Below, piece by piece: positions 1-64,000 of a stretch of DNA of 64,000 nucleotides. The stretch lies in NCBI RefSeq assembly GCF_002239585.1, contig NZ_NDFH01000003.1, positions 1,251,283 to 1,315,282 on the forward strand, in the 5' to 3' direction. The position numbers and the translations under genes are program-made. Under the pieces are notes generated by a model. It saw only the letters and a list, made by a program, of their open reading frames with translations, was not told the DNA's origin and searched no databases. This stretch comes from Psychromonas sp. CD1. GTDB taxonomy: Bacteria > Pseudomonadota > Gammaproteobacteria > Enterobacterales > Psychromonadaceae. The stretch's first letter is position 1. Each line of letters starts with the position of its first letter.

Positions 1-665
1 GAGCCATTTTTCATTTGAAGCCATTTATCCGCCACACGTGCACTTTCAATTTTACGTGGGTCACAAACAATGATTTTTGCACCATTTGCTTTGGCTTGAA
101 GAATATGTTTTGCCACAATAGGATGTGAATCACCCGCATTATAACCAAAAATGAGTAAGCATTTTGCATCTTTTATTTCAGTAATAGCGTTGCTCATTGC
201 GCCGTTACCTACAGTTGTCTCCAGACCGGAGACTGATGGTGCGTGTCACACCCTTGCGCAGTGATCCACGTTATTGGTACCAATAACCGCTCGAGCAAAC
301 TTTTGCATAACAAAGTTTGCTTCATTACCAGCTCCACGCGCACAACCTGTCGTCATTATCGCATCTGAACCAAAATTAGCTTTGATTGATGATAGGCGAG
401 AACTCGCAAATTCAATCGCTTCATCCCAAGAAACTTTTTCCAATTTCCCGCTTTTTTCTCGTCGGATCATTGGGCTTTTTAACCGTGGTACTAAAAGATT
501 AGTATCATTGAGAAAATCCCAACCATAATACCCTTTTAAACACAGTTCGCCTTCATTAGTACGGCCATTCGCAGCCTCAGCACCTACCACTTTACCGTTT
601 TCAGTCAGTAAGTTTAACTTACATCCTGTACCACAATATGGGCATACTGTTAGTGTCTTTTCCAT
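1..665 (-). CDS. fdhF: Formate dehydrogenase H, selenoprotein (3' end outside window)
   Basis: Molybdopterin enzyme that oxidises formate and feeds electrons to the formate hydrogenlyase. The N-terminus carries the [4Fe-4S] motif CPYCGTGC followed by a Cys in LCLKG. Translation reaches UGA at 246-248 after the context VDHCARV. The same frame then stays open to the window edge and reads HAPSVSGLE, GNGAMSNAI, FGYNAGDSHPIV and VCDPRKIESARVADKW, all typical of FdhF. The UGA is codon 140, the same position as Sec140 in E. coli FdhF, so it is read as selenocysteine rather than stop. About 220 N-terminal residues are present; the rest lies left of base 1. The gene follows hydN by 70 bases and probably shares its sigma-54 promoter. 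The start has an ATG and the usual family N-terminus. Very sure of identity. Confidence 0.96.
217..233 (-). promoter_or_regulatory. Bacterial SECIS hairpin of fdhF
   Basis: Immediately 3' of the UGA codon the mRNA can form a perfect 6-bp stem (GTCTCC/GGAGAC) closed by a GGTCT loop. A bulged stem with GGU in the apical loop, some 15-25 nt after the UGA, is what SelB recognises in E. coli fdhF mRNA (loop AGGUCU). The stem bases lie within codons of the conserved SVSGLET stretch, so the element overlaps coding sequence, as is normal in bacteria. Confidence 0.85.
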
Positions 666-735
666 TTAAAACTCTCACTTTTATAGTTTTATTTTTTACT
701 ACAATAACGCTTTTATGAACATTAACCGTCACGAA

Positions 736-1290
736 CTAGAAATATTCAAAAGAAATAACATCACCTGCAGCTGACGCTGCTGCCAATTGTTTTTTCTTAT
801 TCATTTGATCTAAATCATCAGAAGTGACTAAACGTAACGCATTAGTTGGGCAAACGCGAACACAAGCCGGACCGTCATCACTGTGTGCGCATAAGTCACA
901 TTTTAGTGCTTGAGAGGTTTGTTTTTCCGCTTTGAACAACGATGACTCCGCCCCTTTAGCAACCGTAGTTGTAACAACTGTCATCGCACCATAAGGGCAA
1001 GCGACCACACAGGTCTTGCAACCGATACAACGCTCTTGGATAACTTTGATATGATTGTCTTCAGAAATAATGGCGTTATTGGGACAGACTTGCGCACAAG
1101 GTGCATCATCGCATTGGCGACATAATACAGGTGTCGAAACATCTAAATTTTTAATCACCGTTAAACGTGGTACGAAGCTTTTCTCCGTTAGCTCATAATC
1201 TGAACCCTGTTGGTGTGAAATGACACAGGCAATAGTACAAGTTGTACAACCAATACACAGATTAGGATCTGCAAAAACAAATTGATTCAT
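736..1290 (-). CDS. hydN: Four-cluster ferredoxin-like electron carrier, HydN type
   Basis: A 184-residue iron-sulfur protein of the HycB/HydN family with four cysteine clusters: CIGCTTCTIAC near residue 12, CRQCDDAPCAQVCP near 57, CIGCKTCVVACP near 90, and CDLCAHSDDGPACVRVCP near 130. It probably carries electrons between formate dehydrogenase H and the hydrogenase. In E. coli hydN is required for full FdhF activity and sits beside hypF. Here it is directly upstream of fdhF and forms a two-gene unit with it. HydN is preferred over HyfA/HycB because of this position and because the Hyf operon has its own copy at 12982-13608. A sigma-54 promoter lies about 100 bases upstream of the start. The C-terminal Ala-rich tail is variable in the family. 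Confidence 0.88.
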   Translation of the reverse strand: MNQFVFADPNLCIGCTTCTIACVISHQQGSDYELTEKSFVPRLTVIKNLDVSTPVLCRQCDDAPCAQVCPNNAIISEDNHIKVIQERCIGCKTCVVACPYGAMTVVTTTVAKGAESSLFKAEKQTSQALKCDLCAHSDDGPACVRVCPTNALRLVTSDDLDQMNKKKQLAAASAAGDVISFEYF

Positions 1291-1390
1291 GATTCAACCT
1301 TTTCTTAAGTCAGAGACTCTTATGTAACAAAAAACATACTGGCAAACCAGAACGCTTTTGTTGATCCGCTATCATTAATAGCAAATGGTT

Positions 1391-1410
1391 ATTTGCATAA
1401 ATCATGCCAA
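1391..1410 (-). promoter_or_regulatory. Sigma-54 promoter of hydN-fdhF
   Basis: The minus strand reads TTGGCATGATTTATGCAAAT, with the invariant GG (1407-1408) and GC (1395-1396) exactly 10 bp apart. This matches the -24/-12 consensus TGGCACG-N4-TTGCA closely. Transcription would start near 1384, leaving a leader of about 94 nt. Formate hydrogenlyase genes are classic RpoN targets. The rest of the 436-base gap between hydN and hycI holds the activator site described separately, and no gene. Confidence 0.82.
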
Positions 1411-1499
1411 TAACAAGCCCTTGTGCATATAGCTGTAAATCATTGATTTAAAGGCAAAAGAACAAGATTGCTTTGAATGTTAAATCAGGAAACATTATA

Positions 1500-1540
1500 T
1501 ATCGACAGCTTATTATTTAAATTCGTCATTAGTGTCGATA
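1500..1540. promoter_or_regulatory. Probable activator site (FhlA-like) upstream of hydN
   Basis: An inverted pair TATCGACA (1500-1507) and TGTCGATA (1533-1540) brackets this stretch. Inside it, TCGTCATTAGTGTCGA (1523-1538) matches 13 of 16 bases of the minus-strand sequence TCGTCACATGTGTCGA upstream of the hyfA sigma-54 promoter. Its centre is about 135 bp from the -12 GC, a normal distance for an enhancer-binding protein. Assignment to an FhlA-type activator is inferred from context; no such regulator gene lies in the window. Confidence 0.6.
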
Positions 1541-1726
1541 GCATAAATGAAGAAGAGAGGCGTCATACACTTGTCAGTGTTACTATAATTAAATGATTGT
1601 TATACCAAAGCTAAAACCGTGATAATCAACAATCTAAGCTTACACATTATCCTCTCTTACTATAACAAACACTGCGCAGTACCTTTTTCATTTTAATATA
1701 CATAGAATTCAGAGTAAGAGCACGCC

Positions 1727-2476
1727 TTAGTCAGCCCATGATATCGGTAATTTCGCATCGACTTCATTGAATTTTTGCAATGCTTGATAGATCTCTTCAA
1801 CTGCATATTTTACCATGTCCGTCATAGGAAAAGAGAACGCGACAATAGCAGGTTGAATACCAATAAACTCCACCCTTGGTATAAATTGTTTAAGCTCATC
1901 AAGTAAGAAATTTAAGGGCAGAGAGTGCGTAGACATAATAAACATATCCGCAATCGTTTCAGGATCAATAATACGCACAGTACCCGCTTTTTCGGCCATT
2001 TCGGCTGCATCCACGAGTACCAATGTTTTAGGCTGCAAACGACGCAAAATATGAATGCTATCTTCAGGTATAGTGCCCCCATCAATGACGAGCCAACCCT
2101 TTATTGGGAAATCTATCATCTTTTGAGCTAAATAAGGGCCCACACCATCATCACCCATCATACTATTACCAACGGTCAGTATTACTTTTTCACAGGGATG
2201 ATTAAACACGTCAGGATCCAGCATGAAAGCACTAGCAGCCGAAGGTTTTATCCCACTGGTAATGCCTGCCATTGCCATATCAGCAACGGATAAATCGACG
2301 ATAGATAAATTAGCAAGCGCAGGCGCTTGTGTCGACATATCTTCAGCCTCTCGGTTGTGCTGCTCAAACGCTAGAAAATCTGCATCATGAGAAAAACCAG
2401 CATCAAAGGATAATATGGTCGGTCTGCTAGCGGTTACTTCTTCTGTATCCTGTTTTTTTACACTTTTATCTCGCAT
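1727..2476 (-). CDS. hycI: Hydrogenase maturation protease HycI with a long N-terminal extension
   Basis: Endopeptidase that clips the C-terminal tail of the large subunit (HyfG here) after nickel insertion. The catalytic domain begins near residue 97 with VILTVGNSMMGDDGVGP, then VIDGGTIPED, LVDAAEM, STHSLPLNFLLDEL and FIGIQPAIV, closely following E. coli HycI. E. coli HycI is about 156 residues, so the 249-residue reading carries some 95 extra residues at the N-terminus. This extension is rich in Ala, Ser and Asp and has no recognisable domain. Later ATG codons (residues 47, 67, 85) could be the true start, but the first ATG is one base after the hyfJ stop and has an AGG upstream. Last gene of the hyf operon. 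Confidence 0.9.
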   Translation of the reverse strand: MRDKSVKKQDTEEVTASRPTILSFDAGFSHDADFLAFEQHNREAEDMSTQAPALANLSIVDLSVADMAMAGITSGIKPSAASAFMLDPDVFNHPCEKVILTVGNSMMGDDGVGPYLAQKMIDFPIKGWLVIDGGTIPEDSIHILRRLQPKTLVLVDAAEMAEKAGTVRIIDPETIADMFIMSTHSLPLNFLLDELKQFIPRVEFIGIQPAIVAFSFPMTDMVKYAVEEIYQALQKFNEVDAKLPISWAD

Positions 2477-2477
2477 G

Positions 2478-3008
2478 CTACCTATCTCTTATCATCATAT
2501 ACATCGTTTGCTCATGATAAATTGCGGTCAGTACATTAATAAAAGAATCGGTCATCGCACGTTCTTTCTCACTCATTTTTACTTTATCAACAGCTGAAAA
2601 AGCACACGCTAACATGTGTATATGGTCAGGATAAATGGTGATCTCTCCAAATGTAAAATAACGCATCATTTTCTGATGCGCTTCTGTACTTGAATCGAGT
2701 AAATTCACCCATTGCTTATATTCTGTAGTGCTAGCTTCAAGGGCCACTTCTAAGCAATCTACGACTCCAATGTGATGTCCAATTGCTAAGGTATAATACA
2801 ACACTTGCTTAGCCTCTTCAGGTACATTGAATTGTTCATCTACAAATTTACGCTTTAAAGCGTAAAAAAGAACTTTACCTGTGTCGTGTTTTTGAGTCGC
2901 CTCTTTATACACATCACTGTTCATGACTTGCTTATCATTTATCGGAAACTGTTCATTTTCCGGAGTAAGGGCCGACTTTGTTATAATATCTGTTGTTAAA
3001 TTGATCAT
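2478..3008 (-). CDS. hyfJ: Formate hydrogenlyase maturation protein HycH/HyfJ
   Basis: Small cytoplasmic maturation factor for the formate hydrogenlyase large subunit. Diagnostic stretches are KRKFVDEQ, QVLYYTLAIGHHIGVVDCLE, YFTFGEITI and YHEQTMYMMIRDR, which track E. coli HycH. The reading frame opens at 3053, but the ATG at 3006-3008 (MINLTTD) is preferred: it has GAGG seven bases upstream and begins one base after the hyfI stop. That gives 176 residues, about 40 more at the N-terminus than E. coli HycH. The precise maturation role in the family is not settled. Confidence 0.85.
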   Translation of the reverse strand: MINLTTDIITKSALTPENEQFPINDKQVMNSDVYKEATQKHDTGKVLFYALKRKFVDEQFNVPEEAKQVLYYTLAIGHHIGVVDCLEVALEASTTEYKQWVNLLDSSTEAHQKMMRYFTFGEITIYPDHIHMLACAFSAVDKVKMSEKERAMTDSFINVLTAIYHEQTMYMMIRDR

Positions 3009-3009
3009 A

Positions 3010-3795
3010 TTAACCTCGCATAAACGCGAGCGCTTTATGATGTAATATTTCAATTATTTCACTGATACGGGGATCATTTTTTTCAGATAAAAAACGTTTT
3101 AAATTAGCATCAACTGTTTCTTGTGTGCTCTTAGCAAGCACAGCCATAAATTCATCAGCCAAAATCCCCCCTTGGCGATATCCAGAAAGAAGACGCGCCT
3201 CACGTTCAATAATTGTTTTCAACGCAAGAGGTATGCCCGTATGTTTAAGTGTTGCTTTTTCATTTTCAGCTTCGTTATGACTACGTGCTTTTAATTTTTG
3301 GTCGAGTAAACCTAATGCCATTGCAAACCCATAAATGGTCGCTGCAGGTGTCGGGGGACAACCCGGAATATAAACATCGACAGGAACTATTTTGTCAGTG
3401 CCTCCCCATACACAATAAAGGTCGTGAAAAATACCACCATCACAACCACAGGCGCCATAAGAGACAACAATTTTAGGGTCGGGTGCGGCTTCATAAGCAC
3501 GTAAAGCCGGCATACGCATCGCACGTGTCACGGCTCCAGTAAATAATAAAATATCAGCATGACGTGGCGATGCAACTATTTTGATTCCAAACCGTTCGGT
3601 ATCAAATACTGGTGTTGTAGCTGCAAAAATTTCAATTTCACAACCGTTACAACCACCACAATCAACACGATAAACGTAGGCTGAACGTTTAATTTCTTTG
3701 AGTAATGTTTGTTTTAATTTTTTAAAATTAGCATCCTGTATAACAGGGATTGTTTTGGTATGATCATTGCCAACTAATGACTTAATTCCTTTCAT
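3010..3795 (-). CDS. hyfI: Hydrogenase-4 small subunit (NuoB-like)
   Basis: Electron-transfer subunit that holds the cluster next to the NiFe site, homologous to NuoB and HycG. The proximal [4Fe-4S] ligands are visible in [13 protein letters not shown] (near residue 46), [12 protein letters not shown] and [11 protein letters not shown]. The length of 261 residues matches HyfI/HycG (about 250). As expected for group 4 enzymes there is no Tat signal, so it faces the cytoplasm. It sits between hyfH and hyfJ in the canonical order. The C-terminal 90 residues are charged and less conserved. Confidence 0.94.
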
Positions 3796-3804
3796 ATTTT
3801 TTCC

Positions 3805-4425
3805 CTACTCACCTTGATTACTACGCTCTTGTTGAAAGACCTTATCCGCTGATACATCACACGCCAAACTATCATTGGCTAATGCATCATGAAAATATTG
3901 CCCATGAACAAGTGTACGACTATCAAGCATATTCGCTCTCCGACAACAACTTGGACAAGTATTTAATAACTGACTTAAGTATGGATCATCACGATCTAAG
4001 CCCGACTGTACGAGTAAATCATGCACGTAAGAAACAGCTTTAGTCGGTGCATACGCTTCCGCACATTCAACACAGTGTGCGAGCGTGAAATTAGCTTCTT
4101 CGTATAAATCAGCTTTATTGGTGACCGCCAATTCAAATTCTTGTGATAATGTTATGGCGTTTGTCGGGCAAACTTCTTCACAGCGACCACAATAAATACA
4201 GCGCGCAAACGAGATCTCCCAGCGGCGTAGATTATTTTCTATATCAGTTTCCATAATTAAAGCATTCGCAGGACATGCTTGCGTACACGCACCACAAGCA
4301 ATACATTGCTCCGGATCATGCTCAGGCTTGCCACGAAAATCGTCGCATACATCAAGCGGTTCAAAGGGATACTTAATGGTGGTCTTAGTACCTACTTTAA
4401 TTATGGTTTTAAATAACTTAAACAT
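3805..4425 (-). CDS. hyfH: Hydrogenase-4 iron-sulfur subunit (NuoI-like)
   Basis: Two-cluster ferredoxin subunit homologous to NuoI and HycF. Two typical motifs are present: CIACGACTQACP at residues 41-52 and CIYCGRCEEVCP at 76-87. A C-terminal CPSCC adds further cysteines, as in HycF. It links the small subunit HyfI with the HyfA ferredoxin. The length of 206 residues is slightly above E. coli HyfH (about 181). The gene is 27 bases after hyfG and 9 before hyfI, within the operon. Confidence 0.93.
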   Translation of the reverse strand: MFKLFKTIIKVGTKTTIKYPFEPLDVCDDFRGKPEHDPEQCIACGACTQACPANALIMETDIENNLRRWEISFARCIYCGRCEEVCPTNAITLSQEFELAVTNKADLYEEANFTLAHCVECAEAYAPTKAVSYVHDLLVQSGLDRDDPYLSQLLNTCPSCCRRANMLDSRTLVHGQYFHDALANDSLACDVSADKVFQQERSNQGE

Positions 4426-4452
4426 GGATTTGCCTTAATTATTAGTGACAGC

Positions 4453-6195
4453 TTACTTCAATGGCGAATTTTTACGCTCAATGCTGTAACGTTCAATTTC
4501 TTTGTACGGTATTGTTTTACTTGTCCCTTTCTTCGTATCTATAATTGTCACACGATCGGTACAGGAATAACATGGATCTAAGCTACCAATAATAAGTGGA
4601 GCATCCGATACCGTATTACCACGCAACATATAACGCAGTGTCGGCCAATTTGCATAAGTGGCCGCACGACAACGCCAGCGGAATAATTTCTGGTTATCCC
4701 CAGTCATACTCCAATGCACATTTTCACCACGTGGCGCTTCAGTAAAGCCAAGTGCAAATTGGAACGGCTTATAGGTAAAGTCTTCCGTCAATAAAGGCCC
4801 CTCCGGTAAGTTGCCGAGACCAAACTCGATAATATTTAAGCCATCTAATAGCTCTTTTATACGGACTAAAAGACGCGCTTCAACATCACAGGTATTGAGG
4901 CACTGAATTTCCATCGGTACATCAGCATAAGCTTCGAAACTATCGCCATGTGTGCGACGTACATCTCGTGCAAAGCCACTACCACGCACCATAGGACCAA
5001 CGACACTAAAGTTACGCGCGATTTCAGGCTCAAGACGACCTATTCCTTTCAAACGTTGGTCGATATTAGGCGTGCTTAATAGCATCTCAACAAGATCTGT
5101 GAACTCTTTACGAATTTCACGCACTAATTGAATACCTTTAACCCTGTGTTCTTTTTGAATATCACGACGCACACCACCAATCAGGTTTAATCCATAGGTT
5201 TTACGTGCACCCGTTAGGAGCTCAGCCAATACCATAGTTTTTTCACGTATGCGGAAAAATTGCATGAATCCCGTATCAAAACCGATAAAATGGCTCGATA
5301 AACCAACATTGAGCATATTACTATGCAAACGTTCCACTTCGAGCAAAACAGTACGGATCATTTTTGCACGTGCAGGCACTTCAATACCTAATGCATTTTC
5401 AACAGAATTAGTGTAACCAACACTATGGGTAAACCCACAAATACCACACACACGGTCGGTCAAAAAAGCAACTTCTGTATAACCCATGCGTGTTTCAGCT
5501 AATTTTTCCATACCACGGTGCACATAGAACATGCGGTAATCAGCATCGATAATATCTTCACCATCAACGAATAAACGAAAATGCCCTGGCTCATCAGATG
5601 TAATATGTAACGGTCCTAACGGAATAATACGGTTACTTTTATCACCGAACTCATTATCAAACGCATACGTTTCCGTATCCGTGGTGGGCATCGGGCGTTG
5701 ACGATAATCCATAGAATCTTTACAAAGCGGATGTAAATCTTCAGGCCAATCATCAGGTAGAACCAAACGCCGCTGATCGGGCAGACCAATCGGTTTCAAG
5801 CCGAACATGTCACGTATTTCACGTTCACCCCATACGGCAGCGGGGATCACTGGCGTAATTGAAGGAAACTCTTTTGTTTCTGCATCAACGAGAATTTTAA
5901 CCATGATCCAACATTTTTCATCACCCTCCATCGACAAAGTATGATAAACCGCAAAATAGCCACTTAGTGTGCGTTCATCATTACCAAACGAGACACTGAG
6001 CCACCCATCTTTCTCGAAGTACAACCACTTCATGACCTCAATTAACGATGTATCTTTTATCAAAATCATGATTTGGTTATGCGTACGCCACTCTTCCTCT
6101 AAAATTGCGTTCGGAAAGAAGTGATGTATTCCGGCAATATAACTACTGCCTATTTTGCCATTTTTAGGTGTATCTGGAGTATTTTCTTCTAACAT
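4453..6195 (-). CDS. hyfG: Hydrogenase-4 catalytic large subunit (NuoCD-like)
   Basis: NiFe catalytic subunit that makes H2. Residues 1-170 resemble NuoC (the motif IPAAVWGEREIRDMFGL is clear) and the rest resembles NuoD. The nickel ligands are in RVCGICGFTHS (Cys250, Cys253) and DPCYSCTDR (Cys542, Cys545). The last 32 residues, after Arg548, end in ERKNSPLK; the equivalent tail in E. coli HycE is removed by HycI, and hycI lies at the end of this operon. At 580 residues it is near the length of HycE (569). All four cysteines are intact, so the enzyme should be active. Confidence 0.96.
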   Translation of the reverse strand: MLEENTPDTPKNGKIGSSYIAGIHHFFPNAILEEEWRTHNQIMILIKDTSLIEVMKWLYFEKDGWLSVSFGNDERTLSGYFAVYHTLSMEGDEKCWIMVKILVDAETKEFPSITPVIPAAVWGEREIRDMFGLKPIGLPDQRRLVLPDDWPEDLHPLCKDSMDYRQRPMPTTDTETYAFDNEFGDKSNRIIPLGPLHITSDEPGHFRLFVDGEDIIDADYRMFYVHRGMEKLAETRMGYTEVAFLTDRVCGICGFTHSVGYTNSVENALGIEVPARAKMIRTVLLEVERLHSNMLNVGLSSHFIGFDTGFMQFFRIREKTMVLAELLTGARKTYGLNLIGGVRRDIQKEHRVKGIQLVREIRKEFTDLVEMLLSTPNIDQRLKGIGRLEPEIARNFSVVGPMVRGSGFARDVRRTHGDSFEAYADVPMEIQCLNTCDVEARLLVRIKELLDGLNIIEFGLGNLPEGPLLTEDFTYKPFQFALGFTEAPRGENVHWSMTGDNQKLFRWRCRAATYANWPTLRYMLRGNTVSDAPLIIGSLDPCYSCTDRVTIIDTKKGTSKTIPYKEIERYSIERKNSPLK

Positions 6196-6215
6196 AATCA
6201 GTTATATCTCTATTC

Positions 6216-7850
6216 TTAATTTTTTAAATTAATAGGTGCAGTCACCACTAAAGTGGGGACGGTCACTTTTATATTTTTAACACTCAATACCTGTTCATTC
6301 TCATCTTGAGCCGTTATTTGTTGCCACGGTAAGTTCACGACATCTAATACAGTTGCACGATCGCTATCAAGCACAATCAATGCGGCTTGATCAACACCAC
6401 GTAAAACCACATTTGGTATATGAGTACCCATCAATAGCATTAAACCTAATAACACGACTAATGGCACAACCATCATTTTGCTCACTTCGCCTTTAGGCAT
6501 GTTTTCTGGTTTTTTACCTAATATACACATGGCAACAAAACGTGCTAAACCAGCTAAAACCACAGTAAGCAATAACGCTAAGGCAATCATCAACCCGAGG
6601 TGATCGCTCGCAACCCCTCCAGCAATGATCATAAATTCACTTAAAAATAAATTGAACGGTGGCACGCCCCCGAGTGCAAAAGCACCCACAGCAACCACAA
6701 CACCCGTAACGGGTGTGACACGAAGCACACCTTTTATAACCCCCATGTCGCGCGAACCATATTTAAGTAAAAGATTACCCGAACCACAAAACATAAGTGT
6801 TTTACCTAAGCTATGGTTAATAACATGAAGTAAAGCGGCAAAAACCCCAATAGGGCCCAGAGCAATACCCAGCGTAATCAGTCCCATATTTTCTACACTA
6901 GAATATGCCAACATCCGTTTAATATCGCGTTGAGCAAGAATAAAGAAAGCAGCAAAAAAGACCGAAAGAAAACCGAAAACCAACAACAACATTTGCGGAT
7001 AATTAATACCAATCGCTTTATAAGTAATAATGTAATAACGCAGGATCACTAAAAAAGCACAGTTAAGTAATCCTGCAGATAGTAACGCACTGACAGGGCT
7101 TGGTGCTTCTGAATGTGCATCGGGTAGCCATGCATGCATAGGAAATAAACCCGTTTTAGTACCAAAGCCAATAATCACAAAGATAAATGCTAAATGCACT
7201 AAAGTCGGATCGAGCAATGAAGCATTGTCTCGTATATAAGTCCAGAAAATCGCATTCTCAGGGTGTGCCAAGGTAGCGGCCGCATTGGAATACGTTAAAA
7301 TAGAGCCAAAGAGGCCAAACGAGACACCAACACTGCAAATAATGATGTATTTCCAGGCTGCTTCTAATGATGAGCGCTGACCATAAATACCGACTAAGAA
7401 CACTGAGGTGACGGTGGTCGCTTCAATCATCACCCACATCATTATCACATTGTTAGACATCAACGCCACTATCATAGTGGTTAAAAATAAATTAAATAGG
7501 CCGTAGTATAATGATACTTTTCGAGCCGACATTTCACCTTTTTGATATTCATGCTCAATGTAACCTAATGAATGCCAACCTGTAAAGAAAGCTACTACGC
7601 CTAATACAGCTAGAAATAACGCGGATAAACTGTCAATATATATCCATTTATCAGCCATTAAAAACGCGCCGTTATCAAACACGGTTAGCGCGATGCTGAG
7701 CGTTAAAATCAACACACTAAGCATGCTAATGACGTGAACCGCTATCGCAATTTTATAGCCCGACTTTTTAATAAAACAACTTAATAACCCAACGATTGCA
7801 GCCACTAATGGTAGCGCAACAACCAAAGGCAGTAACATAGATAAAGACAT
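6216..7850 (-). CDS. hyfF: Hydrogenase-4 antiporter-like membrane subunit HyfF
   Basis: Multi-spanning membrane protein of the NuoL/M/N and Mrp antiporter family, present in hydrogenase 4 but absent from the smaller Hyc complex. It has about 14 hydrophobic segments. The broken-helix region contains GTKTGLFPMHAWLPDAHSEAPSPVSALLSAGLLN, with the conserved lysine and histidine of this family, followed by RDIKRMLAYSSVENMG. Likely moves ions across the inner membrane, coupled to formate-dependent hydrogen production. It lies 5 bases after hyfE; 544 residues compared with about 526 in E. coli. Confidence 0.94.
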   Translation of the reverse strand: MSLSMLLPLVVALPLVAAIVGLLSCFIKKSGYKIAIAVHVISMLSVLILTLSIALTVFDNGAFLMADKWIYIDSLSALFLAVLGVVAFFTGWHSLGYIEHEYQKGEMSARKVSLYYGLFNLFLTTMIVALMSNNVIMMWVMIEATTVTSVFLVGIYGQRSSLEAAWKYIIICSVGVSFGLFGSILTYSNAAATLAHPENAIFWTYIRDNASLLDPTLVHLAFIFVIIGFGTKTGLFPMHAWLPDAHSEAPSPVSALLSAGLLNCAFLVILRYYIITYKAIGINYPQMLLLVFGFLSVFFAAFFILAQRDIKRMLAYSSVENMGLITLGIALGPIGVFAALLHVINHSLGKTLMFCGSGNLLLKYGSRDMGVIKGVLRVTPVTGVVVAVGAFALGGVPPFNLFLSEFMIIAGGVASDHLGLMIALALLLTVVLAGLARFVAMCILGKKPENMPKGEVSKMMVVPLVVLLGLMLLMGTHIPNVVLRGVDQAALIVLDSDRATVLDVVNLPWQQITAQDENEQVLSVKNIKVTVPTLVVTAPINLKN

Positions 7851-7855
7851 AACGA

Positions 7856-8506
7856 CTACCCCTTAAGGCTTATAAGTTCTTGCACATCAAGTGTTTGCAA
7901 TTTAGTGTAAATTTGTCGAACTAAAATAATCATAAATATCACCGCAAATAAAGCATCCATACTAATACCGATCTCCACCAAGCCAGGAGCTTTATTAGCA
8001 AGCAAGGCTAAGGTCAGAGACGAACCATTTTCCATTAAGCAGTAACCAAAGAGTTGCTTTAAGATGTTACGTTGACTAACAATACACAAAATACCTAAAA
8101 AGAAATGTGCCAGCGAGACAGCCAGTACCGGCCTCAGACCTTCTATTAATGGCAAGTTAACGTTTTTAACAGCGTAACAACAGACACCGACCACAACACC
8201 TGCGATCATCAAAATCCAAACTAAATGTATGGCGGGTTTTTCTGATGCTTTATCTCGCATTTGTCTAAACGAGTAATACATCAGCGCGGGTAAAATAATG
8301 ACCTTAGTAACAAATGATGTCACCGACCATTCATACAATTCTGTTGCATCAAATTTATATGCAATCGCCAAAAAGGTAGACACCAGAACCAATGACTGAA
8401 TCGCGTACCAAAAAGTCACGGCTTTGGAATTATTCACTGCAATAACCAGCAACGAAGTAATAATCAGTAACGCTGCTAAATTATTAATTAACATATCGCT
8501 ATTCAT
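7856..8506 (-). CDS. hyfE: Hydrogenase-4 membrane subunit HyfE
   Basis: A 216-residue integral membrane protein with about seven hydrophobic helices, the same length as E. coli HyfE. It resembles NuoK/MrpC-type subunits in its second half (LMENGSSLTLALLANKAPGLVEIGISMDALFAVIFMII). It belongs to the module (HyfDEF) that distinguishes hydrogenase 4 from hydrogenase 3. The neighbours hyfD and hyfF lie within 15 bases, so all are cotranscribed. Assignment rests on size, topology and position as well as sequence. Confidence 0.9.
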   Translation of the reverse strand: MNSDMLINNLAALLIITSLLVIAVNNSKAVTFWYAIQSLVLVSTFLAIAYKFDATELYEWSVTSFVTKVIILPALMYYSFRQMRDKASEKPAIHLVWILMIAGVVVGVCCYAVKNVNLPLIEGLRPVLAVSLAHFFLGILCIVSQRNILKQLFGYCLMENGSSLTLALLANKAPGLVEIGISMDALFAVIFMIILVRQIYTKLQTLDVQELISLKG

Positions 8507-8520
8507 AATAAATCCTTAAT

Positions 8521-9987
8521 TTAACTAAACCAACTCGATGCAATAAAGCTTGAGAACAAAGACATAATGATCAAAATTACAATCACAATTTTCATTGATA
8601 TCGGCAATGGAGATGCATCTTTGACAGCTTCTGATGGTTCGCCTAGCGCTGTTTTCCCGAACCAGTAAAGGATCCAGCCGAAACTTGCTACTGATTCAAT
8701 CAGCGCAATGATCATGACTGGCATTAACCAAGGGTGCTGTTGAGATAATTGGAAACCTGCTTCAAATAACGGAAATTTACTAAAGAAACCATTAAATGGG
8801 GGTACGCCGGTAATCGCCAGTGCAGCAACACCAAACCCTACCGCTAAAATAGGCGAGGTTTTAATAATACCTTTTAGTGAAGGTAACATGCGTGTACCAC
8901 AAGTGTAACTAAGTGAACCTGCCACTAAGAAAAATAGACTTTTAGCAAAAGCATGGTTAAAGATGTAAGTGATACCACTTTCTAACGCTAGCTTTGAGCC
9001 AAAGACGGACAACGACAACGCTAAGAAGATATAGGCAAGCTGAGTAATGGTTGAATAAGCCAACAATCGTTTCATATCTTTTTGTGGTAGATACAAAATA
9101 AAGCCGTAGATCATAGTCACAATCGCGCCGATTACACCTATCACACCTATAATGTGCGGAATTTCGCCCCCAGACAAAATAGCCCTCGCAAAAATATATA
9201 CGCCCACTTTTACCATTGATGCAGCATGTAAATAAGCACTAACCGGAGTAGGAGCATTCATCGCATCGGGCAACCAAACATGAAAGGGAAGTTGTGCTGA
9301 TTTCCCCCAAGCTGCGAGCATAATACCTAAGAAGACGATAAGTTTAGTTTGATCACTCAGTTGAGCTAGTGCAGAAAGCGAAAAAGTCCCCGTCTCTTTG
9401 AACAACAAAGCCGCCGCGATAAACAAACCAATCGATGCAAAATGTGTCACCAATAACGCTTTTAATGCAGCTTTAAGTGACGTGGCTTTTTGATAATAAC
9501 CAATTAATGCCCAAGAGCATACACCGGTGATCTCAAAAAACAATAATTGACCAATGATAGTTGATGACAACACTAAACCTGCCATTGCACCAATAAAAAT
9601 CAACAAAAAGGCGTAATAACGTGGCTCACCTTCATGTGGATGTTCACGGTTACCTTCCGTCATGTAACCGAGTGAATAAATGCTAACTAAAAAGCCAAGT
9701 ACCACCACCGCAATCACAATTAAAGTACTGACAGCATCAAAAGTAAAGCCAAAAAGCTCGGTATTACCGACGTGAAATAACGTATAATGTAGCGAGTTTT
9801 GCCCGCTAGTTCGATAAAGAAAGGCTAAGACAAGCACGCCAAGCGAAGCAATACCTGCAAAAATCTGACATATCCATTTCGCCATTGGTTTCGCAACCAG
9901 GATGGTGATAAATGCACCCAAAAAAGGCAATAATATGGTCAGAAGCGCCACATTTTTCATTAGAGCAAGGTTTTCCATAATATTCAT
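8521..9987 (-). CDS. hyfD: Hydrogenase-4 antiporter-like membrane subunit HyfD
   Basis: A second NuoL/M/N-type subunit (488 residues, about 14 membrane helices). Conserved elements include GKSAQLPFHVWLPDAMNAPTPVSAYLHAASMVKVGVY, with the Lys and His of the proton channel, and KDMKRLLAYSTITQLAYI. E. coli HyfD is about 479 residues. It starts 6 bases after hyfC. The first ATG has GAGG close upstream, while a second ATG three codons later is equally placed for the family. Confidence 0.94.
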   Translation of the reverse strand: MNIMENLALMKNVALLTILLPFLGAFITILVAKPMAKWICQIFAGIASLGVLVLAFLYRTSGQNSLHYTLFHVGNTELFGFTFDAVSTLIVIAVVVLGFLVSIYSLGYMTEGNREHPHEGEPRYYAFLLIFIGAMAGLVLSSTIIGQLLFFEITGVCSWALIGYYQKATSLKAALKALLVTHFASIGLFIAAALLFKETGTFSLSALAQLSDQTKLIVFLGIMLAAWGKSAQLPFHVWLPDAMNAPTPVSAYLHAASMVKVGVYIFARAILSGGEIPHIIGVIGVIGAIVTMIYGFILYLPQKDMKRLLAYSTITQLAYIFLALSLSVFGSKLALESGITYIFNHAFAKSLFFLVAGSLSYTCGTRMLPSLKGIIKTSPILAVGFGVAALAITGVPPFNGFFSKFPLFEAGFQLSQQHPWLMPVMIIALIESVASFGWILYWFGKTALGEPSEAVKDASPLPISMKIVIVILIIMSLFSSFIASSWFS

Positions 9988-9993
9988 GTACCT

Positions 9994-10947
9994 CTATAAA
10001 CCTGTCAAGTAGAACAAGAAGCCAAGCACCGCAATCCCAAATCCCACCCAAGTCAATTCGTGAGTTTGTACATAGCGGACACGTGCCATGCTGTTTTCCA
10101 ATACACTTGCAATGCTGAAGCACACAAATAATTTAACTAAAAGCCAAATTGTAGCAATGAGTAATGCTGAAATTGTTAATGTTTCGGCTTTGCCAAAAGG
10201 AATAAAAATCGCCAAAAACAGCTGCACCACGACCATTTGCTTTAAACCTAGGCCAATTTTCATTAATGCTAAACCCGATCCAGAATATTCCGTCATCGGT
10301 CCTTCTTGCAATTCTTGTTCAGCTTCTGCAACATCAAAAGGTAATTTTCCCATTTCAATGAAGATAACAAAAGCACAGGCGGCTCCAGCTACCACCGTTG
10401 CAACTGGCGCGATCCAAGGGAGTGTTGCCAATGTGGTACTGATATGACCTAAATCTGACGATCCGGTGATCAGCGCAACAGTAAAAACAGATAAAATTAA
10501 GGTAGGCTCAACCAACACACCTAACGTTAATTCTCTACTCGAGCCTAAACCAGCAAATACGCTACCTGAATCTAACCCTGACAACGCAAAAAAGAAGCGG
10601 AAAATGGCGAATAAATAAATGTCAGTGATCACATCTCCCGCAATGGGAAAGGGAGACTGATTTGTCACCGCAGGCATCGCCATTGCAACTAGCGCCATGG
10701 TGATGATTAACACCCAAGGTGTGATAGAAAAAATCATGCCTGATGGTGAGGGCGCAACATCTTGACGGCGTAGTAATTTATACAAATCACGGTAATCTTG
10801 CAGTACACCAGGCCCTTGTCTTGAATGCATTTTTGCACGGATAACACGGGATAAACCGGTAAACAACGGTGCCAGCGCGAGCATTATTAAAGCTTGAATG
10901 ATAGCGAGTGTTATCATCCCAATGCTTGGAATCTCAAGTCCTTGCAT
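9994..10947 (-). CDS. hyfC: Hydrogenase-4 membrane anchor subunit (NuoH-like)
   Basis: Membrane anchor homologous to NuoH and HycD; it docks the peripheral hydrogenase arm. Residues 37-65 contain RAKMHSRQGPGVLQDYRDLYKLLRR, and a later loop has ELPFD-like EMGKLPFDVAEAEQELQEGPMTEYSG, the family signature in cytoplasmic loops. The length of 317 residues matches E. coli HyfC/HycD (about 310), with eight or so membrane helices. Its ATG overlaps the hyfB stop (TAATG), indicating translational coupling. Confidence 0.95.
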   Translation of the reverse strand: MQGLEIPSIGMITLAIIQALIMLALAPLFTGLSRVIRAKMHSRQGPGVLQDYRDLYKLLRRQDVAPSPSGMIFSITPWVLIITMALVAMAMPAVTNQSPFPIAGDVITDIYLFAIFRFFFALSGLDSGSVFAGLGSSRELTLGVLVEPTLILSVFTVALITGSSDLGHISTTLATLPWIAPVATVVAGAACAFVIFIEMGKLPFDVAEAEQELQEGPMTEYSGSGLALMKIGLGLKQMVVVQLFLAIFIPFGKAETLTISALLIATIWLLVKLFVCFSIASVLENSMARVRYVQTHELTWVGFGIAVLGFLFYLTGL

Positions 10948-12980
10948 TATTTCACTCCTAGATCAAATGGAATTAACAACAAGATAACCAATGCAATAAC
11001 CATATATAGGCAATACCAACGGAAATCACCAAATTGCATGCGTTGCACAATACGCGATAAGCTTTGTGTTGTACGCGCAATGGGCATAAAAATATAATCA
11101 TCGAAACAAGGCTCTATACGCGCTGCAAACGAGGTGGTTTTAATTAAGATCCAAGTAAAGGGAATCGCTAGATTTAATTTGTCACGCAAGGTATATAACG
11201 GCGCATACATAGAGCGAAGAGTATGTGTAAAACTACCCGCATCCACAGTCATACGCTCTTCGTAAGCGTAACCACATGCCCAAGGATCGTTACTATGACG
11301 ACGCTTCATTTTCTGACCTTTAAATAAAGTGACAAGTGCAAAAGGGATCAACAACAGTAATAGTAATGAAATCGCAATAATAGGCTCTGACAAAATAGCC
11401 TGATGCGCAATACCTGGCACTAACGCTAAACCATGTGCCACGGTAACAGCTTGACCTCCGTGCACTAAACTTGCCGCTACGCCTTTAATAACAGGCGCTA
11501 TCCAAGGTGAACCAATGCCAAGTACGATACACATAAGCGCCAGTAAGCTTGTACCTATGACCATTGCAATCGGAGCTTCTGTCGCATTACTGCTCGCTTT
11601 ACTTTTCGGTGCACCTGAAAAACACACACCATACACTTTAACAAAACACATACACGCAAGTGCACCCGTTAAAGCTAGCATCACGACCGCAACGATGCTG
11701 CCTAGCGACATCATCAAATCGCCTTGGCGACCCATGGTCAATAATGATTGATAAATAAACCATTCACTAACAAACCCGTTTAAAGGAGGCAAAGCAGAGA
11801 TTGCCATCGTCCCAATTAAAAAAGCAATCGCGGTGTAAGGCATTAATTTTCCAAGTCCGCCCATTTTATCCATGTCTTTAGTGTGAATTCTGAATATGAC
11901 CGAGCCTGCACCTAGAAATAACAACCCCTTAAAAACTGCATGATTTAACATGTGGTACAATCCACCTAATAAACCAATCGTAGCAAGCACCGGATGATGC
12001 GTTGCAATACCCACCATGCCAACACCTACACCCATTAAGATAATTCCGATATTCTCAACAGTGTGATAGGCCAATAGTCGTTTAATGTCATGTTCAGCAA
12101 GGGCATAAAGCACCCCCAAAACAGAAGACACTGCGCCAAAAGCTAAGACTAAGTAACCCCACCACGCAGTATCTGCACCTAAAAAATCGATACCGACTTT
12201 AATTATCCCAAAAACACCAATTTTCACCATCACTCCCGACATTAATGCTGAGGCATTAGAGGGGGCTGCTGGATGCGCAAGGGGTAACCAACTATGCAGA
12301 GAAATAATTCCTGCTTTGGCACCAAAGCCAAAAAAAGCCAGTAAGAACACCACCGACTCCATTGCTGGCGAAAGATGTGCTGCACGAAAATCTTGGAAAT
12401 TTAAACTACCGGTTGCACGATATAAAATAAAGAAGGCAATCATTATCAGCACTGAGCCTGCGTGCGCAATCAAAAAATACTGCAATCCTGCACGAATCGA
12501 CGCTTCTTTTTGTTCAAAGACAACCAAAAAGTAGGACGCTAGTGACATCATTTCAAAGAAGATAATGAAATAAAAGGCATTATCAGAGATAACTAAAGCG
12601 ACCATCGATGCGATAAAGGTATTCATGAAGAACCCCATCGCCCAAGCACCTTTGCCTTTATACTCTTGCATATAAGCAAGGGAATAAATGCTACAGGCAA
12701 TCACTATCAATGAAATAATAAACACCATTAATGAAGACAATGGGTCTAAGCGTAATATGCAATCTGCAAAATAAAACGGTGATGAGATTTGATAATTCAT
12801 TGCATCAGCGCCAAACAGAACAGGTAAGGAAGCGCAAACGCCAAGTATACCGCCAATTGTCGCTAATACACCGGAGATGGCTATCCCTATCGATTCCTTT
12901 TTTGCCGAAAGAAGAAGCGACATGATCGCAGCTACGACATACAGCGATATTGATGAAAATAATAGCGTAAAAGAAAACAT
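10947..12980 (-). CDS. hyfB: Hydrogenase-4 antiporter-like membrane subunit HyfB
   Basis: The largest membrane subunit (677 residues; HyfB of E. coli is about 672), in the NuoL-like proton antiporter family and homologous to HycC. Conserved elements are FGAKAGIISLHSWLPLAHPAAPSNASALMSGVMVKIGVFG and EHDIKRLLAYHTVENIGII. The C-terminal region includes DPWACGYAYEERM, typical of HycC/HyfB. With HyfD and HyfF, the complex carries three antiporter-like subunits. It begins one base after hyfA stops. Confidence 0.95.
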   Translation of the reverse strand: MFSFTLLFSSISLYVVAAIMSLLLSAKKESIGIAISGVLATIGGILGVCASLPVLFGADAMNYQISSPFYFADCILRLDPLSSLMVFIISLIVIACSIYSLAYMQEYKGKGAWAMGFFMNTFIASMVALVISDNAFYFIIFFEMMSLASYFLVVFEQKEASIRAGLQYFLIAHAGSVLIMIAFFILYRATGSLNFQDFRAAHLSPAMESVVFLLAFFGFGAKAGIISLHSWLPLAHPAAPSNASALMSGVMVKIGVFGIIKVGIDFLGADTAWWGYLVLAFGAVSSVLGVLYALAEHDIKRLLAYHTVENIGIILMGVGVGMVGIATHHPVLATIGLLGGLYHMLNHAVFKGLLFLGAGSVIFRIHTKDMDKMGGLGKLMPYTAIAFLIGTMAISALPPLNGFVSEWFIYQSLLTMGRQGDLMMSLGSIVAVVMLALTGALACMCFVKVYGVCFSGAPKSKASSNATEAPIAMVIGTSLLALMCIVLGIGSPWIAPVIKGVAASLVHGGQAVTVAHGLALVPGIAHQAILSEPIIAISLLLLLLIPFALVTLFKGQKMKRRHSNDPWACGYAYEERMTVDAGSFTHTLRSMYAPLYTLRDKLNLAIPFTWILIKTTSFAARIEPCFDDYIFMPIARTTQSLSRIVQRMQFGDFRWYCLYMVIALVILLLIPFDLGVK

Positions 12981-12981
12981 A

Positions 12982-13608
12982 TTATTTATCCTCCGAAGAC
13001 ATGCAGGTAATCAATGACAATAAAGACCCTGCATTAGCCGCGTCATTTTGTTTTTGTTTTTGCATGGCCAGAGTATTATTAGGATCTACGATGAACAAAG
13101 CTTTCGTTGGGCACGCCTCAACACATGCAGGCCCACCTTCCAGATGAGCACAAAGATCGCATTTAATAGCGATATTTTTTACACCGGGTTCCCACGATAA
13201 TATATCTTTACCGAAACAAATTGGTGAAGAGGTTGTAGGATTACTGCTTCGGACATTCGAGGGAATATATGCATCATAAGCATGAGCAAGTCCTACTCCA
13301 CGGCTACCACTAAAGGCTACCGCGCCAAAAGGACAAGCAATAGCGCATAATCTGCAACCAATACAGAGGCTTTCATTAATATGGATGCTACCGTTTTTAT
13401 GAGTGATAGCATTCACCGGACAAACAGTCGCACAGGGTGCATCTTCACAGTGACGACACAATACAGGTGCAGTTGCATCTTTATTGCGTATCACTGTTAA
13501 CCTAGGGTGGGCTTGCAAACCTTCAGCTTTATGGGTGGTTGAACACGCTGCCATGCAGGTATCACAACCAATACATAACTTCGGATCAGCAATTACAAAG
13601 CGATTCAT
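12982..13608 (-). CDS. hyfA: Hydrogenase-4 four-cluster ferredoxin subunit
   Basis: First gene of the hyf operon, homologous to HycB and HyfA. Four cysteine clusters are visible: CIGCDTCMAAC near residue 12, CRHCEDAPCATVCP, CIGCRLCAIACP and CDLCAHLEGGPACVEACP. It probably accepts electrons from formate dehydrogenase H and passes them to HyfH. It closely resembles HydN (736-1290), and an ancient duplication is likely. The insert between the third and fourth clusters is long, giving 208 residues against about 205 in E. coli HyfA. A sigma-54 promoter lies about 50 bases upstream. Confidence 0.92.
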   Translation of the reverse strand: MNRFVIADPKLCIGCDTCMAACSTTHKAEGLQAHPRLTVIRNKDATAPVLCRHCEDAPCATVCPVNAITHKNGSIHINESLCIGCRLCAIACPFGAVAFSGSRGVGLAHAYDAYIPSNVRSSNPTTSSPICFGKDILSWEPGVKNIAIKCDLCAHLEGGPACVEACPTKALFIVDPNNTLAMQKQKQNDAANAGSLLSLITCMSSEDK

Positions 13609-13653
13609 AATTAACCTTAGTTAATGAGTTAAATTGGAAATTCTACCCCCTAA

Positions 13654-13671
13654 AAGCAAAAACCGATCCAA
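13654..13671 (-). promoter_or_regulatory. Sigma-54 promoter of the hyf operon
   Basis: The minus strand reads TTGGATCGGTTTTTGCTT, with GG (13668-13669) and GC (13656-13657) separated by exactly 10 bp, and TTTGCT at -12. This fits the -24/-12 consensus well, apart from ATC where CAC is usual. A start near 13645 would leave a leader of about 37 nt before hyfA. Confidence 0.8.
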
Positions 13672-13764
13672 CTTTGTAAGTTGCGCCAAAATAGCTATAA
13701 CACACTGTTTTTTATCGAAAATAATCTAAAACCTTAACCAAAAAACACCTTCCCATCTCTTTTT

Positions 13765-13806
13765 TCGACACATGTGACGATGTATTTCATTGAGTGACGA
13801 GCGTCA
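13765..13806. promoter_or_regulatory. Probable activator sites upstream of the hyf promoter
   Basis: Two palindromic sites lie side by side: TCGACACATGTGACGA (13765-13780, near-perfect dyad) and TGACGAGCGTCA (13795-13806). The first shares 13 of 16 bases with the site upstream of hydN (1523-1538) when the two are read on opposite window strands. It is centred about 116 bp from the -12 GC. It is inferred to bind the activator that drives both formate hydrogenlyase units. Confidence 0.6.
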
Positions 13807-13811
13807 CACAC

Positions 13812-13843
13812 ACAAAAAAGCCGTCACTGCAAAAGGACGGCTT
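13812..13843 (-). terminator. Rho-independent terminator of hypAB
   Basis: On the minus strand AAGCCGTC and GACGGCTT form an 8-bp stem around a 10-base loop, followed by a run of six T (13814-13819). It lies 28 bases after the hypB stop. It also separates hypAB from the hyf promoter region. Confidence 0.85.
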
Positions 13844-13871
13844 GATCGTTAGCTTGGGTTATACACAGACA

Positions 13872-14945
13872 TTAATTTTCTTTTAGCCAATCTAACCACG
13901 ATTGCATACCCTCACCAGTCGTTGCGGATAATACGATCACTTGAATGTAAGGGTTCACCTTTTTAGCGTTAGCAATACAAATATCTACATCAAATTCCAC
14001 ATAAGGCAACAAATCTATTTTATTGATGATCATCAATTGAGAAGCTGCAAACATATTTGGATATTTAAGAGGCTTATCATCCCCTTCTGTCACAGATAAA
14101 ATCGCGACTTTGTATTTTTCGCCTAAATCAAAACTAGCAGGACACACTAAGTTCCCAACGTTTTCGATAAACAGTAGACCGCCTTTACTTAGTTGTAATT
14201 GATGACAAGCATCATGCACCATTTTGGCATCTAAGTGGCACCCCTTACCAGTGTTTACTTGCACGGCAGGCACGCCTGTAGCACGTATACGATCGGCATC
14301 ATTTGAGGTCTGTTGATCCCCCTCAATCACCGCGCAAGCACGCTCAGCTTGGATAAGATTCAACGTTTTCGTTAGTAACGTGGTTTTACCTGAGCCAGGG
14401 CTTGAAACAAGATTTAATACGAACTGTTCATCTTGCTTAAAATGCTCACGATTGTGTTTGGCTATCTGGTTATTCTTATCTAAAATGTCGGTTTCAATTT
14501 TCAGCAAACGATGCTGAGTAAGTCCAGAAATATGCACACCTGCTTCACCACTACCATAATGTAAATCATTATTTTCATCTACGGTCGCTTTGAAGTCTTC
14601 ATGAGCGTCTAATTCATGAGCAACATGTCCGTGATGCGGATGAACATGGCTATGCTCTGCATGATTGTGTGCAACACCATGAGAATGCCCATGATCGTGA
14701 CAAGCATGCGGTGCATGATGCTCAGTTGCACTAACTTCATGATGGTAGTGATGGTGAATAGTCACCTGCGTCGCAGCTGGGTAATGGTGATGATGAACGT
14801 CACCAGAAACTCTAAGAGACGATTCATATTCATTCACTCGGCGCGACGAACCTTCTTGTGCATGGTGATATTCACCCAATGAAACATGAGAATGATGCTC
14901 ATGTTCTTCGATTTTAGTGTCGCCACATCCACATACTCCACACAT
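13872..14945 (-). CDS. hypB: Hydrogenase nickel incorporation GTPase HypB, with extended His-rich region
   Basis: GTPase that delivers nickel, with HypA, to hydrogenase large subunits. It begins with MCGVCGCG, the CxxCGC high-affinity nickel site. Residues about 14-117 contain roughly 32 histidines in clusters (for example HHHHY, HHHYHH), a nickel-storage 'nickelin' type region that E. coli HypB lacks. The GTPase core follows: P-loop [24 protein letters not shown], the metal site GKGCHLDA, and NKIDLLPY. The length of 357 compared with about 290 in E. coli is explained by the His-rich insert. hypA ends 3 bases upstream. Confidence 0.96.
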
Positions 14946-14948
14946 ACG

Positions 14949-15290
14949 CTACTCTACCTCTATTTCTTTCACGCGTAATTCATCTCCCTTAATAACTTTC
15001 AATTGAAAGCCATCACAAGTTGGACAAGCATTACCACGCTGTTTTAAAACGACGTCTTTGCCACAGGTAAAGCAATATGCTTGCCCTGCAACAGACTCAA
15101 TATGTAATGTTGAATGTTCAGCAATCGTCTCACGCGCTGCCATTTCATAACAAAACTCAATGGTCTCTGGTTCAATACACGACAGAGCACCTATCTCTAA
15201 CCACACGGCAGTCACTTTTTTAAAACCTTGCTTTTGAGCAGACTCGACCACCAAATTAACGGTATCTATACTAATAGACATTTCGTGCAT
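14949..15290 (-). CDS. hypA: Hydrogenase nickel metallochaperone HypA
   Basis: Nickel metallochaperone that works with HypB. The frame opens at 15320, but HypA needs an N-terminal Met-His-Glu for nickel binding, so the start is set at the ATG (15288-15290) giving MHEMSISIDTV. AGGA lies eight bases upstream. The zinc site is CFTCG (CxxC) followed by CPTC 14 or so residues later. The resulting 113 residues match the usual family length. A perfect FNR box lies 67 bases upstream. Confidence 0.94.
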   Translation of the reverse strand: MHEMSISIDTVNLVVESAQKQGFKKVTAVWLEIGALSCIEPETIEFCYEMAARETIAEHSTLHIESVAGQAYCFTCGKDVVLKQRGNACPTCDGFQLKVIKGDELRVKEIEVE

Positions 15291-15356
15291 ACGTATCCTG
15301 ATGATAGTGTGGTAATTCAATGCCCATTATTAAAACACTCAATTTCCGTTGCCAAG

Positions 15357-15370
15357 TTGATACCAATCAA
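15357..15370 (-). promoter_or_regulatory. FNR box upstream of hypA
   Basis: TTGATACCAATCAA is a perfect match to the FNR consensus TTGAT-N4-ATCAA. On the minus strand, TAATAAT at 15326-15332 would serve as a -10 with the FNR site centred about 41-45 bp upstream of the start, the class II activation position. This fits anaerobic induction of hypAB. The remainder of the roughly 300-base gap to hupE is AT-rich, with no gene or clear site seen. Confidence 0.75.
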
Positions 15371-15594
15371 AAGAGCATAAATGTCGATATCTTTCATCTT
15401 TATCTATTATATATTATAAAACCAACAAAAAACCCTTTAAAAACAACAATAAAAATAACTTATATCTTTACTAAATATCTGGCACGAATTATGCTATACA
15501 TTGTAGTTAACTTTTTACAGTGTTTAAACCTTTTTTCGATACCATTATCGTAATCACCTATCTAACATTGATTCACCGTTCATAAGGATTCAAA

Positions 15595-16170
15595 ATGAAA
15601 AAAACAACCCTCGGCATTATCACGATTAGTACTCTTTTATTATCACCCATAGCATCTGCCCATGTAGGATCTTTTCATATTCACAATTCTTTATTAGATG
15701 GCCTTATTCACCCATTTACAGGCCTAGATCACCTAACAATGCTAATGGCTATCGGGGTTATGGCGCAGCATTTAAAAGAGACTAAAAAATCAATACTAAT
15801 GATGGCAACGACCATTGCCCTAATGCTCTCTGGTTTAGCATTAGGATCTATATTTTCTGGTGCACCTAGCGTTGAAGGTCTCATTACGGGGTCATTATTT
15901 ATTGCGGCATTTAGCTTATGGAGCCAAGCACGCACGGGAAATGACATCAAGAAATTACTGCTTAATATCGCATCAGTTTCTTTCATTTTAATGCATGGTT
16001 GGGCACACGGCGCTGAATTCACCAGTTCAAGTTTAACTTATTTTGGTATGGGTATGACTTGTTCTGCAATTATCATTATGTCTATGGGCTTTTACTTATC
16101 ACGTTTTGTTCCAACAAAACTCTTAGCAAAAGTAACCGCAGTTTGTGGTCTTATCGTTACCTTTGCTTAA
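15595..16170 (+). CDS. hupE: HupE/UreJ family nickel permease
   Basis: Small inner-membrane protein, 191 residues, thought to take up nickel for hydrogenase. The signal-peptide-like start MKKTTLGIITISTLLLSPIASA is followed by histidines in AHVGSFHIH, the family motif HPFTGLDHLTMLMAIG and, later, LMHGWAHGAEF. About six hydrophobic helices are visible. It is the first gene of a plus-strand unit with hypF, hypC, hypD and hypE. An AAGGA ribosome site precedes the ATG. Nickel transport is known for family members and inferred here from context. Confidence 0.9.
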   Translation: MKKTTLGIITISTLLLSPIASAHVGSFHIHNSLLDGLIHPFTGLDHLTMLMAIGVMAQHLKETKKSILMMATTIALMLSGLALGSIFSGAPSVEGLITGSLFIAAFSLWSQARTGNDIKKLLLNIASVSFILMHGWAHGAEFTSSSLTYFGMGMTCSAIIIMSMGFYLSRFVPTKLLAKVTAVCGLIVTFA

Positions 16171-16226
16171 TCGCTCGTAAGTAACCAGATCCAGAAAACG
16201 ACAGCAATGATAAAAAGAGATGCGTT

Positions 16227-18716
16227 ATGCGACTAACACGAAGATTAATTGAAGTATGCGGTATTGTGCAAGGTGTGGGATTTCGTCCCTTTATATTTCG
16301 CCTTGCCACTAAGCATAACTTGATTGGCTGGGTACTTAATCACGCACAGGGTGTCAGTATTGATGCGCAAGGCACAAAGGCAGAGCTTGATACTTTCATT
16401 GAAAACATTCGGCATCAAGCTCCACCATTAAGTCATATTGACACGCTCACTTGGCAACAATGTGAGTTACACTCAAGTACTGACATGCCCGATAAACATC
16501 AATTTTCGATACGCCAAAGTAACGTCTCTTTAATAAAAAACAATGTTGCTGATAGTCAGTTCAGCACGCATATATCCCCTGATTTTGGAATATGTAACGC
16601 TTGTTTATACGACATTCGCGATCCCAGTAGTCGTTATTATCACTATCCACTCACTAACTGCACACATTGCGGACCGCGCTTTAGCATTATCCGCGCCTTG
16701 CCCTACGACAGAAAAAACACATCGATGGCAGATTTTACGATGTGTGCAGAATGTTTGCATGCCTACGAAGATCCAAACAATCGACGCTATCACGCACAGC
16801 CCATTAGCTGCCCCCATTGCGGACCTCAAATTCAATGGCGCATACCTCACAATGCAAGTTCGCCAGCCTTAGAATCGATGGCGGTATTACAACAAGCAGC
16901 GAGTGCTATTACAGCCGGTAATATAGTGGCAATTAAAGGCATAGGCGGTTTTCATTTGGTTTGTGATGCCACCAATAAAAGTGCCATTAACAAACTGCGG
17001 AAAAGTAAACATCGCCCAAGTAAACCATTCGCTATCATGGTTAAAGATCGTGCGCAAGCGCGACATTATGTACAAGGCTGTGAAACCCAATGGAAACTAC
17101 TTGAATCACAACAACGCCCAATAACATTGCTACGTAAGCATAGTGTTTTATCACTAAAAACAAAGGCAAGTAACACCGACATAACAACAGAGCTTGCCAA
17201 TAACATCGCTGAAAACGTCCCTTATTTAGGCATAATGATGCCCTACACTCCGTTGCACTATTTATTATTTGATTATCTTGATGTGCCACTAGTGTTCACC
17301 AGCGCCAACCGTACAGGCCACCCAATATTAACTGAAGGTGACGACGTCGTCGCCAGTTTTAAACAGACCATTGTAGGGCTTATCGATCACCCAAGAAAAA
17401 TCATCAATACTTGTGACGACAGCCTGGTACATTTTGCCGGTGGTCAGCGTCAAATGCTACGCTTAGGCAGAGGATTCGCACCCTATTATTTCGCATTGCC
17501 AAATATTTTAACGCAACCGACATTAGCCGTGGGCGCACAACAAAAAGTCAGTTTTGCCATTGGTGCACGCCAAAGTAAGCAACAAAGCCAAGCTATTATT
17601 AGCCCTTATATTGGCGATTTAAATAACTTAGACATGCAACAACATTATCAAGATCGTGTAGCGAGCCTTACACAGTTACATCAAATTAAGGTAGCTCGTT
17701 ATTGTTGTGACAAGCACCCAAGATATACCACGCATCAATGGGCGCACCAGCAAGCAAATATCACATCAGCGGAAATTAGCATGGTGCCACATCATTATGC
17801 ACACGTTTTATCTGTCATGGCCGAGCACCAATTACAACGTGATGTATTAGGCTTTAGCTTTGATGGCACAGGTCTTGGTGATCTCGATGCAGAGCAACGA
17901 GAAAAACATCACTCCGGCTCAAAGATGCAGTGCAACTTATGGGGAGGCGAAGTCTTTATTGCCGACACTAAAAACTGCCAACGACGCTATTCATTAAAAC
18001 CCTTTAGACTGATTGGTGGAGAGAAAGCGATCACTTCGCCACCACGTTTATTATTTTCTCTCTTACTTGAATATTATTCATTTGAACAAATAATATTCAT
18101 GCAGCTTAGTCCTTTCCAAAACTTACTCACACATCAACTAGAAAATTGGCATCGACTCTGGGAACAAGGCATTAATAGTCCCTATACCAGCTCAATCGGT
18201 CGTTTTATTGATGCTTATTGTGCCTTACTGACGGGGATAGAAACGATTACCTTTGATGGTGAATGTGGTTTATTACTTGAACAGTTGGCATTATCAGAGG
18301 AAAATAATGGCGATGTTAATCAGATAAATAATCACCCTTCTTTATTTACTATCCATGAAGGTGAATTTGATTTTCTACCACTGCTTAAACATATTATCGA
18401 GATCTTATCATCCGATAAAAGCGCCTCTTTTTATAAAAAATGCGCGCAATTATTATTTACGCAAATAAGTGATTTAATTGTTAAAATTAGTGACCAACAC
18501 CCCACACTGCCAATAGTACTTTGCGGTGGAGTATTCCAAAATAGAGTATTGATGGATACCGTGTTAACTCAGTTGAAAAATCTAGATAAAACGTATTACG
18601 TTAGTCAAACCATACCCTTAAACGATGGGGGTATTGCAGCAGGCCAGCTTTGGTTTATCGCCCATCAAAATCAGGTAGAAAACGAAAAAATGATAACGAC
18701 TAATAGTGTCAACTAA
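16227..18716 (+). CDS. hypF: Carbamoyltransferase HypF
   Basis: Makes the cyanide ligands of the NiFe site from carbamoyl phosphate, together with HypE. Domains in order: acylphosphatase (VQGVGFR at 14-20, with the catalytic Arg20, and Asn38); two zinc fingers (Cys123, 126, 145, 148 and Cys173, 176, 195, 198); a YrdC-like domain (KGIGGFHLVCDATN, KHRPSKPFAIM, FTSANRTGHP); and a Kae1-like domain (VPHHYAHVLSVMAEH, FDGTGLG, CGGVFQNRVL, NDGGIAAGQ). At 829 residues it is longer than E. coli HypF (750), but every key residue is present. It starts 56 bases after hupE. Confidence 0.96.
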   Translation: MRLTRRLIEVCGIVQGVGFRPFIFRLATKHNLIGWVLNHAQGVSIDAQGTKAELDTFIENIRHQAPPLSHIDTLTWQQCELHSSTDMPDKHQFSIRQSNVSLIKNNVADSQFSTHISPDFGICNACLYDIRDPSSRYYHYPLTNCTHCGPRFSIIRALPYDRKNTSMADFTMCAECLHAYEDPNNRRYHAQPISCPHCGPQIQWRIPHNASSPALESMAVLQQAASAITAGNIVAIKGIGGFHLVCDATNKSAINKLRKSKHRPSKPFAIMVKDRAQARHYVQGCETQWKLLESQQRPITLLRKHSVLSLKTKASNTDITTELANNIAENVPYLGIMMPYTPLHYLLFDYLDVPLVFTSANRTGHPILTEGDDVVASFKQTIVGLIDHPRKIINTCDDSLVHFAGGQRQMLRLGRGFAPYYFALPNILTQPTLAVGAQQKVSFAIGARQSKQQSQAIISPYIGDLNNLDMQQHYQDRVASLTQLHQIKVARYCCDKHPRYTTHQWAHQQANITSAEISMVPHHYAHVLSVMAEHQLQRDVLGFSFDGTGLGDLDAEQREKHHSGSKMQCNLWGGEVFIADTKNCQRRYSLKPFRLIGGEKAITSPPRLLFSLLLEYYSFEQIIFMQLSPFQNLLTHQLENWHRLWEQGINSPYTSSIGRFIDAYCALLTGIETITFDGECGLLLEQLALSEENNGDVNQINNHPSLFTIHEGEFDFLPLLKHIIEILSSDKSASFYKKCAQLLFTQISDLIVKISDQHPTLPIVLCGGVFQNRVLMDTVLTQLKNLDKTYYVSQTIPLNDGGIAAGQLWFIAHQNQVENEKMITTNSVN

Positions 18717-18764
18717 TTCAACGTAACCTTTACCCTATCAACCCTCAACATTAAGAGAAACACT

Positions 18765-19022
18765 ATGTGCTTATGTATACCGTCTAAAATTTGTGCGTTT
18801 CACGACGAAGAGGGCCTGGTGACAGTGGATACCTTAGGTGTTCAGCGCCAAATATGTACTCAATTAATAAGCGAACCACTCGCTATTGGAGACTATCTTC
18901 TGATCCACGTTGGCTTTGCCATTAGCAAGCTCAATCACGAAGAAGCACAAGAAAGCCTAACTGAATATCGCTCAATGCTGGACAATATGTCCGCAGAAGA
19001 TGCACAAGCCCTATTTAATTAA
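18765..19022 (+). CDS. hypC: Hydrogenase maturation chaperone HypC
   Basis: Small chaperone that carries the Fe(CN)2CO unit with HypD and delivers it to the large subunit. The N-terminus MCLCIPSKI holds the essential Cys2, and GDYLLIHVGFAISKLN is the family core. Length of 85 residues is normal. A second copy lies at 27881-28144. It sits 48 bases after hypF and 30 before hypD; AGAGA precedes the ATG. Confidence 0.95.
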   Translation: MCLCIPSKICAFHDEEGLVTVDTLGVQRQICTQLISEPLAIGDYLLIHVGFAISKLNHEEAQESLTEYRSMLDNMSAEDAQALFN

Positions 19023-19052
19023 CAGCATGACATTAACGCGTGGAAAAATAGC

Positions 19053-20166
19053 ATGGATTTAAAAGAACTATATCAGGGTTTCCGTGATCCTTTGATCATG
19101 AAGGCACTCACCAAGAAAATTAACATAAACGCGAAACAGTTACCTCATCCACTTAAGGTGATGGAAGTGTGTGGCGGACATACTCATACCATTATGAAAT
19201 ATGGATTAATGCAACTACTACCTGAAAATATTGAATTTATTCATGGTCCAGGTTGCCCTGTGTGCATCATGCCGAAAGAAAGAATCGATCAGGCAATTGA
19301 ACTTGCTATGCTACCTGACACTATTTTAGTCACATTAGGCGATATGATCCGCGTGCCTGGATCAAAAGGCACGCTCGCACAATGTCGAGCCCGTGGCGGT
19401 GATATCCGCCCCATTTACGACCCGATGGATACGCTTGTCATAGCAAAAGAAAACCCTACAAAATCAGTCATTTACTTTGCGATTGGTTTTGAAACTACGA
19501 CTCCAATGACGGCTGTTTTAATGCAAGTTGCAGATCAACAAAAACTAAGCAACTTTTATGTTCACTGTAATCATGTTTTAGTTCCTCCAGCTATTAATGC
19601 TGTAATGTCAGATGGTCGCGCCAAAATAAACGCATTTATTGGGCCGTCACATGTCAGTGTGATAACGGGTGCAAAAATATATCAATGTGTGGCAGACAAA
19701 TATAATCTTCCTGTCGTAGTGGCTGGCTTTGAACCCGTTGATGTCATGCAATCGATACTGATGTTAGTCGATCTTACCATTGCAGCAGCTCAACACGACT
19801 CCCCTCCAGGAATGTCAATTCAATACAGCCGTGCGGTAAGCATGGAAGGTAACTTGATTGCGCAAACAAAAATCAATGAGGTTTTTGAAATTCGAGATGT
19901 ATTTCGCTGGCGCGGTTTAGGCGACATTGCTAATTCTGCCTTAAAAATACGCGATAAATATGCACACTTTGATGCTGAGATTGTCTTCAAAGCCCATTTT
20001 TTTACGTGGTTTAGCAAAACCAAATCAGTGTAAAGTTTTCGGAAAAAACTGTACTCCTAGCCAGCCAATGGGCAGTTGCATGGTGAGCTCTGAGGGCGCA
20101 TGTAATGCGTATTTTCGTTATTCTGGTTTAAATAAAAAAATGCAAACAAAAAAAGAGTTTAGGTAG
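19053..20166 (+). pseudogene. hypD: hypD, apparently frameshifted near the C-terminus
   Basis: HypD assembles the Fe(CN)2CO group with HypC. The first 310 residues carry all core motifs: CGGHTHT, GPGCPVCIMP, GFETTTPM, PSHVSVITG and FEPVDVM. After HFDAE (ending 19979) the frame reads IVFKAHFFTWFSKTKSV and stops at 20033. The missing C-terminus is in the +1 frame and ends at 20166: FLRGLAKPNQCKVFGKNC and GSCMVSSEGAC. A run of seven T at 19997-20003 is the likely slip site; with six T the product would be about 370 residues. Even so, the usual stretch with the cysteines before the CKVFG motif (about 14 residues) seems absent. Either a real lesion or an assembly error. Confidence 0.8.
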
Positions 20167-20170
20167 CAAT

Positions 20171-21172
20171 ATGCAACAAATACAATTAAGTCACGGTGGT
20201 GGCGGTCAAGAAATGAATCGCTTGATCAAAGATCTGTTCTTCCATCACTTCACAAATAAAATATTATTAAAAATGGAAGATGCTGCCATTTTACCCACTA
20301 ACGGAAAAATCGCATTTACCACCGACAGCTTTACGGTTTCACCTCTTTTCTTTGCAGGTGGCGACATCGGAAAATTAGCCATTGCAGGAACAGTCAACGA
20401 CCTTGCAATGATGGGAGCTAAACCGGAATATTTAAGCTGTAGCTTTATGATTGAAGAAGGTTTTAGTTACGCAGATTTAAAAACAATAGTACAAAGTATG
20501 CAAAAAGAATTAGCCGTATCTGGGGCGAAAATTGTCTGTGGCGACACGAAAGTTGTGCCTAGGGGAACGTTAGATGGTGTATTTATTAACACCACCGGTG
20601 TAGGCAGTTTTTATCATTCTCAAACGTTATCCGCCAGTGCTATTCAAGCAGGCGATGCTATTCTATTATCTCGCGATATTGGTTGTCATGGAAGTTGTAT
20701 TTTGATGGCGCGTGATGCGTTAAAACTGAGCTCTAACCTCATTAGTGATTGTGCAACTTTATGGCCAGTTGTAGAGATGCTACTCGATAAAAATATCACA
20801 CTACATGCCTTACGTGATGCAACGCGTGGGGGGATATCTGCGGTATTAAATGAATGGTGCGTTGCCTCAGAGGTTCAACTTGACATCAATGAAGAGAATA
20901 TTCCAGTGAGCGATGAAGTCAATGGCTTATGTGAACTATATGGTTTTGAATCTTACGATCTGGCAAATGAAGGCACGATGGTATTAGCCGTGCCTCAATC
21001 AGAAGTGGCTGCTACATTAGCCGTTTTGCGCCTGTTTTCTGTCTCTGCAAGTCATATAGGTAATGCCTGTCACAATGAAGAAGGCAATCATAAAGTGATT
21101 TTACATAGCCCTTGGGGCAGTCGTCGTTACCTTGATCTTCCACAGGGCGAATTATTACCTAGGATTTGTTAA
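20171..21172 (+). CDS. hypE: Hydrogenase maturation protein HypE
   Basis: ATP-dependent dehydratase that turns the carbamoyl group received from HypF into a thiocyanate on its C-terminal cysteine. It starts with LSHGGGGQEMNRLI and has DAAIL, TTDSFTVSPLFF and GDIGKLAIAGTVNDLAMMGA (ATP-binding AIRS fold), and ends in the essential PRIC. Length of 333 residues is normal. It begins five bases after the C-terminal hypD frame ends, which itself suggests that the 20166 stop is the original end of hypD. Confidence 0.96.
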   Translation: MQQIQLSHGGGGQEMNRLIKDLFFHHFTNKILLKMEDAAILPTNGKIAFTTDSFTVSPLFFAGGDIGKLAIAGTVNDLAMMGAKPEYLSCSFMIEEGFSYADLKTIVQSMQKELAVSGAKIVCGDTKVVPRGTLDGVFINTTGVGSFYHSQTLSASAIQAGDAILLSRDIGCHGSCILMARDALKLSSNLISDCATLWPVVEMLLDKNITLHALRDATRGGISAVLNEWCVASEVQLDINEENIPVSDEVNGLCELYGFESYDLANEGTMVLAVPQSEVAATLAVLRLFSVSASHIGNACHNEEGNHKVILHSPWGSRRYLDLPQGELLPRIC

Positions 21173-21291
21173 CAAACGCAACTATCTAGTTGTTACATAA
21201 GATAAAAGTGTGTTTTAATACGCATTAAAATTTCGAAGTGGAAATAATAATCACGTAATTGAGACTATTATCCCTACTAACATAAAGAACA

Positions 21292-21317
21292 ACATTATTT
21301 CACACTAGAAATAATGT
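21292..21317. promoter_or_regulatory. Perfect inverted repeat upstream of hyaA (possible operator)
   Basis: ACATTATTTC and GAAATAATGT are perfect 10-bp arms around the spacer ACACTA. The repeat lies 65 bases before the hyaA ATG and 120 bases after hypE. No T-run follows, so it is more likely a protein-binding site or a leader hairpin than a terminator. The binding factor is unknown. Confidence 0.45.
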
Positions 21318-21381
21318 AAACTGTGTGGATATTATGCTGGTCTTAGAAACCCATTATCCCTTTATTTAAAAGGCATGAAAC

Positions 21382-22518
21382 ATGGAAACTCATAAAGCTT
21401 TATTCCAGCAAGGTCAACATCGCCTTGATAAACTGAAGCAATTAGCACCACGAGCGGGCGATAGTCTACTTGAAAAAATGTCGGCGAAAGGCATTAATCG
21501 TCGCGACTTTATGAAATGGAGTGCTGTGGTGACTTCCATGTTAGCACTACCCAACCCTTTTACGAGTCTAGTAGCGCAAGCTGCTGAAATCGCGGATCGT
21601 GTCCCTTTGATTTGGCTCCATTTAGCAGAGTGTACGGGTTGTACTGAATCGCTTCTACGCGCAGATACACCATCCATTGATACGCTTATTTTTGATCATG
21701 TGTCATTGGAATACCATGAAACATTAATGGTAGCGTCAGGTTTCCAAGCAGAAGAAAACTTACAAAACGCACTTGAAAAATACAAAGGTAAGTATTTACT
21801 AGCCGTTGAAGGTGGGGTTCCTACCGCAGATAATGGGTCATTCTTAACCTTAGGCCCACATGGTGAAACTGGTCTTAGTCGCGTACAAAAAGCAGCTAAA
21901 GATGCCGTCGCTATTATTGCCGTTGGCACCTGTGCTTCTTTTGGCGGAATTCAAGCCGCCGCGCCAAATCCAACGGGCACAAAAGGCGTACAAGAAGTAG
22001 TGAAACAACCCGTAATAAATTTAGGTGGTTGCCCCCCTAACGAACGTAATATTGTCGGCACATTAATGTATTATATCATGTTCGGAAAACTACCCCCCTT
22101 AGATATGTTCAACCGTCCCAAATGGGCTTACGGCTCCCGAGTGCACGATGACTGTGAACGTCGAGGCCACTTTGATTCTGGAGAATTTGTAGAAGAATTT
22201 GGTAGCCAAGAAGCAAAAGATGGCCATTGCTTGTACAAAATGGGATGTAAAGGCCCCTACACTTACAATAACTGCCCAACCGAACGCTTTAATGGACACA
22301 CTAGCTGGCCTGTACTTGCAGGGCATGGCTGTATTGGCTGTTCTGAACCCGATTTTTGGGACGCTATGTCTGATTTTGAAAAACCGCTAAGTCGCCGCTT
22401 ATTAACCGGATTAGACAGTACTGCGGATACCATTGGTGCAGTCATACTCGGCGCCGCAGTTGTCGGTATAGGGGCACATGCCATTGCTACTTTTTTTGTT
22501 AAACCTGTGGATTATTGA
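21382..22518 (+). CDS. hyaA: [NiFe] uptake hydrogenase small subunit, Tat-exported
   Basis: Electron-transfer subunit of a periplasm-facing, membrane-bound hydrogenase. The twin-arginine signal NRRDFMKWS spans residues 39-47, with likely cleavage near VAQA at 64-67. Cluster ligands are in ECTGCTES (Cys84, Cys87), GTCASFGG, GGCPPNE, KMGCKGPYTYNNCP and GHGCIGCSEPDFWD. A C-terminal membrane anchor occupies the last 30 residues. The extra cysteines that make E. coli Hyd-1 oxygen tolerant (CTCCTES and SSWGC) are replaced by glycine here, so a standard, oxygen-sensitive proximal cluster is expected. First gene of the hya operon. Confidence 0.95.
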   Translation: METHKALFQQGQHRLDKLKQLAPRAGDSLLEKMSAKGINRRDFMKWSAVVTSMLALPNPFTSLVAQAAEIADRVPLIWLHLAECTGCTESLLRADTPSIDTLIFDHVSLEYHETLMVASGFQAEENLQNALEKYKGKYLLAVEGGVPTADNGSFLTLGPHGETGLSRVQKAAKDAVAIIAVGTCASFGGIQAAAPNPTGTKGVQEVVKQPVINLGGCPPNERNIVGTLMYYIMFGKLPPLDMFNRPKWAYGSRVHDDCERRGHFDSGEFVEEFGSQEAKDGHCLYKMGCKGPYTYNNCPTERFNGHTSWPVLAGHGCIGCSEPDFWDAMSDFEKPLSRRLLTGLDSTADTIGAVILGAAVVGIGAHAIATFFVKPVDY

Positions 22519-22521
22519 TTT

Positions 22522-24222
22522 ATGAATAAACGTATTGTCATCGACCCTATTACGCGTATTGAGGGTCACCTTCGTGTTGAAGTTGAAGTAGATGCTTCCA
22601 ATGTCATTCAAAAAGCGTGGGTATCATCAACGCTATGGCGAGGCATTGAAGTGATTGTAAAAAACCGTTCTCCACTTGACGTTGGATTAATGGTACAACG
22701 TATCTGTGGGGTCTGTACCTATTCTCATTATCGTTGTAGTACCGAAGCAATTGAAAATGCATTAGGACTTAACATTCCTATTAATGCACAATATATTCGA
22801 AGCCTGATGATGACAGCTCTGCATTTACACGATCACATTATTCACTTTTATCATCTTCATGGTTTAGATTGGATAGATATTATATCCGCATTAAGTGCAG
22901 ATCCAGCTAAAGCGGCACAAGTCGCGATGAAATATTCAGATACCCCTATTTTATGTGGTGAAGGTGATTTGCGTCAAGTACAGAAACGTATAAAAGGCTT
23001 AACTGACACCGGTAAATTAGGTCCATTTGCCAATGGTTACTGGGGTAATAAGACCTATAAGTTTAGTCCAGAGCAAAACTTGATAGCGTTATCACATTAC
23101 CTAAAAGCCCTAGAAGTACAACGTGTTGCGGCCCAAATGTTAGCTATTTTTGGTGGGAAATCGCCACATCCTCAATCTATTGTGGTGGGTGGTATTACCT
23201 CTGTACGCGATATATTAAGCCCAGCTCGCCTGCAAGAATGGAAACAAAAGCTTGATGAGGTAGGCCACTTTATAGAAAATGCTTATTACCCAGACCTTCT
23301 AATGGTCGCCGATGCCTTTAAAAATGAACCAAGTGTACTTGGTGGCTTAAATATTAAAAACTTTCTCTGTACCGATGAGTTTTTACTGAGTAAAGGTAAA
23401 TATTTATTTACCCAAGGTGTTGTAAAAAATGGCGATCTTTCTAAAGTATTTGATTTAAACCCTGATGATATTCGAGAAGATGTTACCCACTCATGGTACT
23501 CAGCCGATGCACCTCAGCATCCGTATGAAGGGACAACAATCCCTGAATATACCGGATTTATTGAACGTGAGACGCTTAATGGTAAACTGCCAACATTAAA
23601 TGAAGATGGAAAATACTCTTGGATTAAATCACCACGCTATCAAGGTGAAGCCTTTGAAGTAGGCCCACTAGCGACATTAGTCGTTAACTACGCACGTGGT
23701 AATGAGTTAATTGTGCAAGAAGTCGACACTTTCTTAAGTAAAGCGGGCTTACCAATGAGCGCATTACTCACGACCCTTGGTCGCACCGTAGCTCGCATGT
23801 TAGAAACCGTTATCAATCTACGTGAAAGTGAAAAAACATTTAATGCTTTGGTAAGTAATATAGAAGTGGATGAATCAACTTACATCGAACCTTTCATTGA
23901 TCCAACTAAAATCTACGAGGGTTATAAAATGATTGAAGCACCACGTGGAATGCTTAGTCATTGGATCCGCATTAAAGATGGTAAAGTCGAAAATTATCAA
24001 GCAGTTGTACCAACAACATGGAATGCTGGACCGACAGATGAGAATGGCCGAATTGGGCCTTATGAAGCATCGTTAATTGGCATTAAATTGGAAGATCCAA
24101 GTAAACCACTTGAAGTGCTACGTATTATTCATTCTTTTGACCCTTGCATGTCGTGCTCTGTTCACGTCATGGATTATAACAAGCAGTCACTAGGTGCATT
24201 TAAAGTGAACACCGCAATTTAA
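22522..24222 (+). CDS. hyaB: [NiFe] uptake hydrogenase large subunit
   Basis: Catalytic NiFe subunit that oxidises H2. Nickel ligands are in RICGVCTYSH (Cys62, Cys65) and DPCMSCSVH (Cys542, Cys545). After His548 an 18-residue tail (VMDYNKQS to the end) should be removed by the HyaD protease. Length of 566 residues is normal for group 1. It begins 3 bases after hyaA, and the folded pair is exported on the HyaA Tat signal. Confidence 0.96.
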   Translation: MNKRIVIDPITRIEGHLRVEVEVDASNVIQKAWVSSTLWRGIEVIVKNRSPLDVGLMVQRICGVCTYSHYRCSTEAIENALGLNIPINAQYIRSLMMTALHLHDHIIHFYHLHGLDWIDIISALSADPAKAAQVAMKYSDTPILCGEGDLRQVQKRIKGLTDTGKLGPFANGYWGNKTYKFSPEQNLIALSHYLKALEVQRVAAQMLAIFGGKSPHPQSIVVGGITSVRDILSPARLQEWKQKLDEVGHFIENAYYPDLLMVADAFKNEPSVLGGLNIKNFLCTDEFLLSKGKYLFTQGVVKNGDLSKVFDLNPDDIREDVTHSWYSADAPQHPYEGTTIPEYTGFIERETLNGKLPTLNEDGKYSWIKSPRYQGEAFEVGPLATLVVNYARGNELIVQEVDTFLSKAGLPMSALLTTLGRTVARMLETVINLRESEKTFNALVSNIEVDESTYIEPFIDPTKIYEGYKMIEAPRGMLSHWIRIKDGKVENYQAVVPTTWNAGPTDENGRIGPYEASLIGIKLEDPSKPLEVLRIIHSFDPCMSCSVHVMDYNKQSLGAFKVNTAI

Positions 24223-24280
24223 AAACACCACTTTAAATTAAAGTTCATATTTAACAATGTATTACACAGGATATATAGCC

Positions 24281-25081
24281 ATGAGTGAATCACCACAAGT
24301 GCTTTCAGCATCGCAACAAGTAAAGCTAAAAGGCCGGGTCACACACATACCGACGATGAGAGAGTTTGCCTTTACACCACTGATCCGTATTTTTCATTGG
24401 CTACGGTTTCTTGCTATCATGATTTTACTAATCAGTGGTTTTTATATTGCATGGCCATTTTTAATGGATCCAAAGTCCACCGATGTATTGATCCAAGGTT
24501 GGATGCGTTTTTCGCATTTAATCTTTGGATTCATTTTTTCGTGTATCACCATTAGTCGTAATTATTTATTCTTATTCTCAAAAGATAAGAGTGAACGTCG
24601 CTCCTTGCTTGATGCGCTGAGCATTGATCGTTGGAGATCGCAGATAAAAGCTTATGTGTTTTTAGGCAAACCTGATGAAAAGTCAGGGCTTTATGGCCCT
24701 TTACAATTAGTGACTTATGCCTCGTTCTACAGCTGCTCACTCATTATGGTGCTGACCGGTTTAGCCTTATACAGCAGAGTTTATCACGAAGGTTTAGGCC
24801 AATTACTTTATGCCCCGGCTTCTTGGTTAACCTATATATGCGGTGGCCTTGCCAATGTACGTAATATTCATCATTGGTTTACTTGGGTGTTTATTGTTTT
24901 TTTAATTGTGCATGTATACATGGTTATTTGGACCGGTATTCGCTTTAAAAAAGCAGCGGTAGATGCCATTATTTCTGGTTATGATTATCATACCCATGCG
25001 CATATAGAGCCCTTCCCTGTCACCACGTCAGAATCGGTCAATATTAACGAGCCCACCATTCCTAATAAGAGCATCTTGTGA
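24281..25081 (+). CDS. hyaC: Hydrogenase cytochrome b subunit HyaC
   Basis: Dihaem cytochrome b membrane subunit that passes electrons from the small subunit to the quinone pool. Four hydrophobic helices are visible, with haem-ligand-type histidines in RIFHWLRF, FSHLIFGF, and IHHWFTWVFIVFLIVHVYMVIW. The frame opens at 24257, but the ATG at 24281 (MSESPQ) has AGGA nine bases upstream and is preferred; that gives 266 residues against about 235 in E. coli. The stop overlaps the GTG start of hyaD. Confidence 0.92.
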   Translation: MSESPQVLSASQQVKLKGRVTHIPTMREFAFTPLIRIFHWLRFLAIMILLISGFYIAWPFLMDPKSTDVLIQGWMRFSHLIFGFIFSCITISRNYLFLFSKDKSERRSLLDALSIDRWRSQIKAYVFLGKPDEKSGLYGPLQLVTYASFYSCSLIMVLTGLALYSRVYHEGLGQLLYAPASWLTYICGGLANVRNIHHWFTWVFIVFLIVHVYMVIWTGIRFKKAAVDAIISGYDYHTHAHIEPFPVTTSESVNINEPTIPNKSIL

Positions 25082-25674
25082 AAACTTCAGAGATTAATAA
25101 CATTAACACAGCAAAGTCGTCTCAAGAGAAGATACATCCTCGGCGCTTATTACTCTTAGGTATCGGCAATATCTTATACGGTGATGAAGGGATAGGCGTA
25201 CACTTTATTAATTATATTTCTGATAAATATAACATCGAAAATCCTGCTTATAAATTTGATATTGTTGATGGTGGAACGCTTGCCCATGGATTGATCCCTA
25301 TGCTTGCCACCTATGATGAATTAATTGTGGTGGACACCATCAATAGCCAAGATGGTGAAATTGGCGATGTGTATTTTTTTAATTTTGATAACACCCCGCC
25401 TGATGTCGATTGGCAAGGTAGCGCACATGAAGTTGAAATGTTACAGACGTTAATAATGATGGATATGGTAGGAGACCGACCTAACACCTTTGTTTTAGGT
25501 GTTATTCCGACTGTCATAGAACCGATGTTTATGGGTCTCACGCCTCAGATTAAAAATGCTGTCGCCACTATGGAACAACAATTACTACGACACTTAACCC
25601 ATCTTGGATTTACGCTTACCATCAAGAAATCTATAACGATCAATGATGTTATTCAAGATGCACAAAAACGATAA
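25078..25674 (+). CDS. hyaD: Hydrogenase maturation protease HyaD
   Basis: Endopeptidase that processes the HyaB C-terminus. The motif LLLGIGNILYGDEGIGVHFI holds the conserved nickel-sensing Glu, and DGGTLAHGL, VVDTI and GSAHEVEMLQTL follow. It starts with GTG overlapping the hyaC stop by four bases, so the two are translationally coupled. Length of 198 residues matches E. coli HyaD (195). A different protease, HycI, serves the hyf enzyme. Confidence 0.94.
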   Translation: MKTSEINNINTAKSSQEKIHPRRLLLLGIGNILYGDEGIGVHFINYISDKYNIENPAYKFDIVDGGTLAHGLIPMLATYDELIVVDTINSQDGEIGDVYFFNFDNTPPDVDWQGSAHEVEMLQTLIMMDMVGDRPNTFVLGVIPTVIEPMFMGLTPQIKNAVATMEQQLLRHLTHLGFTLTIKKSITINDVIQDAQKR

Positions 25675-25760
25675 ATAGCTGATAGGTTTTCATTATTTAC
25701 CCTGTTATTTCAATAATGAAAACACTTGTTTTTTTACTTAATTAATATTGTGATACCTAA

Positions 25761-27812
25761 ATGAACACCCTACTTTGTTTTGATTTTATCTGCACACAGC
25801 CCGTGCCCTTTTACCAGCACTTATGTAATCTTTTATTACGCGCACACCCCTTAGTGACACTGCAATCGAATGATATATTTACAGAGACTGCGCAAATAAG
25901 TATTGATAATGGCTATTTAAAAAATGGCCATTATCGCTACCGAATAGAAGCGCAAGGCACACAAATACAACTTGAAACCCTAGCCGATAGGATTGCTAAA
26001 GACTTCTTACTCTCTGTACATTTGGTAAAAGCGAAGATAACGCCATTAGAAAAGTCTCAAGGGAGCACTTCCATACAGATTCTAAAAAGCACCGAATTAC
26101 CTTCGACTCAGAAAAAACGTTTATTTTCTAAAAATGACGCCATTAATTCCCCATTATATGAGCTTATTCATCTTGATTATTGTGCGACATGCACACCTTT
26201 ATTTGGTGATAATCAAAGTCCAAAGTTTGCTCAAATAGATTTGATTTGCCCATGTTGCCATGGTGAAGAGCATTATAAAATACACAAAGAAGCGCTATTA
26301 ACTAAGCAAGATGGTATTAAAAGATCACCTTCACTGACAACGCTAACCCAAGAACGTTTATTCTCGTTAGCAAAAGAACTCCTATCCGAACACACTGTCA
26401 AGATAGAAGAACTCGGTGTCACACTGAGTACCCAAGTCGCTTTATTTGAACACTCTGAGCAACTTCGACCACAAATATTGATATGTAATCCTAATACCTT
26501 AAACCTGTTTTTTAATACAACGAGTGAACAAGTGATCACTCTTTCCTGTTTTGAAAAACCCGCGATAACACTCACAACAAAAGACGCAATTCAAATACAC
26601 TCATCTTCTAGTAAAATTAATGCAGCAAGCTGTGATGTTCGATTTGCCTACAACAGAGCGTTGATCATTGTGACTGAGTATTTACGCCAAAAAGGAATTG
26701 ATTTTCTGTACTACAGAGTAAATACTCCCATTGCACATATGGCATTTATTGACCAACATTGGATCTGGCTACAACAACCTTATAGCATTGCTTTAAATAC
26801 AACACGTGATACCTTGCGCGATAACGCTGTCGTCGGCAATTATCAGGCAATGGAGCTTAAAAAAAGGGTTGTAATACATAACTCAGTTTCCTTAGTGTTG
26901 CCCGTTAAATCGCAAGATCAGGCCTTTAATGCTCTATATGCAACTCAATTTTCTCAGGCCTCAATAAACAAACAAGATATCGTCACGATATTTTTAAGTC
27001 GCAATAGTTTAAGCCAAATTATTACCAGTAATCGCCTTCGAGATAACGGTAAAATAGAGAAAGATAAAGCTGAGAGTATTCTTCAATTTCCCAAATTACC
27101 AAATAATGGCATTGATTTTATTCAACAACTACGCGCATCAATCAAACCTAATATAGAAGGTAATTTACTAACCTCTGTGAGTATCATTGATAAGTTTCAA
27201 CTCGCTTATCCCTCTCAATACCACGCATTATCAACAATGAAATTGAGTGACCAAAGCCAAAACTTAACGTCTTTATTAGTAGTGGCTGCCACGTTATTAG
27301 GCTTATCAGAAGAAAGTTCGTTAAGCGAGCAACAAAGCAATCAACAAGCTGTCGACAGGCTCTTAACATTCGCGGGTTACTTTCCAACGGAGCACTCTCC
27401 GCACATTGATTTCCCAAAAAACGTCCTAGAAAAAAGCACTCTGGACAGCGCACCTAGCAGTTTTGATTGGTGTCAAACTTTTAAAAGTTTAATGAGTTTT
27501 TGCTTAGCAAAAAAGAGTTTAAAACCTACCGATAAAGATGAAGAGAATTCTCACACAGCTCGTTTAGCATTTGGATTTTTAGATTCTTTAGCCGATGAAA
27601 TGAGTCAGTGGATAGAAACAGCTGGGCATCGAGTTGGCATTACAAATGTGCTCTTAGCTGGCGATGAATTTCAATATACGCTTTTTACCAGAAGACTCTG
27701 TCGCCGTTTAAAAAACAATTATTTGATACATGCTAGCTGGCACTTAGATTTAGAAGGTGCTAATTTAGTAGCGGGTGCACTCTATTTGCCACGCCGACGT
27801 ACGTACCCTTAG
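25761..27812 (+). CDS. Degenerate HypF paralogue in the hya operon
   Basis: No standard name is recognised, but the 683-residue protein lines up with HypF (16227-18716) end to end. RIEAQGTQIQLETLADRI matches the HypF acylphosphatase stretch IDAQGTKAELDTFIENI. Cys141, 144, 163 and 166 keep the exact C-x2-C-x18-C-x2-C spacing of HypF zinc finger 1. EQVITLSCFEKPAITLTTK matches the HypF stretch QWKLLESQQRPITLLRK. Near the end, NVLLAGDEFQYTLFTRRLCRRL matches PIVLCGGVFQNRVLMDTVLTQL. The catalytic VQGVGFR, zinc finger 2, the HHxxH motif and the NDGG loop are missing. It is therefore probably inactive as a carbamoyltransferase and may be a scaffold or specificity factor for Hya maturation (inference). 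Followed by a second hypC. Confidence 0.75.
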   Translation: MNTLLCFDFICTQPVPFYQHLCNLLLRAHPLVTLQSNDIFTETAQISIDNGYLKNGHYRYRIEAQGTQIQLETLADRIAKDFLLSVHLVKAKITPLEKSQGSTSIQILKSTELPSTQKKRLFSKNDAINSPLYELIHLDYCATCTPLFGDNQSPKFAQIDLICPCCHGEEHYKIHKEALLTKQDGIKRSPSLTTLTQERLFSLAKELLSEHTVKIEELGVTLSTQVALFEHSEQLRPQILICNPNTLNLFFNTTSEQVITLSCFEKPAITLTTKDAIQIHSSSSKINAASCDVRFAYNRALIIVTEYLRQKGIDFLYYRVNTPIAHMAFIDQHWIWLQQPYSIALNTTRDTLRDNAVVGNYQAMELKKRVVIHNSVSLVLPVKSQDQAFNALYATQFSQASINKQDIVTIFLSRNSLSQIITSNRLRDNGKIEKDKAESILQFPKLPNNGIDFIQQLRASIKPNIEGNLLTSVSIIDKFQLAYPSQYHALSTMKLSDQSQNLTSLLVVAATLLGLSEESSLSEQQSNQQAVDRLLTFAGYFPTEHSPHIDFPKNVLEKSTLDSAPSSFDWCQTFKSLMSFCLAKKSLKPTDKDEENSHTARLAFGFLDSLADEMSQWIETAGHRVGITNVLLAGDEFQYTLFTRRLCRRLKNNYLIHASWHLDLEGANLVAGALYLPRRRTYP

Positions 27813-27880
27813 CCCTAACACCCTTATGCAACTCAATACCATCCTATTGTGTAAGCAGAATAAAATAGTGAGTTTTAATT

Positions 27881-28144
27881 ATGTGTTTATCAGTTCCATC
27901 GAAAGTTATTATAATTCATGATGATTTAACCGTCACTGTCGAATCACTTGGTGTTCAGCGACGCGTCAGCACCCATTTAATGTTAACGCCTCTCGAAATA
28001 GGAGATTTTGTACTTATTCATGTGGGATTTGTAATGAACACCATCGATAAAGAAGAAGTCGCCGCAAGTTTAGCACTATATCAAGAGATAGCAGACAGCC
28101 TGCAAGCTGAAGATGATGCCTTATGGAATGCACAGCATCAATAA
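27881..28144 (+). CDS. Second HypC-family chaperone, Hya-linked
   Basis: Small maturation chaperone with the essential Cys2 in MCLSVPSKV and the core VESLGVQRRVS and IGDFVLIHVGFVMNTIDKEEV. It is clearly a paralogue of HypC (18765-19022). E. coli likewise has a pair (HypC and HybG) that serve different large subunits, so this copy is probably dedicated to HyaB. It is the last gene of the hya operon, 68 bases after the HypF paralogue. Confidence 0.92.
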   Translation: MCLSVPSKVIIIHDDLTVTVESLGVQRRVSTHLMLTPLEIGDFVLIHVGFVMNTIDKEEVAASLALYQEIADSLQAEDDALWNAQHQ

Positions 28145-28203
28145 TACAAAAAAATAACAGAGCCGATGCTTTGGCTTGTAAATATTTTAGAGCAAACAAT
28201 GGA

Positions 28204-28230
28204 AAGGGCAACCGAAGTTGCCCTTATTTT
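28204..28230 (+). terminator. Terminator of the hya operon (shared with the RNA gene opposite)
   Basis: AAGGGCAAC and GTTGCCCTT form a 9-bp stem around CGAA, followed on the plus strand by ATTTT. On the minus strand the same hairpin has a TTCG tetraloop and ends in CCCTTT, so it also serves as the 3' end of the CsrB-like RNA. Confidence 0.8.
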
Positions 28231-28620
28231 AGCCACTCTATCAAATCCTTGACAGTTGATGCTCCCTGCATAAAATCCATTTGACCATTGTCTATCCTGA
28301 CATCCACTTCCCAATCCTTCGGGCTCATCCTTTTAAATATCCATATACAATAAACAATCCTGTTTATCGGCCATCTCCCTATCCTTAGAAGGTGTCCATT
28401 TTTGTCATCCTGACATAATAATAACAATCCGCGTCATTATTGCCCTTCATCCTGAAGGTGTTCCCTTTCGACATCTTATCGAATCCTTAACATCCATTGT
28501 AATAAAGCATCCTGCTTTATGCCCTCTATCCAAGAGTGTCCTACGGTTATCCTAACCAAGAGAAATACTCCTTATCTCTCTTTAAATAACATCCTGTTAT
28601 TTAATATAACAAGCAACAAT
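28204..28620 (-). ncRNA. csrB: CsrB/CsrC-family regulatory RNA
   Basis: On the minus strand this 400-base gap carries about 25 GGA motifs, several as the full CAGGATG. Many lie in the loops of short perfect hairpins: stems at 28582-28604 (10 bp), 28545-28557 (5 bp), 28502-28520 (8 bp), 28444-28458 (6 bp), 28403-28415 (5 bp) and 28350-28367 (7 bp). CsrB and CsrC RNAs have this build and sequester the translational regulator CsrA through GGA loops. The 3' end is a GC-rich hairpin with a TTCG tetraloop at 28204-28225. The 5' end is not fixed and probably lies between 28605 and 28650. No protein frame fits. Very likely a real CsrA sponge; csrB versus csrC is not distinguished. Confidence 0.88.
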
Positions 28621-28656
28621 AATATTTCATTCCATGTAATATTTGCCCCTTGCTTA

Positions 28657-28672
28657 TGTATTAAATAATACA
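28657..28672. promoter_or_regulatory. Palindrome upstream of the CsrB-like RNA
   Basis: TGTATTAAATAATACA has two 7-bp arms. It resembles, with shorter spacing, the TGT/ACA dyad bound by GacA/UvrY response regulators upstream of csrB genes. Weak evidence; no clear -35/-10 pair could be assigned nearby. The rest of the gap to mnmE (to 28917) is AT-rich and shows nothing more. Confidence 0.3.
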
Positions 28673-28917
28673 CTCTGTTCATCAAAAAAAAACAACAGAA
28701 TATCAAATTATTTTCAACATAAAGAAAACAAAAAACTAATCAATAAAAATCAACAACTTAAAATTGAGAGCGTTTTTTTAAAAGTGTAATTAACACAATA
28801 ACCTCATTATTAAATAGTCGATCTCTTACAAAGCTATTTTTACCCAATCTGATATTTAGAATAAAATACATGCCATAATAAATATCAAAAAAAATGCTCT
28901 ATCTTGCATTTAAATCT

Positions 28918-30282
28918 TTATTTTCCAATGCAAAAGCTCGAAAATATTCGCCCAAGCAAATCATCAGAACTAAATTCACCAGTGATCTCACTTAGATATT
29001 GCTGTGTTATCCTCAGTTCCTCTGCAAGTAACTCACCCGCTTTATATTCTTCAAGTTGTAGCTTTCCTTCTAATAAATGGCTCTGTGCATTATCAAGTGC
29101 TTCTAAATGACGTCTACGGGCCATAAAACCACCTCCGCTTGTACTTTGATAGCCCATTATCTCTTTTAAATGCTCTTTCAAAGAATCCATTCCTAAACCT
29201 GTTTTGGCAGATAGTGAATATACCGGATGCTGACTATCGTTTTGAACTAATATCGATTCTCCGGTTAAATCCGCTTTATTACGCACCACGGTTAAACCTA
29301 CTGACTCAGGGAGATGTCGCATAAACTCTGGCCAAATAATGTAGGGATCCGTTGATTTAGTTGTCGTTGCATCAAGCATAAAAAGAACACGATCTGCACT
29401 TTTTATTTCTTTCCAGGCTCGCTCAATGCCGATTTTCTCAATCGCATCGGTGCTTTCTCGTAACCCAGCCGTATCAATAATATGCAAAGGCATACCATCA
29501 ATATGAATATATTCTCGCATAACATCTCGTGTCGTTCCCGCTATTTCAGTGACAATTGCACTATCTTTACCCACTAACCTATTTAATAAACTCGATTTAC
29601 CTGCATTAGGTCGACCAGCAATAACGACTTTCATACCATCTCGTAAAATAGCACCTTGTTTGGCTTCTTTTTTTACCGCATCTAAATTAACTATAATTTT
29701 ATCTAAATCTGAGGCTATTTTTCCGTCACTTAAAAAATCAACTTCTTCTTCAGGAAAATCAATAGAAGCTTCAACATAAATACGTAAATGAATCAGACTA
29801 TCCACTAATGCATTAATTTTATTGGAAAACTCACCCTGTAATGAACGCAGTGCACTTTTAGCGGCCTGCTCTGATGTTGCTTCGATGAGATCAGCGATTG
29901 CTTCAGCTTGAGTCAAATCCATTTTATCATTCATAAAAGCACGCTCAGAAAACTCGCCAGGATTCGCCCCACGTAGATTTTTAATCTTTAAAATAGATTG
30001 GATCAACATATCCATCACAATCGGTCCACCATGCCCTTGTAACTCAAGAACATCCTCTCCGGTAAATGAATTTGGTCCTTTGAAAAACAAGGCAATACCT
30101 TGATCTAACACCTGCCCTTTATCATCCATAAAGGGTAGATATTCCGCATAACGTACCTTCGGTAATTTACCTAGAACATGTTGAGCAACTAGCTCAACAT
30201 CTGGGCCAGAAACACGAACAATACCGACACCACCGCGGCCAGTTGCAGTTGCTTGCGCAACAATAGTATCTGTTTTAGTCAT
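28918..30282 (-). CDS. mnmE: tRNA U34 modification GTPase MnmE
   Basis: GTPase that, with MnmG, adds the carboxymethylaminomethyl group to wobble uridine. The N-terminus [21 protein letters not shown] is the tetrahydrofolate-binding domain; the G domain has [12 protein letters not shown], the switch [16 protein letters not shown] and NKADL; and the protein ends in the catalytic CIGK. Length of 454 residues is exactly as expected. Transcribed away from the tRNA cluster terminator. Confidence 0.98.
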
Positions 30283-30474
30283 AATTCATGATCCTTCTGT
30301 GATAAATGTCGCAGCATAATTGTATCTGAAGAAAAGTGGCCCTTTAATTTAGAGGGCACAATCTGAGTTTGCGACAGAACCAGGAAAAAGGGATATTGCT
30401 CTCGCAAAAAATAGGTTTGGACACTCGATGGTCACCGTTTGGTCACCAAGCTGTTTTTATAAGATAGTAGAAAC

Positions 30475-30502
30475 GAAAAAATCAACCCTATAGGTTGATT
30501 TT
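30475..30502 (-). terminator. Terminator of the tRNA operon
   Basis: AATCAACC and GGTTGATT make an 8-9 bp stem around CTATA. On the minus strand a run of T (complement of 30476-30480) follows, 25 bases after the tRNA-Gly 3' end. The stem is flanked by A/T on both sides and may work in both directions. The stretch 30303-30470 between it and mnmE holds no gene. Confidence 0.75.
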
Positions 30503-30525
30503 AAAGGTTCTTTTAACAAGAAACT

Positions 30526-30600
30526 TGGAGCGGGCAGTGGGAATCGAACCCACATTATCAGCTTGGAAGGCTGGAGTAATAGCCATTATACGATGCCCGC
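30526..30600 (-). tRNA. glyT: tRNA-Gly (TCC)
   Basis: The minus strand folds as a cloverleaf beginning GCGGGCATCG and ending TGCCCGC-T-CCA, with encoded CCA. The anticodon loop CTTCCAA gives anticodon TCC. The sequence closely follows E. coli glyT, and the neighbours thrU-tyrU-glyT are in the E. coli order. Confidence 0.97.
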
Positions 30601-30666
30601 ATAACTGCATCTATTAGCAATGATTTTTCGCCTTTGGGGCGTTCACAAGGCCATTGTGAAATAATA

Positions 30667-30750
<84 letters not shown>

Positions 30751-30759
30751 AGACTTAAA

Positions 30760-30835
<76 letters not shown>

Positions 30836-30853
30836 GCCGTCTAAGTGCGGTGA

Positions 30854-30882
30854 ATAATAGAGACATTCATTTCATCTTGCAA
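30854..30882 (-). promoter_or_regulatory. Sigma-70 promoter of the tRNA operon
   Basis: The minus strand has TTGCAA (30877-30882) and TATTAT (30854-30859) separated by exactly 17 bp. The bases just downstream, CACCGC, form a G+C-rich discriminator as in stringently controlled stable RNA promoters. Confidence 0.8.
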
Positions 30883-30952
30883 CTGTTATTTGCAATTAAC
30901 ACCTATTTATCGTCTGATTGTTCAAAAACAATACAGAGCCTTGTTAATTCGC

Positions 30953-31924
30953 TTATTTATGCAACAATCGCAACGAAATTTCACCACCAATAAATTCTTT
31001 TATCCCCCCTTCAACCGCTAATAATAATGCACCGTTCTCATTTACACCTCTACAAACACCGGTTTGCACTGTATCCGCCAATAAAACATTCACTTCTTTA
31101 TTCAAGAAACAATCTAAATTAAACCATCTCTCTAAATAAGGCTTTAAACCATGCTGTTCATATTCACTCAATAGCCTTTCTAATTCTAAAATTAAATATG
31201 CACTTAATTCATTACGATCTATCTGTTTCGTACCTAAACTATTTAAATCAATCCAAGGTTGATCAATTAATGCCCCTTGCTCTTGCGACATACGCACATT
31301 AATTCCAATACCAATCACACAATGACAAGCCTCTGTTGCTTGTGCATTGAGTTCGATTAAAATACCCGCTAACTTTTTATTTTGATAATAGATGTCATTA
31401 GGCCATTTTAAACCAACACCCTGTATACCCATTTTTTCAAGTGCATTAACGGTAGCGATACCCACCAATAAGCTGAGGCCTGATAATCTATCTATCCCGC
31501 TATCAAAGCGCCAATAAAAAGAAAAGTATAGGTGCGAGGCAAAAGGGGACACCCACGTTCGACCGCGTCGCCCGCGTCCTTTTAATTGATACTCGGCAAT
31601 ACAAGTATGCCCTTTCTCAATATCACCTATTTTATCTAATAAATATTGATTAGTTGAATCAACAATTTGCTTAACGTCTACATGTTTACTTTGACTGCTA
31701 ATTTTTATTTTTTTTGCATCGAGTAAGTCTATACCCCCAACACAACAATAACCCTTACCCTTTACTTTATAAATATCAATACCAATACTTTGTAATGCTT
31801 TAATGTAATTATTCACCGAAGTGCGTGAAACACCTAATGCCAGCCCTATCGTTTCACCTGAGTGAAACTTGCCATCCGCTAATAATTTAAGCAAGCAGAT
31901 ACCTTTTTCATTTAATTCAGACAT
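30953..31924 (-). CDS. birA: Biotin-protein ligase / biotin operon repressor
   Basis: Bifunctional protein: an N-terminal winged helix (GETIGLALGVSRTSVNNYIKAL at residues 18-40) for repression of bio genes, and a ligase domain with GRGRRGRTW, the biotinoyl-AMP loop, GLKWPNDIYYQNKKLAGILIE and GIGINV. It attaches biotin to acetyl-CoA carboxylase carrier protein. Length of 323 residues is normal. It overlaps murB by 8 bases, the gammaproteobacterial murB-birA pair. Confidence 0.97.
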   Translation of the reverse strand: MSELNEKGICLLKLLADGKFHSGETIGLALGVSRTSVNNYIKALQSIGIDIYKVKGKGYCCVGGIDLLDAKKIKISSQSKHVDVKQIVDSTNQYLLDKIGDIEKGHTCIAEYQLKGRGRRGRTWVSPFASHLYFSFYWRFDSGIDRLSGLSLLVGIATVNALEKMGIQGVGLKWPNDIYYQNKKLAGILIELNAQATEACHCVIGIGINVRMSQEQGALIDQPWIDLNSLGTKQIDRNELSAYLILELERLLSEYEQHGLKPYLERWFNLDCFLNKEVNVLLADTVQTGVCRGVNENGALLLAVEGGIKEFIGGEISLRLLHK

Positions 31925-32969
31925 TTTCTATCACCTTCGCTAAATTCGTTTCACCCAACTTTCCAATAAAACGCACTTCATGTTGTAATTCAATATTAAA
32001 TTTATCTTTAATACTCTGCCGCACCAATTCAGCTAAGTTAATAACATCTTGTGCGGTTGCATTACCTTTATTAATGATAACTAATGCTTGCTGTTGATGT
32101 ACAGCGGCCCCGCCTATTTGTCGCCCCTTTAACCCCGCCTTTTCAATTAACCATCCTGCGGCTAATTTAACTTTATCCTCGCACTGCGGGTAATAAGGCA
32201 TACCCAAATTTTCATTCAGTAATTTATCTGCCACTTTTTTATCGACCACAGGGTTTTTAAAAAAACTTCCCGCATTACCTGTCTGCGCTGGGTCGGGCAA
32301 TTTTTGCGCGCGGATCTGACAAATAGAATCATAGATTTTTTTAGCGCTTAAGTTTAACCTCTCAGGTTCACTTATAACCACGTTGCGGTTTTTTGCTTGC
32401 CATTTTTTTGCTAATTTTATTGTCACTTGCGTTATCAGTGCATTACACATGTTTTTTTGTTTAAAAATACTGTCGCGATATGCAAATTTACACTCGTCAC
32501 CACTGAGCTTATGCAACTGCCCCGTTTCTAAATCTATGTATTCTAGCGCCACACAAAAATCTTTAAATTCACTCCCGTAAGCGCCTATATTTTGTACGGG
32601 AGCAGCCCCCATCACACCGGGGATCAAAGCTAAATTCTCTAAGCCTCCCATATCATTATCAATACAATAGGTAACGAATTGATGCCAATTTTCACCCGCG
32701 CCAACCCGCAAAATATAATCATTGGCTGTCGTACTAATATTGATACCTAATAACTCAACTTTAATCACAAGGCCTGAGAAATCATCGCAAAAAAGAATGT
32801 TACTGCCCGCACCTAAGATTAGTACCGGTTTGTTTTCATTGCGCATTTTTTTTACCAGAGGTAGCAACTCAACCAGTTGTTTTATCTCACGAAGGTGAAA
32901 TAATATCTGCGTTTTTGCGTCAATAGAAAAGGTATTAAGTGCTTTAAGAGAGCAATTAGTTTCAATCAT
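31917..32969 (-). CDS. murB: UDP-N-acetylenolpyruvoylglucosamine reductase
   Basis: FAD- and NADPH-dependent enzyme that makes UDP-N-acetylmuramic acid for peptidoglycan. The FAD motif ILGAGSNILF, GLENLALIPGVMGAAPVQNIGAYG, the catalytic AYRDSIFK and PDPAQTGNAGSFFKNP (active-site serine) are all visible. Length of 350 residues fits type I MurB of E. coli (342). It begins the murB-birA unit. Confidence 0.97.
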   Translation of the reverse strand: MIETNCSLKALNTFSIDAKTQILFHLREIKQLVELLPLVKKMRNENKPVLILGAGSNILFCDDFSGLVIKVELLGINISTTANDYILRVGAGENWHQFVTYCIDNDMGGLENLALIPGVMGAAPVQNIGAYGSEFKDFCVALEYIDLETGQLHKLSGDECKFAYRDSIFKQKNMCNALITQVTIKLAKKWQAKNRNVVISEPERLNLSAKKIYDSICQIRAQKLPDPAQTGNAGSFFKNPVVDKKVADKLLNENLGMPYYPQCEDKVKLAAGWLIEKAGLKGRQIGGAAVHQQQALVIINKGNATAQDVINLAELVRQSIKDKFNIELQHEVRFIGKLGETNLAKVIENV

Positions 32970-33023
32970 GGTGATCCTTACTTAAAGAGAAGCGTTCAGT
33001 ATACAAGGAAAAGAAGGATAAAT

Positions 33024-33749
33024 TCACCTGCACAAATTATTGAGTCCATCTTTAGAGGCTTTACTATCTCCTTTAATAAGAAAATCTTTGATATGAAAAT
33101 TTCCGTTTTTAATTTTAGAACGAATATCTTGCACTCTAAATAAATACTGAGACGACTCTCTAATTGAAAGAGTATTAAAATGTGAACTTAAAAACAAATT
33201 CTCTAATTGGATAGTTAGCGAATTACTCTCTGCGTTAAAATATGCTAAATCAAGTGTAAACGCGCCAGAATAATCACTCAAATTAAGCGAATAATTAAAA
33301 CTTAAGGCTTTGTTACTAAACTTTTCTTGCTCGCTTTTATAAGCGCCGGAAACAATATTCACATCTCCCGTAACGGTTCCTAATAACGACACCTGCATTT
33401 CAGAGCTTAACCATTGTGATGTTGAAAAATACTGCTTTGCTTTCTTATTCAACATTGCCGATGTAAATTTAACTTGGCTACTCAGCGTCGCTTTGTAAGG
33501 GTAGTGTTTTATCAATGTATCAATAATAAAAGTAACCCCTGGACCAGAATCCACTTGTACGGTAATTTCACTTTTAAGTCTTGATGCAAAAAAACCTTTA
33601 TCATAATTAATCAATTTATACGAAATACCCTTTTCACTTTGTTGAGTAAAAAACTTTTTAGTCTCTTTTTGTACTTTCTCACCCATAAAATAAGTACTTA
33701 ATAACAATAAGATGACAACAATAAATGCTGCGCTCAGCCCTTTTTTCAT
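33024..33749 (-). CDS. DUF945 (YdgA-like) family protein, short
   Basis: Membrane-anchored protein with an N-terminal hydrophobic helix (LSAAFIVVILLLLSTYFMG) and then EKVQKETKKFFTQ and NYDKGFFASRLKSEI, the pattern of the DUF945/YdgA family. Family members are usually 450-500 residues; this one stops after about 241, and no continuation was found, so it may be a shortened form. The ATG at 33747-33749 is chosen over the one four codons earlier because GGGGGTAG precedes it. Function unknown. Stands alone between murB and nhaA. Confidence 0.6.
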   Translation of the reverse strand: MKKGLSAAFIVVILLLLSTYFMGEKVQKETKKFFTQQSEKGISYKLINYDKGFFASRLKSEITVQVDSGPGVTFIIDTLIKHYPYKATLSSQVKFTSAMLNKKAKQYFSTSQWLSSEMQVSLLGTVTGDVNIVSGAYKSEQEKFSNKALSFNYSLNLSDYSGAFTLDLAYFNAESNSLTIQLENLFLSSHFNTLSIRESSQYLFRVQDIRSKIKNGNFHIKDFLIKGDSKASKDGLNNLCR

Positions 33750-33916
33750 ATCTACCCCCATTAATCAAGTAAAGTTAGTTTGACGCGGATGACTTAAAAT
33801 GTCACGGTTTAACTTTAAAGTTAAACAAAAAGACGATAGATTACTATAGATATATCGTAAAAAACATGATTTTGTCTGTTTTTTAGACTAGACATCATTA
33901 CACTACAGGAGAAATA

Positions 33917-35209
33917 ATGAGTTCACATAAAGACCATTGGTTGCATAGCCCGATAACAGGGGGAGTCTTACTTTTAATCGCTTCTTGTATCGCTTTACTA
34001 TGGGCGAATACCTTTCCCGATAACTACTATTATGTGTGGCATCATACGCTGTGGGAAATATCTACAGGATTGAGCGATAAAGTACATCAGATAAACTTAC
34101 ATAAAATTGCTAATGAATTTCTAATGGCCATCTTTTTCTTTTTCATCGGGTTAGAAATTAAACGTGAATTACTCGATGGTGAACTCTCTAGCATCAAAAA
34201 AGCAACATTACCTCTTTTTGCCGCGATTGGTGGCGTTGTTTTTCCGGCTGCTATCTATCATTTTTTTAATAGCGGACTGCCAAGTGCAAATGGTTGGGGT
34301 ATCCCCATGGCAACCGACATCGCTTTTGCCTTAGGACTGCTCGCAATTGTAGGACGCCGCGTGCCTTTATCACTTAAAATATTCTTATCTGCTCTTGCGA
34401 TTGGTGATGACTTAATGGCGGTGATCGTGATCGCCTTATTCTATACTAAACAAATCTTTTTAAATGAACTTTTAATCGGCTTATTAGGTTTGGTTATTCT
34501 CGGTGTTGCTAACCGCATGGGCGTGCGTAATCGTTTGTTTTATTACAGTATTGGGCTGGTTATTGTTTGGGTTAGTTTCCTTGCTTCTGGCGTACATGCA
34601 ACCATTGCAGGGGTAGCTGTCGCGTTTACTATCCCATCTCGTCGAGCCATTTCAATGGATAGCTATCTTAATAAAGCAAAATCATTATTACTCGGCTTAG
34701 AAAAAGAACGCTCCTGTGAAAAAGATGTACTCTCCGAGCATGCCATACACTCATTAAAAGAAATAAAAATGTTGAGCTACCAAGCGGCGAATCCTTTACA
34801 GCTTAAAGAAAAAGCGCTGCACCCTTTAGCAACATTATTTATTGTACCTTTCTTTGCGTTGGGTAATGCGGGGGTGATCATAAATAAAAGTATGCTAGCA
34901 GAGCTCACTAACCCCATTGTTTTAGGGATAGCGTTCGCTCTTATTATTGGTAAACCCTTAGGTATTTACCTATTTACTAAGCTATTGATTTTATTAAACA
35001 TTGGAACACTTCCTCGCGGAGTAACCTGGACGCATATTATTGGCGTCGGTTTTTTAGCGGGAATGGGCTTTACTATGTCCCTTTTTATCACTGATTTGGC
35101 ATTCCAAGAGCCCGAATTTAAAATCATTGCTAAAGTGACTGTTTTATTAGCATCTATTATTTCAGGCATAATTGGTTACATCATTTTAGTTCGCGCTAAA
35201 CCGGCATAA
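33917..35209 (+). CDS. nhaA: Na+/H+ antiporter NhaA
   Basis: Inner-membrane antiporter for sodium and pH homeostasis. About twelve hydrophobic helices are visible. The ion-binding motif is SALAIGDDLMAVIVIALFYT with the paired Asp, and FFFIGLEIKREL and ATDIAFALGLLAIVG are also typical. Length of 430 residues is slightly above E. coli (388) because of a hydrophilic loop near residues 245-300. AGGAGA stands just before the ATG. Confidence 0.97.
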   Translation: MSSHKDHWLHSPITGGVLLLIASCIALLWANTFPDNYYYVWHHTLWEISTGLSDKVHQINLHKIANEFLMAIFFFFIGLEIKRELLDGELSSIKKATLPLFAAIGGVVFPAAIYHFFNSGLPSANGWGIPMATDIAFALGLLAIVGRRVPLSLKIFLSALAIGDDLMAVIVIALFYTKQIFLNELLIGLLGLVILGVANRMGVRNRLFYYSIGLVIVWVSFLASGVHATIAGVAVAFTIPSRRAISMDSYLNKAKSLLLGLEKERSCEKDVLSEHAIHSLKEIKMLSYQAANPLQLKEKALHPLATLFIVPFFALGNAGVIINKSMLAELTNPIVLGIAFALIIGKPLGIYLFTKLLILLNIGTLPRGVTWTHIIGVGFLAGMGFTMSLFITDLAFQEPEFKIIAKVTVLLASIISGIIGYIILVRAKPA

Positions 35210-35382
35210 ACAGGTGACTTACCATCAAGTTTAAATTAAAACGCATGGCTTAGGGACACAATACTGTTATGTCGGAAAATTGGCTGAGTAAGGGTCTATG
35301 CTCTAGATTAACGGTATTAAACGCATAAAAAAGATGGAACATATTTGTATATAAGCGCCACAAAAACAATCAAGGAATACTG

Positions 35383-35976
35383 ATGGATGATAATCAATAC
35401 TTAAAAAAAATGCGCGCTATCAAACAAAAACAAGACCAAAAAACAGCAACAGCTACCATTGAGCAAGGCGTCAGCATCTTACTAGCAGGCCCGGGAAAAG
35501 GTAAAAGTAGCTCTGCATTTGGTATGTTAGCTCGATCTCTTGGGCACGGACACAAAGTCGCAGTCGTACAATTTTTAAAAGGGCCGACACACACCGGTGA
35601 AGAGCTTTTTTTTGCACAACAAAAAAATGTCGATTGGTTTGCTATGGGCGATGGTTTTACTTGGGAGACACAAAATAGAGCGCTCGATATAAAAAGTGCA
35701 CACCAAGCGTGGGTAAAAGCCTCACAGTTATTAAAGGATGAACGCTATCAGCTCATTATTCTCGATGAAATAACGTATATGTTTAAATTTAAATACTTAG
35801 AGATCGAATGGCTATTAGATGCATTAAAAAATCGACCGCTTAAAATGAATGTGATATTAACGGGTAGAGGTCCTGCACAAGATTTAATTGCTGCGGTTGA
35901 TACTTATAGTTTAATTTTAGATGAAAAACATGCATTTAAAAAAGGAATAAAAGCACAACCTGGCATTGAGTGGTGA
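35383..35976 (+). CDS. btuR: Cob(I)alamin adenosyltransferase
   Basis: Transfers adenosyl from ATP to cob(I)alamin (BtuR/CobO). The P-loop LAGPGKGKSSSAFGMLARSLGHG and the family motifs VAVVQFLKG, IILDEITYMFKF and LTGRGPAQDLIA are clear. Length of 197 residues matches E. coli BtuR (196). No B12 riboswitch was found in the 170 bases upstream. Single gene, convergent with prlC. Confidence 0.95.
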   Translation: MDDNQYLKKMRAIKQKQDQKTATATIEQGVSILLAGPGKGKSSSAFGMLARSLGHGHKVAVVQFLKGPTHTGEELFFAQQKNVDWFAMGDGFTWETQNRALDIKSAHQAWVKASQLLKDERYQLIILDEITYMFKFKYLEIEWLLDALKNRPLKMNVILTGRGPAQDLIAAVDTYSLILDEKHAFKKGIKAQPGIEW

Positions 35977-35980
35977 ATAT

Positions 35981-36012
35981 GAATAAGAGATATCTTTCGG
36001 CATCTCTTATTC
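35981..36012. terminator. Hairpin between convergent btuR and prlC
   Basis: GAATAAGAGAT and ATCTCTTATTC are perfect 11-bp arms around a 10-base loop. It lies between two converging genes and may end both, although neither side has a proper T-run. Confidence 0.5.
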
Positions 36013-36021
36013 AAAATTAAA

Positions 36022-38073
36022 TTATGCAATACCACTATGGCGTAGTAATGCATTGATACTTGGTTCACGGCCCATAAAGTTTTTAAATAACTGCATAGGG
36101 CTCACACTGCCCCCTTTTTCTAAAATCGCCTCTAAAAAATCATGCCCCGTTGATGTATTAAAGATACCTTCTTTTTCAAAGCGCGAAAATGCATCCGCAG
36201 ATAAAACTTCTGCCCACTTGTAACTGTAATAACCCGCGGCATAACCACCCGCAAAAATATGGCTAAAGCCATGTTGAAAACGATTAAACGCTGGCGTTGT
36301 AAAGACTGCAATACGACTACGTACATCTGCTAATATTTGCATTACAAAGTCAGGGTTATTATTTGAATCTTGGCTATGAATAGCAAAATCAAATAAAGAA
36401 AGCTCTAACTGCCTCAGCATCATGAGAGCACTATTAAAGTTTTTTGCTTGCAACATTTTATCTAATAAGTGTTTAGGCAACGGTTCACCCGTTTCCACAT
36501 GCCCCGAAATCAAAGCTAATGCTTTAGGCTCCCAGCACCAGTTTTCTAAAAATTGGCTTGGCAATTCGACCGCATCCCAAGGCACACCATTAATTCCCGA
36601 GACAGAAGCTGATTCAATTTTAGTGAGCATGTGGTGTAAGCCATGACCAAATTCATGGAATAAGGTTATCACTTCATTATGTGTAAATAGAGCCGGATTA
36701 TTGCCTACGGGTTTATTAAAATTACAGGTTAAATATGCAACGGGTAATTGTAATGTTGCATCACATTGACGCCGACGTACGCGGCAATCATTCATCCACG
36801 CCCCACCTCGTTTAAATTCCCGTGCATAAAGATCTAAATAAAAACTGCCTATATGTTGCTCTTGTGCATTATAAATATGAAAAAAACGTACATCTTTATG
36901 CCAACTATCAAACTCAAATTGTTCTTTTATGCTAATGGAAAATAAACGTTTAACCACTTCAAATAGCCCACTTAACACTTTATTTTCCGGAAAATAAGGC
37001 CGTACCATTTCATCTGAAATTTGATAGCGTTGCTGTTTTAATAACTCGGCATAATAACCTATGTCCCAAGCCTCTAAATGCTCTATATTATCATTTTCAC
37101 GTGCAAGCTCCATGACAGCATCACGTTCAGATACACCTTGGACTCTTGATTTTTTCGCCAGTTCAGTCAAAAAATCAACAACTTGTTCTGGTGTTTCTGC
37201 CATTTTAGTCGCAAGGCTATATGCACTGTAGGTTTTAAAATCTAATAATAAAGCCAGCTCATGGCGTAAAGATAATATGCTATTTATTATCTCTGTATTG
37301 TCAAATTCACCCGCGTTAGGTCCTTGATCAGAGGCGCGTGTTGTAAATGCTTTATAGAGTTCATGGCGTAATTCTCTGTTTTTTGCATAAGTAATCACGG
37401 GTAGGTAACTCGGAATATCCAACGTAAATAAATAACCTTGCACACCTTTTTCTTTGGCCGCTTGCTGCGCACCTTGCAAAGCACTCTCAGGCAGGCCTTG
37501 TAATTGTTTTACATCGGTGACCAACTTACTCCACGCGAGGGTTGCATCCATTACATTATTACTAAATTGCGATGTTAATTGTGAAAGTTGTTTTTTTATT
37601 TCACCATAGCGTATCTTTTTCTCCTCTGATAGTGCGATACCCGCAAGCGTAAAATCACGTAATGCATTTTGGATAACTTGCTGTTGCTCAAGTTTTAAAT
37701 CCTTAAACGTCATACTTTTAGAAATGCTTAAATAAGCTTGATATAAACCTTCATGCTGACCGACATATGTGCCGTATTCCGAAAATAAAGGCAAGCAATC
37801 ATCATGTGCTTTACGTAACTTAGGCTCACTAACAACCGCATTCATATGCGTAATAGGCGACCATAATTTAGATAACAAATCATCAGCTTCATCTAAAGGT
37901 TGAATTAAATTTTGCCAAGTAAATGCTTTATCATTATCTAATAAACAGGTCATTAATTTTTTGTTTTCAGCAATACTCTGACGCACCGAACTCACAATAT
38001 GATCCACTTTTATTTGGCTAAATAAAGGTAATTGATTTTTTTCTTCAAATGCGTATTCTTTTTTAATATTCAT
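36022..38073 (-). CDS. prlC: Oligopeptidase A
   Basis: Cytoplasmic M3-family zinc peptidase that degrades short peptides and signal peptides. The zinc motif LFHEFGHGLHHML is present, as well as GVPWDAVELPSQFLENW and the C-terminal FSHIFAGGYAAGYYSYKWAEVLSADAFSRFE. The frame opens at 38091, but the ATG seven codons in (38071-38073) has GGA close upstream and is preferred, giving 683 residues (E. coli 680). Single gene on the minus strand. Confidence 0.95.
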   Translation of the reverse strand: MNIKKEYAFEEKNQLPLFSQIKVDHIVSSVRQSIAENKKLMTCLLDNDKAFTWQNLIQPLDEADDLLSKLWSPITHMNAVVSEPKLRKAHDDCLPLFSEYGTYVGQHEGLYQAYLSISKSMTFKDLKLEQQQVIQNALRDFTLAGIALSEEKKIRYGEIKKQLSQLTSQFSNNVMDATLAWSKLVTDVKQLQGLPESALQGAQQAAKEKGVQGYLFTLDIPSYLPVITYAKNRELRHELYKAFTTRASDQGPNAGEFDNTEIINSILSLRHELALLLDFKTYSAYSLATKMAETPEQVVDFLTELAKKSRVQGVSERDAVMELARENDNIEHLEAWDIGYYAELLKQQRYQISDEMVRPYFPENKVLSGLFEVVKRLFSISIKEQFEFDSWHKDVRFFHIYNAQEQHIGSFYLDLYAREFKRGGAWMNDCRVRRRQCDATLQLPVAYLTCNFNKPVGNNPALFTHNEVITLFHEFGHGLHHMLTKIESASVSGINGVPWDAVELPSQFLENWCWEPKALALISGHVETGEPLPKHLLDKMLQAKNFNSALMMLRQLELSLFDFAIHSQDSNNNPDFVMQILADVRSRIAVFTTPAFNRFQHGFSHIFAGGYAAGYYSYKWAEVLSADAFSRFEKEGIFNTSTGHDFLEAILEKGGSVSPMQLFKNFMGREPSINALLRHSGIA

Positions 38074-38091
38074 ATTTTTCCATTTTTCCAT

Positions 38092-38608
38092 TCATTATGA
38101 AAATAAACTGACGCTATATTGCTATACCTAGTGATACCACCAGTTTACACCGCGTTTCTCTCAATATGCAAAAGTCCCGTTAACTTTTATCTATTACAAC
38201 TCGTCATTAAATACAAGTTACCAACTTTACTGAGTAAAATAATACAATAATAGATGTCGACTCGACTACATGTATTATTTCTTCTTCTGTTTTCAAGAAT
38301 GGTTTTATAATCATGCTTTTCGATAAGAAATATAATCAAATGATAAAGTAATATACGCCTATGTATGCTGCCGTTAACAAGCACATTTGAGTGCTGTTAG
38401 ATGCCAGTCTTACCTTGCGCTCTGCAACGTATATAGCGACTTGATGATTACTTTTTTAACGAGATGTGATTCTAAATTGAACCAATTTTAACGAGATCAA
38501 TGATGATAACGTGCAGATTTTACATTTTAAACGGAGACGCGATAACAAGATGTGTATTTTCATCTACACATCTCTATCAACAAAAAATACTATCGAAAGA
38601 TACGTTTT
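38092..38608. other. Intergenic region without a recognisable gene
   Basis: A 517-base gap between engB and prlC. It is AT-rich and no conserved reading frame, RNA gene or repeat was recognised. One hairpin stands out: AGATGTGTA (38548-38556) and TACACATCT (38565-38573) with an 8-base loop, lacking a T-run; its role is unknown. Confidence 0.5.
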
Positions 38609-39274
38609 CTAAGAGGGTTCTACTTGGCGCTGATCATCAAGGGCATACCAATGTGCTATTTTTTGCTCCAATACCTCTACACCAATACCTTTTAGCGATG
38701 AAAACAGTTGCACTTCAACATCACCTTCAAAGTTTTTAGCTTCTTCTCGCATTTTTAATAGCGTTGCTTTACGCGCGCCTGATTTTAATTTATCCGCTTT
38801 CGTTAATAATGCTAATACCGGAATATTTGCATCGATAGCCCAATAGATAAGCTGTTGGTCTAATTCTTTAAAGGGGTGACGAATATCCATTAAAACAACC
38901 AGTCCTTTTAACGAACTGCGATTTTGCAAATATTCACCCAATGAGCGTTGCCATTTTAGTTTCATTTCTAATGGCACTTTAGCAAAACCATAACCAGGTA
39001 AATCAATAAGACGCTTGCCCTCTTCTACTTCAAAGACATTAATTAATTGTGTTCTTCCTGGTGTTTTACTTGTTCTGGCTAGACTTTTTTGTCTTGTTAA
39101 GCGATTTAATGCACTCGATTTACCTGCATTTGAACGTCCTGCAAAGGCAACTTCGATTCCACTTTCGGGTGGTAAATGTTTGTCTAAATGTTTAATATCC
39201 GGTGCACTGATTAAAAAGTGTGCTTTTTGAAAATGTATTTTTTGAACTTCCAATGGAGGCCTCGCTTTAGGCAT
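38609..39274 (-). CDS. engB: Ribosome biogenesis GTPase YihA/EngB
   Basis: Essential small GTPase for 50S subunit assembly. G motifs: [16 protein letters not shown] (G1), [11 protein letters not shown] (G2), [10 protein letters not shown] (G3) and [11 protein letters not shown] (G4). Length of 221 residues compared with 210 in E. coli. It is divergent from the cytochrome c4 gene, a typical gammaproteobacterial arrangement. Confidence 0.97.
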
Positions 39275-39436
39275 ATAGCAAAATTGTTGATTTTATTAAT
39301 ATTGTGTAAACTACGTTTAGTATTTATATCCGTATTGATCAAAGTTTAAATAAAAATTGACCTAATTTCTCTCGAACTAACGTTAAACGTGTTGCGCGTA
39401 TGATGCCATTGTAGCATGATGTTTAGAGCATGCTTC

Positions 39437-39518
39437 AACATACTTGCATTAAACAGGATGGTTATGAAAAATTTATTAACATACTTGCATTAAACAGGAT
39501 GGTTATGAAAAAATTATT
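39437..39518 (+). repeat. 41-bp tandem duplication at the cytochrome c4 start
   Basis: Copies at 39437-39477 and 39478-39518 differ at one base. Each contains the ribosome site (AGGATGG) and an ATG. The first copy's ATG (39464-39466) opens a nine-codon frame, MKNLLTYLH, that ends at 39493, just upstream of the true start at 39505. Confidence 0.95.
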
Positions 39519-40107
39519 AATCTCTTTATTTGCCTTGTTTAGTTTTATATCTAGCGTACAAGCACAAAGTAATATTAACGCAGGAAAAGAAAAAACAAAC
39601 ACATGCAGTGCATGTCATGGCGCAGATGGAAATAGCCCCTCAAACCTTTATCCTAAATTAGCTGGCCAACATGCCAGTTATCTAGAGAAACAACTCTTAG
39701 AATATAAAACGGGTCAACGTCAAGATCCAATAATGAAAAGCATGGTTGCTATGTTATCAAGGCAAGATATACAAGATATCGCGGCTTATTATGCGTCCCA
39801 GCAAGCAAGTGAAGAAAGTACAACTGAAGATATTGCGCTACGCGCACAAAAACTATACATGGGCGGGGATATAAAACGTATGTTACCCGCTTGTAGCGCT
39901 TGTCACGGACCTCGAGGCAATGGTTTATTTTTAGCAAAATATCCAAAATTATCCAATCAACACCCTGCATATATTGAAACACAATTAAAACAGTTCCGTG
40001 CTCAAGCGCGCAATAATGATACTAACGGAGTAATGGTTGATATCGCAGCAAAATTAACCAACAATGAGATCACTTTGTTATCTCAATATATTGCGGCACT
40101 TCATTAA
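39505..40107 (+). CDS. Dihaem cytochrome c4
   Basis: Periplasmic electron carrier of the c4 family. The signal peptide MKKLLISLFALFSFISSVQA is followed by two haem c motifs, CSACHGADG and CSACHGPRG, each with the nearby YPKLAGQHASYLEKQL / YPKLSNQHPAYIETQL stretch that marks the duplicated domains. The open frame extends back to 39430 only because of the tandem duplication; the ATG at 39505 gives a proper signal peptide and 200 residues. Likely donates electrons to a terminal oxidase. Beside engB, as in many relatives. Confidence 0.93.
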   Translation: MKKLLISLFALFSFISSVQAQSNINAGKEKTNTCSACHGADGNSPSNLYPKLAGQHASYLEKQLLEYKTGQRQDPIMKSMVAMLSRQDIQDIAAYYASQQASEESTTEDIALRAQKLYMGGDIKRMLPACSACHGPRGNGLFLAKYPKLSNQHPAYIETQLKQFRAQARNNDTNGVMVDIAAKLTNNEITLLSQYIAALH

Positions 40108-40354
40108 AAACAAGTCACTCCACAAGCGCATCTTTGGGGTTAAAAAAGAAAAATGTACCAATACATTTCATCAACTAATCCTGAAGATTTAGCGATGTAA
40201 TATAAAAATATTCTATCCTGTTTATAATTGCTGATTAATGTACTTATATCTAAACTAAGATGAATACATATACACTTTTTAAAAAGAACTAATTCTGCTA
40301 TTCTGCGCAACTATTGATCATGACAGGATCACCCATTATTAAGGCTATAAATAT

Positions 40355-40909
40355 ATGTCTCGTATTAAGAAAAGTCGAACGGCTGGAAACTCATCTGAAG
40401 GTTATACTGGCAAACGTAAAGAAACTTCATCTCAAGCACAAGATGCAAAAGATCGTAAGCGCAAATCAAAGTTAAAAGGAAATAAATCTGGCGCGCGTAA
40501 TGCTACATTAATAACACAAAATACCAAGAAAAATGCTCAAAACACACTAAATAGCAAACGTATTGGCAGTAAGAAATCGGTGTCATTAAATGTAAAGGTT
40601 GAAGCTGAAATTGAAATTAAGAAAATTCAAAAACAACCTAAAGTTAAAATGATAAAAACCATTGTTGAAAATGAGATTTCACCAAAAAAGGAGCTTGAAT
40701 TATTAGAAAACGATCCACGTTTGAATGATTTGCTCGAACAATTGGACAATGATGAAACCATTAATGAAACCGACCAACTTTGGGTTGAAGAAAAAATGGC
40801 ACGTCATCAAACGTTAATGGAAAAACTAGGTTGGTTGGACGAAGATGGTGAAGAAGATTTAATTCAACAATTTGAAGATGCCAGCTCAGCACTTGATGAA
40901 TTTAAATAG
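40355..40909 (+). CDS. yihI: Der GTPase-activating protein YihI
   Basis: Acts on the ribosome assembly GTPase Der. The N-terminal half is very basic (KKSRTAG, GKRKETSS, KDRKRKSKLKGNKSGAR) and the C-terminal half is acidic, with LENDPRLNDLLEQLD and WVEEKMARHQTLMEKLGWLD, as in E. coli YihI. Length of 184 residues is close to the 169 of E. coli. Upstream of hemN, as in E. coli. The gap from cytochrome c4 (about 250 bases) shows no other gene. Confidence 0.92.
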   Translation: MSRIKKSRTAGNSSEGYTGKRKETSSQAQDAKDRKRKSKLKGNKSGARNATLITQNTKKNAQNTLNSKRIGSKKSVSLNVKVEAEIEIKKIQKQPKVKMIKTIVENEISPKKELELLENDPRLNDLLEQLDNDETINETDQLWVEEKMARHQTLMEKLGWLDEDGEEDLIQQFEDASSALDEFK

Positions 40910-40921
40910 AGAGAATCATAT

Positions 40922-41401
40922 ATGAATTTGCAAATAGTACTCGCTATATTCGCTACGCTTATTATTATTGCACTTGCCATGTATGTCTGTTTCTTGATGC
41001 GTAAGATCCTGCAACAAAAACAGAAAATAGCACAACAGATCCTTCAACAGCAGATACAAAAAAACAAACAAGATCAGCAGCGTAACGAAAACATTTGCAC
41101 CAGTATTCGCCTTATTGCACGCGCAACAACCGAAAAACAGTGTAATGTTTCAGAGGCGGCTATCCGGTTAAATGTATTATTAGAAACGTTACTTATTGAA
41201 CCCAAAATTGATATCGACTCAAATTATCCCGCTCTGGCACAGTTATTTGAAAAAATAAAAGATTTTGCCACACATAATGAACGTCAGAAAATGGATAAAA
41301 AACACTTAAAAAAACAAGATATACAACGCCAATTTTTGGAAACTGAACTTGAAGATGCTATCCGGCAAGAAACAAAAAAATTAAGTACCTTTTCGATATA
41401 G
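40922..41401 (+). CDS. DUF2489 family protein
   Basis: One N-terminal membrane helix (residues 4-27), then a Lys/Gln-rich coiled-coil-like stretch and a small helical domain containing NICTSIRLIARATTEKQCNVSEAAIRLNVLLE, typical of the DUF2489 family. 159 residues. It is 12 bases after yihI and 17 before hemN, so probably cotranscribed with both. Function unknown. Confidence 0.82.
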   Translation: MNLQIVLAIFATLIIIALAMYVCFLMRKILQQKQKIAQQILQQQIQKNKQDQQRNENICTSIRLIARATTEKQCNVSEAAIRLNVLLETLLIEPKIDIDSNYPALAQLFEKIKDFATHNERQKMDKKHLKKQDIQRQFLETELEDAIRQETKKLSTFSI

Positions 41402-41418
41402 ATAAAAGAGAGAAAGAA

Positions 41419-42786
41419 ATGAAAAAAATGGTTTGGGATCAAAACATTATCGAGAAATATAATTATAGTGGCCCTCGATATACATCTTATCCTACGGCAC
41501 TAGAGTTCAATGAAAGTTTTGATCATAAACAGTTTCTTGAGGCAACACATATTTACCCAGAAAAGCCTTTATCTCTTTATGTACATATCCCTTTTTGTCA
41601 TCAACTCTGCTATTTTTGTGGCTGTAATAAGATTATTACACGCCATCAAGAAAAGGCAGATGTTTATTTAGATTACCTTGAGCAAGAGATTCAATTTCAA
41701 TCCCCCTTTTTTAAAAATCGTTTAGTAACTCAATTGCATTGGGGCGGTGGCACCCCTACGTTTTTATTACCCGCACAAATCTCACGTTTAATGCGCATAC
41801 TACGCACACACTTTACCTTTGCTGATGATGCCGAGCTGAGCATCGAAATTGATCCTCGTAAAATTGAGCTTAGTACCATTGATTTGCTTGCAAAAGAAGG
41901 TTTTAATCGCCTAAGTTTAGGCGTACAAGACTTTAATAAAGCCGTACAAAAAGCCATTAACCGAGATCAAGATGAAGACTTTATTAAACAATTACTACAA
42001 CGTGCTAAAGCGCAAGGTTTTCAATCGACTAATCTTGATATGATTTACGGGTTACCATTACAAAGCAAAGATAGCTTTGCACATACTTTAAATAAAGTAT
42101 TAGAATTAGATCCCGCACGCCTTTCTATCTTCAATTATGCGCACATGCCTTCAATCTTTGCAGCACAGCGTAAAATTAATGAAGATGATATGCCCAAAGC
42201 GACTGAAAAATTAGCCATGCTCCAATACACAATTGAGTTTTTAACTCAATCTGGTTACCAGTTTATCGGCATGGATCATTTTGCAAAACCCGATGACGAA
42301 CTCGCCATTGCACAACGCAAAGGAAAGTTACATCGCAATTTCCAAGGTTATACGACACAAGAAGATGCCGATTTATTAGGTTTAGGTGTTTCAGCTATCA
42401 GTCAAATTGGACACTGCTATTCACAAAACCAAAAAGTTTTATCTGTTTACTATCAACAAATAACCGACAAAAAACACGCTCAGTGGCGAGGTGTTGCACT
42501 CAATCAAGATGATTTAATCCGGCGCCAAGTGATCAAAAAATTAATCTGTAATTTTAAACTCGACATTAAACAAATAGAATCAATGTTTAGCATCAAATTT
42601 AAAGATTATTTCGCGCAAGACATTAAATTATTACAATGCTTTATTAAAGATGATCTACTCAGTATTGATGACGACTATATAAGTGTTCACCCTAAGGGTC
42701 GCTTACTTATTCGTAATATTTGTATGAGCTTTGACGTTTATCTACGCCATAGAGCACGCCAACAACAATTTTCACGAGTTATTTAA
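41419..42786 (+). CDS. hemN: Oxygen-independent coproporphyrinogen III oxidase
   Basis: Radical SAM enzyme that makes protoporphyrinogen IX without oxygen. The cluster motif CHQLCYFCGCNK (CxxxCxxC, with the extra Cys) is near residue 62; GGGTPTFL, EIDPRKIEL, RLSLGVQDFN and NLDMIYGLP follow. Length of 455 residues matches E. coli (457). It should support haem synthesis during anaerobic growth, in line with the hydrogenases on this chromosome. Confidence 0.97.
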   Translation: MKKMVWDQNIIEKYNYSGPRYTSYPTALEFNESFDHKQFLEATHIYPEKPLSLYVHIPFCHQLCYFCGCNKIITRHQEKADVYLDYLEQEIQFQSPFFKNRLVTQLHWGGGTPTFLLPAQISRLMRILRTHFTFADDAELSIEIDPRKIELSTIDLLAKEGFNRLSLGVQDFNKAVQKAINRDQDEDFIKQLLQRAKAQGFQSTNLDMIYGLPLQSKDSFAHTLNKVLELDPARLSIFNYAHMPSIFAAQRKINEDDMPKATEKLAMLQYTIEFLTQSGYQFIGMDHFAKPDDELAIAQRKGKLHRNFQGYTTQEDADLLGLGVSAISQIGHCYSQNQKVLSVYYQQITDKKHAQWRGVALNQDDLIRRQVIKKLICNFKLDIKQIESMFSIKFKDYFAQDIKLLQCFIKDDLLSIDDDYISVHPKGRLLIRNICMSFDVYLRHRARQQQFSRVI

Positions 42787-42788
42787 TT

Positions 42789-43880
42789 ATGTATTATATT
42801 GGATTAATGTCAGGAACAAGCTTAGATGCTCTAGATATTGTCATTGCGCAACGTACCGCCTCTACTTTTCAGCAAATTGCTCAAGATGCGGTGCCGTTAC
42901 CGAAGATGTTACGCCAAAATATATTAAAAATTTGCCAAGATAAAAAAGTAGATTTACAGATGTTGGGTGAAGTTGATCATCAATTTGCTCTGCACTGTGC
43001 GCACGCAATTAATACTTTGCTAAAGAAAAGTAAGTTGCAATCCTCACAAATACACGCGATTGGTAGTCATGGACAAACGCTGTTTCACAGTCCTTTGGGT
43101 GCCTATCCTTTTACACAACAAGTTGGTGATGCAAATTTAATCGCGGCCAAAACAGGTATTCCTTGTGTGAGTGATTTTAGGCGGATGGACATGGCCTATG
43201 GAGGACAAGGTGCTCCACTCGTTCCCGCGTTTCATCAGGCTTTATTTGCGCGCTCGGGATCTCCGCGGATTATTTTAAATATTGGAGGGATAGCAAACAT
43301 TAGTGTCTTAAATAATCATCAAAATAACTTAGGTTATGATACCGGACCAGGCAATATACTAATGGATGCTTGGATACACCGATGTCAAAATAAAAACTTT
43401 GATAAAAATGCACTTTTCGCATTACAAGGTCATGTTTTACCTGATTTATTAGACAAACTCTATGCTGATCCCTATTTTTCACTTGCACCACCAAAAAGTA
43501 CTGGACGTGAAAAATTTAATCTTACTTGGCTGCTCGACATACTTGGCCAAAACACATACTCAAATGCAGATATACAACGCACCTTATGTGAATTAAGCGC
43601 TCTGAGTATTAGCGAACAAATAAAAAAACAACCCGCCAATGCGGATGTATTTGTCTGCGGCGGTGGCGCGCTAAATCCTCTATTAATGCAACGCTTAAGC
43701 TTTTTATTAAAAACACAAAAAATACAAACGACGCAAGTATTAGGCGTTGATCCTATGTTTGTTGAAGGAATGGCGTTTGCCTGGCTTGCAGAGCAACGCA
43801 TGCTCAAAAAAACTATTGCTTTACATTGCGTAACAGGAGCATGCAAAGATGCTATTTTAGGCGGTGTTTATCTTCCGTGA
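42789..43880 (+). CDS. anmK: Anhydro-N-acetylmuramic acid kinase
   Basis: Phosphorylates and cleaves anhydroMurNAc in peptidoglycan recycling. Characteristic stretches: YIGLMSGTSLDALDIV at the N-terminus, GSHGQTLFHSP, VSDFRRMDMAYGGQGAPLVPAFH, LNIGGIANIS, YDTGPGNILMD and CGGGALNPLLM. Length of 363 residues is normal. It starts 2 bases after hemN, and its last 29 bases overlap the converging DUF3624 gene. Confidence 0.96.
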   Translation: MYYIGLMSGTSLDALDIVIAQRTASTFQQIAQDAVPLPKMLRQNILKICQDKKVDLQMLGEVDHQFALHCAHAINTLLKKSKLQSSQIHAIGSHGQTLFHSPLGAYPFTQQVGDANLIAAKTGIPCVSDFRRMDMAYGGQGAPLVPAFHQALFARSGSPRIILNIGGIANISVLNNHQNNLGYDTGPGNILMDAWIHRCQNKNFDKNALFALQGHVLPDLLDKLYADPYFSLAPPKSTGREKFNLTWLLDILGQNTYSNADIQRTLCELSALSISEQIKKQPANADVFVCGGGALNPLLMQRLSFLLKTQKIQTTQVLGVDPMFVEGMAFAWLAEQRMLKKTIALHCVTGACKDAILGGVYLP

Positions 43881-44103
43881 TCCGATAATAAATAAAAGCC
43901 AATATATGGGCGAACATCAGTAATGCACAACCAAGAAGGGCAAATAATAAAGCAATACTGGCGACTTGCTTCGCATCTTGTCGAAAACAAAACCACCACA
44001 ATAGCGCACCGCTAAATAATAATATAAGATTAGATATCATACAGAGCCTGCAACGACCTAACTTCTCTTTAAACTTATTTTCCAGACATGATTTACAACT
44101 CAT
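43852..44103 (-). CDS. DUF3624 family membrane protein
   Basis: Small protein of 83 residues, starting at the ATG 44101-44103 (MSCKSCLENKFKEKLGRCRLCM). It has two CxxC pairs followed by two hydrophobic helices, the pattern of the DUF3624 family known from marine gammaproteobacteria. Function unknown. Its 3' end overlaps that of anmK on the opposite strand. Confidence 0.75.
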   Translation of the reverse strand: MSCKSCLENKFKEKLGRCRLCMISNLILLFSGALLWWFCFRQDAKQVASIALLFALLGCALLMFAHILAFIYYRITEDKHRLK

Positions 44104-44250
44104 TAAAGCACCCTTTATCTCGCACAATATCATCGCTGCAAACAGTATATACTGCTTATTGCACAATAAAGAGATGATTGACTTTCTCTATTACTGTAAT
44201 ATAAATAGGTCTAATATAAGTATATGCACTAACGTCAGTAAGGAATACCT

Positions 44251-45093
44251 ATGAAATATATTGGTGCACACGTCAGTGCTTCTGGCGGTGTGTTTAATGC
44301 CCCCCAAAACGCTTCTAAAATCGGAGCAAATGCATTTGCATTATTTACTAAAAACCAACGCCGTTGGGAAGCAAAACCGTTAGATGATGCAACCATTGAA
44401 AAATTTAAAGCTGCCTGCCAACTTTATCATTTTTCTGCAGATCAAATTTTACCACACGACTCATATTTAATTAATCTTGGCCATCCGGAAACCGAAGCAT
44501 TACAAAAATCACGCAACGCATTTCTTGATGAAATATTACGTTGCCAGCAATTAGGATTAACACTACTTAATTTCCATCCTGGGAGTCATCTTAAAAAAAT
44601 AAGCAGTTCAGATTGTTTACTCCGAATTGCCGAGAGTATCAATTGGGCATTAGAAAAATCTAAAACGGTAAAAGCTGTCATAGAGAATACCGCAGGACAA
44701 GGCACAAATCTCGGCTATCAATTTGAACAATTAGCCACCATTATTGAACACGTCGAAGATAAAAGCCGTATTGGCGTATGTTTAGACACTTGCCATACCT
44801 TTGTCTCAGGTTATGATTTAAGAACAACACAAGCGTGTGATGATACATTTCAAGCTTTTTCTGATATTGTTGGTTTTAATTATTTGAGTGCTATGCATAT
44901 TAATGATAGTAAAGTACCTTTAGGTAGCCATGTGGATAGACATGCCTCGTTAGGAGAAGGTAAAATTGGTTGGATTTGTTTCCAATATATTATGCAAGAT
45001 AATCGATTTAATTCCATTCCGTTAATATTAGAGACTTCAAATCCAAATATATGGGCCGACGAAATTCGACAATTACAACAATGGGCGAAATAA
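44251..45093 (+). CDS. nfo: Endonuclease IV
   Basis: AP endonuclease of base-excision repair with three zinc ions. Family motifs: [17 protein letters not shown] at the start, [35 protein letters not shown] and [16 protein letters not shown]. Length of 280 residues matches E. coli (285). AAGGA precedes the ATG. Confidence 0.97.
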
Positions 45094-45140
45094 TGTAATG
45101 TCTATTTTACCTATATTGTTTATTTTAACTTAGAGCAAGA

Positions 45141-47285
45141 ATGCCGATGTTTACACCTCTTAATGATGTGATAAAAACTTATTTAACCGCTGAACAATGC
45201 GCATTTATTGAGCGAGCTTATCATTTTGCGGCAAATGCACATAAAGGCGTGACCCGCGCAAGTGGTGAGCCCTATATAACGCATCCTGTTGCAGTTGCAA
45301 GTATATTAGCGTCTATGCAACTAGATCATGAAGCAATAACGGCGGCTTTATTACATGACGTACTCGAAGACACCGATGCAACATATCAACAATTAAGTGA
45401 TACATTTAATCCTGTTGTCGCCAATTTAGTTGAGGGCGTGACTAAACTCGATAAAATTAACTTTAAAAATCGCGAACAGGCACAGGCGTCTAACATTTGT
45501 AAAATGTTAATCGCAATGTCTAAAGACTTTCGCGTTATGCTAATAAAACTTGCCGATCGCGTTCATAACATGCGCACCTTAGATTCTTTACGCCCAGACA
45601 AACGGAAACGTATTGCTCGCGAGACTTTTGAAATATTTACGCCGATTGCGGATAGACTCGGCCTCCACTTTTTAAAAAATGAACTCGAAGAACTCGCATT
45701 TAAAGCATCTAACTCTAGTCGTTATTACGTATTAAAAGCCGCTATCAGTAAAGCACGTGGCAATCGTAAAGATTTTATTCAGGGTATTTGTGACGAAATA
45801 TCGCTTAAACTAGAGAATATAAAGATTGATGCAAAGGTAGTTGGTAGAGAAAAACATTTATATAGTTTATATAGGAAAATGCGTAAAAAAGGTTGTCAGT
45901 TCCACGATGTGATGGATGTCTATGCTTTTCGTATTATCGTCAACGATCTAGACACTTGCTATCGTGTTTTAGGTCAAATGCATCATTTGTATCAACCTAA
46001 ATTAGAATATTTTAAAGATTATATTGCGATACCCAAAGCCAATAGTTATCAATCCATACACACGACATTAATTACCCACCACGGGGTTAATATTGAGATC
46101 CAAATTAGAACTCAAGATATGGATATGGTGGCGAGACAAGGGATTGCTGCACATTGGAGCTATAAAAGTGACAATAAAAATTCAAACATTATCGCTCAAT
46201 TACAAACAAGAAATTGGTTCCAAGGTCTAGGCGAGCCAGATGATAATTCAACTAACTCTCTTCTTTTATTAGAAAATATTAAAGCAGAATTAGGTAATAA
46301 TGAGATCCATGTATTAACCCCTCAGGGAAAAATATTAGTCTTACCTGCACATGCTACCTCCGTTGATTTTGCCTATGCTTTGCATACCAATATTGGCCAC
46401 CGCTGTATTGGCGCAAAAGTAGATAATGAATATTCACTACTCAGTAATAAATTAGAAAGTGGACAAACTATCGAAATTATTACGCGAGATAATTTACAAC
46501 CTAGTGCAAATTGGTTAAATTTTGTCGCCACGCATAAGGCACGTAGCAGCATTCGTCAGTACCTAAAACAACAACCAGATGAAATCAGTATTCCTGATGG
46601 CCGTCTCCTATTAAAACAAGCACTTAATCACACTAATTTAGCAGATATTCCACAAAAAAATATCGATAGCGTCATCAAAGACTATCGCCTTGCTGACTTT
46701 AAAAGTTTATTAAATGCCATTGGTAAAGGACAATTGTTAAGTATGATCATCGCTCGACGCTTACGTGGCAATTCAGACGGTCTAACTGAATCTATACATA
46801 AGCAGCCCTATCGACAAAGTGCGGTTCAAGGTGCTGAAGACATGATGATAACTTACGCAAACTGTTGTAAACCCTTACCTGGCGACCCTATAATAGCCCA
46901 TACTAGTTCAATTAAAGGGCTCGTCATACATTTAAAAAATTGTCATAATGTCATAGGTTTTAAAAATGAACGTGATAAATATATCTCAATAGAATGGGAT
47001 ATGAATTTTATGAACCAATATGAGTATGCTAGCGATCTACAAGTATTAATGGTCAACCATAAAGCCGGTCTAGCAAAACTTTTTACGATTATATCCAAAA
47101 GTAATGCTAATGTAGCCGGATTACACACCACCGAACTCTCAAATGATCTCTACGCCATCAACATTACGATCACGGTCATTAATCGAATACATTTATCACG
47201 TATAATGCGTCAGATAAAAAAATTATCTAGCGTAAAAAGCGTCAAACGTAGTAATCCCCAAAAACAGCCTAAAGGAGAAATTTAA
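45141..47285 (+). CDS. spoT: Bifunctional (p)ppGpp synthetase/hydrolase SpoT
   Basis: Alarmone enzyme of the stringent response. The hydrolase domain has ITHPVAVASILA and ALLHDVLEDT (intact HD), so hydrolysis is expected. The synthetase domain has GREKHLYSLYRKM and FRIIVNDLDTCYRVLG; a TGS domain (HVLTPQGKILVLPAHATSVDFAYALHT) and a C-terminal ACT domain complete it. SpoT rather than RelA, because the HD motif is intact. Length of 714 residues compared with 702 in E. coli. Confidence 0.95.
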   Translation: MPMFTPLNDVIKTYLTAEQCAFIERAYHFAANAHKGVTRASGEPYITHPVAVASILASMQLDHEAITAALLHDVLEDTDATYQQLSDTFNPVVANLVEGVTKLDKINFKNREQAQASNICKMLIAMSKDFRVMLIKLADRVHNMRTLDSLRPDKRKRIARETFEIFTPIADRLGLHFLKNELEELAFKASNSSRYYVLKAAISKARGNRKDFIQGICDEISLKLENIKIDAKVVGREKHLYSLYRKMRKKGCQFHDVMDVYAFRIIVNDLDTCYRVLGQMHHLYQPKLEYFKDYIAIPKANSYQSIHTTLITHHGVNIEIQIRTQDMDMVARQGIAAHWSYKSDNKNSNIIAQLQTRNWFQGLGEPDDNSTNSLLLLENIKAELGNNEIHVLTPQGKILVLPAHATSVDFAYALHTNIGHRCIGAKVDNEYSLLSNKLESGQTIEIITRDNLQPSANWLNFVATHKARSSIRQYLKQQPDEISIPDGRLLLKQALNHTNLADIPQKNIDSVIKDYRLADFKSLLNAIGKGQLLSMIIARRLRGNSDGLTESIHKQPYRQSAVQGAEDMMITYANCCKPLPGDPIIAHTSSIKGLVIHLKNCHNVIGFKNERDKYISIEWDMNFMNQYEYASDLQVLMVNHKAGLAKLFTIISKSNANVAGLHTTELSNDLYAINITITVINRIHLSRIMRQIKKLSSVKSVKRSNPQKQPKGEI

Positions 47286-47329
47286 TGAACAAATACCACG
47301 TAGTAACTTTACGCAATACTTCAACTTAA
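47285..47329 (+). CDS. Possible 14-residue ORF after spoT
   Basis: The ATG overlaps the spoT stop (TAATG) and has a strong AAAGGAG eight bases upstream, but the frame, MNKYHVVTLRNTST, ends after 14 codons. In E. coli the gene after spoT is trmH; no resemblance was seen. It could be the remnant of a lost downstream gene or a coupled micro-protein. Weak evidence. Confidence 0.25.
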   Translation: MNKYHVVTLRNTST

Positions 47330-47345
47330 AACAACTCACAGTTTT

Positions 47346-47897
47346 TTAATCAACAGACAAGCACGGAGAACAACGAGATATCTTTGCGAATTGACGACTA
47401 AAAATTTTAACGCTAGACCAATCGGTTAACTCTATATCCTTACTTTTATCCGTATTTCCTCCTGTCATTTTCATAATGAGTTGGATCAATAAGGTCTGCC
47501 ACCAATTATATCTAGAATAAAGTAATGCTCCGGCAAAGACAGCCATTAACTGGGGTTTCCATGATGATTGCTGTAAAAATTTTTGCATATATGTATTATT
47601 TTCTACTTTTGCTTTTTCTGGATTTCTTGCCGTTAAGCAAACCAGAAAAAAAGCATGAGGTAAGAGATCCAACTCCACGTGATATTTGTTCACAAAAGTT
47701 AAAAAGCTTTTCCGTACATGCCCATAACGAATGGATGCCCCAAGTAAAACATTGTCGTAATCTTCAAAATTAATCTCTGGATCCAGATCAACATCGAATA
47801 ATTCTTTTTCTCCTTCGATAAAATCACTAATATAGTTTATGATTTTTAACGTTTGTCCCTCAACCGATGAGTATAAAACTAATGTCTTTGTTGCCAT
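47346..47897 (-). CDS. hemG: Menaquinone-dependent protoporphyrinogen IX dehydrogenase
   Basis: Flavodoxin-like enzyme of haem synthesis. The FMN-binding start TLVLYSSVEGQTLKIINYISDFI and VLLGASIRYGHVRKS and AVFAGALLYSRYNWWQTLLIQLIMKMTGGNTD are characteristic. Length of 183 residues matches E. coli (181). Its ATG is next to the trkH stop, in the E. coli order yigZ-trkH-hemG. Confidence 0.95.
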   Translation of the reverse strand: MATKTLVLYSSVEGQTLKIINYISDFIEGEKELFDVDLDPEINFEDYDNVLLGASIRYGHVRKSFLTFVNKYHVELDLLPHAFFLVCLTARNPEKAKVENNTYMQKFLQQSSWKPQLMAVFAGALLYSRYNWWQTLLIQLIMKMTGGNTDKSKDIELTDWSSVKIFSRQFAKISRCSPCLSVD

Positions 47898-49355
47898 TTA
47901 ATTCTTCCAATAAATAGGTGTAAATAACACCAATAACGTAAATATTTCTAATCGACCAAATAGCATTGCCACGATCATTATCCATTTTGAACTGTCGTTA
48001 ACCTCATTAAAGTGCACCGCAACCTGACCCAATCCCGGCCCTAAATTATTTAACATCGCAACAGTAGCAGAAAAAGAACTCAGTTCATCCATTCCCGTCA
48101 TCGCAAGAGCCAACATACACAAAATAAAAACCAAGGCATACGTTGAAAAGAACCCCCACACCGCATCAACAACACGATCTGGAACAGCTTTATTCGCTAA
48201 TTTAATTTTATACACGGCTTTAGGATGAACAATTCGCTTTAATTCACGTAAACCCTGTAAATTAAGCAATAAAATCCGAATAACCTTTAGCCCCCCTCCC
48301 GTTGAACCTGCACAGCCACCAATAAAACTCGCTAAAACTAATAACACAGGTAAAAATAATGGCCAATTAGCAAAAGAAGTAGTGCTAAAACCCGCGGTAG
48401 TCGAAATAGAAACAGCTTGAAATAAAGATTGTGAAAAGGTTCGCTCAATAGATGAATACACTTGATGATTCATTAACGTAATAAAACAAATCAAAGTTAA
48501 AATGATTTGTATCGATAAAAACATCCGCACTTCTGGGTCTTTTTTATATAGAGACAAAGAAAATTTAGGGGCGCTAAACGCACGAAAATGCAAAGCATAA
48601 TTAACCCCAGATATAAGTAAAAAAACGACCGTAATAATATTAATAATATCACTTTCAAAATATCCAATACTCGCATCATGCGTCGAGAAACCACCAATTG
48701 AAACGGTCGAAAAGCTATGCCCTAATGCATCAAAAAGGCTCATTCCAGCAAGCCAAAAAGCTAACATACAAGCCACCGTTAGACACAAATAAATATACCA
48801 AAGTGCTTTGGCAGTTTCCGCAATTCTCGGGGTCATTTTAGAATCTTTTATTGGTCCAGGGGTTTCTGCTCTATATAGTTGCATCCCTCCAATACCCAGC
48901 ATAGGTAAAATAGCAACGGCAAGCACAATAATCCCCATTCCGCCAAACCATTGCAACATTTGCCTATAAAAAAGAATGGACTTAGGTAAGTTATCTAAAT
49001 TTTCAATTACGGTTGCGCCGGTGGTGGTCAGGCCAGAAAAAGATTCAAAAAATGCACTGGCAATATTCATGTCCAAGCGCGAACTCATTAAAAAAGGAAT
49101 GGCCCCAACACTGCCTAGAGTGACCCAAAATATCACGACTATTAAAAAACCATCGCGTATTCTAAGTTCTGTTTTTCTATTTCGATTCGGCGCCCAAAGA
49201 AGAAAGCTAATAAAAAGTGTGATCGCAAACGCAGTTAAAAAGTCATCTCCCCCTCCATCATTATAAATAGATGCAACAAAAACAGGGGGCAACATCGTTA
49301 AGCTAAATAAGCCGATGAGTAAGCCCACAATGCGTATTATAGAGCGAAAAGCCAT
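47898..49355 (-). CDS. trkH: Trk potassium uptake protein TrkH
   Basis: Membrane subunit of the Trk K+ uptake system. About ten hydrophobic helices are visible. The pore motifs include ESFSGLTTTGATV, SIGGFSTHDASIG, STTAGFSTTSF and NNLGPGLGQV, which form the four selectivity loops. Length of 485 residues matches E. coli (483). It sits between yigZ and hemG. Works with TrkA, which is not in this window. Confidence 0.96.
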   Translation of the reverse strand: MAFRSIIRIVGLLIGLFSLTMLPPVFVASIYNDGGGDDFLTAFAITLFISFLLWAPNRNRKTELRIRDGFLIVVIFWVTLGSVGAIPFLMSSRLDMNIASAFFESFSGLTTTGATVIENLDNLPKSILFYRQMLQWFGGMGIIVLAVAILPMLGIGGMQLYRAETPGPIKDSKMTPRIAETAKALWYIYLCLTVACMLAFWLAGMSLFDALGHSFSTVSIGGFSTHDASIGYFESDIINIITVVFLLISGVNYALHFRAFSAPKFSLSLYKKDPEVRMFLSIQIILTLICFITLMNHQVYSSIERTFSQSLFQAVSISTTAGFSTTSFANWPLFLPVLLVLASFIGGCAGSTGGGLKVIRILLLNLQGLRELKRIVHPKAVYKIKLANKAVPDRVVDAVWGFFSTYALVFILCMLALAMTGMDELSSFSATVAMLNNLGPGLGQVAVHFNEVNDSSKWIMIVAMLFGRLEIFTLLVLFTPIYWKN

Positions 49356-49359
49356 TTAA

Positions 49360-49995
49360 CTATTCCACACTATCATTATCATCGCTAATGTTTTTAACAT
49401 GCACTTTACCTTGTGTTATCGATGCTATCTTAAGTAAAAAAGACGCACATTTACGCACATCAATAGCCAAGATTACATCCACTTTATATTGATATTTAAT
49501 GTGCACCACATACCCCCAATAATCAGCGAGGATATTTTCTATTAATGCCATTTGTGCATGATCACACTGTAGTTGATATTGCTTATAAAAACATTTTTCG
49601 CGCACCTGCATTTGCTTAATTAATTGCCGAATACCATTTGAATAGGCATGTACTAATCCTCCTGTACCCAGTTTTACCCCTCCTGAATAGCGCACTACAA
49701 CGCCAAGAAGCTCACCTACTTTTGCTCCCTGTAACAGACTTAGCATTGGCTTTCCCGCCGTTCCCTTTGGCTCGCCATCATCACTACACCCTTGCTCTAC
49801 ACTCGCAGATGGACTACCTGCAATGTAAGCCCAACAATGATGTCCTGCATTAGGGTGTGACAATTTTATTTCTTGTAGGCGTGACATTGCATTACTCTTA
49901 CCTGATGCATGCATAAGATAAGTGATAAACCGACTTTTTTTTATCTCTTCTTTATAACAAAGATCTTTTTCTAAAACAGGGTACGCATTAAGCAT
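49360..49995 (-). CDS. yigZ: IMPACT/YigZ family protein
   Basis: Cytoplasmic protein of the IMPACT family. Diagnostic stretch: EEIKKSRFITYLMHA at the N-terminus, then HHCWAYIAG, CSDDGEPKGTAGKPML and VVVRYSGGVKLGTGGLVHAY. A small C-terminal domain completes it. Length of 211 residues compared with 204 in E. coli. It lies just 4 bases before trkH and is probably cotranscribed. Exact role unknown. Confidence 0.93.
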   Translation of the reverse strand: MLNAYPVLEKDLCYKEEIKKSRFITYLMHASGKSNAMSRLQEIKLSHPNAGHHCWAYIAGSPSASVEQGCSDDGEPKGTAGKPMLSLLQGAKVGELLGVVVRYSGGVKLGTGGLVHAYSNGIRQLIKQMQVREKCFYKQYQLQCDHAQMALIENILADYWGYVVHIKYQYKVDVILAIDVRKCASFLLKIASITQGKVHVKNISDDNDSVE

Positions 49996-50532
49996 TCATA
50001 GACTCCAATAAAACTACACTAAAAGCACTCGCTCTTTCCAACGGCTATTTTCTTATCGATTACCCTTTACTTAAACTCAACCATTCTTCGTGTTTTTATA
50101 AAACGACGATATAATAACGCAACTTAAAAAATAAGACATTAACTACACTTTTTTATGCGTCTATTACAAGTGAAATAAAAAAGCCGATATATCCATCATA
50201 AATACTACATATAAGCATAAAACATCAAATGCTGACAAAGTAGAAAACAACCTCAAACGAGGCGCTATACCCTCTCAAAAAAGAATATAAAGAGAAGTGA
50301 TATTAAGCCCTGTTTTTGTTAGAGTATAGAGTATATCAAGATCTGCAGAGTACATGAGTACCTCTATAAAGATAACGAGTACCTTACGTGTTACAAGCTC
50401 CTTATCAGAGAAAACATTTATAAATTAAGCGCAGAAAACCAAATTTAAGCATCTCTATATAATTAAATACACAAATAAAAACAATCATTCGCGATAAGTT
50501 GCATCACTACAAATATTAGATCAGGATAAGAC
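49996..50532. other. Intergenic region without a recognisable gene
   Basis: A 537-base gap between the divergent yigZ and dnaB genes. AT-rich, with a few short GAGTA repeats near 50320-50390, and no conserved frame or RNA gene found. Promoters for both genes should be here; a clear one was not assigned. GGATAAG stands just before dnaB as its ribosome site. Confidence 0.5.
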
Positions 50533-51933
50533 ATGGCAGATAAAGCACGTTATAACGTATCAAAGAAGCACCCCTTATCAAGCACTAAAACAGTACCTCA
50601 TTCTTTTGAAGCCGAGCAAGCTATCATTGGTGGTTTATTGCTCAAAAATGATGCTTGGAATGATGTTGCAGAACGAGTGGTAGAGCGTGATTTTTATCAC
50701 CGTGCGCACCGTACGATTTTTGCAACGATTGAAAAGTTAAGTGGTGAAGATGTTCCTGTCGATCTCGTAACACTCTCTGAATCCTTAGAAAATAACCAAG
50801 TCTTAGAAGCCATTGGTGGAATAGCTTATCTTGCAGAGTTATTACAAAACACCCCAAGTGCAGCCAATATTAATAATTATGCGGATATTGTACGTGAACG
50901 TGCCATCGTGCGAGAGCTGATTGGTGTGGCCAATGAAATTGCTGAAGCGGGTTATGAAACTGAAGGGCGTAATAGTGCCGACCTACTTGATTTTGCCGAA
51001 ACAAAAGTATTTCAAATTGCAGAAGCAAGACAGAATAAGAGTGATGGTCCAAAAGCAATTAAAGATATTTTAAAAGCGACCGTTGCAAAAATTGATGATT
51101 TATGTAAAAACCCTCGCGATGGCATTACAGGGCTATCTTCGGGTTATAATGATTTAGACCAAATGACAACCGGCTTTCAACCTGGCGATTTAATTATTGT
51201 TGCTGCGCGCCCCTCTATGGGAAAAACCACTTTTGCCATGAATATGGCTGAATATGCAGCCCTTAACGCCGACAAACCCACGCTGATATTCTCATTAGAG
51301 ATGCCCGCAGAACAAATAATGAATCGTATGCTTGCGTCCCTTGGGCGCATTGATCAAAGTAAAATTCGCACAGGTCAACTCGACGAAAATGATTGGGCTT
51401 CACTTTCTTCAACAATGTCCATTTTACTCAATAAAAGTAAAATGTTTATTGATGATAGTTCAGGGTTAACGCCAACAGAATTACGCTCTCGTGCTCGCAG
51501 AATTGCACGCGACCATGACGGCATTGGCCTCATTGTTATCGATTATCTACAACTGATGCGCGTACCATCTTTAAGCGAAAATAGAACATTAGAAATTTCA
51601 GAAATATCTCGCTCTCTAAAAGCCCTTGCTAAAGAGTTACGTTGCCCCGTTATCGCGCTATCTCAACTCAACCGTGGCCTTGAACAGCGTGCAGATAAAC
51701 GCCCCATTAACTCAGATTTGCGCGAATCAGGAGCAATAGAGCAAGATGCAGATTTAATTATGTTTATTTATCGTGATGAAGTATATAACGATGACAGTAA
51801 CGAAAAAGGCATCGCTGAAATCATTATCGGCAAACAACGTAATGGACCGATTGGTAAAATCCGTTTGACCTTTCAAGGGCGCTATTCACGCTTTGATGAT
51901 TATACGGGCGCAGCATACCATGGAGAAGACTAG
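50533..51933 (+). CDS. dnaB: Replicative DNA helicase DnaB
   Basis: Hexameric replication helicase. The N-terminal domain begins PHSFEAEQAIIGGLLLKNDAW; the RecA-like motor domain has the Walker A VAARPSMGKTTFAMN, LFSLEMP, IVIDYLQLM and ALSQLNRGLEQRADKRP. Length of 466 residues matches E. coli (471). One codon apart from alr, the conserved dnaB-alr pair. Confidence 0.98.
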   Translation: MADKARYNVSKKHPLSSTKTVPHSFEAEQAIIGGLLLKNDAWNDVAERVVERDFYHRAHRTIFATIEKLSGEDVPVDLVTLSESLENNQVLEAIGGIAYLAELLQNTPSAANINNYADIVRERAIVRELIGVANEIAEAGYETEGRNSADLLDFAETKVFQIAEARQNKSDGPKAIKDILKATVAKIDDLCKNPRDGITGLSSGYNDLDQMTTGFQPGDLIIVAARPSMGKTTFAMNMAEYAALNADKPTLIFSLEMPAEQIMNRMLASLGRIDQSKIRTGQLDENDWASLSSTMSILLNKSKMFIDDSSGLTPTELRSRARRIARDHDGIGLIVIDYLQLMRVPSLSENRTLEISEISRSLKALAKELRCPVIALSQLNRGLEQRADKRPINSDLRESGAIEQDADLIMFIYRDEVYNDDSNEKGIAEIIIGKQRNGPIGKIRLTFQGRYSRFDDYTGAAYHGED

Positions 51934-53007
51934 ATGAATATTACGCGCGCTATCATTAATCTCAGCGCCCTACAGCACAATTTGCAAGTATTAAAAAAAC
52001 AAGCTCCAAACAGTAAAATATTAGCGATTATTAAAGCCAACGCATACGGCCACGGCATGATAAAAATAGCCCAAAACCTCACTGGCATATATGGCTTAGG
52101 CGTTGCACGGCTTAATGAAGCATTAGTATTGCGCGACGCTAACATCAAAACTCCAATTGTACTTTTAGAGGGTTTTTTTGCACAAGAAAACTTACCTTTA
52201 TTGGTGAAACACGACCTACAAACCGTGATCCACAGCAAACAACAAGTTATTGATTTACTTGAAGCAAAGCTCGAAAAACCCTTGAAAATATGGTTAAAAC
52301 TTGATGTGGGCATGCATCGATTAGGCTTTCATCCTCATGAGTTTCAAAAAACATACCAAAGATTAGAGCGCTGCAAAAATGTGCAAAAACCAATTAATTT
52401 AATTTGCCATTTTAACTGCGCAGATGAACTCGATAATCCTATTACAGAAAAACAAACGCAATTATTTAAAGAACAAATACAAGAAAGAAGTGGCTTACAT
52501 TCTTTAGCCAGCTCTGCAGCAACATTAGCATGGCCAACATCACATGCAGACATTATCCGCCCAGGTATTGCCTTATATGGCATTTCTCCCTTTGCAGATA
52601 AAGAAGCACAAGACTTTTCACTGCTACCCGTAATGACTCTTAAATCACGCCTAATTGCAGTTCGGGAGCATAAAAAAGGTGACGCTGTTGGTTATGGCGC
52701 ACAATGGACATCGACTCAAGATACTAAGCTTGGGGTTGTCGCTATTGGCTATGGGGATGGTTACCCGAGAATGGCTCCCGAAGGTACTCCCATACTTATT
52801 AATGGCCGTATATTACCCCTAGTTGGACGAGTATCGATGGATATGCTCACTGTCGATTTAGGCATAAATTGCACCGATAAAGTCGGTGATGATGTTACCT
52901 TATGGGGAGATGGCTTATCTGCAACACTCGTGGCTAAATATATTGGTACGATTTCTTACGAGCTCGTTACAAAATTAACTTCGCGCGTTGAATTACAATA
53001 TATATGA
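51934..53007 (+). CDS. alr: Alanine racemase
   Basis: PLP enzyme that makes D-alanine for the cell wall. AIIKANAYGHG holds the PLP lysine (Lys34), and the other catalytic region is VGYGAQW and IGYGDGYPR. Length of 357 residues matches E. coli (359). It begins directly after the dnaB stop, and its stop overlaps the menC start by 4 bases. Confidence 0.97.
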   Translation: MNITRAIINLSALQHNLQVLKKQAPNSKILAIIKANAYGHGMIKIAQNLTGIYGLGVARLNEALVLRDANIKTPIVLLEGFFAQENLPLLVKHDLQTVIHSKQQVIDLLEAKLEKPLKIWLKLDVGMHRLGFHPHEFQKTYQRLERCKNVQKPINLICHFNCADELDNPITEKQTQLFKEQIQERSGLHSLASSAATLAWPTSHADIIRPGIALYGISPFADKEAQDFSLLPVMTLKSRLIAVREHKKGDAVGYGAQWTSTQDTKLGVVAIGYGDGYPRMAPEGTPILINGRILPLVGRVSMDMLTVDLGINCTDKVGDDVTLWGDGLSATLVAKYIGTISYELVTKLTSRVELQYI

Positions 53008-53969
53008 TCCACGGGAAATTGTTTTTCTATCAAATACCCTTTGTAAATAGCATTGATTTTAAAGGTAACGTATTAAATAAACGCTGTGGTTATATATTAC
53101 AACTCAGCGACACAAACGGTCACTTTAGTTGGGGTGAAATTGCACCTTTACCCGGCTTTAGTCAAGAAACATTAGCACAAGCTAAATCACAAATAATAAA
53201 ACTGCTCGAACAAGGTATCACCTCCAGTACGTCTAAAAAACATTTATATCCCAGTGTACAATTTGCATTAAGTTGCGCCTTACAAAAAATCCCTCTGTGC
53301 TCTAAAAGCACATCAAAAATACCCGTTATCCCTTTATTACAAGGCGATATTTTATCGCAACTAGCTCAATATAAAGCGTTAGGTTTTCCGAGTTCGATTA
53401 AAATAAAAGTAGGACGAGCATCGATGGAACAAGATACACGATTATTTAATTCGCTCACACAATTAAATACTCAAGTACAAATCCGTTGTGATGCAAACCA
53501 AGCATGGAGCGCGTCTCAAGCTTCGCTCTTCTTCAGCCACATTTCACGTCAACACCTGTATTACATCGAAGAGCCGACCCCTAAACATACGCTTAATTTA
53601 ACGCTGGCACATACTTATAAAATTGCATTAGCGCTCGATGAAACATTGCAAGATGCTTCTTTTATATATCAAACAAACCCGCAGATTAAGGCGCTAATAT
53701 TAAAGCCTACCTTAATCGGTAGCCTAAGAAATATAAAAAAATGGGTACACATCGCACAAAAAGAGGATCTACACATTAGCTTTAGCTCCTCTTTTGAGTC
53801 CAGTGTCGCACTACAACATATCCGCTACTTGGCAGAACAGATACCGTTAATGCACCCTATATCTCTTGGTGTCGACACCTTAAAATATTTTCAAAAAGCC
53901 CCATTAACTCAAGCGTTAAATCTTAAACATGAAATACAACATTTAGAGTGTGTATGGACCAACGATTAG
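53004..53969 (+). CDS. menC: o-Succinylbenzoate synthase
   Basis: Enolase-superfamily enzyme of menaquinone synthesis. The conserved start F.YQIPF is followed by WGEIAPLPGFSQETL, the catalytic SIKIKVGR, RCDANQAW, IEEPT and LALDET metal-ligand stretch. Length of 321 residues matches E. coli (320). ATGA overlap with alr suggests coupling. Menaquinone would serve HyaC and HemG. Confidence 0.94.
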   Translation: MIHGKLFFYQIPFVNSIDFKGNVLNKRCGYILQLSDTNGHFSWGEIAPLPGFSQETLAQAKSQIIKLLEQGITSSTSKKHLYPSVQFALSCALQKIPLCSKSTSKIPVIPLLQGDILSQLAQYKALGFPSSIKIKVGRASMEQDTRLFNSLTQLNTQVQIRCDANQAWSASQASLFFSHISRQHLYYIEEPTPKHTLNLTLAHTYKIALALDETLQDASFIYQTNPQIKALILKPTLIGSLRNIKKWVHIAQKEDLHISFSSSFESSVALQHIRYLAEQIPLMHPISLGVDTLKYFQKAPLTQALNLKHEIQHLECVWTND

Positions 53970-55375
53970 ACCTTTGCCCTGTTCGCTATTGGGCTAAATC
54001 AACCCCTAAAGCAATTGCCTTTAACGATACAAATAAAAAGGTAAGTTTCCAACAATTGGATCTGCTTATTGATGATCTATATTTGCAGCTGAGCGATCAG
54101 CAGGTACAAGAGGGAGACCGATTAGTCTCAATTAGTAAGAATAGCTTCGAGCTCGTTACGCTACAATTGTGTTGCATACGTTATGCCATTATTTTCTGCC
54201 CACTTAATCCCCGTTTTAGCTCCACTGAAATAGAGCAATGTATCGACCAACTAGTGACATCAAAAATATGGACGGCGGATAAAGTCAGGAGAAAAGGAAC
54301 ATTACAATTACAGTTTAAAATATCAGGTGTTAGACACAAAAATCTTCTGCTTGATAATATTCCTCTTGATAGCGAGAAAATCTGTAATATTATTTTCACC
54401 TCCGGAAGTAGCGGTCAAGCAAAAGCTGTTATGCACAACTTTAGAAACCATTATTACAGCGCAAAAGGTTCTTTAAACACTATCGCATTAAAAGCACCCG
54501 ACATAAATTATCTTTCTTTACCTCAATTTCACATCAGTGGTTATGCTACGGTTATACGTACCATTTTAAGCGGTGCCACCTTGTTTCTTAGTCAAGATAA
54601 CTTGTCCGTGTGCCTGCTTAAAAAAGAAAAAATAACTCACCTCTCTCTTGTCAGTACACAATTATATCGATTACTCCATGACGCATGCTTTAAAGCTTCT
54701 AAGTTAACGATTAAACACCTTTTATTAGGTGGAAGTGCATTTTCCGAAAGTTTATTAACCGAAACAAGAAATCGTGGTTTTGTCTTTCACTTAAGCTATG
54801 GCAGCACTGAAATGAGTTCTCAGATCGCAACATCAAGCAATAATACTAAATTGCTTCTTTTACCTTATCGAGAGCTTAAAATTAAAAATGATGAAATATT
54901 ATTGCGGGGAGCAACACGCTTTATTGGCTATTTCAAAAATCAGGTTTGTACAAGTACGATTGCATCTGAAAAATGGTTTAAAAGTAAAGATATCGGATAT
55001 TTTAAACAAAAAAAACTGACAATTTTAGGCCGTAAAGATAGACAATTTATTAGTGGTGGTGAAAATATACAGCCAGAAAAAATCGAAGAGACCCTTTTAA
55101 CATTGCCTTATATAGAGCAAGCCTATGTTGTACCCTTTGCCGATAAACAGTTTGGACAACGACCCGTTGCATTTATTAAATGGCGTGCAGATAAACGACC
55201 CAAACATACCATTAAGCAGGATTTACAAACAAAACTCGCCTCGTTTTTACAACCAATACATTATTTTGATTTACCCATGCAAATAGGATTTAAAATTTCA
55301 TTAAAAGAACTATGCTTATATGCACGACAGCATCACCATGAAATAGACATAACAAATAAAAATAAACCTTTTTAA
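53954..55375 (+). CDS. menE: o-Succinylbenzoate-CoA ligase
   Basis: AMP-forming acyl-CoA ligase that activates o-succinylbenzoate for menaquinone. Adenylation motifs: FTSGSSGQAKAVMH, LSYGSTEMSSQ, WFKSKDIGYF and LTILGRKDRQFISGGENIQPEKIEE. The frame opens with GTG at 53948; ATG at 53954 is preferred, overlapping menC by 16 bases. Length of 473 residues compared with 451 in E. coli. Confidence 0.93.
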   Translation: MDQRLDLCPVRYWAKSTPKAIAFNDTNKKVSFQQLDLLIDDLYLQLSDQQVQEGDRLVSISKNSFELVTLQLCCIRYAIIFCPLNPRFSSTEIEQCIDQLVTSKIWTADKVRRKGTLQLQFKISGVRHKNLLLDNIPLDSEKICNIIFTSGSSGQAKAVMHNFRNHYYSAKGSLNTIALKAPDINYLSLPQFHISGYATVIRTILSGATLFLSQDNLSVCLLKKEKITHLSLVSTQLYRLLHDACFKASKLTIKHLLLGGSAFSESLLTETRNRGFVFHLSYGSTEMSSQIATSSNNTKLLLLPYRELKIKNDEILLRGATRFIGYFKNQVCTSTIASEKWFKSKDIGYFKQKKLTILGRKDRQFISGGENIQPEKIEETLLTLPYIEQAYVVPFADKQFGQRPVAFIKWRADKRPKHTIKQDLQTKLASFLQPIHYFDLPMQIGFKISLKELCLYARQHHHEIDITNKNKPF

Positions 55376-55498
55376 AACATGTCTTTAATATAAAATAATA
55401 AAAATATATTATTCCGAATAATTCAATATGACATATAATGCCAAGACCACTAAATTAACCACAGTGACATTTAATGTCGAATGCCATTAAGGAGTTTT

Positions 55499-55912
55499 AT
55501 GAATATTCACAAAATTGCTATTCATCTAAATCAATTAGAAGATAAAACAGAAACGGGTTTTAATTTTGATTGTACGCCCATTGATGGTGAAATAGATGTG
55601 TTACAAGTCGATGTTATTGGTCGCGAAGAAATCCCTATCTTTCTTTCTATTAGTGATAATCAAATTTTATGCATTGCTTATCTATGGGGTGAAGACGAAG
55701 TAAAAGAAGACTTGAGAACCAATATGATGGAAGCAATGCTAGAAATAAATATTACTATGCCACTTTCATCTTTTGCTAAAATTGGTAATAAATATGTGAT
55801 TTTTGGGGCGCTATCGATTCACTCACGATTAGAAGATATTGAATTAGAAATCATAACCTTAAGTGACAATAGCTTAGAGGTGATTAGCGCAATGGACAGT
55901 TACTTAAATTAA
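55499..55912 (+). CDS. yjfI: YjfI (DUF2170) family protein
   Basis: Soluble 137-residue protein; motifs FDCTPIDGEIDVLQVDVIGREEIPIFLS and LWGEDEVKEDLR match the DUF2170 family found beside yjfJ. The ATG at 55499 has AAGGAG just upstream and is chosen over the earlier in-frame ATG at 55481. First gene of a four-gene unit with a PspA-type protein. Function unknown. Confidence 0.82.
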   Translation: MNIHKIAIHLNQLEDKTETGFNFDCTPIDGEIDVLQVDVIGREEIPIFLSISDNQILCIAYLWGEDEVKEDLRTNMMEAMLEINITMPLSSFAKIGNKYVIFGALSIHSRLEDIELEIITLSDNSLEVISAMDSYLN

Positions 55913-55924
55913 TTCGGAGATTTT

Positions 55925-56608
55925 ATGAGTATTTTTAAAAAAATTATTAGTGCCCTTCGTGGCGGTGCTCGAGAAGCAGGTGAAGCCATTATTGATGCCA
56001 ATTCAACACGCATTTTTGAACAAGAGATCCGCGATAGCGAAAAACACATCATACTTGCCAAACGTAACCTCACCGAAGTGATGGCCAAGCAGATGCAAAC
56101 AGCACGTGAACTCGCCCAACTACAGCAAAGTATAAAAGAACATGAAGGTTATGCCTTACAGGCTTTAGATCAAGGCAATGAAACATTAGCTATCGAAGTG
56201 GCCGAAAAAATCAGTGAACTAGAAACGAGCCATAGTGAACAACAACAAGCAAATGAAAGCTATTTAAAAAATGCACAGCGTCTTAAAGACTTGATCAAAA
56301 AGAGCGATCGTCAATTAATGGACTATAAACGTCAATTAAGCATGATCAAGACAACAGAAAGCGTACAAAAAGCAACATCGGCTATCACTGATAATTTTAC
56401 AGCAAGTAACTCAAAACTACTTAATGCAAAAGATTCATTGGAAAGAATTAAAGCCAAGCAAGCACTGTTTGATGACCAATTAAAAGCCGCAGAGCAACTT
56501 GAGTCAGAAGACACTGATCAATCTCTTAAAAACAAATTAAAAGAAGCCGGAATTGGTGAGAAAACATCCTCTGCACAATCCATTTTAGATCGTTTAAAAA
56601 CAAAATAA
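55925..56608 (+). CDS. yjfJ: PspA/IM30 family protein YjfJ
   Basis: Long helical protein of the PspA/Vipp1 family (227 residues), which binds and remodels membranes under stress. The N-terminus FKKIISALRGGAREAGEAI is an amphipathic start; the rest is coiled coil with heptads (NLTEVMAKQMQTARELAQLQQSI). It lacks neighbours of the pspABC regulon and belongs to the yjfIJK type cluster. Starts 12 bases after yjfI. Confidence 0.88.
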   Translation: MSIFKKIISALRGGAREAGEAIIDANSTRIFEQEIRDSEKHIILAKRNLTEVMAKQMQTARELAQLQQSIKEHEGYALQALDQGNETLAIEVAEKISELETSHSEQQQANESYLKNAQRLKDLIKKSDRQLMDYKRQLSMIKTTESVQKATSAITDNFTASNSKLLNAKDSLERIKAKQALFDDQLKAAEQLESEDTDQSLKNKLKEAGIGEKTSSAQSILDRLKTK

Positions 56609-56672
56609 AACCGTCTTCTCAGTCACATGCCTTACATCTATGGCATGTGACTTGCTTTTAAAAGGAGCCCAT

Positions 56673-57320
56673 ATGAATTTTTTTAAATCCCTTTTTAACA
56701 AAAAAAAAACAGATAATATACGTCAATTAACACAACCCAGCGAGCTACAGCTCAATGATATTTTTACCTTTGGCGATAGCTTTGCTCTACCTGAAATAAT
56801 GCGCAAACAGCAACTACAAGTGCTCAATATTAACAATATTGAATTTAAGCACCAACACTATGCTCAAATAGTCGCCCAAGGTAGCAATACACAATTGGTT
56901 TATCTTAGCTTTCCAAATAATGCGCAACATTTAATGCAGTTAAGCTTATTACTAACACGCGATGATGTTGAACAACTCTTTGACATGCAAGATTTTTCAG
57001 AAATTTTTGAAGCACCAGGTAATGTACATTTACGTCCGTTATTAAAACAACATCGCTATGCAGATATGCTCAGTGATGTATATATTCAACAAAACTTTAT
57101 GACCACTGGTTATTATCATCAACAAGATTTTCGTAATATTAGCCCCCCGCAATTTACGCAAGATGAGCATGGTCGAGAATTTGAGTATTACACTTTAACC
57201 GGAGGTAAAGAACAACGTAGCATCGAAATATTTATTTTTGAAAATGGTGATACCGATATATACTTATCATTTTTACGCCCCATCAATGACATCGTAGAGT
57301 TATGGGCAAAAGGAGAATAA
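56673..57320 (+). CDS. yjfK: YjfK (DUF2491) family protein
   Basis: Soluble protein of 215 residues, with NFFKSLFNKKK at the start and EFEYYTLTGGKEQRSIEIFIFENGDTDIYLSFLRPI, matching YjfK of E. coli (219). The ATG at 56673 has AAAGGAG upstream; the earlier frame start at 56640 is not supported. Cotranscribed with yjfJ and with the following small gene. Function unknown. Confidence 0.83.
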   Translation: MNFFKSLFNKKKTDNIRQLTQPSELQLNDIFTFGDSFALPEIMRKQQLQVLNINNIEFKHQHYAQIVAQGSNTQLVYLSFPNNAQHLMQLSLLLTRDDVEQLFDMQDFSEIFEAPGNVHLRPLLKQHRYADMLSDVYIQQNFMTTGYYHQQDFRNISPPQFTQDEHGREFEYYTLTGGKEQRSIEIFIFENGDTDIYLSFLRPINDIVELWAKGE

Positions 57321-57321
57321 C

Positions 57322-57663
57322 GTGCCAACAAGAGAATTGCCTCAGAAATGGCAACAATCTGCAAAGGTTGTCAATGCAGTGCAAATCGCCTTTGATATGG
57401 ATACTCGTCTACAGTACAGTATTCGGCGCAGTGCACTAGACAAAGGTATTAGCCCCTCGGAGCAAATTCGTTTTTTACTTGGGCTCAGCACACATAAAAA
57501 ACCAAAGCGCCCTCGTCTAACCGTCAGCCTTAATAATGAAGACTACAAACAGCTGAGTAACCGCTATAATATTCCAGCAACTGAGCAATTAGAGATAAAA
57601 AAATCAGTTATTGAAGAGCTCACCCACTTTGCACGCGACGGTAACATACAGACGCCAGAATAA
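57322..57663 (+). CDS. Small unknown protein in the yjfIJK cluster
   Basis: 113 residues with a GTG start one base after the yjfK stop and AGGAG just before it, so probably translated with yjfK. It contains two short stretches that look like ribbon-helix-helix elements: NAVQIAFDMDTRLQYSIRRSALDKG and RLTVSLNNEDYKQLSNRY. If so, it might bind DNA and regulate the unit. This is a guess from shape; no family is recognised. Confidence 0.65.
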   Translation: MPTRELPQKWQQSAKVVNAVQIAFDMDTRLQYSIRRSALDKGISPSEQIRFLLGLSTHKKPKRPRLTVSLNNEDYKQLSNRYNIPATEQLEIKKSVIEELTHFARDGNIQTPE

Positions 57664-57747
57664 CTTATCTCTAAGATTACAATTTTTATTTATGTCTGTT
57701 AGCCCACCTTTTAATCAGAGATAACCCGCCAGATTGAGATCTCATCT

Positions 57748-57780
57748 GTTGCGATAGCGCGTTCTGCGCCCTATCGCAAC
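57748..57780. terminator. Strong hairpin between converging genes
   Basis: GTTGCGATAG (57748-57757) and CTATCGCAAC (57771-57780) make a perfect 10-bp stem with further GC pairs inside. It lies between the plus-strand yjf cluster and minus-strand ygiF. No T-run on either side; probable transcript end for both. Confidence 0.55.
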
Positions 57781-57815
57781 CATATAAAAAATGTAAACAT
57801 GCACTTTAAGTATTC

Positions 57816-59318
57816 TTAAACGAGCCAATAAGCTTCTTTTAATAAAGCCTGTTGTTGAGATTGTTGTAACGCATTTAATAATGCCTCTTGTTTGCGGTGC
57901 AACCATTTCTGATAATCCACTTTTAGACTTATTTCAAGTTCATATTCAGTGAAATCAGACACTACTTCAAGCATTTCAATTGCATCAATACCTTGTTTGA
58001 TATCTAACCAAAGATCCCGATAGTTATCTCTTTCTTGCTTATCAAATAAACAACCAAAGCTTAAATCCGTTAATAATGCACTCTCAAATAAGCCTTTGTT
58101 GTCCATGAAATATGACATTGGCAACTTTTCAGCATGCGCCATTTTAGACTTTATTTCACTCCAAATTACGGTTAATGATTTTATTGAAAAGTCGGATATT
58201 GACGTATTTGAAGCATCTGTATATTGCTCTTTTTCAAGTTGAATCAACCACTGTGTGAAATTTAAAACAAACTGTGCATAACGACAAGAGGTTAAAATAT
58301 CACGACACGCCTGTGCATCGGGAAAACGACTATTTTGCATCGAAATATGCTTAACTATTTTTTTTGATTTTGATAATTTACGCAAATAAAAGGCTTTATT
58401 CTCTAATAAATTGGCATTTACTTTTTTCGATTCTGTCCATGAAAATGAGCGCACTAACCAATGTAAATCAGAGATCCAACTCGCTTTTAATAATACAGGG
58501 AAAACATGTTGATATAATTTGATATTTTGATGTAAAAATTTAATTCCCTTAAAAATTTCAATCAATGCACTCTCTTGCTCATCCAGCATATAACAATTTT
58601 CATGATATTGAATGTGTTGTAAACCATGTTGCAATGTACAGAGTAAACTATTTTTTAATGACATTTCTGAATGTAGTTTAGCAAAACTTAAAGGATATGG
58701 TTTAAATGAAAGGTTATCTGCTAGCATATAACCTCGCTGCGCTTTACTGACATTACTCAAACGAGTTTGAGGTAACGTTGCGATATTTTGCGCAACAACA
58801 AATAATTGATCAATATTACCTTTAATAAGCTCCAACTCAATTTCACATAAAGGTATCTCCCCTTCATTCGTTGTAATAAAACCTTTATCGTAGGCTACCT
58901 CGATTAAAGTATCATCACTCATTTCAAGCAACCACGTTCTGCGTTCAAAGTCGGTGCTAAACAAAGGTATAAGACGCGCTTCAAGCGCACTAATATCACA
59001 TGTTTCTGGCCAAATATCACGCCGAAACGAAGCCAACACAGGCAGTTTACCTGTAATAGGCTCATTATATTCAGGTCGCTGATGCACTCCGCCGATAGCC
59101 CTGCCCGCCAACTTGATAGTTTGTACTGCATTACCCGCACAATGCCGAACACGTAATCCAATATCCATTTTTCGGAGGCTTAAATCGAGCGTATCGAAAT
59201 AAACATTATTTAAAATTTGTTTCTTTGTTGAAATAAAATTGTACTGATTGATAATTTCAACCAATTGTTGTTCAAATTCCATACTAAAAAGGAACTTTAT
59301 TTCTATTTCCATTTCCAT
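57816..59318 (-). CDS. ygiF: CYTH-CHAD inorganic triphosphatase YgiF
   Basis: Hydrolyses inorganic triphosphate. The N-terminal CYTH domain has the EIEIKF signature (ExExK) and FDTLDLSLRKMDIGLRVR, and the C-terminal half is a His-rich helical CHAD domain (phosphate- or polyphosphate-binding). The frame opens at a TTG (59328-59330); the ATG at 59316-59318 or the next one is preferred. About 500 residues compared with 433 in E. coli, so the CHAD part is longer. It is divergent from the phosphate transport pair. Confidence 0.87.
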   Translation of the reverse strand: MEMEIEIKFLFSMEFEQQLVEIINQYNFISTKKQILNNVYFDTLDLSLRKMDIGLRVRHCAGNAVQTIKLAGRAIGGVHQRPEYNEPITGKLPVLASFRRDIWPETCDISALEARLIPLFSTDFERRTWLLEMSDDTLIEVAYDKGFITTNEGEIPLCEIELELIKGNIDQLFVVAQNIATLPQTRLSNVSKAQRGYMLADNLSFKPYPLSFAKLHSEMSLKNSLLCTLQHGLQHIQYHENCYMLDEQESALIEIFKGIKFLHQNIKLYQHVFPVLLKASWISDLHWLVRSFSWTESKKVNANLLENKAFYLRKLSKSKKIVKHISMQNSRFPDAQACRDILTSCRYAQFVLNFTQWLIQLEKEQYTDASNTSISDFSIKSLTVIWSEIKSKMAHAEKLPMSYFMDNKGLFESALLTDLSFGCLFDKQERDNYRDLWLDIKQGIDAIEMLEVVSDFTEYELEISLKVDYQKWLHRKQEALLNALQQSQQQALLKEAYWLV

Positions 59319-59447
59319 AAGTTTTACCAAAAAGCCCTTTGTTTACATTGACTTACAAGACGACACCCTGTTGTTTGAGTGTTTTGTGTCATAATATTTT
59401 ATGAATTATACTAAATTCATGTTCAATTGTGTGCAAAAGAAAGATAA

Positions 59448-59551
59448 CATGCGCTCAATATGTGTTGTTCAATTTTACTATTTTAAACTTTAAATTGATC
59501 ATGCGCTCAATATGTGTTGTTCAATTTTACTATTTTAAACTTTAAATTGAT
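59448..59551 (+). repeat. 52-bp perfect tandem duplication upstream of DUF47-pitA
   Basis: Copies at 59448-59499 and 59500-59551, each beginning CATGCGCTCAATATGTG, are identical. The repeat ends 39 bases before the DUF47 start and lies in the gap with ygiF. It may double a promoter element. Nothing else of note was seen in the 272-base gap. Confidence 0.95.
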
Positions 59552-59590
59552 CATTTATACGCTTATATAACCAAAATAATAGGGTAGACC

Positions 59591-60271
59591 ATGCCAGTTA
59601 ATTCGATCTTTGGAGTATTTGCGAAATCTCCAATTAAACCAATTCAAATGCACGTTGATAAAGTTGCTGCTTGCAGCGCATTATTGATTCCTTTTTTACA
59701 AGCAAGTATAAAAGCGGACTGGATTGAAGCTGAAAAAATTCGTAAGCAGATCTCAACACTTGAAAAAGAGGCAGATGAATTAAAAAAAGAATTACGAATG
59801 ACCTTACCCAAAGGTATCTTTATGCCGATTTCCCGCATCGATTTAATCGAATTGGTAAATCGTCAGGATCGTATTGCCAATACAGTTAAAGATATTGCGG
59901 GTAGAATGTACGGCCGAGAATTACAGATCCCGAATGAACTTCTCCCTACATTTATTCCTTTTGTGCAGCGTTGTATTGATTCTGTTAATCAAGCAAAAAA
60001 AGCAGTCAATGAATTAGATGAATTATTAGAAACAGGATTTAGAGGACGAGAGGTCACCTTTGTGACTAAAATGATCACTGAACTATCATCCATCGAAGAT
60101 GATACCGATTCATTGCAAATCCAACAACGCCGTCTATTATTTTCGATTGAAAAACAACATGATCCCATTGATATTATTTTCCTTTACCAGATTTTAGAAT
60201 GGATAGGACAATTAGCCGATCATGCAGAATTAATCGGAACACAACTTGAACTGATTCTGGTTCGATCTTAG
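59591..60271 (+). CDS. DUF47/PhoU-like phosphate transport accessory protein
   Basis: Helical protein of 226 residues in the DUF47 family, which pairs with Pit transporters. Stretches VNSIFGVFAKSPIKPIQMHVDKV and DELLETGFRGREVTFVTKMI are typical, and the fold is PhoU-like with two metal-binding helical bundles. It likely modulates pitA, which starts 21 bases after it. Cytoplasmic. Confidence 0.9.
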   Translation: MPVNSIFGVFAKSPIKPIQMHVDKVAACSALLIPFLQASIKADWIEAEKIRKQISTLEKEADELKKELRMTLPKGIFMPISRIDLIELVNRQDRIANTVKDIAGRMYGRELQIPNELLPTFIPFVQRCIDSVNQAKKAVNELDELLETGFRGREVTFVTKMITELSSIEDDTDSLQIQQRRLLFSIEKQHDPIDIIFLYQILEWIGQLADHAELIGTQLELILVRS

Positions 60272-60292
60272 CTTTATTCTATAGGATTTATT

Positions 60293-61558
60293 ATGGATAT
60301 TATTTCTACATACGGTAGCACTATGGTGCTTTTTGCCGCTGGCGTAGGGTTTTTAATGGCTTGGGGCATTGGTGCAAATGATGTAGCCAATGCTATGGGT
60401 ACATCTGTTGGCTCAAAAGCTCTGACAATTAAACAAGCGATTATTATCGCTATGATTTTTGAATTTGCAGGCGCCTATTTAGCCGGTGGTGAAGTCACGG
60501 CAACTATTCGTAACGGCATTATTGATTCTAGCTATTATGTTAATCAACCTGAATTACTCGTATACGGTATGACAGCGGCTTTGCTTGCTGCGGGTACTTG
60601 GCTACTTGTAGCTTCCTATTACGGCTGGCCAGTATCAACAACACATTCTATTGTTGGTGCTATTGTTGGCTTCTCTGCAGTCGGTGTTGGCGTTGACAGT
60701 GTCTCTTGGGGCGCAGTAATCGGCATTGTAGGCAGTTGGATAATTACGCCTCTTATTTCGGGGGTTATCGCTTATCTTATTTTTGTTAGCTCTCAAAAAC
60801 TGATTTTTAATACGAGCGATCCAATTAAAAATGCGCAACGCTATGTGCCGATATATATGTTTATGGCTGGTTTTATGTTGTCTTTGGTCACCATCGTCAA
60901 AGGTTTAAAACATGTTGGTATTGATTTACCCATAAATGAAGCATTTCTCGTCGCGGGGATCATTGGTTTATTAGTTGCTATTATTGGCAAATTCTTTATT
61001 AGCAGAATTAAAATTGATCCCGATGCAGATAAAGAGATGCATTATGCTAATGTAGAAAAGATTTTTGCCGTGTTAATGGTCATTACTGCATGTTCTATGG
61101 CTTTTGCACATGGCTCTAACGATGTAGCTAACGCTATTGGACCTTTAGCCGCTGTTGTTAGTATTGTAGAGCAACATGGTGTTATCACTGAACAATCGAA
61201 CTTTACTTGGTGGATATTACCTTTAGGTGGTGTTGGTATTGTCTTGGGTCTCGCTATTTTTGGTAAACGTGTAATGGCAACCATCGGCAGTGGTATTACC
61301 CATTTAACGCCGAGTCGTGGCTTTGCTGCAGAACTTGCGGCTGCATCGACAGTGGTTATTGCCTCAGGTACAGGCTTACCTATCTCTACGACACAAACAC
61401 TTGTGGGCGCAGTATTAGGCGTAGGTATGGCCCGTGGTATTGCGGCACTTAATTTAGGTGTTATACGTAATATTGTGATATCGTGGGTCGTAACATTACC
61501 CATTGGTGCTGGTTTATCTATTATCTTCTTTTATATCCTTAAAGCTTTTTTTGGTTAA
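60293..61558 (+). CDS. pitA: Low-affinity inorganic phosphate transporter PitA
   Basis: Proton- or metal-phosphate symporter of the inner membrane (PiT family). Two repeat motifs are clear: GIGANDVANAMGTSVGSKAL near the N-terminus and AHGSNDVANAIGPLAAVVSI in the second half. About ten helices are visible, 421 residues. Downstream of the DUF47 gene and followed by a strong terminator. Confidence 0.95.
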   Translation: MDIISTYGSTMVLFAAGVGFLMAWGIGANDVANAMGTSVGSKALTIKQAIIIAMIFEFAGAYLAGGEVTATIRNGIIDSSYYVNQPELLVYGMTAALLAAGTWLLVASYYGWPVSTTHSIVGAIVGFSAVGVGVDSVSWGAVIGIVGSWIITPLISGVIAYLIFVSSQKLIFNTSDPIKNAQRYVPIYMFMAGFMLSLVTIVKGLKHVGIDLPINEAFLVAGIIGLLVAIIGKFFISRIKIDPDADKEMHYANVEKIFAVLMVITACSMAFAHGSNDVANAIGPLAAVVSIVEQHGVITEQSNFTWWILPLGGVGIVLGLAIFGKRVMATIGSGITHLTPSRGFAAELAAASTVVIASGTGLPISTTQTLVGAVLGVGMARGIAALNLGVIRNIVISWVVTLPIGAGLSIIFFYILKAFFG

Positions 61559-61570
61559 AAGACTAATTAC

Positions 61571-61604
61571 ATATAAAAAAAGAGTTTACACTCTTTTTTT
61601 ATAT
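61571..61604 (+). terminator. Rho-independent terminator of DUF47-pitA
   Basis: A 15-bp perfect stem (ATATAAAAAAAGAGT paired with ACTCTTTTTTTATAT) around TTAC, with seven T in the right arm. It begins 13 bases after pitA. The symmetry allows it to work in both directions. Confidence 0.9.
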
Positions 61605-61656
61605 GCTTATTTTTAGATAGAACGCTTCGATGCTTATTTTTAGATAGAACGCTTCG
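61603..61656 (+). repeat. 27-bp perfect tandem duplication upstream of ygiM
   Basis: Copies at 61603-61629 and 61630-61656, each starting ATGCTTATTTTTAGATAG and ending CGCTTCG, are identical. It lies between the pitA terminator and the TTG start of ygiM. Confidence 0.95.
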
Positions 61657-61684
61657 TTTATAGTGTTTAACAGGAAATATATTT

Positions 61685-62260
61685 TTGAAAACAATTAAAT
61701 GCCTTCTCCTCGCAGTCACGCTAACCTTTTCACTTAGTTTATGCGCGGCGACTCGTTATGTCAGCGATGATCTTTTTATCTACTTACATTCTGGCCCTAG
61801 CTTAGAATATCGTATTATTGGTACTGTACAAGTAGGCACCTCAGTAGCAACATTAAAATACGATATCCAAAATAAATTTATGAAAATAAAAACAAGCACC
61901 GGAAAAATAGGCTGGGTAAAAAATGAGGAGCTACAATCGAGTATTCCAGCACAAACTCAGCTCCCTGCAGTAAAAAAAGAATTAGTGGAAGCTATCGATA
62001 ACTTAACAACGAAAGTACAATCGAATAAAGAGCTAGAGATCCTAATTGTAACACTGCGTAAAGATAAACAAATTCTCGAAAAATCAATTCTAGATTTAAA
62101 AACTAAAAATCTAGAATTAGATCTTCTCCAAGATACCAAAGATGATCGTATTAAAATGGAATGGATGCTCAATGGTGGAGGTGTCCTCATCTTAGGGCTT
62201 ATTATAGGCTTGCTCCTTCCACTTCTACCTCGCCGTAAAAAACGTAAAAATACTTGGTAA
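61685..62260 (+). CDS. ygiM: SH3 domain protein YgiM
   Basis: Membrane-anchored protein with a signal peptide, a bacterial SH3 domain (RYVSDDLFIYLHSGPSLEYRIIGTVQVGTSV), a coiled coil (about residues 110-150) and a C-terminal helix followed by RRKKRKNTW, just as in E. coli YgiM. It starts with TTG; AGGAAA lies about ten bases upstream, and no ATG fits. 191 residues compared with 206 in E. coli. Function not established. Confidence 0.88.
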   Translation: MKTIKCLLLAVTLTFSLSLCAATRYVSDDLFIYLHSGPSLEYRIIGTVQVGTSVATLKYDIQNKFMKIKTSTGKIGWVKNEELQSSIPAQTQLPAVKKELVEAIDNLTTKVQSNKELEILIVTLRKDKQILEKSILDLKTKNLELDLLQDTKDDRIKMEWMLNGGGVLILGLIIGLLLPLLPRRKKRKNTW

Positions 62261-62293
62261 ATAATAATGCTCACTCTTTTATAAGTTTGAGCA

Positions 62294-62980
62294 TTAAATG
62301 CCCGGCCAATCGACTAAAGATTGTAAACTAAATCTTTGATTTTCAACCCTAAATATACTTAACTGGGGTTGTATCTCTAAGAGTTGTATTTTACCTGTGT
62401 TATCGAACATGCCCTCTGTTAATCGCTTACCGTTTATTTTAATAAAGCGCTCTGTAACTACGGATGAATACATATGTGTCGCGTAATATATAGCGGGCAC
62501 TAAATGTTGGAAATCGCTAGGCATATCACTCAAATCAGTACTATCGACACTTACTTCATCAAGTGTTGAAGATGCATTATCCGCTTTTTTATTATCAACT
62601 AATAATGCAGCTTTAAAACGAGATTCTAATTTATGAGGTAGCTCATCATCCTTTATCTTTGGCCTGTTTTTTACGGTCTTAGTTATCTCTATCGGCGCAT
62701 TTAATTTATTATCTACATTAACAAGTGGCGGTAATGGTTTTGTTTTAAAATGTATTAACGTTACCGTTTTAAGTGTTTTTAAGACTAGTACCTGTGGCTT
62801 TTTTAGCATAGGCGAGCCCTGCTTGAAGCTAAATAGATAACAAAGTACCACCATTAAAAGTACAACAAAACTGCTTAACACAATTAAAAATATATTTTTC
62901 CATGCAGGGGTTAAATGCGTTACAGGTGCCTCAATACGCCCTTTATTTTTTTGCTCTGCTTTTAATATTGTCGACATCAC
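62294..62980 (-). CDS. gspB: Type II secretion assembly protein GspB/ExeB
   Basis: Inner-membrane protein that works with GspA to insert the GspD secretin through the cell wall. One membrane helix near residues 30-52, a variable periplasmic linker, and the conserved C-terminal domain LVPAIYYATHMYSSVVTERFIKINGKRLTEG and QLSIFRVENQRFSLQSLVDWPG, typical of T2SSB. Its ATG overlaps the gspA stop (ATGA). 228 residues. Confidence 0.92.
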   Translation of the reverse strand: MMSTILKAEQKNKGRIEAPVTHLTPAWKNIFLIVLSSFVVLLMVVLCYLFSFKQGSPMLKKPQVLVLKTLKTVTLIHFKTKPLPPLVNVDNKLNAPIEITKTVKNRPKIKDDELPHKLESRFKAALLVDNKKADNASSTLDEVSVDSTDLSDMPSDFQHLVPAIYYATHMYSSVVTERFIKINGKRLTEGMFDNTGKIQLLEIQPQLSIFRVENQRFSLQSLVDWPGI

Positions 62981-64000
62981 AAGACCTCTCGTAAGTGTGG
63001 AAACTGCGGATTTAAAGCTTGCATTAACAACATTAAAGTACGCGAACCTGCCACACCATCAGAGTCTAAATAATGTGTTTGCTGAAACTGCCTCACCTGT
63101 AAGACTAACGGCCAATCAAAATATTCGTCATTATTTAGTTCAGCACCTTGTAGTGCTATAAATACTTGCTTTAGCCACTGTATGTTTTTGCTTTTTTGTG
63201 AAAATTTAAGACTATTTGTTTCTTTGAAAGGTCTTTTCCATAACAACGTTAAATCACCCTCCCAATAATATTCTAACCATTTTTTGCTTACGGTTATCAA
63301 CTGCTTACCTAACAATAACTGGTATCCCTGATCTATCTTATAAAGAACCACATAAACACCTTGCCCTGCATTTTTTAATGTTAAAATCGCAGGATAATTT
63401 AAATTACTTAATTCAGCCATATTACTACGTATTGAAAAACAGACTAAACTCACGCTCGCACCTTGTGTACAATTTACCTTCTCCGTCGGAATACTATATC
63501 CCCACAATGTATATAGCGTCGCTAAAGCTACAGGATATGTTCCTTTACTCAGATCAAGGGTTGAATAATCAGAAAACCAATGAAACTTATTGACTATCGC
63601 TTGTGTTTCTATTATTTGTTCTGAGATAAAAACGTTTTTATAAAGTCGATTAAGATTAGGCGCTATACTGCTTAAATTGAAGATCACCAATAGCCCTAAC
63701 GTAACGCACAACAATGTCTTCCAATACTGGCCAAATTTACTTGTGCTCGCACTAAAATGCATTTCTATCGCGGCTTGTTGCACAACACGTGCACTAATAG
63801 TCGCTTTATCTTGTGTATAAGCGCTTAATAAACAACGTTCACATAATAAGTTAATTAAGCGTGGAACGCCTTGGCTGTATTTAAATACTTGTACAAAGGC
63901 ACCCTTATCAAATATAGGAAACTGGGCGCCAGCCACACGTAAACGATGTTCAATATAATATTCACATTGTGGTCGAGACAGTGGTAATAAATGATAACGC
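62977..64000 (-). CDS. gspA: Type II secretion ATPase GspA/ExeA (5' end outside window)
   Basis: Peptidoglycan-binding AAA ATPase that partners GspB. The frame runs on past 63936 to the window edge: the stretch RYHLLPLSRPQCEYYIEHRLRVAGAQFPIFDK is typical ExeA, so the GTG near 63936 is internal. What is visible: the end of the AAA domain (YSQGVPRLINLLCERCLLSAY), a membrane helix (YWKTLLCVTLGLLVIFNLS), a C39-like domain, and a peptidoglycan-binding domain at the C-terminus (LVLQVRQFQQTHYLDSDGVAGSRTLMLL). Confidence 0.94.
   Translation of the reverse strand, partial: RYHLLPLSRPQCEYYIEHRLRVAGAQFPIFDKGAFVQVFKYSQGVPRLINLLCERCLLSAYTQDKATISARVVQQAAIEMHFSASTSKFGQYWKTLLCVTLGLLVIFNLSSIAPNLNRLYKNVFISEQIIETQAIVNKFHWFSDYSTLDLSKGTYPVALATLYTLWGYSIPTEKVNCTQGASVSLVCFSIRSNMAELSNLNYPAILTLKNAGQGVYVVLYKIDQGYQLLLGKQLITVSKKWLEYYWEGDLTLLWKRPFKETNSLKFSQKSKNIQWLKQVFIALQGAELNNDEYFDWPLVLQVRQFQQTHYLDSDGVAGSRTLMLLMQALNPQFPHLREVL

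Follow-up and report, generated by a model that had tools for sequence, protein, structure and literature searches.

The window, a 64,000-nucleotide stretch of Psychromonas sp. CD1 with a GC content of about 38%, carries a [NiFe]-hydrogenase cluster on the forward strand. The structural genes assigned by Pfam are hyaA for the small subunit (21382-22518, with a Tat signal and the standard ECTGCTES motif in its sequence), hyaB for the large subunit (22522-24222), hyaC for a cytochrome b (24257-25081) and hyaD for the maturation protease (25078-25674). They are followed by an open reading frame of 683 codons at 25761-27812 (+), the product of which is designated here X, and by a second hypC gene (27881-28144). 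Upstream on the same strand lie a canonical hypF (16227-18716; Pfam and NCBIfam matches, all catalytic motifs present), the first hypC (18765-19022), hypD (19053-20033) and hypE (20171-21172), all recognized by Pfam. The hypD frame is shortened by a frameshift: within 19053-20166 the Pfam HypD match stops at position 294 of 351, and the conserved C-terminal end is encoded in a different frame beyond seven consecutive T near 19997-20003, owing either to an error of assembly or to a true frameshift. Since hydrogenase-4/formate-hydrogenlyase-like membrane and ferredoxin genes (8521-13608, complementary strand) adjoin hypB/hypA, two [NiFe] systems may rely on a single set of hyp genes that includes two hypC.

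The initial annotation had read X as a full-length HypF paralogue without catalytic residues, alignable with the HypF of the window over its whole length. The reading frame, the neighbours hyaD and second hypC (Pfam) and the proposed finger were all confirmed, the last being C141-x2-C144-x18-C163-x2-C166 with spacing identical to that in both HypF fingers. The whole-length alignment could not be reproduced with the single proteins: BLASTP of X against the HypF of the window gave nothing significant (best E 0.063), phmmer against PDB gave no match, the NCBIfam model TIGR00143 (hypF) reported no match up to E 10, and Pfam PF22521 (HypF_C_2) reached only E 0.0015 and 18.8 bits, below its cut-off of 27. 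The relation of X to HypF is beyond the reach of pairwise methods and was therefore tested through the family of X, of which 44 members were examined. At this level PF22521 matched 44/44 members (best 4e-10) and the curated TIGR00143 model matched 34/44 (best 2.3e-5), while the reverse search with the X family profile retrieved, from two genomes, long frames of HypF size (E about 4e-6).

When regions of X and HypF were compared by hhalign the domain matches were largely colinear. The C-terminus of X (residues 350-683, 26808-27809) matched best the Kae1 domain (P 1.5e-6), as also indicated by Pfam, and the cysteine region (residues 141-166, 26181-26258) matched best HypF finger 2 (P 3.6e-4), to which the single C2-C2 zinc finger of X is slightly nearer. 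The N-terminus (residues 1-100, 25761-26060) had acylphosphatase as its best match (P 0.0014 over 25 columns), and its assignment as an acylphosphatase-like beta-alpha-beta-beta-alpha-beta domain is based on this local alignment and on the structure model. For the middle region (residues 190-345, 26328-26795) an acylphosphatase stretch ranked first (P 0.006 over 11 columns) and YrdC second (P 0.013), the support for a shortened YrdC/Sua5-like domain being mainly structural.

The structure of X was predicted by AlphaFold2 from the 44-row alignment (pLDDT 83.5, pTM 0.87). In a Foldseek search of PDB the best nine matches of the model were all HypF (top E 3.2e-16), and VIA-align superimposed it on full-length HypF chains with Z of 18-20 over 534-542 residues, starting at residue 1 or 2 and ending at 681-682 of X. 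Residues 1-345 folded alone (pLDDT 81.4) again matched HypF first (E 6e-8, Z 12). This N-terminal model also matched acylphosphatases at Z of about 7 over residues 1-106 and TsaC/Sua5 at Z of about 8 over residues 189-345, values in the range of common folds and clearly exceeded by HypF; nothing relevant was retrieved for X from a viral fold library. The acylphosphatase-, zinc-finger-, YrdC- and Kae1-like domains thus stand in the model in HypF order, contrary to the structural outcome (absence of these folds) that the initial annotation had named as evidence against its reading. Hence the whole-length correspondence with HypF, missed by BLASTP and marginal by Pfam, holds by family profiles, colinear hhalign matches and predicted fold. 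X shares domain order and overall fold with HypF (TIGR00143; PDB 3vth, 3vti, 4g9i, 3tsp), but its zinc finger is single where HypF has two, its YrdC domain is shortened, its catalytic motifs are missing and its identity to the solved HypF proteins is about 11-13%.

Motif loss was counted in the 44 X sequences against 20 HypF sequences (that of the window and 19 from the same loci). The motifs VQGVGFRP, SAN, HHxxH and FDG are present in 20/20 HypF and in 0/44 X, so that the acylphosphatase-like domain is without its GVGFR cradle and the YrdC- and Kae1-like domains without SAN and HHxxH, respectively. NDGG was found in 15/20 HypF and 0/44 X, and GGFH and GTGLG, each present in 15 to 20 of the 20 HypF, are likewise missing from all X. 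Exactly one C-x2-C-x17-19-C-x2-C finger occurs in each of the 44 X proteins and two in HypF, which bears out the losses noted in the initial annotation (VQGVGFR, second finger, HHxxH, NDGG). Of the catalytic motifs YrdC KxR...SxN and Kae1 HxxH...D (PMC9654439) X retains just scattered K.R, S.N and H..H matches. The role of a carbamate carrier, suggested earlier for X, is disfavoured because X has lost both its acylphosphatase cradle and the motifs KxR...SxN and HxxH. Canonical HypF, one above threshold in each of three genomes checked, coexists with X and retains its motifs, hence X is no replacement for it. The modelled fold, the family profiles and the motif counts together show X to be a HypF pseudoenzyme, an old paralogue of this carbamoyltransferase in which the predicted four-domain fold was kept and the motifs of all three catalytic centres were lost.

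Motif loss and sequence divergence might also be expected of a functionless, decaying hypF duplicate, an explanation to which we assign a negligible probability: the median dN/dS of X (16 usable close pairs) is 0.089, compared with 0.115 for hypF and 0.022 for hyaB, its frame is open in nearly all of 119 genomes and its linkage to HyaB is strict. The selection and co-occurrence data refute a pseudogene. In three genomes (G146, G169 and G201) hyaB and/or X matched in separate pieces or with stops, and in G169 both genes are broken together.

The four finger cysteines and Cys242 (44/44) are invariant in X, and about 60 columns are nearly so, C11 and C22 (43/44) among them; E265-K266-P267, R299 and W570 are conserved as well. 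Such conservation, with the low dN/dS, could point to an enzyme of altered chemistry, in which C11, C22, C242, E265-K266-P267, R299 and W570 form a new site for a carbamoyl, thiocyanate or CO-ligand intermediate; we regard this as unlikely in view of the loss of VQGVGFR, SAN, HHxxH and FDG, and because the Kae1 first lobe, where the HypF active site is located, ranks with the least conserved regions of X. The most conserved part is the fingers and YrdC domain in HypF and the C-terminal lobe of the Kae1-like domain in X, a shift that fits a change from catalysis to putative binding.

Two genomes from the taxonomic order of the window supplied the first relatives of X. A contig scan with the single X sequence detected no relatives; an alignment query did detect them, and the profile-guided scan placed X in 61 named loci, almost all of Shewanella, the exceptions being Sansalvadorimonas verongulae, an Aestuariirhabdus MAG and a record labelled Photobacterium. 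No match was found in a plasmid collection. The order hyaA-B-C-D-X is kept in 61/61 named loci and is usually followed by hypF-B-C-D-E-A; in Sansalvadorimonas it is hyaABCD-X-hypC, the same as in the window. In the closest relative found (L132, genome G740; HyaB 85% and X 47% identical to those of the window) the hyaABCD-X cassette stands alone on a second contig and hypF is on another. The constant order and cassettes with hypF elsewhere indicate that X travels with the hydrogenase and not with the hyp genes.

Among 146 genomes of a single family, mostly Shewanella, X and HyaB are found in an identical set of 119. Of 369 Gammaproteobacteria drawn evenly, 79 possess HyaB relatives, and X was present only in the genome of the window and absent from the other 78. 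The X-associated HyaB proteins are 65-85% identical to HyaB of the window, whereas the full-length HyaB of the draw genomes devoid of X are less than 50% identical. The genome of the window is the only one of 24 in its genus with HyaB and the only one among those surveyed with X, which suggests that both were acquired or retained jointly. X is therefore a component and marker of one periplasmic [NiFe]-hydrogenase subtype, inherited and mobilized with hyaABCD. Since most hydrogenases of the HyaB type elsewhere mature in the absence of X, any need for it would be subtype-specific. The proposal of a dedicated Hya factor is strongly supported by the HyaB co-occurrence (119/119) and the mobility with hyaABCD, and X, maintained by selection alongside the hydrogenase, is probably an unrecognized dedicated assembly helper.

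Two further roles were weighed against the composition of these clusters. X could be an oxygen-protection factor for HyaB maturation acting as the HupF-HupK pair, given that HupK/HoxV, which are related to a hydrogenase protein but catalytically inactive, have been proposed to protect against O2 (PMC12134894). This reading, advanced earlier as an oxygen shield, is disfavoured and appears very improbable because HyaA of the window and of 60/61 loci has the standard proximal-cluster motif ECTGC(S/T)ES (CTGC) and not the extra cysteines of O2-tolerant enzymes, and the HyaF/HupH (HupH/HoxQ) family is absent from 15/15 X-bearing genomes. The same absence, together with the lack of a visible HyaE-like gene in the hya loci, would suit X as a chaperone for HyaA, the small subunit, or for export, replacing the HyaE/HybE-type Tat proofreading proteins and having nothing to do with cofactor synthesis. 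The evolutionary-rate partial correlations of X are weak and highest with HyaD (0.39) and HyaA (0.37), with HypF about equal; HypE and HyaB are not singled out. The first two values agree with a Tat chaperone, but a HypF-derived fold is an odd origin for one, and since borderline matches to the thioredoxin-like PF07449 exist elsewhere in X genomes the HyaE role may already be covered; we hold this alternative to be rather improbable, though less so than oxygen protection.

A scaffold or carrier role of X is plausible, and we give about even chances to X being a non-catalytic, HypF-fold maturation partner dedicated to Hya that docks HypE or HypF near the HyaB precursor. HypF and HypE are known to form a stable complex (PMC12134894). 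X would work in the cytoplasm without catalysis of its own and, through a surface shaped like that of HypF, chiefly at the conserved C-terminal lobe of the Kae1-like domain, would dock HypE or HypF, and possibly HypC/HypD too. Docking close to the HyaB precursor would direct the synthesis or transfer of Fe(CN)2CO to HyaB, and HyaD would cleave HyaB after this cofactor step. The weak rate correlations given above and the maturation of most other HyaB-type enzymes in the absence of X weigh against this reading.

By analogy, such a role would resemble that of TsaB supporting TsaD, or of HoxV/HupK as a dead scaffold. TsaB, the degenerate TsaD paralogue of t6A synthesis with a Kae1/ASKHA fold, always accompanies its active relative and works by binding (PMC9654439). 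X too accompanies an active paralogue (HypF in 3/3 genomes checked, and a hypF close by in nearly all of the named loci), but TsaB is a single Kae1-like domain, unlike X. Like X, HoxV/HupK, a proposed scaffold for Fe(CN)2CO (PMC12134894), is related to a hydrogenase protein but catalytically dead, and is encoded inside a hydrogenase cluster. HoxV/HupK proteins, however, are similar to the large subunit of hydrogenase and are treated in connection with O2-tolerant enzymes, whereas X resembles HypF (its Pfam match is HypF_C_2 and not NiFeSe_Hases) and accompanies a standard-type enzyme.

The [NiFe] maturation pathway is usually given as HypA-F with HypX and a few scaffolds. With slightly less than even confidence, we propose that one [NiFe]-hydrogenase subtype requires a further, seventh protein of the Hyp class, namely a HypF pseudoenzyme of full length in a Hya-dedicated complex, which would be the first non-catalytic HypF in maturation. 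If X is required, it would account for the specificity of maturation for a subtype and be relevant to the production of Shewanella-type hydrogenases in other hosts. X would then also be, after TsaB, the second case of a pseudoenzyme of the Kae1 family that serves an active paralogue. Shewanella is genetically tractable. HyaB mutants of Shewanella exist (PMC12410911).

The suggestion that this architecture may be undescribed stands in part. In the literature searched, from which subscription journals were mostly absent, no paper ties X to HypF, nor was a conserved dead HypF strictly accompanying one hydrogenase subtype found. The gene itself is widespread and has been annotated in Shewanella as of unknown function: in Shewanella marisflavi BBL25, orf_02374 (1758 bp), located between HydD and HypF, carries the label 'Ni-Fe hydrogenase' (eggNOG 11KJA, category S; PMC10236175 Table 6). 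By position and length it belongs to the family of X, and its annotation gives neither a HypF relation nor a function; X of the S. marisflavi locus L092 has 585 amino acids, which fits the 1758 bp of the BBL25 gene. The hydrogenase genes of S. oneidensis MR-1 are SO_2099-2097, with SO_2096 as hyaD, SO_2093 as hypB and SO_2092 as hypC, and its maturation genes are ordered hypFBCDEA (PMC2262068, PMC7784907); by position X should be SO_2095. In two other species, Shewanella fodinae and S. mangrovi (L081 and L084), a duplicated hyaABC block precedes hyaD-X.
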